Assembly (NCBI RefSeq): GCF_027023985.1
Contig: NZ_JALVTW010000012.1
Location: 1 to 40,622, forward strand
DNA: 40,622 nt
Reading direction: 5' to 3'
Origin: Persephonella sp.
GTDB lineage: Bacteria > Aquificota > Aquificia > Aquificales > Hydrogenothermaceae
The position numbers and the translations under genes were made by a program. Each line of letters begins with the position of its first letter. The stretch's first letter is position 1. The notes under the pieces are model-generated. The model saw only the letters and a program-made list of their open reading frames with translations. It was not told the origin of the DNA and searched no databases. Positions 1-40,622 of the stretch are shown piece by piece.

Positions 1-1
1 T

Positions 2-442
2 TTATACGAAGCTGACGGCAGAAAAATAAGTTTAAGCAACTTATTAGGAGAAAATAAATATGTTCTTCTTTATTTTACATCTTCAGAAGAAAAAAGCAGA
101 TGTGATAGAAGTGGATGTCCTTTAAAGGAAAACCTTGAGAGATTAATGGAGTATGATGTTATTCCTGTTTTAATTGATAAAGATCCTATAGAAGAACATA
201 AAAGATTTAAACATGAACATGGTATAAAATTTTTAATGCTAAGTGACCCTACAATGGAAACTATTAAAGGATATGGAGTTTATGAAAAAGTTAATGTCCA
301 CGGTATTGAAAAAGAAAAAATAGTAAGCACAGCATTTTTAATAAATCCTGAAGGTAGAATAGTTCATGTCTGGGAGCCAAAAAGAATTGAAAAGTCTATT
401 GATGATATAATTAACGCTATTAAAAAATTGAAAGGAATGTAA
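2..442 (+). CDS. Bcp/AhpC-TSA family peroxiredoxin, 5' end outside window
   Basis: The frame is open from base 2 to the TAA at 440-442, so the N-terminus lies outside the window; 146 residues are visible. It reads as a thioredoxin-fold peroxiredoxin: a KYVLLYF strand, then a cysteine region SRCDRSGCPLKENL, a central LMLSDPT segment, and a late TAFLINPEGRIVHVW strand typical of Bcp-like enzymes. Such enzymes reduce hydroperoxides using a peroxidatic cysteine and thioredoxin-like reductants. The usual TPGCT active-site context is not present; the two cysteines sit in C-D-R-S-G-C instead, so the exact peroxidatic residue is uncertain. tatA follows after 12 bases, suggesting cotranscription. The family call is good, activity less certain. 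Confidence 0.8.
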   Translation, partial: LYEADGRKISLSNLLGENKYVLLYFTSSEEKSRCDRSGCPLKENLERLMEYDVIPVLIDKDPIEEHKRFKHEHGIKFLMLSDPTMETIKGYGVYEKVNVHGIEKEKIVSTAFLINPEGRIVHVWEPKRIEKSIDDIINAIKKLKGM

Positions 443-454
443 GGAGGATATCTT

Positions 455-700
455 ATGTTTGGTGGTATAGGAATTCCTGAACTTTTACTTATATTTGGAA
501 TACTGTTATTGCTATTCGGTGCAAAAAAACTGCCTGAAATAGGAAAAGGACTTGGAGAAGGAATAAGAAGTTTTAAAAACTCACTCAGCGGTGAAGAGGA
601 GGAAAAAGAAGAAAAAGTTGTTAAAACTAAAGAGATTGAATCTGAAATAAAAGAAGAAAAAAAAGTAGAAACTACTGAAAAGGAAAAAGCTGAAGCTTAA
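455..700 (+). CDS. tatA: Sec-independent translocase subunit TatA/TatE
   Basis: An 81-residue protein with the standard TatA architecture: a short N-terminal membrane helix (about residues 7-22, [15 protein letters not shown]), an [12 protein letters not shown] hinge, an amphipathic helix (GIRSFKNSL) and a highly charged Glu/Lys tail. TatA oligomers form the pore-like assembly through which folded twin-arginine substrates cross the inner membrane. A strong Shine-Dalgarno (AAGGAGG) precedes the ATG. No tatC is seen in the window, so the rest of the system must lie elsewhere. The gene sits directly behind the peroxiredoxin and is followed by a hairpin shared with the convergent zinc-ribbon gene. 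Confidence 0.93.
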
Positions 701-702
701 AA

Positions 703-725
703 AGAAGGGGGATTAATCCCCTTCT
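703..725 (-). terminator. Intrinsic terminator between convergent genes
   Basis: Stem AGAAGGGG/CCCCTTCT with a seven-base loop. Read on the minus strand it is followed by TTCTTTTT, so it mainly serves the zinc-ribbon gene and tRNA operon. The stem overlaps the last codons of that gene and can also block readthrough from tatA. Confidence 0.7.
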
Positions 726-1099
726 CCTATATCTTCTACTTCCGGAGTGCATTCAAACACATATCCACAATGCGGACATACAAAACATTCCCTTGGTTCT
801 TTATCTTCATCAAGAACTTCTTCCCAATATGCAATCCATCCACATCTTGGACAGAGTCTGCAGCCTTCAAGAAGAGTTCCATCTGCAAGTTCTAAAATTC
901 CTTTTTCATCTATATAAACAGGATTACCACTTTTATCTGTAACAAACTCACCATCTACAGATCTTAAGGGAAGATGATATCCATTATCAAGGGCATATTT
1001 CACAGCTTCAGCAACATCTGAGAATTCAGCTATTTTTTCATTGGAGACAGCATTTAAAAGGAGATATTTCCCGTTTTCTTCTTTGATGTAAACCCTCAT
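713..1099 (-). CDS. Small zinc-ribbon protein of unknown function
   Basis: A 128-residue protein starting MRVYIKEENG; this ATG has GGAGGG six bases upstream, whereas the longer frame back to 1159 has no such signal. The N-terminal half is a small alpha/beta segment (EENGKYLLLNAVSNEKIAEF) and the C-terminal part carries two cysteine pairs, CRLCPRCGW and CFVCPHCGYVFEC, giving a rubredoxin- or zinc-ribbon-like metal site. No catalytic motif is recognised. It lies 77 bases downstream of tRNA-Val on the same strand with no terminator between, so it is probably transcribed from the tRNA promoter. Being behind tRNAs suggests a link with translation, but this is only inference. Confidence 0.7.
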   Translation of the reverse strand: MRVYIKEENGKYLLLNAVSNEKIAEFSDVAEAVKYALDNGYHLPLRSVDGEFVTDKSGNPVYIDEKGILELADGTLLEGCRLCPRCGWIAYWEEVLDEDKEPRECFVCPHCGYVFECTPEVEDIGEGD

Positions 1100-1176
1100 A
1101 ACTGACCCTCCTGTATATCTATTTTTAAATAAAGATAGGAGGGCTGGGAGGATTTTCAATAGAGATTTAAAGGAAG

Positions 1177-1250
1177 TGGTCGGTGGAGGATTCGAACCTC
1201 CGACCTCCTGCGTGTCGGGCAGGCGCTCTAGCCATCTGAGCTAACCGACC
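1177..1250 (-). tRNA. tRNA-Val (GAC)
   Basis: A complete cloverleaf can be drawn: acceptor GGTCGGT/ACCGACC, D arm GCTC/GAGC, anticodon stem CCTGC/GCAGG, T arm GGAGG-TTCGAAT-CCTCC, discriminator A. The loop is CCGACAC, giving anticodon GAC. Position 33, which is almost always U, is C here. CCA is not encoded: CTTCC follows the discriminator. A73 and the A35-C36 anticodon bases agree with valine identity. Confidence 0.85.
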
Positions 1251-1262
1251 ATAAATGAAAAA

Positions 1263-1337
<75 letters not shown>

Positions 1338-1339
1338 AA

Positions 1340-1415
1340 TGGTGAGCCGCCTGGGGGTCGAACCCAGGACCACCGGTTTAAAAGACCGGTGCTCTACCGA
1401 CTGAGCTAGCGGCTC
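1340..1415 (-). tRNA. tRNA-Lys (TTT)
   Basis: Acceptor GAGCCGC/GCGGCTC, anticodon stem CCGGT/ACCGG with loop CTTTTAA (anticodon TTT), T arm CTGGG-TTCGACC-CCCAG, and an encoded CCA end. It is the first gene after the consensus promoter at 1431-1459. Confidence 0.93.
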
Positions 1416-1430
1416 ATTCAACGAGAGAAT

Positions 1431-1459
1431 ATTATATGTATATTGGGAGCATTTGTCAA
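1431..1459 (-). promoter_or_regulatory. Consensus sigma-70-type promoter of the tRNA operon
   Basis: On the minus strand TTGACA (1454-1459) and TATAAT (1431-1436) are both perfect and separated by 17 bases. Transcription should start near 1424, about ten bases before tRNA-Lys, and run through Lys, Glu, Val and the zinc-ribbon gene. Confidence 0.85.
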
Positions 1460-1462
1460 TAT

Positions 1463-1969
1463 TTAATTATTAGATTCAGTAAAATGATGAATAAATTGTA
1501 TTGTTCGCAGTAAAGGGTATTTTTCAGGTATAGCTTCTTTAAGAGGATCCTTTGAAGTAATAGGGCTCTTGATTTCTTCCATAATTTCTTTTATTGAATA
1601 AAGTTTAGATTTTGTTTCTTTCTCAAAAAGATCCCTTTTTTCCTTTTGTTTAGGTACGTTTAATAGAATAGCTACTTTTACTATTTGAATTTCGTGGGCT
1701 TCTAAACCAACAAGTTGAGCATATTCTTTTTTCTTAATGTCAAATTTTTTTCTTTTAAAATTTTCTATAGTTTGATCCCAACTCTTATTTGTAGCAAAAG
1801 AGGTTTCGATATGATAAACAATGCAATTTCTAGTATCGAGAGCAAGAATATCAATTTCTCTATCAAAACCTCCTTTTTCTCTTTTTCGAAGTTTAATATT
1901 TCTTTTAACGAAACAACCCTTAAAGTCAAGATATTCGTAAATAAGTTCTTCTAAAAAATTTTGATACAA
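1463..1969 (-). CDS. PD-(D/E)XK nuclease-like protein, function unknown
   Basis: 168 residues if translation starts at the TTG at 1969, which is preceded by AAGGGAG five bases upstream; an in-frame TTG at 2002 would add 11 residues but lies in a palindrome and has no Shine-Dalgarno. The core D-R-E-I-D-I-L-A-L-D (36-45) followed by a hydrophobic strand VYHIETS (51-57) matches the acidic part of the restriction-endonuclease-like fold. The lysine of the usual E-x-K is replaced by serine (E55-T56-S57), so catalysis may be altered or lost, or the lysine may come from elsewhere. A Lys-rich region follows, as in DNA-binding proteins. It stands alone between the tRNA promoter and dksA. The function cannot be named; the fold assignment is moderate. 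Confidence 0.6.
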   Translation of the reverse strand: MYQNFLEELIYEYLDFKGCFVKRNIKLRKREKGGFDREIDILALDTRNCIVYHIETSFATNKSWDQTIENFKRKKFDIKKKEYAQLVGLEAHEIQIVKVAILLNVPKQKEKRDLFEKETKSKLYSIKEIMEEIKSPITSKDPLKEAIPEKYPLLRTIQFIHHFTESNN

Positions 1970-1984
1970 TTTTTTCTCCCTTAT

Positions 1985-2003
1985 TTTGCGATTTAATCGC
2001 AAA
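1985..2003. promoter_or_regulatory. 19-bp palindrome, candidate operator
   Basis: TTTGCGATT-T-AATCGCAAA is a perfect inverted repeat with a single central base. It lies 16 bases upstream of the TTG start of the nuclease-like gene and 18 bases before the -35 box of dksA on the other strand. It could be a dimeric repressor site or an RNA hairpin in the leader; no T-run follows on either strand. Confidence 0.45.
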
Positions 2004-2020
2004 TAATTTTAACAAAACTC

Positions 2021-2049
2021 TTGACTTTTATGAAAAAAAATTATATTTA
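2021..2049 (+). promoter_or_regulatory. Promoter of dksA-lspA
   Basis: TTGACT (2021-2026), a 17-base spacer and TATTTA (2044-2049), followed by a leader of about 25 bases and the AAAGGGAGG ribosome-binding site of dksA. Confidence 0.6.
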
Positions 2050-2079
2050 GTATCCTCATTTAAGAAAGGGAGGATTGTT

Positions 2080-2505
2080 ATGGATATTGAAAAAATCAGG
2101 GAAGAACTTCTGAAAAAAAGAGCTGAAATCCTTGAGTCACTTGCAAACAACAACAATGAAGACCTCAATGAAAAAAGCGGTGTTGAAGATGCAGCTGATG
2201 TTGTTACCTCTGAACTAAGTAGAGAAACCATTTATAAACTTTCTCAGGCAGAAAGAGAAACATTATTTCAGATTGATATAGCACTCAAAAAGATAGAAAA
2301 CGGAACCTATGGTGTTTGTGAAGAATGTGGTGCTCCAATCGGAGAGAAAAGACTGCAAGCGATACCATGGGTTAGATTATGCATAGATTGCAGCCAGAAT
2401 GAAGAAGTCATGAAATCTTTCTCTAACAGGTCTGATGACCTTGGATTTTATCATATTATTCCAGGAACTATGGAAGACGAGGACACAGGAAAAATACCTG
2501 AGTAA
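2080..2505 (+). CDS. dksA: DksA/TraR family RNA polymerase-binding transcription factor
   Basis: 141 residues. A coiled-coil N-terminal part has an acidic tip G-V-E-D-A-A-D (D37, D40) comparable to the Asp pair with which DksA probes the RNA polymerase secondary channel. It is followed by the C4 zinc finger: C80-x2-C83 and C101-x2-C104. The tail after the finger is longer than needed for the fold. DksA-type proteins act with (p)ppGpp to retune transcription under starvation. The ATG has the strong Shine-Dalgarno AGGGAGG. Its stop codon overlaps the lspA start in TAATG, so the two are translationally coupled. Family membership is firm; equivalence to E. coli DksA rather than a TraR-like relative is inferred from length. 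Confidence 0.9.
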   Translation: MDIEKIREELLKKRAEILESLANNNNEDLNEKSGVEDAADVVTSELSRETIYKLSQAERETLFQIDIALKKIENGTYGVCEECGAPIGEKRLQAIPWVRLCIDCSQNEEVMKSFSNRSDDLGFYHIIPGTMEDEDTGKIPE

Positions 2506-2990
2506 TGAACAAAAGGCTTATTTTATTTTTTGGAATAGTTATTGGTGTAATAGGCTTAGACCTTATAACAAAAGAACTGGCTGTAAAATATCTGTCCGAT
2601 ATAGAAAGGATCATTATTATTCCAAACTATTTTGACCTTACACTTGTCTGGAATAGGGGAGCTGCTTTTGGGATATTCGGACAGGCGCCTGAATATATCA
2701 GAAAACTGATACTCATTGGTGCTTCGTCTGTAGCAGCCGTTTTAACTATAGCTTATGCATATTTTAGGAATGCAAAATTATCAACCTTTGAACTCGTTGC
2801 TCTTGCTTTAATTGCAGGAGGTGCTATTGGAAACCTTTATGACAGGATTTTTATCGGGAAGGTAAGGGACTTTTTAGATGTTCATATTTATTCACACCAC
2901 TGGCCTGCATTTAATATTGCTGATAGTGCAATCACAATAGGTATCGGATTATTTGTGGTCTATGAATTATTTTTCAAAAAAAGGTCATAA
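2505..2990 (+). CDS. lspA: Lipoprotein signal peptidase (signal peptidase II)
   Basis: 161 residues, the usual length, with four hydrophobic segments. Diagnostic motifs are N-R-G-A-A-F-G (50-56), G-N-L-Y-D-R (109-114) with catalytic D113, V-R-D-F-L-D (120-125), and F-N-I-A-D-S (136-141) with catalytic D140. The enzyme removes the signal peptide from diacylglyceryl-prolipoproteins in the inner membrane. This window supplies several likely substrates: the propeller lipoprotein at 14.5 kb, the cupredoxin-like protein at 34.5 kb and the lipoprotein at 35 kb. It is translationally coupled to dksA. Confidence 0.96.
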   Translation: MNKRLILFFGIVIGVIGLDLITKELAVKYLSDIERIIIIPNYFDLTLVWNRGAAFGIFGQAPEYIRKLILIGASSVAAVLTIAYAYFRNAKLSTFELVALALIAGGAIGNLYDRIFIGKVRDFLDVHIYSHHWPAFNIADSAITIGIGLFVVYELFFKKRS

Positions 2991-3009
2991 ATTTTCATAC
3001 TTACAAACC

Positions 3010-3018
3010 TGATATAAT
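3010..3018 (+). promoter_or_regulatory. Extended -10 promoter of secA
   Basis: TGA-TATAAT is a perfect extended -10 element about 34 bases before the secA ATG. No good -35 is seen (TTTTC-like only), which is typical for extended -10 promoters. A ribosome-binding site GGAGGAAAAGGG follows. Confidence 0.6.
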
Positions 3019-3051
3019 TAATCTGTTAATAACGGAGGAAAAGGGAATAAG

Positions 3052-5874
3052 ATGATAGGTTATGTATTTAAAAAGATTTTTGGAACAAAAAATGAAAGGG
3101 AAATAAAAAAATTAAAACCAATTGTCCAGAAAATAAATCAGATAGAAAAAGAATTAGACCAGCTTTCCAATAAAGAAATCAGAGAAAAAAGCCTTCAGCT
3201 AATAGAAAAAGTCCGTTCAGATAAAGAGCTTAGCGATGCAATTACCAGAGGAGAAATAGTAGATATACTCCCTGAAGCATTTGCTTTAGTAAAAGAAGCA
3301 GCAAAAAGGACGCTCGGTCTTAGGCCTTTTGATGTCCAGCTTATAGGTGCTTTAGCCCTTCATAAGGGTAATGTTGCCGAGATGAAAACAGGGGAAGGTA
3401 AAACCCTTGTTGCATCTATAGCAATATATCTAAATGCACTTACCGGGAAAGGCGTCCATCTGGTAACTGTTAACGATTATCTGGCAAAAAGGGACGCCGT
3501 ATGGATGGGTTCTATTTATAAATTTCTGGGACTTGATGTTGGGGTCATTAATACAAATCATCAGTCATTTAAGGTTGAGTGGGTAGATGAAGACAAATTC
3601 AACGAAGCCATTGAAAAAGATATGAGGGTCTGGCCAAAGGAATTTGAGGGAGAACTTCTTCCATCAGAAAAATACAACATAGAGGCAAGGAAAAATTTCT
3701 TTACCCATGCTGTTGAGGCAGAAAGAAGAGAAGCCTATGAAGCAGATATAACCTATGGAACAAACAATGAGTTTGGATTTGATTATCTAAGGGATAATAT
3801 GGTCTTTTCCATAGACCAGGTTGTTCAGGTAAAAGGACATCACTTTGCAATTGTTGACGAAGTTGATTCAATTCTGATTGATGAAGCACGAACACCACTT
3901 ATTATTTCAGGACCATCTGGTGAAGATGTTTCTATTTACTATATGGCAGATGCTTTTGTTAAAACCCTTGTTCCTGAAGAAGACTTTATAGTTGATGAAA
4001 AAAATAAAACTGCAGTTTTAACAGAGAAAGGAGCAGAAAAAGCAGAAAAATACTTTAATCTAGAAAACCTGTATGACCCTAAAAATATAGACATACTCCA
4101 TGCTATAACCCAGTCTCTCAGGGCAAATACCCTGTTCCACAGGGATGTTGATTATGTGGTAAAAGATGGACAGGTAATCATTGTTGATGAATTTACAGGT
4201 CGTCTTATGCCCGGTAGAAGATGGTCTGATGGACTGCATCAGGCAATAGAAGCAAAAGAAGGGGTAAAAATAGAGGCAGAAAACCAGACCTTAGCTTCAA
4301 TCACATTCCAGAATTACTTCCGTATGTATGATAAGCTCGCAGGTATGACAGGAACAGCAGAAACTGAGGCTGAAGAATTCAAGGAGATTTACGGACTTGA
4401 TGTTCTGGTTATTCCAACAAATAAACCTGTTATTAGAAAAGATTATCCAGACCTTGTTTATAAAACAAAGAAAGAAAAATTTGAAGCAGCCTTAAAGGAA
4501 ATAGAGGAACTTCACAAGCAAGGAAGACCAATACTGGTAGGAACAGCATCAATTGAAACTTCTGAGCAGCTTTCAGCCTTGCTTAAAAAGAGGGGAATAA
4601 AACATCATGTCCTTAACGCAAAACACCATGAAAAAGAAGCTGAAATCATAGCACAGGCGGGGAGAATAGGAGCTGTAACAATAGCCACAAATATGGCAGG
4701 TAGGGGAACAGATATCCTTCTTGGTGGAAACCCTGAATTCCTTGCAAAAGAAATACTTAAGAAAAAGGGATTAACTCCGGAAGAAGCTACAGAAGAACAG
4801 TTCAAAGAAGCATTAAAAGAAGCACAAAAAATCACTGCAGAAGAAAAGAAAAAGGTTATAGAACTTGGTGGACTTGCTGTAATAGGAACAGAAAGACATG
4901 AAAGTAGAAGGATTGATAACCAGCTGAGAGGTAGAGCAGGAAGACAAGGGGATCCAGGTTCTTCAAGATTTTATCTCTCCCTTGAGGATGACCTTTTAAG
5001 GCTATTTGGTGGGGAAAAGCTTAAAAATCTTATGGACAGACTAAAAATTCCTGAAGGGGAACCTATAGAGAGTTCAATGGTAACAAAAGCCATTGAAAAT
5101 GCCCAGAAAAGAATAGAAGCCCAGAACTTCCAGATTAGGAAAAGACTCCTTGAATTTGATGATGTAATGAATAGACAAAGACAGGTGATTTACTCTCTCA
5201 GGAGAGATATTCTTGCAGGAGCAAACCTTAAAGATGAGCTTAAGCAGTGGTTCTACGATGTTGCCCTTTATTACATAGACAAATATGCACCTGCAGAGGA
5301 ATATCAGGAAAAATGGGATTTTGATGAACTTGAGAAAACATTTAAAGAATGGTTGAACGTTGATATAAAAATTCCAAGGGAACAAGAATGGGATAGAAAA
5401 GAATTAGAAGAGTTCATATTCTCCGAGGTTGAAAAGGTTTATAACCAGAAGGAAGAATACTATGGTTCCGGTTTGATGAGAGAATTTGAAAGATATATTA
5501 CTCTGCAAGTGTTAGATAACCTGTGGAAAGAGCACCTTCACCTATTAGATAGATTAAGAGAAAGTGTATATCTCAGAGGATATGCGCAAAGAGACCCACT
5601 TGTTGAGTATAAAAAAGAAGCCTTCAATCTGTTTGAAGATATGCTATTTAGACTAAAACAACATTCCCTTGAGTATCTATTCAAAACAGATATAACTTCT
5701 GAAGAAGAGGTTGAAGAAGAAAAGAAAAAATTAGAAGAAGAAACACAAAAGCTTCTTGAAGAAGCTGAACTTTCTACACAAGAGGAAGAAGAAAAAGCCA
5801 AAAAGAAAAAGAAGAAAAAAGTTATAAAATACAAAAATAGGATTGAAAGAAGGAAAAAGAAAAAATCTAAATAA
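3052..5874 (+). CDS. secA: Preprotein translocase ATPase SecA
   Basis: 940 residues, longer than the roughly 900 of E. coli SecA. Walker A is M-K-T-G-E-G-K-T-L (111-119), the DEAD-box equivalent is V-D-E-V-D-S-I-L-I-D-E-A-R (268-280), and G-T-E-R-H-E-S-R-R-I-D-N-Q-L-R-G-R-A-G-R-Q-G-D is the arginine-finger region of NBD2. SecA drives secretory and lipoprotein precursors through SecYEG. Between GLDVGVI (about 166) and the conserved REAYEADITYG (from 226) there are some 50 extra residues relative to E. coli; a long insertion here is, as I recall, characteristic of Aquificae and Thermotogae SecA. The C-terminus ends in a long acidic then Lys/Arg-rich tail without the cysteine zinc-binding motif. 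Confidence 0.98.
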   Translation: MIGYVFKKIFGTKNEREIKKLKPIVQKINQIEKELDQLSNKEIREKSLQLIEKVRSDKELSDAITRGEIVDILPEAFALVKEAAKRTLGLRPFDVQLIGALALHKGNVAEMKTGEGKTLVASIAIYLNALTGKGVHLVTVNDYLAKRDAVWMGSIYKFLGLDVGVINTNHQSFKVEWVDEDKFNEAIEKDMRVWPKEFEGELLPSEKYNIEARKNFFTHAVEAERREAYEADITYGTNNEFGFDYLRDNMVFSIDQVVQVKGHHFAIVDEVDSILIDEARTPLIISGPSGEDVSIYYMADAFVKTLVPEEDFIVDEKNKTAVLTEKGAEKAEKYFNLENLYDPKNIDILHAITQSLRANTLFHRDVDYVVKDGQVIIVDEFTGRLMPGRRWSDGLHQAIEAKEGVKIEAENQTLASITFQNYFRMYDKLAGMTGTAETEAEEFKEIYGLDVLVIPTNKPVIRKDYPDLVYKTKKEKFEAALKEIEELHKQGRPILVGTASIETSEQLSALLKKRGIKHHVLNAKHHEKEAEIIAQAGRIGAVTIATNMAGRGTDILLGGNPEFLAKEILKKKGLTPEEATEEQFKEALKEAQKITAEEKKKVIELGGLAVIGTERHESRRIDNQLRGRAGRQGDPGSSRFYLSLEDDLLRLFGGEKLKNLMDRLKIPEGEPIESSMVTKAIENAQKRIEAQNFQIRKRLLEFDDVMNRQRQVIYSLRRDILAGANLKDELKQWFYDVALYYIDKYAPAEEYQEKWDFDELEKTFKEWLNVDIKIPREQEWDRKELEEFIFSEVEKVYNQKEEYYGSGLMREFERYITLQVLDNLWKEHLHLLDRLRESVYLRGYAQRDPLVEYKKEAFNLFEDMLFRLKQHSLEYLFKTDITSEEEVEEEKKKLEEETQKLLEEAELSTQEEEEKAKKKKKKKVIKYKNRIERRKKKKSK

Positions 5875-5876
5875 GT

Positions 5877-5895
5877 TGCAGGATTTTCTCCTGCA
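5877..5895 (+). terminator. Intrinsic terminator after secA
   Basis: TGCAGGA/TCCTGCA stem with a TTTTC loop, followed by GCCTTTTATT. It lies between convergent secA and the small zinc protein. Confidence 0.65.
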
Positions 5896-5900
5896 GCCTT

Positions 5901-6104
5901 TTATTCATAGGGGATTTCTTCCTCAAATCCCCAATCTTCTATCTCTTCTGTTTTAAGCCTTTCTTCCCAGCATTTTTCACAAAAATACATATCCTCTATA
6001 TTCGGGTCTTCATAAACAGGAATACCCTTTGCACCGCATTTATAACATTCTGTATTTTTCCCCTCTAATTTTTTTAGATTTTTTAAGCTTTTAATTCTGT
6101 CCAT
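5901..6104 (-). CDS. Small four-cysteine zinc-binding protein, unknown function
   Basis: 67 residues starting MDRIKSLKNL; GAGG lies nine bases before this ATG, while the longer frame to 6119 starts just before the same GAGG and lacks its own. C-Y-K-C-G (about 20-24) and C-E-K-C-W (about 43-47) form a likely treble-clef or zinc-ribbon site: CxxC, about 20 residues, CxxC. The rest is Glu-rich. No catalytic residue or family name is recognised. It is convergent with secA and divergent from the toxin-antitoxin genes, so it appears monocistronic. Confidence 0.6.
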   Translation of the reverse strand: MDRIKSLKNLKKLEGKNTECYKCGAKGIPVYEDPNIEDMYFCEKCWEERLKTEEIEDWGFEEEIPYE

Positions 6105-6189
6105 TGCACATAACCTCATTTTTTCTATAAATTAATGTATGAAAATATTTAATGTTATAAAGAAAATCATAATTTTGGAGTTAATTTAA

Positions 6190-6369
6190 ATGAAGAAAAT
6201 AAATTTAGATAAGCTTCCGGAAGAAGCAAAAAAGGAATTGATAGATTTTTATGAATTTTTACTTCAAAATTACGCTAAAAAAAAGATAAGAAAAACAATT
6301 GATGAAATTATTCCTAAAAAAGTAAAACCTTTCAAACCCCTTAAAAGAGAAGAAATATATGATAGATAA
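6190..6369 (+). CDS. Putative antitoxin of a VapBC-type pair
   Basis: A 59-residue reading frame: M-K-K-I-N-L-D-K-L-P-E-E-A at the start and a basic C-terminus K-K-V-K-P-F-K-P-L-K-R. Its position, size and 11-base overlap with the PIN-domain toxin identify it as the antitoxin. The L-P-E-E-A-K-K-E-L-I-D-F-Y-E-F-L start resembles DUF2281-like antitoxins, with the Lys/Pro-rich end probably wrapping the toxin. GGAG is nine bases before the ATG. Such antitoxins bind and block the RNase active site and usually repress their own promoter. The identity is mainly from context. Confidence 0.7.
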   Translation: MKKINLDKLPEEAKKELIDFYEFLLQNYAKKKIRKTIDEIIPKKVKPFKPLKREEIYDR

Positions 6370-6778
6370 AATATTTGTTGATACGAATATTTGGTTGTAT
6401 GCTTTTATGGAGCAAGATATAGAAAAATCACGAATAGCCAGAAAAATAATAAACAGCAATAGTAAATATATATTAAGTGTGCAAGTCATAAATGAAATCT
6501 GTGTTAATCTTATTAAAAAAGCATTTTATACAGAAGAAGAAATTCAACAGCCAATTAAAAATTTAAACGATGTCTATGAGATATCTTCTTTGAAAATTGA
6601 AGATATTCTATTGGCTTCTCAAATAAGAACAAAATATTCCTTTTCATATTGGGATAGCCTTATTGTTTCCTCTGCTTTAAATAATAAATGTAATATTTTA
6701 TATTCAGAGGATATGCACCATAATCTTATGGTAGAAGGCAAACTCAAAATAATCAATCCTTTCATTAATGATTATTAA
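6359..6778 (+). CDS. vapC: PIN-domain ribonuclease toxin (VapC family)
   Basis: 139 residues with the PIN acidic tetrad: D8 in F-V-D-T-N, E46 in I-N-E-I-C-V-N, D99 in Y-W-D-S-L-I-V-S-S-A-L and D118 in L-Y-S-E-D-M-H-H. VapC toxins are Mg-dependent RNases that cut tRNA or rRNA when released from the antitoxin. The start codon lies inside the end of the antitoxin gene, giving tight coupling. Only 18 bases separate its stop from the globin-PsiE gene, so readthrough into the long operon is possible. All four acidic residues are present, so it appears intact. Confidence 0.9.
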   Translation: MIDKIFVDTNIWLYAFMEQDIEKSRIARKIINSNSKYILSVQVINEICVNLIKKAFYTEEEIQQPIKNLNDVYEISSLKIEDILLASQIRTKYSFSYWDSLIVSSALNNKCNILYSEDMHHNLMVEGKLKIINPFINDY

Positions 6779-6796
6779 AAGACTTGAGGAGCTAAA

Positions 6797-7687
6797 ATGG
6801 AAAGTTTTGAACAGATTAAAAGGGATTTTGATTTTACAGAAAAGGATGTTCAGAATATTCTGATTCTTAAACCTGTTATGGAAAAATACAAAGATGAATT
6901 TATAGATAGATTTTACAAATTTATATCCCGTTTTCCAGAAACATTTAAATATTTAAAATCTGAAGAAATCATAAACAGACATCAAGAAAAATTAAGGGAA
7001 TGGTATGATGACCTGTTCTCCGGAAAATACGACTACAAATATTTCCAAAAGCTTTACAGAATTGGTGAAAAACACGTAGATATAGGACTTCCTACCCACT
7101 ATGTTAATGCCTCATTTAACTTTATAAGAAGATTTTTTATTGAAAAAATTAATCAGGAATTTGGTCTGTCAGAAAAAAGAAATCAGCTTGTTGCATCAAT
7201 AGGAAAACTACTTGATATAAATCTTGATGTTTTAACAGCAGCATACAGGGAACAGGAGCTTAGCCGTTATCAAGTAATGTCAAAGTTTGAAAAAGTCCTT
7301 TATTCAACAGCAAAAAAATTCTCGGATATGTTGGATTTTGCCCTTGTGGGAGCATTAATACTGGTATCTTTATTTGTTGTTGGTCTTTTCCTTTTTGATA
7401 TCTACCAGCTTTTATTTGGAATTGTTCCGATAGACAAAGGTATTTTAATGGCACTAGGTACACTTCTGGTTCTGTGGGCTGTTTCTGAGCTTATGCAGGA
7501 AGAAATAAAACATCTTAGGGGTGGTGGTTTTGCAATAGGTGCTTTTATAGGTGTTGCCCTTGCAGCATTAATCAGAAAAATCCTTATTGTTTCTCTTTCT
7601 GCCGAAAAATCCTTGCAACTTCTCAGTTATGGGGCTATAGTGTTATCTCTTGGTATAGTTTACTGGTTGTTGTCCAAGAAAAAATAG
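6797..7687 (+). CDS. Protoglobin (globin-coupled sensor) domain fused to PsiE-like membrane domain
   Basis: 296 residues. Residues 1-155 match the globin-coupled-sensor fold; Y-R-I-G-E-K-H-V-D-I-G-L-P (87-99) is the F-helix signature with H93 as the likely proximal haem ligand. Residues 180-293 form four hydrophobic segments (about 181-203, 213-233, 244-263, 272-293) with E-L-M-Q-E-E-I-K-H-L-R-G-G-G in between, as in PsiE-family proteins. A cytoplasmic haem globin would sense O2, NO or redox state and pass the signal to the membrane part. No methyl-acceptor or cyclase output domain exists, so the output is unknown. A GAGG ribosome-binding site precedes the ATG. It lies between vapC and a helicase in a same-strand run. 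Confidence 0.8.
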   Translation: MESFEQIKRDFDFTEKDVQNILILKPVMEKYKDEFIDRFYKFISRFPETFKYLKSEEIINRHQEKLREWYDDLFSGKYDYKYFQKLYRIGEKHVDIGLPTHYVNASFNFIRRFFIEKINQEFGLSEKRNQLVASIGKLLDINLDVLTAAYREQELSRYQVMSKFEKVLYSTAKKFSDMLDFALVGALILVSLFVVGLFLFDIYQLLFGIVPIDKGILMALGTLLVLWAVSELMQEEIKHLRGGGFAIGAFIGVALAALIRKILIVSLSAEKSLQLLSYGAIVLSLGIVYWLLSKKK

Positions 7688-7700
7688 TTAAGGAGAGAAA

Positions 7701-9671
7701 TTGAGATTAAAATTTAAGGATAAAACAGAATATAGACATTACTGGGAAAATCTTGTTGAGCTTGAAAGGGATGCAGAAAAAGAATTTCATCTTAATGAAA
7801 TAATTTCCCTATCTGGAAAAGAAAGAGAGAAAAAAGGTAGAGCAATATTAGGGCTTAAAGCATCCTTTTTAGGAACAATAATCGGGGATTTTTTGGTTTA
7901 TAGATTTTACAGAGATGATATGCCTGACCATCAGATTAATGTCGGTGATGTTGTTCTGGTTAGCAGAAAACATCCACTAAAGGATGGAGTAGAAGGCACC
8001 GTTTTTGAAAAAGGAAAATATTTTCTGACTGTTGTTTTTTCCCAAAAATTACCTCCTGCTAAAAAATGGCGTATAGACTTGTTTGTAAATGATATAACCT
8101 TTAAAAGAATGCTTGGGAGTCTGGAATTTTTTGAAAAGGGATATTCTCTTTATGATGAAAAAATTATTCTGGGACATAAAAAGCCTGAAGTTTGCGAGGA
8201 GAATTTAGAGTTTGTAAACCAAAATCTGAACCAGTTTCAAAAGGAAGCAGTAAAAAGAGCAGTCTGTTCTCCGCAGTTATTCCTTATACACGGTCCGCCG
8301 GGAACAGGTAAAACTACAACACTAATAGAAGCAATTATTCAACATATTAAAAAAGGTCAAAAAATCCTTGCTACAGCAGACAGTAATACTGCAGTTGATA
8401 ATATAGTTGAAGGACTGTTGAAATATGATGTAAATGTTGTCAGGATTGGACATCCTGCAAGGCTAAAAAAAGAACTGCTTTCTGTTTCTTTAGATGCCAA
8501 AGTAGAAACACACCCTAAATATACAGAAATCAAAAATATAGAAAAAAAGATAAACAAATTAAAATCCCTGCAAGAAAATTATCTAAAACCTATTCCCCAA
8601 AGAAGAAGAGGCCTTTCCTATGATGAAATCCTAAAATATGCAAAAGCCGGTAAAAAGGTTAGAGGACACAAATTAGAAACCCTAAAAAAAATGGCAGAAT
8701 GGATAAGACTTCAAAAGGATATCCAAAAACTTGTAAACCAAAAGAAAAATCTGGAAGAACAGATTATTGAGGATATACTTGAGAAAGCAGATGTGGTTTG
8801 TGCTACAAACTCAGGGGCAGGTTCAGATTTTCTGTTTGAGGATATATTTGATGTTATTTTTATTGATGAGGCTTCCCAGGCTACAGAACCCTCCTGTTTA
8901 ATACCACTTATAAAGGGCAAAAAAGCAATCCTCGCCGGAGACCATAAACAACTTCCCCCTACAGTTTTACACCCTGAAGCCAAAGGCTTATCTTTCACAA
9001 TGTTTGAGAGATTTATAAAAATCTATCCTGATTCTGCTTACATGCTGAAAATTCAATACAGGATGAATGACCTTATAAAAGAGTTTCCTTCAGAAGAATT
9101 TTATAATGGTGAGTTAGTATCTGCAGAAGAAGTAAAAAACAGAAAACTATCAGATATTACAGGAAAAACAGGGAAAGACCCTATAACAGATGATACACCG
9201 ATTGTTTTCATCGATACCCATGGCAGATTTCTGGAAAAACAGAAAAAAGGTAGTCGTTCAAAATATAATCCGGAAGAGGCAAAAATCGTTCAACTTATCA
9301 TAAACAAACTAAAGGAATTAGGAGTTCCACCGGAAGATATTGGAGTTATAACACCATACAAAGACCATGAGGAGTATCTGAAAAAACTTGTGCCAGATGT
9401 TGAGGTGAAAACCGTTGATGGATTTCAGGGCAGAGAAAAAGAGGTAATCATAATATCGCTGGTTCGTTCTAATCCAGACGAGGAAATAGGATTTTTAGAT
9501 GACCTGAGAAGGTTAAATGTCGCATTAACCCGTGCCAAAAGAAAACTGATTGTGATAGGGGATGCAAACACCCTTTCCTCAAATGAAACATACAGAAAGT
9601 TCCTTCAATTTGTTAGAGAAAAAAATGGATTTTTTCCTGTAGAAGAGATTTTAGAAGATGAGAGCATTTAG
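7701..9671 (+). CDS. Superfamily 1 helicase, UPF1/IGHMBP2-like
   Basis: 656 residues from a TTG start preceded by AAGGAG. An N-terminal OB/1B-like region (about 1-170) precedes the helicase motifs: Q-like N-Q-F-Q-K-E-A, motif I G-P-P-G-T-G-K-T-T (198-206), Ia T-A-D-S-N-T-A-V-D, motif II F-I-D-E-A-S-Q-A, III L-A-G-D-H-K-Q-L-P-P-T, IV L-K-I-Q-Y-R-M, V V-D-G-F-Q-G-R-E-K-E and VI N-V-A-L-T-R-A-K-R. This is the SF1B UPF1-like pattern; relatives unwind RNA and DNA 5' to 3'. Bacterial and archaeal members are poorly characterised. The last 14 bases overlap the next gene. The helicase call is firm, the substrate unknown. Confidence 0.92.
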   Translation: MRLKFKDKTEYRHYWENLVELERDAEKEFHLNEIISLSGKEREKKGRAILGLKASFLGTIIGDFLVYRFYRDDMPDHQINVGDVVLVSRKHPLKDGVEGTVFEKGKYFLTVVFSQKLPPAKKWRIDLFVNDITFKRMLGSLEFFEKGYSLYDEKIILGHKKPEVCEENLEFVNQNLNQFQKEAVKRAVCSPQLFLIHGPPGTGKTTTLIEAIIQHIKKGQKILATADSNTAVDNIVEGLLKYDVNVVRIGHPARLKKELLSVSLDAKVETHPKYTEIKNIEKKINKLKSLQENYLKPIPQRRRGLSYDEILKYAKAGKKVRGHKLETLKKMAEWIRLQKDIQKLVNQKKNLEEQIIEDILEKADVVCATNSGAGSDFLFEDIFDVIFIDEASQATEPSCLIPLIKGKKAILAGDHKQLPPTVLHPEAKGLSFTMFERFIKIYPDSAYMLKIQYRMNDLIKEFPSEEFYNGELVSAEEVKNRKLSDITGKTGKDPITDDTPIVFIDTHGRFLEKQKKGSRSKYNPEEAKIVQLIINKLKELGVPPEDIGVITPYKDHEEYLKKLVPDVEVKTVDGFQGREKEVIIISLVRSNPDEEIGFLDDLRRLNVALTRAKRKLIVIGDANTLSSNETYRKFLQFVREKNGFFPVEEILEDESI

Positions 9672-10182
9672 ATTTATTTTTCAACCTTCAAAATACTGGC
9701 CAGAGTTTGAAAAGGATAGAAGCAGCTGGCAGGGGTATTTTTTAAAATATGCCTTAACTTTCGGCCTAATTGGGCCTGTTCTGTCTTTTATTAGCCTGAA
9801 AGATATTTCTTTTCAAAAAGCTATTATTTATGCACCTGCAACTTATATAGCAGATTTGACTGTTTTATTTGTTTTTTCTTTTTTAGTTGCAAAATTGCTC
9901 AGGATAGATTTCTCAACCATTATGAAATTTTACATTCTGGTAAATGTTCCAATATGGCTATCTGATATTTTTGATATATACCAGCCTCTTAGAATTTTGA
10001 GCAATCTGGGGTTTTTATATAGCTTTTATCTGCTGTATATAGGACTAAAATTTTTTAAAAAAGAAAAGTATATCTTACCTGTCTTTATTATCCATTTCGT
10101 TTTATATGTATTAGACGCAGTTTTGTCTGAAATGATAGCAACAAACCCAATTTTGAAAAAAATGTTAGGAGCTTTAGTATGA
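9658..10182 (+). CDS. Yip1-domain-like polytopic membrane protein
   Basis: 174 residues: F-Q-P-S-K-Y-W-P-E-F at the N-terminus, typical of bacterial Yip1-domain proteins (short soluble start then five hydrophobic segments), then segments near 28-47, 58-80, 88-105, 118-135 and 140-158. The biochemical role of bacterial Yip1 proteins is not established. Its start overlaps the helicase end by 14 bases and its stop overlaps the next start in ATGA, so it is coupled on both sides. It could be named only as an integral membrane protein if the domain match fails. Confidence 0.65.
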   Translation: MRAFRFIFQPSKYWPEFEKDRSSWQGYFLKYALTFGLIGPVLSFISLKDISFQKAIIYAPATYIADLTVLFVFSFLVAKLLRIDFSTIMKFYILVNVPIWLSDIFDIYQPLRILSNLGFLYSFYLLYIGLKFFKKEKYILPVFIIHFVLYVLDAVLSEMIATNPILKKMLGALV

Positions 10183-10613
10183 GGAAATTAGCTATATTTT
10201 TATTGCTACTGACTTTTTCCTGTATTGCACAGGATAAGCTTTTAGATTCTCAATTTTTTGACAAAATTTTTTCCCAGAATATTTCTCAAATAAAAGCTTT
10301 CCTTGAAGAAAAAGGTTGCAAAGATTTTTCAGAAAGACAATACGGAAACACTTACGAACACTATCTTGAATGTAGATTAAACAATATTAATCTTATGCTT
10401 ACATATAACGCTAAAAAATCACAGGTTGTTGAACTTGCTATAATTCCTGATAAACCTGTAAAAAATATCTCGGATTTATTAAATTTAAACGGAGTAAAGG
10501 AATACACCATAAAAACTGTAAAAAGTAAAGATAATCCTGATTTAATCTCAAGAATAAATATTCTTCCTCCAGATTACGATAATAGATATACAGATATGAT
10601 AGAAGGCAATTAA
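10179..10613 (+). CDS. Exported small protein, unknown function
   Basis: 144 residues with a clear signal peptide, [18 protein letters not shown]. The S-C at 14-15 could be a lipobox (T-F-S-C, a weak one with Thr at -3), or a standard signal peptidase could cut after I-A. The mature part is mixed alpha/beta with two more cysteines (K-G-C-K-D and Y-L-E-C-R) that could form a disulfide. No family is recognised. It is coupled by ATGA to the Yip1-like gene and followed one base later by the TagB/F-like gene. Confidence 0.65.
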
Positions 10614-10614
10614 T

Positions 10615-11688
10615 ATGCGGCGGTTTATTGTTTTTCCTAAAAATAATGATTATCTTTATAATTCAAAATATTTGTTTAATTTTTTAGTGAGAAACAAACA
10701 AAAGTTTAGGGATTTGGAAATTTTCTATTTTACGATAGATGAAAATGTGTTTCATAAATTGAAAAAATACAATCTTCCTGTAATTACTCTGGACGAAACA
10801 GGTAAAAAACTTTTAAAGGAAACAAAATTATGGATATTATCTGACTGGGATACAGAATATATTTATCGCAAAGTTAAACCTGAAAATGTTATTTTTTTCC
10901 AAATATGGCATGGTATTCCCCTTAAAGATGTTCGCGTTGTGATGAAAACCTATGATTATTTCCCAAAACATAATGATTATTTTGTTTCCACTTCAAAATA
11001 TATGCAGTCTGTATTTGAGAAAATTTTTTCTGCTGATGAATTTGTGATTACAGGATATCCCAGAAATGATGTGTTTTTCAGAGAACTGGATGAACTTGAT
11101 TTGATTAATATTGATGAAAATATTTTTGAAAAAGTCTTAAAGTTAAAAAGAAATCAAAAAGTAGTTCTTATTACCCCCTCTTTATCCACTTCTTATACCG
11201 GAAAAGATATGGCCTTGACTTTTTTAGATTTGAACAAACTGGATAGATTTGGGAGGAGATACGATATTCATTTTATTTTAAAACTTCACCCTTCAATGTA
11301 TTTGTTTGAAGACAGTATTAAAGGTACCTATGAAAATATTACAATTTATCCATCACTAAAAGATATTTATCCTTTACTTAAACATGTAGATGCTTTAATT
11401 ACAGATTACTCTTCCATATTTTTTGATTATTTACTATTAGATAAACCTGTTATTTTTTATACTCCCAATTATGAGGAGATAAAGAAAAATTGTATCCTTG
11501 ATTATGAAATATTTACCCCCGGAGAAAAAACCAAATCTATGGGAGAACTGTTAAAAGCCTTAAAAGATTTTTTAAAAGGAGTTGATAAATACAAAGAGCA
11601 CAGACAAAAAATAAAGGATATATCCTTTGATTATATAGATGGTAATTCTGCTGAAAGAATAGCTAATTTAATATCTAAAATAGTTTGA
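10615..11688 (+). CDS. CDP-glycerol glycerophosphotransferase-like (TagB/TagF family)
   Basis: 357 residues with the GT-B-like core of the family. Landmarks are [12 protein letters not shown] near residue 100, the segment [16 protein letters not shown], then L-K-L-H-P-S and [11 protein letters not shown] near the C-terminus, the latter two being the catalytic/donor-binding signatures. Family members transfer glycerol- or ribitol-phosphate from CDP-alditols onto a growing polymer. In a Gram-negative-type thermophile the acceptor is unlikely to be classical wall teichoic acid; a capsule or lipopolysaccharide decoration is more plausible. The adjacent tagD-like gene would supply the CDP-glycerol donor, which supports this role. 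Confidence 0.88.
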
Positions 11689-11730
11689 TTTCTAACCGAC
11701 AATAAAGTTAAACCTATAAAGGAATTGGCA

Positions 11731-12141
11731 ATGAAAACCGTTATTACTTATGGAACTTTTGATTTATTCCATTTTGGGCATTACAGACTTTTAAAAAGGG
11801 CAAAAGCTTTAGGTGATAGATTAATTGTCGCTGTTTCAACAGATGAATTTAATGAAATAAAAGGGAAAAAAGCCTTTCAATCATTTGAAAAAAGAGTTGA
11901 AATTGTTAAAAGTCTTCCATTTGTTGATATGGTGATTTCTGAGCGTAACTGGGAGCAAAAGATAGAGGATATTAAAAAATATAATGTTGACATATTTGTA
12001 ATGGGAGATGACTGGAAAGGAAAGTTTGATTATCTTAAAAAATACTGTGAGGTTGTTTATCTAAAAAGAACACCGGGAATATCTTCCACATATCTAAGGA
12101 ATAAAATTAACGGTTTATATCTTCCCTTATCAGCTGCTTAA
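11731..12141 (+). CDS. tagD: Glycerol-3-phosphate cytidylyltransferase (TagD-like)
   Basis: 136 residues from the ATG at 11731, which has AAAGGA seven bases upstream; an in-frame TTG at 11725 is too close to that site. The nucleotidyltransferase signature is complete: T-Y-G-T-F-D-L-F-H-F-G-H-Y (HxGH as H-F-G-H), then V-S-T-D-E-F-N, K-K-R-V-E-I type region E-K-R-V-E-I-V, M-G-D-D-W-K-G-K-F-D and R-T-P-G-I-S-S-T at the end. It makes CDP-glycerol (or a related CDP-alditol) from CTP, feeding the preceding transferase. The overlap with the convergent downstream gene is 12 bases. Confidence 0.92.
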   Translation: MKTVITYGTFDLFHFGHYRLLKRAKALGDRLIVAVSTDEFNEIKGKKAFQSFEKRVEIVKSLPFVDMVISERNWEQKIEDIKKYNVDIFVMGDDWKGKFDYLKKYCEVVYLKRTPGISSTYLRNKINGLYLPLSAA

Positions 12142-12465
12142 TTTTTCTTTTAGATTTAGTAGATTTTCTTTTGCCAAAGGTATTTTATTGTTGTCATAAA
12201 TTAAATAAATATTTACACCGCATTTTTTAACAAACGGTTCTTCTATATATTCTTCAAATAAAAACTCATCACCAACTTTAAATGCCAGTGCGGCAATGAT
12301 TAATGGACTTTCCGGACATTCAGAAAGCTGAAGCCATTTTATTGCTTCTGTGTAATGTCTTTCTTTGATATGTTTTATACCTTTTAAGAAATTTTCATCT
12401 ACCTGTTTTATATCCTTTTCGTCTATCTCAAATCTAAGCTTTTTCAGCTTTTTTGGGTCTATCAT
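12130..12465 (-). CDS. Hypothetical protein, possibly a short TPR-like helical protein
   Basis: 111 residues. The centre, residues 29-65, reads as a helix pair (G-I-K-H-I-K-E-R-H-Y-T-E-A-I-K-W-L-Q and S-P-L-I-I-A-A-L-A-F-K-V-G-D) reminiscent of one tetratricopeptide repeat; the rest is unrecognised. Its start overlaps the phosphatase stop in ATGA, so it is the last gene of a gltX-phosphatase operon. Its end overlaps tagD by 12 bases with no terminator visible between them. Confidence 0.6.
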   Translation of the reverse strand: MIDPKKLKKLRFEIDEKDIKQVDENFLKGIKHIKERHYTEAIKWLQLSECPESPLIIAALAFKVGDEFLFEEYIEEPFVKKCGVNIYLIYDNNKIPLAKENLLNLKEKLSS

Positions 12466-12890
12466 TTTTTCTTTGCAAGATTTTGTAAAAAGTTAATCTG
12501 GTGAAAGGTTGAAGGCTGAAATCCTTTTGCCATTACAGTATTTAAAGCCTCTTCATAGCTTTTTCCAGAATGGATTAAATAACCGGCCAGAAATGTGCCG
12601 CTTCTGGCCTGTCCATATTTGCAATGAACAACTACTTTTTTGTTATTTTTAATCTCATCAATATACCGATAAACAGCAAGGAAATCTTCTTCAGGAATAA
12701 TCTGATACATATCAAAAGGAATTCTTATAACCTCAAATCCCATTTCCTTTTGTTTCTGAGCAATAAAATCTCCGTAATCCCCTTTAAGCAGGTTGATAAT
12801 TGTATCAACCCCTTCTTCTTTCCATATTTTTAGTTCTTCTAACTCAGGGGCTCTACTACCCCCAAGATAATCTGTAATCCAGCGTATCAT
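12462..12890 (-). CDS. Dual-specificity/tyrosine protein phosphatase-like protein
   Basis: 142 residues with the phosphatase loop V-V-V-H-C-K-Y-G-Q-A-R-S-G-T: C90 and R96 give the CX5R signature, and D60 in I-P-F-D is a candidate general acid. An N-terminal segment I-I-N-L-L-K-G and a helix after the loop (A-G-Y-L-I) fit the compact cysteine-phosphatase fold. Such proteins hydrolyse phospho-Tyr/Ser/Thr or phosphorylated sugars or lipids; the substrate cannot be read from sequence. It is coupled to gltX upstream (ATGA) and to the small unknown gene downstream (ATGA). Confidence 0.85.
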   Translation of the reverse strand: MIRWITDYLGGSRAPELEELKIWKEEGVDTIINLLKGDYGDFIAQKQKEMGFEVIRIPFDMYQIIPEEDFLAVYRYIDEIKNNKKVVVHCKYGQARSGTFLAGYLIHSGKSYEEALNTVMAKGFQPSTFHQINFLQNLAKKK

Positions 12891-14323
12891 CCAAAATACT
12901 CCAGTGCTCTCTGGAGTCTGTGTTTTACCCTTTCTACGCCTATAACTTCTACCAGCGTTGCAATATCTACCCCTGAAGTTTCTCCTGTTAATGCCACTCT
13001 AATTGGCATAAATAAGCCTTTTCCTTTCACTCCAAGTTCTTTTTGTATTTCCTTTGTGATTTTTTTGAAATCCTCTTTAGTTATCTGATTTCTGTCTTTT
13101 ATTTTTTCATAAAACAGCTGGATTACTTTGTATCCACTTTCTTCTTCAAGGAATTTTTTACCCTCTTCTGAGTAATGGAAATCATCTACAAAAAATGGTT
13201 TTGCCCTTTCTTCAATGTCCATTAATGTTTCAAGGCTATCTCTTATAGCTTCCATTACCTTTTTGTAATACTCAAAATCTGCCTTATAACCAAATCCCTC
13301 AAAGAATGGAATAGCCCTTCTGGTAAGGTCTTCAAGGTCAAGAATTTCTCTGATATAAACGCCGTTTAGCCATTTGAGTTTCGCCCTATCAAAGACTGCA
13401 GGGGCATTATGGACATCTTCTATATCAAATTCGGCAATGATTTCTTCTTTTGATAAAACCTCGTTATCTCCTTTTGGGTGCCAGCCAAGAAGGGCAAGTC
13501 CATTAAACATAGCCTCTGAAACATAACCATCATCTCTAAAGGCTCTGACTGAAACAGCACCATGTCTTTTGGATAATTTACTTCTATCTTCTCCTAAAAT
13601 AATTGGCAGATGGGCAAATTTAGGTTCTTTAAATCCCAGAGCCCTATAAATAAGAATTTGTTTTGGTGTATTAGATAAATGGTCTTCTCCCCTTATAACA
13701 TGGGTGATTTTCATTAGTGCATCATCAACAACAACCACAAAGTTATAAACAGGTGAGCCATCAGACCTAACTATCACAAAATCTCCAAACTCATCAACAT
13801 TAATCTCAACTGTTCCTTTTATTAAATCCTCAAAAACTATATATTCTCCATCAGGAACTCTAAATCTCCATACATAAGGTTTTCCTTCCTCTTCGTATTT
13901 TTTAATTTCCTCAGGGGTTAGATTTCTACATTTTCCTGAGTATCTTGGAGGTCTTCCTTCTGCAAGAGCTTTTTTCCTTTCTTCTTCCAGTTCTTCAGGT
14001 GTGCAAAAACATTTATAGATATGACCGCTTTCTTTGAGTTTTTCTACATATTCTTTGTAAATTTCTGTTCTTTCTGATTGTCTGTAAGGTCCATAATCTC
14101 CACCAATGTCCGGACCCTCATCCCATTCTATTCCAAGCCATTGCAGGTCATCTATAAGCATCTCTTCATATTCTTTTTTAGACCTTTCTTTATCTGTATC
14201 CTCAATTCTTAAAACAAGTTTTCCCCCTGTATGTCTGGCATATATATAGTTGAACAATGCTGTCCTCGCATTTCCCAAATGTAAATATCCTGTTGGGCTT
14301 GGTGCAAATCTTACTCTTATCAA
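12887..14323 (-). CDS. gltX: Glutamyl-tRNA synthetase
   Basis: 478 residues. The start is taken as TTG at 14323 because GGAGG lies five bases before it; the ATG at 14335 overlaps that site. Class I motifs are present: H-L-G-N (the HIGH equivalent) after F-A-P-S-P-T-G, and S-K-L-S-K-R (KMSKS equivalent) in E-D-R-S-K-L-S-K-R-H-G. Zinc-region cysteines C-F-C-T-P-E and a later C-R-N-L are visible. It charges tRNA-Glu, such as the tRNA-Glu(TTC) at 1.3 kb. Aquificota commonly carry two GltX paralogues; whether this one also charges tRNA-Gln cannot be decided here. The downstream genes are the phosphatase and an unknown. Confidence 0.96.
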   Translation of the reverse strand: MIRVRFAPSPTGYLHLGNARTALFNYIYARHTGGKLVLRIEDTDKERSKKEYEEMLIDDLQWLGIEWDEGPDIGGDYGPYRQSERTEIYKEYVEKLKESGHIYKCFCTPEELEEERKKALAEGRPPRYSGKCRNLTPEEIKKYEEEGKPYVWRFRVPDGEYIVFEDLIKGTVEINVDEFGDFVIVRSDGSPVYNFVVVVDDALMKITHVIRGEDHLSNTPKQILIYRALGFKEPKFAHLPIILGEDRSKLSKRHGAVSVRAFRDDGYVSEAMFNGLALLGWHPKGDNEVLSKEEIIAEFDIEDVHNAPAVFDRAKLKWLNGVYIREILDLEDLTRRAIPFFEGFGYKADFEYYKKVMEAIRDSLETLMDIEERAKPFFVDDFHYSEEGKKFLEEESGYKVIQLFYEKIKDRNQITKEDFKKITKEIQKELGVKGKGLFMPIRVALTGETSGVDIATLVEVIGVERVKHRLQRALEYFG

Positions 14324-14444
14324 TTTGACCTCCATTTATAAGTAATTAGCCTATAAACTTTTTCAAAAATAATACGAAAATGTCTTAGGAAATAAATATT
14401 CTACTACATCCGGGGGGATAATAGAAATTTAAAAAATTTAATTG

Positions 14445-14450
14445 TATAAT
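14445..14450 (+). promoter_or_regulatory. Probable -10 box of the propeller lipoprotein gene
   Basis: A perfect TATAAT within TTGTATAATACTG, about 77 bases before the ATG. No convincing -35 at 16-18 bases upstream. A long AT-rich leader follows and ends in AAAGGGGG. Confidence 0.4.
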
Positions 14451-14526
14451 ACTGCCAGATCAATAAGTTATAGTTTTATTAATAATAAGTAATAAAAATT
14501 ATTAACCTAAAGAAAGGGGGTATAAC

Positions 14527-17298
14527 ATGAAGTTAAAACAAGCATTATTTACAGGAAAATTCCTTGCCTTAACAATGGCAGGGGCTGTAATGTTCAGTTG
14601 TAGCGATGGTGGCGGGGGTGGAGGCTCTACCAAAGGTGGTAACAACACCGGTGGAGGAAGCACTACTGCTCAGTATCAGGGAAGTGTAAGATTAGGTGCT
14701 GTTGAAGGAGCTACTGTTGAAATTTATGAAATAGGCGATGATGGTAAACCGGTTTTAAAATGGACAGAAAAATCTTCAGGTGGTAATTCTCTTGATGAAA
14801 TAGGTAAATTCAATACCCATGCAGATGAGTTAGACCCAAATAAACTTTATCTCTATAAAGCCACAGGTGGTCAGGATTGGGATGCTGATAATGATGGTAA
14901 AAAAGATAGTTCTCCAACTCCTAATAAATGAAAACTTAGAGCACTTGCCACAGGTGAAGATGTTAAAGTTGCCGGTAATGATTTTAAACTTTCTCCTGTA
15001 AGTGAATTAGTAGCTGAAAAGGTATTACCTGATTTAACAGACAGTGCTGCGAAGGGAACTTATAAGCCTTCTGATTTTGCAAAAAAATTAGACGATACTG
15101 CAAAAAGTTTAGTTGATGATGTTAACAATGATGGGGCAACAGATGATGTTGATGCACTTGTTTTTGACCCTGCAAATAATGATGCTAAAAATAAAGTAAA
15201 AGCACCTTTTAAGGGACATGTTGATGATATTGCAAATGATATAAGAGATGGTAAAATACCTCTCCTTGCAGCAGACCCAATTCTTGATAACAAAGATACA
15301 GGCGGAAATGCAAAGAATGCTGCAACATCTCCAGATGGAAAATATGCTTATGTGATTAACGACGATGGAAAAATGAATGTATTTGATGTTTCTGACCCTG
15401 AAAATATGGAACAGAAAAATTCATCTCCTATAGATACTGGGATTACTACACCTGAAGATTTAAAACCTTCAAAAGATGGTGAATATGCATACGTTGCAGG
15501 TGGTAATGATGGTGTAGCGATGCTTGACCTTGATAAAAATAATGATGGGGATAAAGTTGATCCTGAAAATTTAACAACTGTTGACCCAGATGGAGATAAT
15601 ACAAAAGGCTCAGCTAATGCTCTTGATGTTGTTAATGATGGAACAAATGATTATGTTGTTGTAGCTGATGGAGATGAAGGTGTAGCACTTCTTAAAGCTG
15701 ACCCAACAAATGCAGGAAATGAGTTGACAAATGTTGATACTAAACCAACAGGTGATACATCTTCTAATGCAAAAGATGTTGCTGCTTCACAAGATGGTCA
15801 ATATGCTTATGTTGCAGATGAAGACAACGGGCTTGTTACATTTAAAGTAGACCCTAATGATGAAAATGGAGACGGAAATAAACTTGAAAAACTTAATACA
15901 GATGATACATCAAAATACGGCAAAGCACAGGCTGTAGCTGTTTCTCCAGATGGGAAATATGCTTATGTAACGGTTCAGGAAGACAGCCCTGACCCAGCTC
16001 AAGCAAAAGCTTATCTTTTAACCTACGCATTATGTAACCCTGAAGACCCTGTTCTGTTAAATGTTGAAGACCTTCCAAAAGGAAATATTCCGTCTGACAT
16101 TGTAGTTTCTCCTGAAAAGAAAAAATTATTTATACCTGACGGAGAGAATGGCTTAATTGAGGCTGATATTTCAGACCAATCTAAGCCGGAAGTTGATGGT
16201 TTTGTAAATACAGATGGTTCCGTAAATGGAGTTGCACTGAAAGATGATGGCACTTATGCGATAGTTACTGATAATGATAAAGGGGTTAAATCTATTGCAA
16301 CAGACCTTATTCCACCTATTGTTCTTGGATATGCAAGCACTTATGCAGCTATTGACCTTACAGAAACAAAAGATAAGCTTTATTCATTAATTGCTGATGC
16401 TTATTGTGGTCTTAGAGTTGCAGATGTAAGCGACCCAGCAAATCCAAAAATTCTTAATGACTGTGTATGGGATACAACCAGATATGCTAATAGTGTTGCT
16501 GTGAGTAATGATGGAAATACAGCTTATGTGGCAACTTCGGCAGGTGGTGTAAAAGTTTATGATGTATCTGACAAAAAAGCTCCTAATAATGTGGCCGATA
16601 TTCCTGTTAAAAGTTCCGGGGATTCATGTAATAATGAAGCTATAAACTGCGATGCTGCCCATGATGTTTATTTAGATGAAAGTAGAGGACTTCTATTTGT
16701 TGCAGAAGGAACAGCAGGATTAAGAATATTTAATATCTCAGACAACACTGAAAAAGGAAGTCTTGATGATGGAGATACTTCTTCTGCAAGCAATAATGAC
16801 ATAAGAACTGTTGAACTTACACCTGACGGTCAAAAAGCTATCCTTGGTGATATTAAGAGAGGGGTTGTTATAGTTGATGTTTCTAACCCTGCTAATCCAA
16901 CCGAGGAGCAGGTGATTTCTACAGGAATAGGTCTTCAAGATAGTGTTGCAATAAATGGAAATTATATCTATGTTGCTGCAGGACAGAACGGAGTTAAGGT
17001 GTTTGATGCAACGTCTTATAATGAAGTTGCCAGCTTATCTTATAAAGAAGACTCTACAGATACTATCTTTGCAAATGCCATCAAAATTTCAACAGACGGA
17101 AAACTGGCATTCGTATCTGATGTTGATAAAGGTCTTGTAATCTTAGATATATCAAATCCGGCAAATCCTGTAGTTCTTGGAATGCTTGATACTCCAGGTG
17201 AATCTTATTCATCTGTGATTGATGGTGATAAATCTATAGGATTTGTGGCTGACGGTTCAAAAGGCCTACTTCTTCTTGATGTATCATCATTCAAATAA
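14527..17298 (+). CDS. Large lipoprotein with two propeller-like repeat sets, interrupted by an in-frame TGA
   Basis: The frame runs 923 residues from ATG 14527 to TAA 17298 with a single internal stop, TGA at 14929-14931 (codon 135). The lipobox is M-F-S-C with C25, followed by a Gly/Ser linker. An N-terminal domain of about 100 residues ends in a calcium-loop-like D-A-D-N-D-G-K-K-D. After the TGA comes a helical region, a second N-N-D-G loop, then 14 repeats of about 40 residues of the form S-P-D-G-K-Y-A-Y-V followed by G-L-x-x-x-D-V-S-x-P-x-N-P, as in LVIVD/YVTN-type beta-propellers; 14 would make two seven-bladed propellers. It is Asp-rich and probably surface exposed and adhesive. No Shine-Dalgarno or good start precedes the downstream part (first GTG 15352, first ATG 15373), so that part is not an independent gene. 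Nonsense mutation, readthrough, selenocysteine or a base error are all possible. Confidence 0.75.
14929..14931 (+). other. In-frame TGA inside the lipoprotein gene
   Basis: The codons around it are AAT AAA TGA AAA CTT AGA, and both sides stay open in the same frame for long distances. One G-to-T change from GGA (Gly) would produce it. A weak hairpin CACTTG-CCA-CAGGTG (14942-14956) follows, but its three-base loop lacks the G expected in a bacterial SECIS. Confidence 0.85.
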
Positions 17299-17303
17299 TA
17301 TCC

Positions 17304-17329
17304 AAAGGGGGCTTAAGCCCCCTTTTTTC
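17304..17329 (+). terminator. Intrinsic terminator after the lipoprotein gene
   Basis: GGGGGCTTAAGCCCCC (17307-17322), a fully self-complementary stem, followed by six T and CTTTT. It is a textbook Rho-independent terminator. Confidence 0.9.
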
Positions 17330-17398
17330 TTTTCATAAAGTTTAAATTTTCGTGGAATTTCAAATTTTTAATCTGTAGACAAACCTAAAATATAAAAA

Positions 17399-17797
17399 TC
17401 ACCAGTTTATATTTAATAAAATCAAAGCGACTACGGCACCTATAATTAATGAAAGCAAAGCAATTATTATATTTGCTGTTCTTTTTAGTTCGTCTTCAGC
17501 ATTTTGAATAATAATACTATTTTCATAGTATAATTCCTTCAAAAGCTTAGATTTTTCTATTTTATTTGAAATCTGTTTTGTCTTTAGATTAAAGCAGTAA
17601 ATTTCCTGCCATTTCTGGTCTTTATGAAAGAATTGAAGGATTTTTAATTTTTCATCTTCAATTTCAATCATTATTTTGTAAAAAGATATAAAATCCTTTA
17701 TATTTTCGTAATCTTTATCTCCCAATATTTCTCTATATATCTGTAAAACCTTAGTATCTAAATCCTCTCCTATAAAGGAGAGAGTTTTAATAGCCAT
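17399..17797 (-). CDS. Hypothetical protein with C-terminal membrane anchor
   Basis: 132 residues. Residues 1-105 are soluble and charged, without recognised motifs; residues 108-129 (T-A-N-I-I-I-A-L-L-S-L-I-I-G-A-V-V-A-L-I) form one membrane segment close to the C-terminus, a tail-anchor layout with the bulk in the cytoplasm. Its ATG overlaps the polX stop codon as TAATG, so it is translated together with polX. No function can be proposed. Confidence 0.65.
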   Translation of the reverse strand: MAIKTLSFIGEDLDTKVLQIYREILGDKDYENIKDFISFYKIMIEIEDEKLKILQFFHKDQKWQEIYCFNLKTKQISNKIEKSKLLKELYYENSIIIQNAEDELKRTANIIIALLSLIIGAVVALILLNINW

Positions 17798-19563
17798 TAT
17801 TTACTCACCAACTTTGCTCCAAATTTTTTCCTTTTTGCATTTACAAATTTTTGTATCTCTTTCCAGCTTTTTGTATTAAGGATATCCTTTTTAGTTGCCC
17901 AGCCTCTTCTGGCAACAGCAACACCTATTTCCATGAATGCAAAATTTCCAAGGTTATGGGCATCTGTTGATATTACCAGTTTTACTCCTTCTTCAATAGC
18001 TTTTCTAACCCATATATCATCTATATCCATTCTTCTGGGTTGAGCATTGATTTCCAATGCTGTTCCCGTTTCTTTTGCAGCTTTTATTACAGCATCCATA
18101 TCAACTGGATAAGCATCTCTTAATCCTATAAGTCTGCCTGTTGGGTGTCCTATGACGTTTACATAAGGATTTTCCATGGCTTTTATAATTCTATCTGTAT
18201 TGTCTCTGTTGAAATGGCTGTGGACAGAGGCTACAACCCAATCAAGCTGGGATAAAACCTCATCTGAGAGGTCTAAGCTACCATCAAGTAAAATATCAAC
18301 TTCACTTCCTTTTTTAACAAAATCCAGACCTGCCATTTTATTAATTAGCTCAATCTCTTTTATTTCTTCAAGTAGTCTTTCCTCATCAAGACCATGGGCT
18401 ACTCTCTGTGATTTTGAGTGGTCTGTTATAACGATGTATTCATATTTGTAATTATTTCTCACAAAATCAACAATATCTTTTATTGCAACTACACCGTCAG
18501 ACCATGTGGAATGAACATGTAAATCTCCTTTTATGTCCTTAAGTTCCACTAATTTGGGAAGTTTATGTGCCATGGCAGCCTCTATTTCTCCTCTATCTTC
18601 CCTTAATTCCGGTGGTATCCAGTCCATACCAACAGCCTCATAAACGCTTTCTTCTGTTTCTCCGGCTATTTTTTCTTCTGTGTCAACTTTGAAAACCCCG
18701 TATTCATTAATTTTTAAACCTTTTTCTTTGGCTATTTCTCTTAAATGAATATTATGCTGTTTAGAACCTGTAAAATATTGAAGAGCTGCTCCCCATTCCT
18801 CATCCTTAAATATCCTTAAATCAACCTGCCTTTCTTTGTCTTCAAATTTCATAATTACAGAGGATTTTTTTGGACCTTTTACTAAAACTTCCGAAACTTC
18901 ATCCAGGGAGGTAAAAAAGTCCATTATTTTTAGTCTATCTTTGTCATCAGCTGTTACAAGAATATCCAAATCTCCTATGGTTTCTTTTCTTCTTCGTGTG
19001 CTGCCTACAACTTCTATTTTGTGTATTTCTTTAAGATTAGATTTTAGCTTTTCTATAAGATATTTTGATATCTGGAGAGCTTCCCACAGGAGTATTCTCC
19101 TTTTGGATATTTCATACATCTGAAGGCCTTTTAGCATATTCTCAACTTTTTTAGGACCAAATCCTTCAAGTCGTTCAATTCTACCGTCTTTAAGGGCTTT
19201 TATAAGTTCTTCTTTTGTGGTTATTCCCAGTTCCTCATAAATTCTTTTTAAAGTTTTTGGTCCAAATCCAGGTAAATCTATTAACTCTATGAAATCCTCC
19301 GGGACTTTCTTTTTTAGTTCTTCATATTTCTGGATTTTTCCTGTTTGAACATACTCTTCTATTTTTGAGGCGATAGACGGACCTATTCCCCTGATTGTGT
19401 ATAGCTTACCTGTGGCTATATAATTTCTTACATCATCCGGAAGGTCTTCTATTATATGGGCTGCCCTTTGATAAGCCATAGCCCTGAATCTATCATCTAA
19501 AAACTCATAAATCGCAGCCATTTTTTTGAAAATATTTGCAAGGTCTTTGTTTATGTTATACAT
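17797..19563 (-). CDS. polX: DNA polymerase/3'-5' exonuclease PolX
   Basis: 588 residues from the ATG at 19563, which has AGGGAG in front; the open frame further upstream overlaps ribD on the other strand and looks non-coding. Domains: N-terminal helix-hairpin-helix part (about 1-150; R-G-I-G-P-S-I-A and L-P-G-F-G-P-K-T), Pol-beta palm with G-S-T-R-R-R-K-E-T and catalytic D198 and D200 in G-D-L-D-I-L, and a PHP domain (about 347-580) with D-L-H-V-H-S-T-W-S-D, V-I-T-D-H-S, G-S-E-V-D-I-L, S-V-H-S-H-F, G-H-P-T-G-R and S-T-D-A-H-N. Family X enzymes of this type do gap-filling repair synthesis and have a metal-dependent 3'-5' exonuclease. Both active sites look complete. Confidence 0.95.
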   Translation of the reverse strand: MYNINKDLANIFKKMAAIYEFLDDRFRAMAYQRAAHIIEDLPDDVRNYIATGKLYTIRGIGPSIASKIEEYVQTGKIQKYEELKKKVPEDFIELIDLPGFGPKTLKRIYEELGITTKEELIKALKDGRIERLEGFGPKKVENMLKGLQMYEISKRRILLWEALQISKYLIEKLKSNLKEIHKIEVVGSTRRRKETIGDLDILVTADDKDRLKIMDFFTSLDEVSEVLVKGPKKSSVIMKFEDKERQVDLRIFKDEEWGAALQYFTGSKQHNIHLREIAKEKGLKINEYGVFKVDTEEKIAGETEESVYEAVGMDWIPPELREDRGEIEAAMAHKLPKLVELKDIKGDLHVHSTWSDGVVAIKDIVDFVRNNYKYEYIVITDHSKSQRVAHGLDEERLLEEIKEIELINKMAGLDFVKKGSEVDILLDGSLDLSDEVLSQLDWVVASVHSHFNRDNTDRIIKAMENPYVNVIGHPTGRLIGLRDAYPVDMDAVIKAAKETGTALEINAQPRRMDIDDIWVRKAIEEGVKLVISTDAHNLGNFAFMEIGVAVARRGWATKKDILNTKSWKEIQKFVNAKRKKFGAKLVSK

Positions 19564-19629
19564 TTTCTCTCCCTGAATATTATTTTTAGATAAAATTAAA
19601 ATAGTTCTGAATTTATACCGGTGCAAATG

Positions 19630-20742
19630 ATGAAAAATATAGATGAAAAATTTATGAAAATGGCCCTGCAGGAAGCCAGAAAAGCAAAAGGATATACACA
19701 CCCAAATCCTGCAGTGGGAGCAGTTATAGTTAAAGATGGAAAAATAATAGGCAAAGGCTATCATAAAAAAGCCGGAATGCCCCATGCAGAAAAGGAAGCT
19801 ATAAAGGATGCCTTTTCAAAAGGCTTTGATATAGCCGGCTCTACAATGTATGTAACACTTGAGCCATGCTGTCATTATGGAAGAACTCCACCTTGCACAG
19901 AGGCTATAATTGATAACCGTATAAAAAGAGTCGTAGTTGCCACTTTAGACCCTAATCCTCAGGTGGCAGGTAAAGGGGTAGAGATTTTAAGAAAGCAAGG
20001 TATTCAGGTTGAAACAGGTATTTTGGAAAAAGAAGCTAGAAAATTAAATGAAGATTTTTTTATTTATATAAGAAAAAAAAGGCCTTTTGTTCATCTGAAA
20101 ATAGCCCAGACCCTTGATGGAAAAATAGCAACAAAAACCGGCTCTTCTAAATGGATTACAGGGGAAAAGGCAAGAAGGTTTGCCCATAAATTAAGGAAAG
20201 AAGCGACAGCAGTCTTGGTTGGAGTCGGAACGGCTCTGGCAGATAATCCTCAATTAACTGTGCGAAACTATCCATCCAAAAAACAGCCTTTAAGGGTGCT
20301 TATTGATAAGTATCTGCAAACCCCTCTTGATTATAAAATCTTTGATAGCACTGCAAAAACTATTGTTTTTGTGGCTGAAGATATTCCTGAGGGACAATTA
20401 AAACCTTTTAAAAATAAAGAAAATATTCAGATAATAAAACTCCCTTTAAAAGAAGGTAGATTTGATATAAATGATATTTTGAAAAAGCTTTATGAACTTG
20501 AGGTTATGCATTTACTTGTTGAAGGAGGAAATTCAATAATCACAGAGTTTATAACTTCAGGAATTTATGACAAAATTTCTTTATTTGTTGCTCCTAAACT
20601 TATAGGTGAAGATGGTATATCAGCTATTGGAAAACTGGGAGTAGAAGATATAAATGAGGCATCAAAATTAAGGGTGGAAGGAATAAAAAGGCTTCCACCG
20701 GATATTTATTTTGAGCTATATCCTCTTAAAATGGAGGATTAG
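19630..20742 (+). CDS. ribD: Bifunctional riboflavin biosynthesis deaminase/reductase RibD
   Basis: 370 residues from the ATG at 19630; GTG 19621 and ATG 19627 are in frame and none has a strong Shine-Dalgarno (only GGTG at 19619-19622). The N-terminal cytidine-deaminase-like domain has H52-A-E54 and P-C-C-H-Y-G-R-T-P-P-C (C80 and C89), the zinc site and catalytic Glu. The C-terminal reductase domain begins near L-K-I-A-Q-T-L-D-G-K-I-A and has G-V-G-T-A-L-A-D-N-P-Q-L-T and L-V-E-G-G. RibD performs the second and third steps after GTP cyclohydrolase II in flavin synthesis. It is divergent from polX, with 66 bases between. No FMN riboswitch is seen in the short leader. Confidence 0.95.
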   Translation: MKNIDEKFMKMALQEARKAKGYTHPNPAVGAVIVKDGKIIGKGYHKKAGMPHAEKEAIKDAFSKGFDIAGSTMYVTLEPCCHYGRTPPCTEAIIDNRIKRVVVATLDPNPQVAGKGVEILRKQGIQVETGILEKEARKLNEDFFIYIRKKRPFVHLKIAQTLDGKIATKTGSSKWITGEKARRFAHKLRKEATAVLVGVGTALADNPQLTVRNYPSKKQPLRVLIDKYLQTPLDYKIFDSTAKTIVFVAEDIPEGQLKPFKNKENIQIIKLPLKEGRFDINDILKKLYELEVMHLLVEGGNSIITEFITSGIYDKISLFVAPKLIGEDGISAIGKLGVEDINEASKLRVEGIKRLPPDIYFELYPLKMED

Positions 20743-21175
20743 GTTTTACATCTTTATAAATATCTACTTCTTTTTTCATATTTTCAAGATACTGTTTTAA
20801 AGCAGTAGCTTTTTTAACCCAATTTGCTGTTAGTTTTTGTGTTCTTGGAAACTGATCTGTGATTTCATTGTATTGTGAAATTCTGTAATCTATAAAGTCA
20901 ATAATAATGTCCAGAAAATCTTTCAGTTTGTCCATCTGTTTTGCATAGATAAACAGGTCTTTAAGCATCTCTTTCCTTTCTCTGATTGAAACATTTACTC
21001 CAAGAAGCATTCCCATTTTTCTAAGGTCATATCTGGATATATAAATTCCGCTTTTTGCCGGGACAGTTAAGATTTTGAGAATTTTCTGAAATTCTGTTTC
21101 TTCCTCAGCTTGCTGGAGGAATTTCATATTTGTCATATAAGGGTTTTTCATAAGGTCTTTTTCATTCATATCCAT
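20726..21175 (-). CDS. Hypothetical helical protein
   Basis: 149 residues, almost entirely helical and charged, without signal peptide or membrane segment. Visible segments include E-E-E-T-E-F-Q-K-I-L-K-I-L, I-R-E-R-K-E-M-L-K-D-L-F and an end V-K-P-N-P-P-F. No family is recognised. It overlaps the 3' end of convergent ribD by 17 bases. AGGTG stands a few bases before the ATG. The terminator of the superoxide reductase gene lies just upstream, so this gene likely has its own promoter. Confidence 0.6.
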   Translation of the reverse strand: MDMNEKDLMKNPYMTNMKFLQQAEEETEFQKILKILTVPAKSGIYISRYDLRKMGMLLGVNVSIRERKEMLKDLFIYAKQMDKLKDFLDIIIDFIDYRISQYNEITDQFPRTQKLTANWVKKATALKQYLENMKKEVDIYKDVKPNPPF

Positions 21176-21224
21176 ACTCTACACCTGCCTGCTGGATTTT
21201 TACTAATTGTATCATAAAACAAAA

Positions 21225-21247
21225 AAGCCCCTACAAAGTAGGGGCTT
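21225..21247 (-). terminator. Intrinsic terminator of the superoxide reductase gene
   Basis: Stem AAGCCCCTAC/GTAGGGGCTT with an AAA loop; on the minus strand it is followed by TTTTGTTTTATG. It is strong and lies 18 bases after the stop codon. Confidence 0.9.
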
Positions 21248-21264
21248 GGGAGGGAGTTTATTGA

Positions 21265-21672
21265 TTAAACACCGGCAGGTGCTTCAGCTTCTTTAACTTC
21301 TACTTCAACTTCTGGTCCTTGCCAGAGGCCATGTTTTGTGCAGTAGCTCATAGCTTGAAGTCTGAGTTTGTTTTTAGTTGGAACAATGTAAAAATCTACT
21401 TCTGCTTGTGAGCATTGGTTTCCTTGAACTCCTGGAACAAATGTAGCTTGTCCAAGGAAAGTGTCTCCATCCCAGAGTTGAACCCATGCAATATAGTGGT
21501 CAAAATCATCTGGGTGACAGTATTCTTCACCAACTTTTACTTTAACTTTAAGTTTTTGTCCTTTTACAGCTTCTCCTTCAACATGAACAAATGGAGAGTG
21601 TCTGTCAATGTAGTCTCTTTTTGCTTCTTTGTCAATTTGAGAAATGTCCACATAATTGTTTATTTTTGGCAT
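21265..21672 (-). CDS. sor: Class II superoxide reductase (neelaredoxin type)
   Basis: 135 residues. The iron-site ligands can be assigned: H25 in D-R-H-S-P, H53 in C-H-P, H59 in D-H-Y-I-A-W, then C111 and H114 in S-Y-C-T-K-H-G-L-W. There is no N-terminal desulforedoxin domain, so it is the one-iron class. The enzyme reduces superoxide to hydrogen peroxide without making O2, suiting a microaerophilic thermophile; the Bcp-like peroxiredoxin at the window start could handle the peroxide. The E-K-H motif usual before the first His is D23-R24-H25 here. AGGAGG precedes the ATG, and a strong terminator follows. Confidence 0.88.
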   Translation of the reverse strand: MPKINNYVDISQIDKEAKRDYIDRHSPFVHVEGEAVKGQKLKVKVKVGEEYCHPDDFDHYIAWVQLWDGDTFLGQATFVPGVQGNQCSQAEVDFYIVPTKNKLRLQAMSYCTKHGLWQGPEVEVEVKEAEAPAGV

Positions 21673-21734
21673 CTTTCAATACCTCCTGTTTTTTATTTTG
21701 ATTTATATATTAAGCCTGATATACAAAATCTAAA

Positions 21735-21748
21735 ATGAGAATTGTCAT
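21735..21748. promoter_or_regulatory. Inverted repeat upstream of superoxide reductase gene
   Basis: ATGAGAATTGTCAT is a 14-base inverted repeat with one mismatched pair. On the minus strand ATGACA within it could be a -35 box. Placed 63-76 bases before the sor start, it is a candidate site for a Fur/PerR-like or other redox regulator. Confidence 0.3.
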
Positions 21749-21751
21749 ATC

Positions 21752-22810
21752 TTAGCTCCACTGATAAAGTGCAGATGCTATATAGTATCCTGCTCCAAAC
21801 CCAACAATCATACCCTTCTTACCTGACTTGTTTTCTTTGTTAGAAAAGTAACTATCGAGAATGAGCAAACAACTGGGAGCACTCATATTCCCATACATAT
21901 TAAACATTTTATAAGCTTCTGAAATCTGTTCTTCGGAAAGTCCAAGAATTTCAGGTTTTTTAAATTGTTCTAATATAGCCGGTCCCCCTTGGTGTATAGC
22001 CCATTCTTCAATATTTTCTACAGAAATATTTTTTTCCGATAGTAAAGGTTTTATTGCCTTTTCAGAAACAATTGGAGGAATTTCTTCTCTAAGGCTATTA
22101 CTTAACATAAATACACCGTTTTCCATTTTTATTGCATTTCCAGGGGAGTAATCAACCTTAAAATCTATAAGCTCAATTAACGGAAAATTGAATTTATCTT
22201 TCATACTCTCTGGTATTAGCAGAACTCCTACTCCCCCATCTGAAAATAATAAATTTGATTTTATAGATTCTTTAAATAAAGGGTTTTTAGGGTCGTATAT
22301 AAAACTGGCCACACTTGAACATTGGTCAAATGTGAAAGAGATTGCAGCTTTATTAAATTTTTTACAAAACTCAGCAGCATTTTTTAAAGAAATAACTCCA
22401 GCAGCACAACCATAATATGCAAGCTCTTCAGGGGGTATATCTGTATTAATTCCGGTTTCCATAACAAGTTGGCTCGCCAAATTCGGTAAAAAATCTTTGT
22501 TATAAGTTGTGTTATAAGCAACAGATAAAAATCCTATATTTTCAATACCAACTTCTTCTGAAAGTTCGTTTATTACCTTTTTTCCCCATTTTTTTGGATG
22601 GTCTTCTTTTCTCTTTAGCTTTATTTCTGGGATACTGTCTAAATCTATGGCTATAGGTTTTTGTTCAATATTCATATTTTTTGCAAACTTTTTAACCAGT
22701 TTTGCTACCCTTTCCCCAAATATCTCCTTTGAATAGCTTTTTTCAAGAATATAATCAAAATCATAGGATGGTGGTAAAACTTTTGTGATTTTTGCGATGT
22801 AAACTTTCAT
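21752..22810 (-). CDS. Type III polyketide synthase-like (chalcone/stilbene synthase family) protein
   Basis: 352 residues from the ATG at 22810 (GGAGGG about 11 bases upstream); a longer open frame to 22888 is less likely. It has the thiolase fold with the Cys-His-Asn triad: C135 in Y-Y-G-C-A-A-G, H273 in W-A-I-H-Q-G-G-P and N308 in Y-G-N-M-S-A-P-S. The late G-F-G-A-G-Y-Y segment fits the family. Type III synthases extend acyl-CoA starters with malonyl-CoA; bacterial products include alkylpyrones and alkylresorcinols. No methyltransferase or oxidase tailoring gene is next to it, so the product is unknown. A specialised KAS III-like lipid enzyme is the main alternative. Confidence 0.8.
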   Translation of the reverse strand: MKVYIAKITKVLPPSYDFDYILEKSYSKEIFGERVAKLVKKFAKNMNIEQKPIAIDLDSIPEIKLKRKEDHPKKWGKKVINELSEEVGIENIGFLSVAYNTTYNKDFLPNLASQLVMETGINTDIPPEELAYYGCAAGVISLKNAAEFCKKFNKAAISFTFDQCSSVASFIYDPKNPLFKESIKSNLLFSDGGVGVLLIPESMKDKFNFPLIELIDFKVDYSPGNAIKMENGVFMLSNSLREEIPPIVSEKAIKPLLSEKNISVENIEEWAIHQGGPAILEQFKKPEILGLSEEQISEAYKMFNMYGNMSAPSCLLILDSYFSNKENKSGKKGMIVGFGAGYYIASALYQWS

Positions 22811-22887
22811 ATTAATAACATCCCTCCCTGTATATCCATATTTTGTTAAAATAAAATTAAAATCAAATAAAATCAAGGAGAAGAACA

Positions 22888-24381
22888 ATGCAATTCAAAA
22901 TAACGAGCGGTCATCTAAAAAATGCCAGAACAAAAGCAGTTATTTCCTTTGTTTTTAAAGAACAAAAAAAACTCCCTGAGGAGATAGCACAGCTTGATGA
23001 AATTCTTGAAGGTGCAATATCAGCCCTCAAAAGAGAAATAAAATTTAATGGTGATTTTGGGAAAGTTCTAACAGTTCCATCACTTGGAAAAGGAAAGGCT
23101 GATTTTGTAATTCTTATCGGTGCAGGTTCCAAAAGAGATTTTGACCTTGATAAAGCAAGAAGACTTGGTGCTGCAGCTGTTAGAAAGATGAGGAATATGA
23201 AAGTAGACAAAGCGATGATTGATGCTGAAGCTCTTTCAATTAAAGATGAAGACCCTGATATAGCACAGGCAATCACAGAAGGAGTAATACTTGGAAATTA
23301 CAGATTTGATAAATATATGTCCAAAAAAGATGAATTTGAACCTAAAGAGGTTCAGATTAGAGTGAAAAGAAAATATAAAAATGCTGCAGAAGAAAAGGTA
23401 AAAATAGGCAAAATACTAGCTGAAGCTCAAAACTTTACAAGAGACCTTGTAAATGAACCGGGAAATGTCATAAATCCTCAAAAACTGGCAGAAATCGCAG
23501 AAGAGCTTGCCAAAGAATATGGATTTGAGGTCAAAATATATGATGAAGATGAAATAGAAAAAATGGGAATGAATGCTTATCTGGCTGTTGCCAGAGGAAG
23601 TGCAAATCCTCCAAGATTTATTCACCTAACATACAAACCTAAAAAGGCTAAAAAAGAGATAGCCCTTGTTGGTAAAGGTTTAACATTTGATAGTGGTGGT
23701 CTTAATATAAAGCCGGGAGATTATATGAGATGGATGAAATCTGACAAGGCCGGAGCATGTGCCGTTCTGGGAATATTCAAAGCAATTGGTGAGCTTAAAC
23801 CTGACGTGGCTGTTCATGGTGTTATCGCTGCAGCAGAAAATATGCCTGATGGTAAATCCTATAGGCCTGATGATATTATTGTTGCAAAAAATGGTGTAAG
23901 CATTGAGATTGGGAATACCGATGCAGAAGGAAGATTAACCCTTGCAGATGCATTGTGTTATGTATCTGAGCTTAAACCTGATGCAATTATAGATATGGCA
24001 ACTCTTACCGGTGCTTGTATTGTTGCCCTTGGTGAATATACTGCAGGTGTAATGGGTAACAACCAGCGATTAATCAATCAGGTTCTTGAAACCTCTGAAA
24101 AAACTGGAGAATGGATGTGGCAACTACCATTTAACGATATGCTTAGAGAGCATATAAAAGCTCCTAATGCAGATGTTTATAACATTGGAACAACAAGATA
24201 CGGTGGTGCTATAACAGCCGGATTATTCCTTGAAAAATTTGTTGATAAAAATATTCCATGGGTTCATATAGATATTGCGGGACCTGCTCATAATACAAAA
24301 GGCTGGTATTATCATCCAAAAGGAGCAACAGGATTCCCAGTTAGAACAATAACAACATTTCTTATGGAAAATTCAAAGTAA
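22888..24381 (+). CDS. pepA: Leucyl aminopeptidase (M17 family)
   Basis: 497 residues, normal for the family. The C-terminal catalytic domain has G-L-T-F-D-S-G-G-L-N-I-K-P, the K-S-D-K-A-G-A region with metal-binding Lys/Asp, and the signature N-T-D-A-E-G-R-L (dinuclear metal site). T-L-T-G-A-C-I-V-A-L-G and a final H-I-D-I-A-G-P-A follow. It hydrolyses N-terminal residues from peptides in the cytoplasm, usually as a hexamer. AAGGAG precedes the ATG. It is divergent from the polyketide synthase-like gene and ends at its own terminator. Confidence 0.96.
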   Translation: MQFKITSGHLKNARTKAVISFVFKEQKKLPEEIAQLDEILEGAISALKREIKFNGDFGKVLTVPSLGKGKADFVILIGAGSKRDFDLDKARRLGAAAVRKMRNMKVDKAMIDAEALSIKDEDPDIAQAITEGVILGNYRFDKYMSKKDEFEPKEVQIRVKRKYKNAAEEKVKIGKILAEAQNFTRDLVNEPGNVINPQKLAEIAEELAKEYGFEVKIYDEDEIEKMGMNAYLAVARGSANPPRFIHLTYKPKKAKKEIALVGKGLTFDSGGLNIKPGDYMRWMKSDKAGACAVLGIFKAIGELKPDVAVHGVIAAAENMPDGKSYRPDDIIVAKNGVSIEIGNTDAEGRLTLADALCYVSELKPDAIIDMATLTGACIVALGEYTAGVMGNNQRLINQVLETSEKTGEWMWQLPFNDMLREHIKAPNADVYNIGTTRYGGAITAGLFLEKFVDKNIPWVHIDIAGPAHNTKGWYYHPKGATGFPVRTITTFLMENSK

Positions 24382-24386
24382 AAAAT

Positions 24387-24407
24387 AAGGGGCTTTAATG
24401 CCCCTTG
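24387..24407 (+). terminator. Intrinsic terminator after pepA
   Basis: Stem AAGGGGC/GCCCCTT with a TTTAAT loop, followed by GTTTATTCTT. Confidence 0.75.
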
Positions 24408-24500
24408 TTTATTCTTATATGGATATTATCAAATTTAAAATTTCCATAGAACACTGTATTTATTGCACATGAGGAGAAAAATATCCCCATCAAAGCTATA

Positions 24501-25103
24501 CTAAGAACTTTCAGGAACGTCATGAACCACAACTGTTTTACCTGCCCATTCAGATAAAATATCGCATGCTACCTCTGCACCTGAACCTGAGGCTGAGGCA
24601 AACATTGTAGGAGCACCTGCCACAAGCCCTGCAACAAATAGACCTTCTTTAACCTTTCCGTCATTGTTTTTGATCATTATTTTCCCAGGTCTTGGAGATT
24701 TTCTGTGTGGGACTACTTCCACATCAAGACCTTCTATCTCAAATTTATGAAATCCTGTAGCAATAACAAGATAATCCCCTGAATATTTGTTTCCTTTATC
24801 TGTTTCAACAACAAAATTTCCCTTTTCTCCATAAGCTTTTATTACTTTTTCTTGGGATTGGGTTACGTTGTAGTATTGTTTAAGCTGCTCCCTGATTTTT
24901 TGTAGAAATTTTTTGCCTTCTATTGGTTCAACCCCCGGAACATTTCTGAGAAATGCTTTATCTAAATCAGAATATTCATCATACAAAACAAGGTATTTTT
25001 TCCCTTCAACAAAAGGAAATTTACCATTTGCAGATGCCAGAGTTAAAGCACATGTTAATCCTGCCGGACCTCCACCTATTATAATTACATCGTATTTTTC
25101 CAT
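24501..25103 (-). CDS. Small single-domain FAD-dependent oxidoreductase-like protein
   Basis: 200 residues, about two thirds of a thioredoxin reductase. The FAD-binding Rossmann start is intact (Y-D-V-I-I-I-G-G-G-P-A-G-L-T, GxGxxG type at 10-15), as is the second FAD motif near the end (V-K-E-G-L-F-V-A-G-L-V-A-G-A). The NAD(P)-binding insertion and the redox-active CxxC of thioredoxin reductase are missing; A-T-G-F-H marks the usual central motif. The protein is therefore a shortened relative, with electron donor and acceptor unknown. The frame appears whole and not eroded. It is monocistronic between pepA and the DUF433/DUF5615 pair. Confidence 0.8.
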   Translation of the reverse strand: MEKYDVIIIGGGPAGLTCALTLASANGKFPFVEGKKYLVLYDEYSDLDKAFLRNVPGVEPIEGKKFLQKIREQLKQYYNVTQSQEKVIKAYGEKGNFVVETDKGNKYSGDYLVIATGFHKFEIEGLDVEVVPHRKSPRPGKIMIKNNDGKVKEGLFVAGLVAGAPTMFASASGSGAEVACDILSEWAGKTVVVHDVPESS

Positions 25104-25216
25104 CTGCCACCTCCAAACTTTTTTTAAATTTTAAAGAAATTTTAAAAATATTTCCTTGCAATGTTTGATAAAAATAATAAAATTAAATCTAAAATTTGGT
25201 TAATCAGGGACTTAAT

Positions 25217-25447
25217 ATGAAATTTAAATACATTGAAAGAAATCCAGAAATTTTAGGCGGAAAACCTGTTTTCAAAGGAACAAGAATTCCAGTTTATCTA
25301 ATATTAGACTTTCTTTCCGCTGGTGAAACCATAGACAATATTTTAGAAAATTACCCCCAACTCTCCAAAGAAGCAGTATTAGAGGCTATAAAATATGCTT
25401 CCGAATATGCAAGATTAGAAGAGGAACTAATTGAAGTTTCTAATTGA
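25217..25447 (+). CDS. DUF433 family antitoxin
   Basis: 76 residues from the ATG at 25217, preceded by AGGGA; the frame further upstream lacks a site. The DUF433 pattern is clear: R-N-P-E-I-L-G-G-K-P-V-F-K-G-T-R-I-P-V then L-S-A-G-E-T-I-D-N-I-L-E-N-Y-P-Q-L, and an A-L-like helix at the end. The family is a small winged-helix-like DNA-binding fold that acts as antitoxin to DUF5615 PIN-like proteins, as here. Its last 17 bases overlap the toxin gene. Confidence 0.9.
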   Translation: MKFKYIERNPEILGGKPVFKGTRIPVYLILDFLSAGETIDNILENYPQLSKEAVLEAIKYASEYARLEEELIEVSN

Positions 25448-25787
25448 CGAGAATATTCCACTCAAATTAGCAGAAGAAATACTCAAACAATACCCTAAAT
25501 CTAAATATGTATTAGATAGTGATTTGCGAGGAAAGTCTGACAAATCATTATTTGAATTTGCCAAGAAAGAAGAATTTATCATAATTACTTTTGATACAGA
25601 TTTCTTGGATATACTATCTTATCCTTTAGAAAATGGTTCTGGACGAATAGTTCTAAGATACAAAGGTTTAAAAATTAATGAAATAGAAGAAAAAACATTA
25701 AAAATCTTAAAAATTTTGGAAAACAAGAATATCAAAAATTCTATTGTGATTGTTTCCAATAACAAAATTAGAATAAAACATTTTTAA
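25431..25787 (+). CDS. DUF5615 PIN-like toxin
   Basis: 118 residues from a TTG start inside the antitoxin gene. The Mut7-C/PIN-like pattern is M-K-F-L-I-D-E-N-I-P-L at the start, with acidic D6 and E7, and a later I-I-I-T-F-D-T-D-F segment with the second acidic cluster; N-G-S-G-R-I-V-L-R follows. Proteins of this family are predicted RNases. With the DUF433 partner this is a complete type II toxin-antitoxin pair, separate in sequence from the VapBC-like pair at 6.2 kb. Confidence 0.88.
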   Translation: MKFLIDENIPLKLAEEILKQYPKSKYVLDSDLRGKSDKSLFEFAKKEEFIIITFDTDFLDILSYPLENGSGRIVLRYKGLKINEIEEKTLKILKILENKNIKNSIVIVSNNKIRIKHF

Positions 25788-25925
25788 ATTCAGAGGAATA
25801 ATGAACATAATTCTATGTATCAGGTTATATAGGAATTTGCAAGCAAAACTTATCTAACTGAGAAGATTTGAAGATGATTTATTTAATACTTATTTTAATA
25901 TTAAGATTTGTTTATGGAGGGAATT

Positions 25926-27674
25926 ATGGAGTATTTAAGACTGGCTAAGTTTTATGACTTTCTGGAAAAGACAACAAGTCGAATAGAAATGACAAATGCC
26001 CTTGTGGAGCTTTTTAAAGAAACACCTAAAAATCTAATAGATAAAGTTGTTTACCTTTCTATAGGTAAGGTGGCACCGGAATATACAGGGCTTGATTATA
26101 ACTTTAGTGAAAAATCTGCGATAAAGGCACTTTCACAGGTTTTGGGAATATCCGAGCATGATATACAGCACAAAATCATAGAAACAGGAGATTTAGGAGA
26201 TGCAGGGAAAATTTTATATGAAGAAAAAGGGATAAAGCCACAGAAAAAGCTAACAGTTGAAGAGGTATATGACACCCTTAAAAAAATTGCTGAAACCACA
26301 GGTTACGGCTCCTCTAAGAAAAAGATGGAGCTTTTTATTTCTCTACTTAAAAATGCATCTCCCCTTGAGGTTAAATTTCTCCTTAGAACAATTACAGAAA
26401 GGCTCAGGCTTGGCATAGGCGATAACACAATAATGGATGCCCTTGCTATCGCATTTACAGGTAAAAAGGAAAATAGGCAGATTATAGAAAGGGCATATAA
26501 TCTAACATCTGACCTTGGTTATGTGGCTTCAATTTTAGTTAAGGAAGGACTTGAAGGTGTAAAAAATATCAAAATACAGATAGGAAGACCTATTAGGCCT
26601 ATGCTTGCCGAAAGGATGGCCATTCCATCCTTTATTCTTCAAAAATTAGGAGGAAAAGCAGGAGCCGAATATAAATATGATGGAGAAAGAATTCAGGTTC
26701 ACAGAAAAGGGGATGAGTTTCATTTGTTCTCAAGAAGACTTGAAAATATAACCCATCAATTTCCTGATCTTATTGAGTTTTTGAAAGAGGCAACACCTGA
26801 AGAGTATATACTTGAATTAGAAGCAGTTGTTATAGACCCATCGTCAGGTGCTATCAGACCGTTTCAGGATTTAATGAACAGGAGGGTAAAGTATGTAACC
26901 CGATTTCATATAATGATGTATCCGATAGCCGGATTTTTGTTTGATATTATGTATTTAAACGGAGAAGACCTTACCCTTAAACCTTATCCTGAAAGAAGGA
27001 AAATTCTTGAAGAGGTGATTAAAACCACAGACCGTATAAATCTGGCCACCAGAAAGATTGTTGATAATGTTGATGACTTAGAAAGCTTTTTCCTTGAGGC
27101 TATTGAAAATGGTTGTGAAGGTCTTGTGTGCAAATCCTTACAGCCTGATTCAATTTATCAGGCAGGGAAAAGAGGTTTCCTCTGGATTAAGTATAAAAGG
27201 GACTATAAATCCCATCTTGCAGATACATTAGACCTTGTTGTTGTAGGGGCATTTTATGGAAAAGGTCAGAGGGCAGGTAAATTCGGTTCTCTGCTTATGG
27301 CCTGTTATGACCCTGAAACTGACCAGTTTAAAACAGTATGTAAAGTTGGAACAGGTTTTACGGAGGATGATTTTAATAAATTAGAAGAACTCCTTGCACC
27401 TCATCAGATAGACCATAAACATCCACGGGTAAACTCAATTCTTACAGCTGATATATGGTATGAGCCTTATCTCGTCCTTGAGATAACAGGAGCTGAGCTT
27501 ACTTTGTCTCCGGTTCATACTTGCGGCTGGGATAAAATAAAACTGAATAGAGGACTGGGTCTTAGATTTCCAAGATTTACAGGTAGATACAGATTTGATA
27601 AAAGACCTGAAGATGCGACAACAGAAGCAGAGATTATAGAGATGTATAAAAATCAGATTCAGATAAGGGTTTAA
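25926..27674 (+). CDS. lig: ATP-dependent DNA ligase, archaeal type
   Basis: 582 residues from the ATG at 25926, four bases after GGAGGG; the ATG at 25908 overlaps that site. Domains: N-terminal DNA-binding domain (about 1-220), adenylation domain with the nucleotide-binding motif A-E-Y-K-Y-D-G-E-R (Lys is the adenylated residue) and C-K-S-L-Q type motif IV, and OB-fold with W-I-K-Y-K-R-D-Y (motif V). It seals nicks, joining Okazaki fragments. Bacteria normally use NAD-dependent LigA; this type is usual in archaea and is known in Aquificae, pointing to old lateral transfer. The 138 bases before it hold nothing else recognisable. Confidence 0.95.
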   Translation: MEYLRLAKFYDFLEKTTSRIEMTNALVELFKETPKNLIDKVVYLSIGKVAPEYTGLDYNFSEKSAIKALSQVLGISEHDIQHKIIETGDLGDAGKILYEEKGIKPQKKLTVEEVYDTLKKIAETTGYGSSKKKMELFISLLKNASPLEVKFLLRTITERLRLGIGDNTIMDALAIAFTGKKENRQIIERAYNLTSDLGYVASILVKEGLEGVKNIKIQIGRPIRPMLAERMAIPSFILQKLGGKAGAEYKYDGERIQVHRKGDEFHLFSRRLENITHQFPDLIEFLKEATPEEYILELEAVVIDPSSGAIRPFQDLMNRRVKYVTRFHIMMYPIAGFLFDIMYLNGEDLTLKPYPERRKILEEVIKTTDRINLATRKIVDNVDDLESFFLEAIENGCEGLVCKSLQPDSIYQAGKRGFLWIKYKRDYKSHLADTLDLVVVGAFYGKGQRAGKFGSLLMACYDPETDQFKTVCKVGTGFTEDDFNKLEELLAPHQIDHKHPRVNSILTADIWYEPYLVLEITGAELTLSPVHTCGWDKIKLNRGLGLRFPRFTGRYRFDKRPEDATTEAEIIEMYKNQIQIRV

Positions 27675-27865
27675 CTTTCAAGGGAAACAAGAAAGGAAAT
27701 ACCAAATACTATAAGACCTATTATGATATAGGAGATAGCACTCCAGATGAGTGATGTTTCAATAATTTGGCTCCAGTTTGCATCTCCCTCATCTGTAGCC
27801 AATTTATACTGGACTCCCATAATAATCAAGAAAATTAAAACCATAACTAAAATAATATAAAGCAT
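27671..27865 (-). CDS. Small two-segment membrane protein
   Basis: 64 residues: hydrophobic segment at 2-17 (L-Y-I-I-L-V-M-V-L-I-F-L-I-I), a short polar loop with G-D-A-N-W-S, and a second segment at 40-60. AAGGGG lies nine bases before the ATG. It overlaps the ligase stop by four bases, convergently. No function is recognised; it could also be a chance frame, but its hydrophobic pattern and ribosome-binding site argue for a gene. Confidence 0.5.
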   Translation of the reverse strand: MLYIILVMVLIFLIIMGVQYKLATDEGDANWSQIIETSLIWSAISYIIIGLIVFGISFLVSLES

Positions 27866-27920
27866 TCTGTTTAACCCCTTAGTTTTAAAGATACAGATAA
27901 ATTTTCAGTTAACAAGGGGA

Positions 27921-28688
27921 TTAGTGAATAGGTAGTTTTATCTTTTTGAATAATTTTTGGGCATTCTGGTCTGTTATTTTTTCAAGTTCTTCTTTATCAA
28001 TATTCAGAAAGTTAGCTACAAATTCCAGAGTATAAAAAATATTTGAAGGTTTGTTAGGTTTTCCTCTTTTTTTCTGAGGTGATAAGAATGGACTATCTGT
28101 TTCAAGGAGTAATCTATCAAGGGGCGTTCTTTTTAAAACTTCTCTAAGGTTATCTGCCTTTGGATATGTAATATTTCCTGCAAAGGAAATATAAAAGCCC
28201 ATATCCACGCATTTTTCCATCATTGGAATGTCTCCACCGAAACAGTGGATAATTCCGGAAGCAGGATATGGGGCATTTTCTTGCAGAATTTTTACGGTGT
28301 CTTCATTGGCACTCCTAGAATGAACTATCAATGGTAGATTTAACTCTTTCGCCAGTGCTATCTGTTTTTCAAAAAATTCCCATTGTAAATTCCTTGGAGT
28401 TATGTCCCTGTAATAATCAAGACCTGCTTCACCGATGGCAACTACTTTTTCATTTTCCAATGCTAGCTTTTTAAGCTGCTTTATATCTTCATCAGTAAGA
28501 CCTTTTATATCATAAGGATGATAACCTATAGAAGCATAAACATTGTCGTATTTATTAGCTATATCAACTGCCTTATATATTTCTTCTTTATCACAGCCTA
28601 TAGTAATAATACAGTCAAGGCTGTTAACACTTTCTATCAGGTCTTCTTCTGTTTTAAGCATATCCAGATGGGCATGGGTATCTATCAT
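27921..28688 (-). CDS. tatD: TatD family metal-dependent hydrolase/DNase
   Basis: 255 residues with the TIM-barrel metal ligands: D-T-H-A-H-L-D at the start, [20 protein letters not shown] and L-E-T-D-S-P-F-L-S. TatD proteins are 3'-5' exonuclease/DNase-like enzymes linked to DNA repair and quality control, despite the name derived from the tat locus. The start overlaps the ftsH stop in ATGA, making it the last gene of the rpsT/tilS/ftsH group. Confidence 0.93.
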
Positions 28689-30568
28689 TCTATCGCTCCT
28701 GCAGGTGCTTCTGGTGCTGAACTATCAGATATAACCTCAACTATGGATTTTCTGCATTTGTTTACAATTGGAACTCCATATTCCTCAAGTATAGCAACCA
28801 TCTCATCACAGGATATTGTTTCTTTATCAAGAAGAAGTTCAACTACTGCAGTTATGGCATCTTTGTAGCTTTCTACTATTTCTTTTGTTCTTTGATATGC
28901 CTGTCTTAAGAGTTTATTTACTTCTTCATCTATTTTTCTTGCTGTAGCTTCACTTATTTCTGGACCCTGTTGTGGCATAAATGGATTATTTCTTGCTGTG
29001 CTTACATGAATTGGTCCCAATTCATCTGTCATACCCCATGAAGCGACAATTCTGTATGCAAGCTCTGTTGCTCTCATAAGGTCATTTTCCGCTCCTGTTG
29101 TTATACCATCTTTTCCGTAGAATACCTCTTCAGCAGCTCTACCTCCAAATAGCTGATGAAGTCTTGCCATAAGGTCTTTTTTAGAATAGATATGTCTATC
29201 TTCTTCTGGCAGGTTTACAGTTACTCCAAGCGCCATTCCCCTTGGGATTATAGAAACTTTATGCAGTGGGTCAGCCTCTTTGAACATTAAGCTAACTATA
29301 GCATGACCTACTTCGTGATAGGCTATTTTTTCTTTTTCGTCTGGGGTAATTGCCATTCCTTTTCTTTCAAGACCCATCATTATTCTGTCCATTGCTTCTT
29401 CAAATTCTTTCATACCAACCTTTTCTTTTCTCTTTCTGGCAGCAAGCAGTGCAGCTTCGTTGACTATGTTTGCAAGGTCAGCTCCAGAAAACCCCGGTGT
29501 TCCTCTGGCAATAACCATTAAGTCCACATCATCATCAAGGGGTATATTTTTCTTTTTAACATGAACTTTTAATATCTCATATCTACCTTTTACATCAGGT
29601 TTTGGAACAGATATCTGTCTGTCAAATCTGCCTGGTCTGAGAAGTGCAGGGTCAAGAATATCAGGTCTGTTTGTTGCAGCAATTACGATAATTCCTTCCC
29701 CAGAATCAAAACCATCAAGTTCAACAAGAAGCTGGTTTAGTGTTTGTTCCCTTTCATCATGTCCACCACCAAATCCAACACCGCTTCTTGCTCTACCTAC
29801 AGCATCAATTTCGTCTATGAAAACAAGACATGGTGCGTGTTTTTTTGCAGTTTCAAACAGGTCTCTAACTCTTGCAGCACCTACACCGACGAACATCTCA
29901 ACAAAGTCTGAACCTGATATAGAGATAAATGGAACGCTTGCTTCTCCTGCAATAGCTTTTGCCAGAAGTGTTTTACCAACCCCTGGGTCTCCATACAGGA
30001 GAATACCTTTTGGAGCTCTACCACCTAATTTTTGAAATCTTTGTGGGTCTTTCAGATAATCTATAATCTCTTTTACTTCCTCTTTAACTTCATCCATTCC
30101 GGCAACATCATCAAGCTTAACGTTTGGTTTTTCTTCCAGATATACCTTTGCCTTTGATTTTGCAAATGAAAAAGCTCTATTTGAACCTCCTGACATCTGC
30201 CTCATCATAAATATCCATAAACCTATAAACAGCAATATAGGAAGCCATGAAATCAGGAGTGTGGTAAGCCATCCAGATTTCTCTGCAGGAACAACATCAA
30301 CTTTTACGCCGTTTTCCTGAAGTATATCGTATATTTTGCTATATCCTTCTGGAATTACAGTCTCAACCTTTTTACCATCTTTTGTGATAGCTATTATTTC
30401 CTCTCCTTTTACCGTGGCTTTCTCTACTTTGCCATCATTTACCATCTCAACAAATTCGGTAAAAGGCACTTTATTATCTATAATTTGTCTTGAACCTATC
30501 AGGTTAAATGCAAATATCATTAAAGCTCCTATAAGGAACCATATTAATATGCTTCTTGAGAATTGCAC
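28685..30568 (-). CDS. ftsH: ATP-dependent membrane zinc metalloprotease FtsH
   Basis: 627 residues if GTG at 30568 is used, which has GGAGG ten bases upstream; TTG at 30577 is also possible but lies only one base from that site. Two membrane helices (near 8-25 and 100-118) flank a periplasmic domain. The AAA module has [17 protein letters not shown] and R-P-G-R-F-D-R; the protease has H-E-V-G-H (HExxH) and a later acidic zinc ligand. FtsH degrades misassembled membrane proteins and some regulators. It is coupled to tilS upstream and tatD downstream. Confidence 0.97.
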
Positions 30569-30573
30569 CTTTT

Positions 30574-31932
30574 TCAAACCTCCTCTATTTCAAAGCAAAT
30601 TTTTTTTCCTTTATCAGTTTTTATTGGGTAATAACCTGACCTTTTCAGGCCTACTACCCATAATATATTATTCCTGAATTCCAAAATTGGTATGCTATCT
30701 CTCATGTGCTTTGGCACTTTTAAATCTATTAAAATATCTTTCAGTTTCTTTTCTGTTTTTCTACCAAAAGGTAAAAATCTATCTCCTTCTTTTCTACTTC
30801 TAATTATAAAGTATTCCTCTGGGTTGAAATCATCTATTTCAAAACAGGCTATTCTTTTCTCATCTTTGAGTTTTTCCATATCCACCTTATCTGCAAAATA
30901 ACTTTTTAATTTAATACCTGCCTCTTTGATAAATAATTCTTCACCAACTTTGATTCTATATTCAAATCTTACTTGTTTGCCTTTTTCTTTTATAAATAAC
31001 CTGTCGTAAGTTTTGATAAGGACAAATATCTCTCCTATGTCAAAGCTTTTTTCACCTTCTTTGTGAAGCAGTTCCATAATCTTAAGCACCTGTGAGTAAG
31101 ATAGGTAAATTCCTGTATTTTTATACACCCAATTTATCAAAACCCTGTAAATAATAGCTTCAGGCAAGTTTAAAAGCTGAGATAATTGTATGCTTGTATT
31201 AGGAAATTTTTGTGAAATTTCTGTGGCATAGCTATCCAGAAAATCATCATCATATTGTAAAAGGAATGATTCAGTTAGCATAGATTTTTCCAGTGAAGGA
31301 TTTATCTGCTTCAACAGAGGAATTACATGAATTCTGAGCTTATTCCTGAGGTAATCTGTCTCAAAATTACTTTCATCAATTCTGTATTCAATAAAGTTTT
31401 TATGGGCATACTGGAGCAGTTCATCTTTTGTTATAGTGTAAAGAGGCCTGATTATTTCTCTTTCTTTAGGTTTAAAACCTTTGATTCCTTTTCTGTTCCC
31501 CTGAATAAACCATAGTAGCATGGTTTCAATCAGGTCTGAAAGATGATGTCCTGTTGCTATTTTATTAAATCCTTTTTCTTTAAGGATTTCTCTGAAGAAT
31601 TTGTATCTCTCTTTCCTTGCTATCTCTTCTATTGAAGCTTTTTCTTCTTTTGCCAGTTTTTTTATATCTACTTTTTTAACAAAAACATCTAGATTGTTTT
31701 TCCGTGCAAAATCAACAGCAAACTCTTCGTCAAGGTCTGAGCTTTCTCCACGAAGCATGTGGTTAAAATGTGCAATGGCAATTTGGGAAATATGAAAATA
31801 CTCTTTGAATTTTAAAAGAAGAGTTGTTAAGGTGACAGAATCTACACCTGAAGAAAAGGCAATAAGAATTTTATCTTCCGGTTCAATAAGTTTAAACTTT
31901 TTGACAGTTTCTAAAAATTTTTTTTCAACCAC
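30574..31932 (-). CDS. tilS: tRNA(Ile)-lysidine synthase
   Basis: 452 residues from a GTG start nine bases after the adjacent tRNA; no Shine-Dalgarno is seen. The N-type ATP pyrophosphatase motif is [10 protein letters not shown] (SGxDS), with H-F-N-H-M-L-R-G and [10 protein letters not shown] downstream; C-terminal TilS-specific domains follow ([13 protein letters not shown]). The enzyme converts C34 of tRNA-Ile(CAU) to lysidine, changing it from Met to Ile decoding. A CAU-anticodon tRNA lies just upstream in the same transcript. The fusion of tilS and ftsH into one operon is widespread. Confidence 0.93.
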
Positions 31933-31941
31933 AGTTTTAAA

Positions 31942-32018
31942 TGGTGGCGGTGGCAGGACTCGAACCTGCGACTCCGCGGATATGAGCCGCGTGCTCTAAC
32001 CAGCTGAGCTACACCGCC
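31942..32018 (-). tRNA. tRNA with CAT anticodon (elongator Met favoured; Ile2 possible)
   Basis: Acceptor GGCGGTG/CACCGCC, discriminator A, encoded CCA, anticodon stem GCGGC/... as CGCGG/CCGCG with loop CTCATAT, T arm GCAGG-TTCGAGT-CCTGC. It is not an initiator: no C1-A72 mismatch and no GGG/CCC anticodon stem. The acceptor and D arm resemble Gram-positive elongator tRNA-Met. The neighbour TilS acts on tRNA-Ile(CAU), so an isoleucine identity must be kept open. Confidence 0.85.
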
Positions 32019-32030
32019 ACTGTTATATTA

Positions 32031-32309
32031 TCAGGCTGATAATGCCTGTTTTGCTGCGTTGATTTTCCTTGCTACTCTTGAAACTCTTCTTGCAGCTTCA
32101 TTTTTGTGAATAGCACCTTTAGCAGCTGCTCTGTAAGCAAGTTTTTGTGCAAGTGGAAGCAGTTTTTCTGCAGTTTCTATATCTTTGTTTTTCAGAGCTT
32201 CATTAATTCTTTTAATAGCAGTTTTCATTCTGGATATGTGGTATCTGTTTAACTGTCTTCTTTTTTCTGCCTGTCTTATTCTCTTCCTTGCGGAGCGTGT
32301 ATGAGCCAT
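32031..32309 (-). CDS. rpsT: Ribosomal protein S20
   Basis: 92 residues, typical size, with the Lys/Arg-rich start M-A-H-T-R-S-A-R-K-R-I-R-Q-A-E-K-R and repeated basic helices ending in S-R-V-A-R-K-I-N-A-A-K-Q-A-L. S20 binds 16S rRNA early in 30S assembly. A strong AGGAGG precedes the ATG. It is followed after 12 bases by the CAT tRNA and then tilS, so ribosome and tRNA-maturation genes share the transcript. Confidence 0.96.
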   Translation of the reverse strand: MAHTRSARKRIRQAEKRRQLNRYHISRMKTAIKRINEALKNKDIETAEKLLPLAQKLAYRAAAKGAIHKNEAARRVSRVARKINAAKQALSA

Positions 32310-32460
32310 TTAAACCTCCTGTTAGTCTTTTAAGGACTTAATAATTTATAATAACCATACTGAAAAATCAAGATATGTATTATATATGATAATCTGCATA
32401 TTGTAAACCTGCTGGAATTATATTATTCTAATGTTTTCAATAATTAATGGAGGTAAGAAA

Positions 32461-33663
32461 TTGGCAAATATTGCTATCGGAACCCTTGATTTTCCAAAAG
32501 TATCTGAACAACCAGTAGAAATCGTAGAAAGAAAAGGAACCGGACACCCTGATACTATATGTGATGCCCTTGGTGAAGAGTTATCAATTGCTCTATCAGA
32601 GCTTTACAGAAAAGAATGTGGAGCTATAATGCACCATAACGTTGATAAGGCTCTTCTTATTGGTGGAATTGCTGACCCAAGATTTGGCGGTGGTTCAATA
32701 ATTTCTCCTATTGAGATATATCTTACAGGTAGAGCAATTAATGAAATAAATGGAAAAAGATTACCGGTTGAAGAATTAGCTATAGAAACAGCACATAAAT
32801 GGCTTAAAGAAAATATTCCAAATCTTGATGTTACAAAACATGTGATTATCCACCCAAAACTTAAACCGGGAAGTAAAGACCTTGTTGAACTTTTTGAAAG
32901 ATTTCAGCTTAAAGGTGAAGTTCCTCTGGCAAATGATACATCTTTTGGTGTAGGACATGCACCATTTGATGATATAGAAACAATTGTTTATGAAGTAGAA
33001 AGAGCTTTAAACAGCAAAGAATTCAAAAAAGACAATCCATACCTTGGAGAAGATATTAAGGTAATGGGTGTTAGAAACGGCGATAAAATAAGAATTACAA
33101 TTGCTGCAGCATTTGTTGATAAATATGTAAAAGATGTAAAAGATTACCTTGAGAAAAAAGAGATAGTCTCAAATCACGCATACTCTATTGCCCAAAATCT
33201 AACTGACAGGCATGTGGATATATTTGTAAACACAGCAGACGACCCTGAAAATGAATCAGTTTATATAACCGTAACAGGAACATCTGCTGAGGCCGGAGAT
33301 GATGGACAGATAGGAAGAGGTAACAGGGTAAATGGTCTTATTACTCCATATAGACCTATGAGTCTTGAGGCTGCTGCAGGTAAAAACCCTGTTTCCCATA
33401 TCGGTAAAATCTACAACACAGCAGCAACAGATATGGCTGAGAGAATAGTTTCTGAAATAGAGGAAGTTGAAGAGGTTTATGTATATCTGGTTAGCCAGAT
33501 TGGAAAACCTATCACTGAGCCACAGGTATGTGATGTTAAATTAAGAGTTAACGGAGATATTAGCAAAATAAAAGACAAAGTCAGAAAGATAGCTGAGGAA
33601 GAAATAAATAATCTGCCAAACACATGGCAAAAATTCCTTGAAAGGAAGTTCAGACTCTATTAA
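32461..33663 (+). CDS. S-adenosylmethionine synthetase, archaeal type
   Basis: 400 residues from TTG at 32461, with GGAGG seven bases upstream; the ATG at 32431 lies before that site. The sequence is the archaeal MAT type, not bacterial Met[41 protein letters not shown] and [10 protein letters not shown]. It makes S-adenosylmethionine from ATP and methionine. Archaeal-type MAT is known in Aquificae. It is followed by a hairpin and then coaE on the same strand. The leader shows no SAM riboswitch. Confidence 0.95.
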
Positions 33664-33667
33664 TAAC

Positions 33668-33688
33668 AGGGGGAGTTTTTCTCCCCTT
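33668..33688 (+). terminator. Hairpin between the SAM synthetase gene and coaE
   Basis: Stem AGGGGGAG/CTCCCCTT (one G-U pair) with a five-T loop, followed by CTATATAAATC. The T-tract is poor, so it may attenuate rather than stop transcription. The following coaE lacks a Shine-Dalgarno outside this stem. Confidence 0.45.
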
Positions 33689-33699
33689 CTATATAAATC

Positions 33700-34302
33700 A
33701 TGCTGAAAGTAGGACTCACAGGCTCAATCGGAACAGGAAAATCCACCGTTGCATCAATTTTTAAAGAACTGGGAGCTTATGTAATAGATGCAGATGAAGT
33801 TGTCCATAAACTTTTGAAAAGAAAGGATATAAAAGAAAAAATCAGAAAAGAGTTCGGAGATGTTTTTACTCCCGAAGGTGAGATAGATAGAAAAAAACTT
33901 GCCTCAATAGTTTTTAATAATCCAGAAAAAAAGAAAAAGTTAGAGCAGATACTCCATCCTGAAGTTTTCAAAGAGATAGAAAAATTTTTCAAACAAGTTG
34001 AAGAAAAAGACTCTAACGCAGTTGCCATCGCAGATGTTCCTCTCATGATAGAAACAGGCAGCTATAAAAATTATTATCCTGTGATTGTTGTTTATGCTCC
34101 CCCTGAAGTCCAATTGGAGCGACTTATTAAACGGGGGATGGACAAAGAAGATGCCCTTAAAAGAATAAAATCCCAGATGCCTATTGAAGAAAAGATAAAA
34201 TATGCTGATATTGTGATAGACAACACAGGAAGTTTACAGGATTTAAGAAAAAAAGTAGAGGAAGTTTATGAAAAACTTAAAAAGATGGCTGCTGATAATT
34301 AA
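33700..34302 (+). CDS. coaE: Dephospho-CoA kinase
   Basis: 200 residues, normal length. Walker A is G-L-T-G-S-I-G-T-G-K-S-T (5-16); the substrate-binding I-D-A-D-E-V-V-H follows, then A-D-V-P-L-M-I-E-T and R-L-I-K-R-G as the lid region. It phosphorylates dephospho-CoA in the last step of CoA synthesis. No ribosome-binding site stands before the ATG; the bases CTTCTATATAAATC precede it. The start is secure because the P-loop begins at once. Its last 35 bases overlap the next gene, coding in another frame. Confidence 0.95.
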   Translation: MLKVGLTGSIGTGKSTVASIFKELGAYVIDADEVVHKLLKRKDIKEKIRKEFGDVFTPEGEIDRKKLASIVFNNPEKKKKLEQILHPEVFKEIEKFFKQVEEKDSNAVAIADVPLMIETGSYKNYYPVIVVYAPPEVQLERLIKRGMDKEDALKRIKSQMPIEEKIKYADIVIDNTGSLQDLRKKVEEVYEKLKKMAADN

Positions 34303-34546
34303 TTTTTTATTTTTTGCCGGTGCCGTAGCCCAGCCTACAATAAATTCAGATGTCAGGCTGGAAATATTTTCCCAGATAAAGATATATCAGGCCAAGCTAA
34401 AAAATTTGAAAGATATGTATAAACAGACAAAAGATGAAGATGAGAAAAAGCTGATAAAACAGCATATAAAACTAATTCAGGAGAAAATAAAGAAGTTAGA
34501 GGAAAAGCTAAAGCAATATGAAAAAGCTACTTCTATTACTGGTTAG
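34268..34546 (+). CDS. Exported coiled-coil protein
   Basis: 92 residues. A signal peptide, W-L-L-I-I-N-F-L-F-F-A-G-A-V-A, is followed by a helical region with Leu/Ile/Lys heptad-like pattern (L-K-N-L-K-D-M-Y-K-Q-T then I-K-L-I-Q-E-K-I-K-K-L-E-E-K-L). It should be periplasmic. GAGG six bases before the ATG supports this start despite the 35-base overlap with coaE. Its end overlaps the cupredoxin-like gene by 29 bases, so the three genes are read in successive overlapping frames. No function is recognised. Confidence 0.65.
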   Translation: MKNLKRWLLIINFLFFAGAVAQPTINSDVRLEIFSQIKIYQAKLKNLKDMYKQTKDEDEKKLIKQHIKLIQEKIKKLEEKLKQYEKATSITG

Positions 34547-34892
34547 TTTATTTTTTATATTTTCCTGCACAAAAACAGAAGAAAAACCTGATATAGTCAT
34601 TGAAATAAAAGTTTCAAAAGATGGTTATTCCCCTTCTGAAATCACTGTTCCCAGAGGAAAAGTCGTTCTATTCCGTATTACAGCCCTTGATGATGGTATT
34701 CCTGCAGGATACGGCCAGAGCTTTGGTCATTGTTTTTATATCTTGCCTCCTTATGATGTGATGGTAAGGAATATTCGTAAGGGGCAGACGAAAGAAGTAA
34801 AAGTAAAAATGATTTATCCAGGGGATTTCATATTTACCTGTCCTTATTGTTCAGGTGTTTTCCCAACCAATGGCAAACTTCACGTGAAATAA
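34518..34892 (+). CDS. Lipoprotein with cupredoxin-like fold
   Basis: 124 residues with a lipobox I-F-S-C (C17). The mature part has the cupredoxin-like pattern: K-D-G-Y-S-P-S-E-I-T-V-P-R-G-K-V-V, then H71-C72 in F-G-H-C-F-Y-I-L-P-P and C108-P-Y-C111 near the end, closing with G-K-L-H-V. The His and Cys positions recall EfeO-type or nitrous-oxide-like cupredoxins, which bind copper. The CxxC pair and absence of a clear Met ligand make a plain blue-copper site uncertain. The protein would sit on the outside of the inner membrane or in the outer membrane. Confidence 0.75.
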   Translation: MKKLLLLLVSLFFIFSCTKTEEKPDIVIEIKVSKDGYSPSEITVPRGKVVLFRITALDDGIPAGYGQSFGHCFYILPPYDVMVRNIRKGQTKEVKVKMIYPGDFIFTCPYCSGVFPTNGKLHVK

Positions 34893-34954
34893 TATTGCCT
34901 TCTTATCAATAATAGATATATTTTTATTACTTATTGTTTTGAGGGAGGGGACAA

Positions 34955-35668
34955 ATGGGGAAATATATCTTTCTGCTTTTTATATCAATTCAATTTTTGT
35001 TTTTCTCTTGTCAGGATAATTCAAACTCTAAAAGTTCCCAAATTAACGGTAAATTACCAAAACTTGATACCAGCACAAGTTTAAGGGGAAAAGAAGTGGA
35101 TGGTGTTCGTGAAGATGTTCTGAAAGAAATTGAAAGAAAGTTCAAAGAAAAGTATAAAGACAAACCAGGCATTTATAGGGCGTTGATATTATCAGCATGG
35201 GAGTCACAAAGAATATTTGATATTGACCCTACTGATAGAAATCAGGCGAAACATGTTGCCAAATTAATTGAGATAGCTTCGGAGTGTGTTTTTCAATCTT
35301 ATGATGACTATATGATTCCGTATTTGGAGAAAAAATATGGAGTTAAGTTTCCACGAGTTCTTAATGAAGATCATAAAGCTGAACTTGAATATGATAAAGG
35401 GATAGATGAAATATATGATGCTAATCGTTATATAGAATCAATAACATTTAATACATACGAAAGAGCAAAGTTTTACGATAAGTTTAATCAGTCACTATCA
35501 GGAACAGTAAGTTCAGATATAGATGATAGATTAAATAGAGCCGGAATAGGTGCATGTGAATTCATGGAGAGAATCAAAAAAGAATGGGAAAAAACTGGAA
35601 ACATCACAAAAATAGACTTTTATCAACTCCTTGAACAAGTGAAAAAAGAAAGGGAGGGGCAAAAATGA
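34955..35668 (+). CDS. Putative lipoprotein, unknown function
   Basis: 237 residues. The signal peptide ends in F-F-S-C (C19), a lipobox, followed by an Asn/Ser-rich linker. The mature domain is helical with acidic and basic stretches and Y-D-D-Y-M-I-P-Y-L-E-K-K-Y-G; two cysteines, S-E-C-V and G-A-C-E-F, might pair. No family is recognised. AGGGAGGGG precedes the ATG. The last four bases overlap the hydrolase start (ATGA), so the two products are made together, which suggests joint function. Confidence 0.65.
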   Translation: MGKYIFLLFISIQFLFFSCQDNSNSKSSQINGKLPKLDTSTSLRGKEVDGVREDVLKEIERKFKEKYKDKPGIYRALILSAWESQRIFDIDPTDRNQAKHVAKLIEIASECVFQSYDDYMIPYLEKKYGVKFPRVLNEDHKAELEYDKGIDEIYDANRYIESITFNTYERAKFYDKFNQSLSGTVSSDIDDRLNRAGIGACEFMERIKKEWEKTGNITKIDFYQLLEQVKKEREGQK

Positions 35669-37107
35669 GAAAGATAATTTTTCCTATATTTTTTATGCTG
35701 TTTGCCTTGATACCTATAAAAACTTATGCTAATACCTCATATCCATGGTGCACCGATAGAAAAGTTGTGGTTGCTCATGTGAATGGTATGTTAGTACCTT
35801 ATGAAAGTGCATTCGATAATTTACGTGCATTAAGAAACAAAATACTAAGAAAAGAGACAGAGAAACTAAAAGACTTTTTCCTGAAAAACTATTTTTCAGG
35901 ATATGACTTGAAATTGTTGTATAACTATCATCACTCTGTAGTTAGAGACTCAGTAGAAGCTTATATCCAGCTTACACAGGAAGCCGGAATGACCTATGAA
36001 GAAGCCAGAAAAACTTTATTTTTGTGGTATATGATAATATCGGGAGCAGCAACGAATACTTTAAATGGTTCACCTATAGCTAAAACTATTGCAGAACTTA
36101 TTAGAACCTGGATGGCATCAAAACTCGCAGATATATACCAGAGCCAACCTGATTTATTAACCCAAAACTATGAGGAACACAAACAAAAAATTCAAGGATG
36201 GCTAAACAAAGGATATCCAATAATTTTTGTATCACATTCACAGGGAAATTTTTTTGTTAATGCATATAGCGATAAAGGATGGCTAAAACCTACAGATAAC
36301 AGTGCTCCTCCAGCAGTAATAAGAGTAATTCATCTTGCAACACCAGCTACCAAAACAGCTTTAGGAGACAACAGGTCTCCTTATTACACCGCAGTAGAAG
36401 ATAAAGTAATAGCAAAATTCGTCAATTTTGCAGCGAAAAGTGGTTTAGGTATTAATATTTTACAACCTAATGTTCAACTTGGATGTAATGATTGTAGTTC
36501 GGAATTAGGCGATTGGCTTGTTCATAGTTTCACCAAAGTATATTTAAATCAGAATTATCCAGCAGGTAACTCATTTTTACAAATAGTAAAAAGCAACATA
36601 GAAACATTTACTAAAGAAGCTATAAATGAGTGGTATACAAATATTATAGGAGCACCATCAGGAGACCCATTCTACGAATTTAACAAACTGGCTCTAAATG
36701 ACCAGTGTCCTATATGTGGCATAGACCCAAGAGCTATAGGAGGTAGACAGATAGACCCACCACGTTTTGAGAAATTAACCTGCGGTTCTACTATAGGAGC
36801 AGGTGGACATTATCAGGTAACTACACTAATTGTAGATGTCTCAGAACTACCTAAAAATACAACATTACATAGCATATTTGAGCCTTATTATATTCCAGAT
36901 TCAATATGTATAAGCCACCCACCAGGTGTAGAACAGGTAAAAGAGATTAAAATCGGAAGAAATGCAGGAACTCCAAATCTACCTCTAAATTCTTATTTTA
37001 AAGTTAATACTTACAGAGAGATGAACCCATTAACAAGTAAGGTTATAGTAATAATAGTAGGAGAAGACCCTGATACAGCATGGAATTTCTCCTTGTCCTG
37101 TAATTAA
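35665..37107 (+). CDS. Secreted alpha/beta-hydrolase-like (lipase/esterase-like) protein
   Basis: 480 residues with a signal peptide ending near A22 (I-K-T-Y-A). A long helical stretch precedes the nucleophile elbow P-I-I-F-V-S-H-S-Q-G-N (S192), where the G-x-S-x-G box appears as S-H-S-Q-G. D235 or D246 and H287 (W-L-V-H-S-F) are candidate triad partners. Several cysteine pairs (C274/C277, C-P-I-C near 340) suggest disulfides. The C-terminal 120 residues look like a beta-rich domain. Substrate is unknown; a lipase, or an acyl-ester or polysaccharide esterase. It is coupled to the lipoprotein before it and closed by a terminator. Confidence 0.7.
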   Translation: MRKIIFPIFFMLFALIPIKTYANTSYPWCTDRKVVVAHVNGMLVPYESAFDNLRALRNKILRKETEKLKDFFLKNYFSGYDLKLLYNYHHSVVRDSVEAYIQLTQEAGMTYEEARKTLFLWYMIISGAATNTLNGSPIAKTIAELIRTWMASKLADIYQSQPDLLTQNYEEHKQKIQGWLNKGYPIIFVSHSQGNFFVNAYSDKGWLKPTDNSAPPAVIRVIHLATPATKTALGDNRSPYYTAVEDKVIAKFVNFAAKSGLGINILQPNVQLGCNDCSSELGDWLVHSFTKVYLNQNYPAGNSFLQIVKSNIETFTKEAINEWYTNIIGAPSGDPFYEFNKLALNDQCPICGIDPRAIGGRQIDPPRFEKLTCGSTIGAGGHYQVTTLIVDVSELPKNTTLHSIFEPYYIPDSICISHPPGVEQVKEIKIGRNAGTPNLPLNSYFKVNTYREMNPLTSKVIVIIVGEDPDTAWNFSLSCN

Positions 37108-37113
37108 TCTGGG

Positions 37114-37141
37114 AAGCCCTCGGAAGAGGGCTTTCTTTTTT
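37114..37141 (+). terminator. Intrinsic terminator after the hydrolase gene
   Basis: Stem AAGCCCTC/GAGGGCTT with a GGAA loop and a following TCTTTTTT. The T-run reaches into the end of the convergent transporter gene. Confidence 0.88.
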
Positions 37142-38306
37142 AGGATACTAAAATTGAAAAATGCCTTTTTAAAAAATAAAAATAAACAATTAAGCCAATC
37201 AAAGGAAATAGTCCAATAACTCCGGCAGCTACTCTGTAAGAAAAAATTGTTTCACCAAGAATATAGGTTATAACTCCCCATGTTAAAGGAGACAAAACAC
37301 TGGCCATTCTCTCAGAAATTGACATAAAAGCAAATCTTGTTGTGAGTTCTTCCTCTGGAGAAATCCTGATAAGAACAACCCTTAAAGTCGTCCACAATGT
37401 AGAAATCATAATTCCGAACCATGCAGCAGTTATATAAATAAACCAGCTATTAGAAAAATAAAGCATTGCAATTCCCAATATCCAGCCTGAAAAAACAAAA
37501 ATTAAAAATTTCTCAGGTTTAATCTTTTTCATAACATATCCGGAAACAGGAGCAGAAATTACAGCAAAAATAGCAGCAAAAGCAATCGTATAAATAACCT
37601 TATCTTGTGAAAATCCGAAAACCTTTTTTAAGTAAATTGACATAAATACAATCAAACCGTGTGCCGCATCAGTTAAGAGCAAAATAGAAATCAAAAATAT
37701 TAAAAATCCTCTTTCTGTAAAAATACCTTTTAGATGAATTTTCTGAGGCTTATTCCTTTTCGTTTTCAAAAAAATAACTGAAGGCAGAGCAAATGTCGCA
37801 AAAATAATAGCTGTAATTAAAAAACTTTGCTGGGGATTTTCAGATAAAAAATTTGTTATAAGCAGACCTACAATAGCTCCTATATAGCCTATACCCACTC
37901 CAATTCCAGAAACAACACTGATTAAAGAGTTATCAGACACATCAAATAATAAGGAATTATAAAACACAAGACTTTGCTGGTATATCAGATTAAGGAAGAA
38001 AAAAAGAATAAGGGCATTCCATAATGAACCCGTAAAATAAAAAGCCGGCAGCAAGATAATTATCAAGACCACAAAAATTTTAAACAGCTTATCTTTTATA
38101 CCCTTTTCATCTGCTATTTTTCCCAGAAAAATTCCGGCAATTATTGAAACGAATATGGAAATTGCATAGGTAAATGAGTAATGATAAGAACTTCCCCCAA
38201 GGGAAGAAACTATCCATAAAGGAAAGAAGACCGAAATAATATTAGCTGAAAAGATTGTTTCTGCAAAATCAAAAAGAGCCCAGGATAGAACTCTAATCTT
38301 GCTCAA
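37140..38306 (-). CDS. MFS transporter, UMF1/Atg22-like
   Basis: 388 residues taking TTG at 38306 as start, giving M-S-K-I-R-V-L-S-W-A-L-F-D; the frame also has a TTG at 38315. About twelve hydrophobic segments are visible. The opening W-A-L-F-D-F-A-E-T-I-F-S is the UMF1/Atg22-like signature, with G-K-I-A-D-E-K-G as the loop 2-3 motif. Substrate unknown; related proteins export amino acids or sugars. The start lies inside the 3' end of the pseudouridine synthase gene, 14 bases before its stop. Confidence 0.85.
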   Translation of the reverse strand: MSKIRVLSWALFDFAETIFSANIISVFFPLWIVSSLGGSSYHYSFTYAISIFVSIIAGIFLGKIADEKGIKDKLFKIFVVLIIILLPAFYFTGSLWNALILFFFLNLIYQQSLVFYNSLLFDVSDNSLISVVSGIGVGIGYIGAIVGLLITNFLSENPQQSFLITAIIFATFALPSVIFLKTKRNKPQKIHLKGIFTERGFLIFLISILLLTDAAHGLIVFMSIYLKKVFGFSQDKVIYTIAFAAIFAVISAPVSGYVMKKIKPEKFLIFVFSGWILGIAMLYFSNSWFIYITAAWFGIMISTLWTTLRVVLIRISPEEELTTRFAFMSISERMASVLSPLTWGVITYILGETIFSYRVAAGVIGLFPLIGLIVYFYFLKRHFSILVS

Positions 38307-39024
38307 GATTAACAAGCCTTTTTAGATTTTTAATTTCTTCAGGGGTTAGTTCCCTAAATTCTCCTTCTTTTAAGTGGGGGTCAAGTTTCAGATTTCCTAT
38401 TCTAACCCTTTTAAGATACAAAACAGGATGACCGAGGGCTTCCATTATTCTTTTTACTATATGGTATTTACCTTCTTTTACTGTAATGAGTATCTCGGAT
38501 TTTTCAGGGCTTGTAGAAATAACTTTCACCTTGAATGGTTTTGTCTGGTAGTCTTTCAGTTTTATTCCTGATTTTTCATATTTTGAAAAATCAATGTCCG
38601 ATACATCACCTTTAACAACGGCGTAGTATTCCTTTTCAATTTCCCATTTGGGATGGGCAAGCCTGTGCCCAAGCTGGCCATCATCAGTGATTATAAGCAG
38701 ACCTTCAGTGTCTATATCAAGCCTGCCTATAGGAAATAGTCTTTTATAAACAGGAACTTCCTCAAAAAATTCCATTACCGTAGGATAGTCTTTGTCTTCA
38801 GTAGCAGTAATATATCCGGAAGGTTTATTGAACATAAAGTAATAATGCTTTTGATATGTTACCGGTTCTTCATCCACATAGACGATATCTTTTTCAGGAT
38901 TGATATGAGCAGCCGGATTATTGATGATTGTATCGTTAACTCTAACCCGCTTTTGTTTAATTAATTTTTTGACTTCCTTACGACTGCCAAAGCCTAAGTT
39001 TGAAAGAAATTTGTCTAATCTAAT
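38293..39024 (-). CDS. 16S/23S rRNA pseudouridine synthase, RsuA/RluB/E/F family
   Basis: 243 residues starting at ATT 39024: M-R-L-D-K-F-L-S-N-L-G-F-G-S-R-K-E-V. That opening is the S4 RNA-binding domain with which nearly all family members begin. No ATG, GTG or TTG exists between the hup terminator and residue 50 (GTG at 38877), and AAAAGG lies eight bases before the ATT. Starting at the GTG would delete the S4 domain. The catalytic motif is P-I-G-R-L-D-I-D with D103, plus N-K-P-S-G and K-Y-H-I-V-K-R-I. It isomerises a specific rRNA uridine. The rare ATT start suggests IF3-dependent control as in infC. Confidence 0.85.
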   Translation of the reverse strand: MRLDKFLSNLGFGSRKEVKKLIKQKRVRVNDTIINNPAAHINPEKDIVYVDEEPVTYQKHYYFMFNKPSGYITATEDKDYPTVMEFFEEVPVYKRLFPIGRLDIDTEGLLIITDDGQLGHRLAHPKWEIEKEYYAVVKGDVSDIDFSKYEKSGIKLKDYQTKPFKVKVISTSPEKSEILITVKEGKYHIVKRIMEALGHPVLYLKRVRIGNLKLDPHLKEGEFRELTPEEIKNLKRLVNLEQD

Positions 39025-39044
39025 TTTGCTTACCTTTTTAAAAC

Positions 39045-39063
39045 AGGGGGAATAGCTCCCCCT
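39045..39063 (-). terminator. Intrinsic terminator of hup
   Basis: AGGGGGA/TCCCCCT stem with an ATAGC loop; on the minus strand GTTTTAAAAA follows. It lies between hup and the pseudouridine synthase gene. Confidence 0.7.
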
Positions 39064-39076
39064 ATTTATTAAAGTC

Positions 39077-39349
39077 TTACTTTACTCTTTCTTTGAGAGA
39101 CTTAGCTGGGTGGAAAGTAACAACTTTTCTTGCAGGAATTTTAATTACTTCGCCAGTTCTTGGGTTTCTTCCTTTTCTTGCTTTTCTTTCTTTTACATTG
39201 AATACACCAAGTCCTGGAAGAGCAACTCTTTCACCCTTTTCGAGAGCTTCTGTGAGAGCTGCAACGAACGCATTAACACATCTTTCAGCAGCAGCTTTTG
39301 TTGTCCCCGCCTGAGCTGCTACCTTTGCTACTAATTCTGCTTTTGTCAT
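39077..39349 (-). CDS. hup: HU family DNA-binding protein
   Basis: 90 residues, the standard HU/IHF length: [12 protein letters not shown] at the start, [12 protein letters not shown] as the dimer core and the [10 protein letters not shown] arm that binds DNA. HU compacts and bends the chromosome; here it is a single-gene unit with its own promoter and terminator. AAGGAGGG precedes the ATG. The codons are GC-richer than in the neighbours, as expected for a highly expressed gene. Confidence 0.95.
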
Positions 39350-39379
39350 ATCTGACCCTCCTTAAAAAAGATTTTTCTT

Positions 39380-39409
39380 CCCCAAAATTTACCTTTAAAT
39401 TTTTCGGGG
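39380..39409 (-). promoter_or_regulatory. Hairpin in the hup leader
   Basis: CCCCGAAAAATTTA pairs with TAAATTTTGGGG, with a two-base A bulge and a four-base AAGG loop. It ends about 17 bases before the Shine-Dalgarno and could influence translation or mRNA stability. Confidence 0.4.
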
Positions 39410-39429
39410 TAAATACTTAACACTTTAAA

Positions 39430-39457
39430 TTTATATTAAGTATTTTCAGGGTGTCAA
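39430..39457 (-). promoter_or_regulatory. Promoter of hup
   Basis: On the minus strand TTGACA (39452-39457), a 16-base spacer and TATAAA (39430-39435), then a leader of about 70 bases with the hairpin at 39380-39409. Confidence 0.75.
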
Positions 39458-39498
39458 GTGTTTTGTTATTTATTTTCAATAATTAGATGCCATTTCGT

Positions 39499-40622
39499 TT
39501 ATCCAATTGGTTTTACAGTTCCTCGCTCGACATAGTAAATACTATCTGCGGCGTCTTCCACTTCTGTATCATGGGTTACAATAATAAGCTGTCTTACAAA
39601 TTTCCTTTCCTTCAAATTAATCAGGATATTTATAAGTTCATTTCTCCTTTGCTGGTCTAAATGAACTGTAGGTTCATCTAAGATTAAAAATTCTGCTTTG
39701 TTTGATAAAAATTTTCCTATGGCAAGCCTGAGGGCAAGACCAAGGGCTACCCTTTGCCCTCCACTGATTGCCGAGGCTGATACATATCTGTCTGTTTTTT
39801 CAACTGTAGGTGCAAGAAGGGATATATCAAAATTTTCGGAAAATTTAACCTGCTGGAATGGAAAATCAAAAGCAGAAAAGATTATATTTGTTATTCTGGG
39901 TAATTCATACAAAGCATTATCTCTGATTATTTTTTGTATTCCTCTGGGGCCCAGAGCTTCTTCTACTTTTTTGTATTTTTTGATTTTTTCTTCTATTTTT
40001 TGTGCCGTTTCAATGGCTTCTTTTGTTTTTGTGATTTCTTTTTGGAGTGTTTCATACTGACCGGTTGTTTTTCCTAATTCCTGCTGTATCTGGCTTAGTT
40101 GGTCGTTTTTCTCTTTTAGCTGTTGTTGTAGCTGATTGTTTTTTTCTTTTAACTCTTTTAGCTGCTGGTCTATTTTTTCTTGATTAACAAGCATTGGTTT
40201 AAGTTCTTCTATTTTTTGAGTGTTTTCCTTGATTGTTTTTTTTAGGTTCTCTATTTCCTGTGATATTTTTTCCTTTTCTTCCACAAGGGATAGTATTTGA
40301 ATATATTCTTTTTCTGCTTTTTTTAGTTTTTCTATTTCCTGTTTTATCTGGTTTTGGTCTGTGATTTTTATTTTCTGGATAAGTTTTTGTATATCATTTT
40401 TTATAGTTTCAAGTTGTTTTTTTAGGTTATCCACATCTGTATTTTTCAGGTATCTGGAGAGTTCCACAAAGGTGTGATATATGTTTTTATTTTCTGTCAG
40501 GAATTTTTCTAATTCTTGTTTTTCTTTTTCTATATCTGCTGCTGCTTTTAACTGTGAGTTTAAGACAGATATTCTTGCTTTAAGGTCTGTTTTTTCCTTT
40601 TCCAGTTCAGAGTATTTATCAA
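39499..40622 (-). CDS. sbcC: SbcC/Rad50-like ATPase, C-terminal part
   Basis: The frame is open to the window edge, so the N-terminus is outside; an apparent GTG start at 40467 is internal. About 373 residues are visible. The first 200 are a long coiled coil of Lys/Glu/Gln heptads (K-K-Q-L-E-T-I-K-N-D). The C-terminal ABC half-domain has the signature S-G-G-Q-R-V-A-L-G-L-A-L-R-L-A-I, Walker B F-L-I-L-D-E-P-T-V-H-L-D and the switch I-I-V-T-H-D. SbcC with the SbcD nuclease opens hairpin ends and starts double-strand-break processing. sbcD would normally be next to it, but only HU is downstream. Some other SMC-like protein is the alternative. Confidence 0.85.
   Translation of the reverse strand, partial: DKYSELEKEKTDLKARISVLNSQLKAAADIEKEKQELEKFLTENKNIYHTFVELSRYLKNTDVDNLKKQLETIKNDIQKLIQKIKITDQNQIKQEIEKLKKAEKEYIQILSLVEEKEKISQEIENLKKTIKENTQKIEELKPMLVNQEKIDQQLKELKEKNNQLQQQLKEKNDQLSQIQQELGKTTGQYETLQKEITKTKEAIETAQKIEEKIKKYKKVEEALGPRGIQKIIRDNALYELPRITNIIFSAFDFPFQQVKFSENFDISLLAPTVEKTDRYVSASAISGGQRVALGLALRLAIGKFLSNKAEFLILDEPTVHLDQQRRNELINILINLKERKFVRQLIIVTHDTEVEDAADSIYYVERGTVKPIG

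Follow-up and report, generated by a model that had tools for sequence, protein, structure and literature searches.

The described proteins that come closest to the product of the gene reported here are surface proteins with LVIVD repeats (PF08309; PMC2447325) and seven-bladed propellers of the lactonase type (PF10282). For a stop codon inside such a gene, one described system to compare is UGA readthrough by a tRNA-Trp(CCA) whose anticodon stem is shortened to 4 bp: when this tRNA is overexpressed in E. coli, readthrough of UGA increases about 2.5-fold, and of 42,109 genomes only 62 carry the 4-bp variant alongside a 5-bp tRNA-Trp(CCA) (PMC13092985).

The analysed stretch of DNA (hereafter the window; 40,622 nt, to which position numbers refer) belongs to the genome, designated G000, of a heat-loving Persephonella from vent habitats, with G003 to G032 denoting the genomes of its relatives. 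Translation of positions 14527-17298 on the plus strand revealed exactly one internal stop, a TGA at 14929-14931 (codon 135), which divides a frame of 923 codons into 134 and 788 codons. This bears out the preliminary description, which had reported a single in-frame TGA in a lipoprotein/β-propeller gene. The 134 codons before the stop (14527-14928, +) encode a signal peptide with lipobox, a Gly-rich linker and the start of an N-terminal domain; they are preceded by a Shine-Dalgarno-like sequence, as judged by direct reading, and 98 to 134 residues align with the orthologues. The part past the stop (14932-17298, +) comprises the remainder of the N-terminal domain, followed by a lactonase-like region and LVIVD repeats, shows no decay and closes with the terminal TAA at 17296-17298. 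A hairpin resembling an intrinsic terminator follows at 17304-17330 (+), as judged by a consensus match of a kind that shuffled sequences yield 1.6 times on average. The earliest in-frame ATG, GTG or TTG past the TGA is the GTG at 15352 (codon 276). As the 140 codons before it hold no start codon, a downstream restart is implausible, in line with what had been noted before.

Profile searches identified LVIVD repeats (PF08309; E = 2e-34, 117.1 bits at a Pfam cut-off of 20.2) and a seven-bladed lactonase propeller (PF10282; 8.7e-14, above the Pfam cut-off) in the downstream part, confirming the propeller content proposed for it. AlphaFold models, built from two-row alignments, were poor, with mean pLDDT values of 46.5 and 42.8, which leaves the 14 propeller repeats of the preliminary description a tentative count. 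For the N-terminal domain with its calcium-loop-like motifs, scans of Pfam and NCBIfam returned no named family.

Orthologues of the gene reside at the same locus in G005, G006 and G013 (the latter on the MAG contig JALWLQ010000024.1 of Persephonella sp.), flanked by gltX on one side and by a small ORF and polX on the other. They are colinear with both parts of the interrupted frame at 72-89% identity by segment and are uninterrupted at codon 135; thus, the two ORFs constitute one gene, as had been proposed, and should be treated as such in annotation. An apparent frameshift that suggested a second broken copy in G013 was rejected, as it proved to be a run of N in the scaffold. The three orthologues all carry GGT (Gly) at codon 135, and four homologues at a greater distance, those of G003, G016 and G032 and a second gene of G006, likewise have Gly. 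The alignment called for by the preliminary description hence returned Gly, and neither Cys nor Sec nor any other residue, in 7/7 relatives covering the position, and the TGA is specific to the G000 lineage. The GGA-to-TGA change envisaged earlier does not agree with the orthologous GGT, which lies two base changes away from TGA. At the other Gly positions of the interrupted gene, GGA is nevertheless frequent (34 of 88 codons).

An orthologue was found in only 4 of 14 genomes of the genus, and searches of G004, G009 and G011, with completeness of 95-99%, yielded nothing similar to it; the gene is therefore accessory. With regard to the neighbouring polX, residues 1-67 of its ORF as listed, encoded by 19585-19785 on the minus strand, overlap a gene on the opposite strand (19621-20742), and in G005 and G006 they fall into a different frame, so that the real start of polX probably lies further downstream than listed.

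The interrupted frame is best explained by a nonsense mutation that is probably real and very recent, in an accessory gene for a surface lipoprotein. This is favoured by the intact syntenic orthologues with GGT, the Gly of the distant homologues, the lack of a restart and the accessory nature of the gene. The ancestral gene would have been intact and non-essential, encoding a surface lipoprotein with lactonase/LVIVD-type propellers. This strain or species would have gained the TGA only very recently, at the codon for a Gly conserved throughout the family. Translation would then end at codon 135 and yield only a lipoprotein stub of 134 residues that breaks off inside the N-terminal domain; no propeller would reach the surface, and the gene would represent a young pseudogene. 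What speaks against a recent nonsense mutation is that a change from GGT to TGA would require two substitutions, unless the lineage passed through GGA.

Substitution patterns were examined on both sides of the stop. For the window compared with G005, pairwise dN/dS (Nei-Gojobori) amounts to 0.12 ahead of the stop and 0.13 past it; G005 versus G006 gives 0.19 past the stop position. Lineage-unique replacement and silent changes past the stop number 39/100 in the window and 27/73 in G005 (Fisher p = 0.88). Under neutrality, the replacement/silent ratio should be near 2.5-3.2, and 8-16 additional stops would be expected if the entire branch had been neutral; none is present. Together, with baselines of 0.30 and 0.37, constraint on the downstream part can have been absent, if at all, for no more than about 5-10% of the branch. 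Away from the TGA, the sole indel past it is a codon gap common to G005 and G006. Relaxed constraint past the TGA was thus tested and not seen; it is a hallmark of old pseudogenes and no defining feature of recent ones. The visible lack of decay fits a very young nonsense mutation, but fits a sequence error or effective readthrough equally well and to this extent counts against the mutation; such substitution data date a loss of constraint and do not, on their own, choose among mutation, error and readthrough.

We also considered that the stop might have arisen as a sequencing, assembly or culture artefact, with a sense codon in reality and an intact gene. The downstream part is indeed indistinguishable from that of an intact gene, and the TGA is the only clean internal stop of G000 among about 650 gene pairs (see below). 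Against this stand the good quality of the genome (1.90 Mb in 38 contigs, reported as 99.97% complete) and the two bases that would have to be miscalled if the real codon were GGT as in the three relatives, so that we regard an artefact as unlikely. The preliminary description had named a fresh nonsense mutation or an assembly error at the Gly codon of a K-G-K context as the simplest view, which agrees with the Gly of the relatives and the undecayed downstream part.

The frequency of such stops was assessed by setting about 650 G005 genes, drawn from 0.8 Mb of its sequence, against G000 after filtering by coding score; this version replaced an unfiltered comparison that was dominated by antisense ORFs. 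The TGA at 14929-14931 was the sole clean internal stop in G000, the remaining listed stops being located in N-terminal extensions, frameshifted ends or antisense ORFs upon manual reading. In the reverse direction, G005 likewise proved to hold a single clean internal stop, the TAG at L202:12404 within a Uma2 (PF05685) gene whose G000 counterpart (L054:19332-19865) is intact, a parallel case of background nonsense mutation. A coding-potential scan of the whole of G000 found no second TGA of this kind. TGA terminates 22% of ORFs in both G000 and G005 and is not avoided as terminator; followed by A, as here, it forms the commonest natural TGA stop context in G000 (115 of 279), so that the TGA-A context is not special, and a search of papers on UGA context rules returned nothing directly applicable to it. 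With one clean stop per genome in either direction, an equal TGA share and no second TGA, the pattern is that of a background rate of gene loss and not of a recoding system.

Some further observations were made on G000 in the course of this survey. A TAG-split pair of ORFs at G000:C11:77360 was rejected as a second interrupted gene, as it reads more readily as two genes, the second of which would start from a conserved ATT. In seven Persephonella genomes, this second gene (FliMN_C, PF01052) lacks an ATG, GTG or TTG around its start; each of the seven loci shows TAGGAGG, with TAG as the stop of the preceding gene, and 6-7 nt further on a conserved ATT AA(A/G), suggesting that a non-canonical AUU start codon is conserved here. 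Moreover, RNase P RNA, which nearly all members of the genus and family possess, was not found in G000 (Rfam model, blastn; L085 near 9500-10400), nor was HARP (TIGR03875). An assembly gap or rearrangement is the most likely reason for the missing RNase P RNA.

ARAGORN detected no tRNA with a UCA anticodon in G000 and two genes for tRNA-Trp(CCA). The first has a normal 5-bp anticodon stem and lies between a ribosomal-protein gene (read as rpmG) and a secE-like gene. In the second (G000:C33:36208-36283, +), a G.A mismatch between positions 27 and 43 at the top of the anticodon stem reduces the stem to 4 bp, while the 7-nt loop, A at position 9 and G at position 24 are kept. It begins two bases past the stop codon of a tape-measure-like gene in a prophage-like region, the tape-measure relation being supported by matches in a phage collection, and is probably transcribed with the late phage genes. 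G015, from another genus, carries a homologue of 86% identity directly after a tape-measure gene, with five pairs in the stem; no close copy was found in the other genus mates.

By analogy with the E. coli variant, the second tRNA-Trp is possibly a weak UGA suppressor and could read the UGA of the interrupted gene, a point against a simple nonsense mutation. UGA would then be partly read as Trp, either by this prophage-linked tRNA or by a near-cognate tRNA-Trp, to give some full-length lipoprotein. The type of tRNA, with its readthrough in E. coli (PMC13092985), and the constraint that continues past the stop are in favour of such readthrough. However, Trp would take the place of an invariant Gly, no other gene has an in-frame TGA among the about 650 pairs and in the scan of G000, TGA serves as terminator without sign of avoidance (22% in G000 and G005), the RNA past the TGA lacks structure (z = 0.01), and the position directly behind a late phage gene makes expression in a lysogen doubtful. 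We thus consider Trp readthrough improbable. The more specific notion that the prophage tRNA-Trp buffers the host nonsense allele, sustaining low-level full-length lipoprotein that is perhaps tied to prophage activity, is very improbable. Given the exchange of an invariant Gly for Trp, the probable late-phage transcription and the absence of a similar UGA from any other gene, nothing here shows a causal link behind the coincidence of the 4-bp tRNA-Trp with the in-frame UGA.

The preliminary description had also raised phase-variable readthrough and selenocysteine. Phase variation through slippage in repeats does not account for a base substitution. Insertion of selenocysteine at the TGA (14929-14931) has nothing in its favour except the codon itself and is refuted by several observations. 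A search of G000 and 24 relatives within its family gave no tRNA-Sec above the cut-off, whereas another family gave clear matches; ARAGORN found none in G000 either, and selB exceeded its cut-off in that other family only, among the genomes searched. Furthermore, the relatives carry Gly, and neither Cys nor Sec, at codon 135, and RNA past the TGA was no more structured than shuffles (z = 0.01) in a test of general structure that is not a SECIS-specific model. We thus regard the chance of selenocysteine as negligible.

Taken together, a nonsense mutation ranks first, a sequence error second and weak Trp readthrough third. Beyond the evidence from the locus, the mutation is favoured since internal stops occur at the background rate, the TGA share is 22% in both genomes and tRNAs with UCA anticodon or for Sec are lacking. 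As it stands, the locus illustrates in a routine way how a gene is inactivated very recently, and its value lies mainly in annotation. The tRNA-Trp is the part that could change this ordinary verdict: if it were to suppress the UGA, nature would here provide an instance in which a tRNA from a prophage keeps a nonsense allele of its host alive.

In comparison with known systems, the protein resembles LVIVD-repeat surface proteins and lactonase-type propellers through the above-cut-off matches of its downstream part, and differs from both in its N-terminal calcium-loop-like domain without a named family. With the readthrough system of PMC13092985, G000 shares a tRNA of the described type alongside an in-frame UGA; in contrast, only one gene is concerned here, the relatives have Gly and not Trp, and TGA is not depleted. 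The locus also resembles young bacterial pseudogenes with a single nonsense mutation, in having just one stop, orthologues that are intact in the same position, no further decay and a gene of accessory nature. The finding is an ordinary one.
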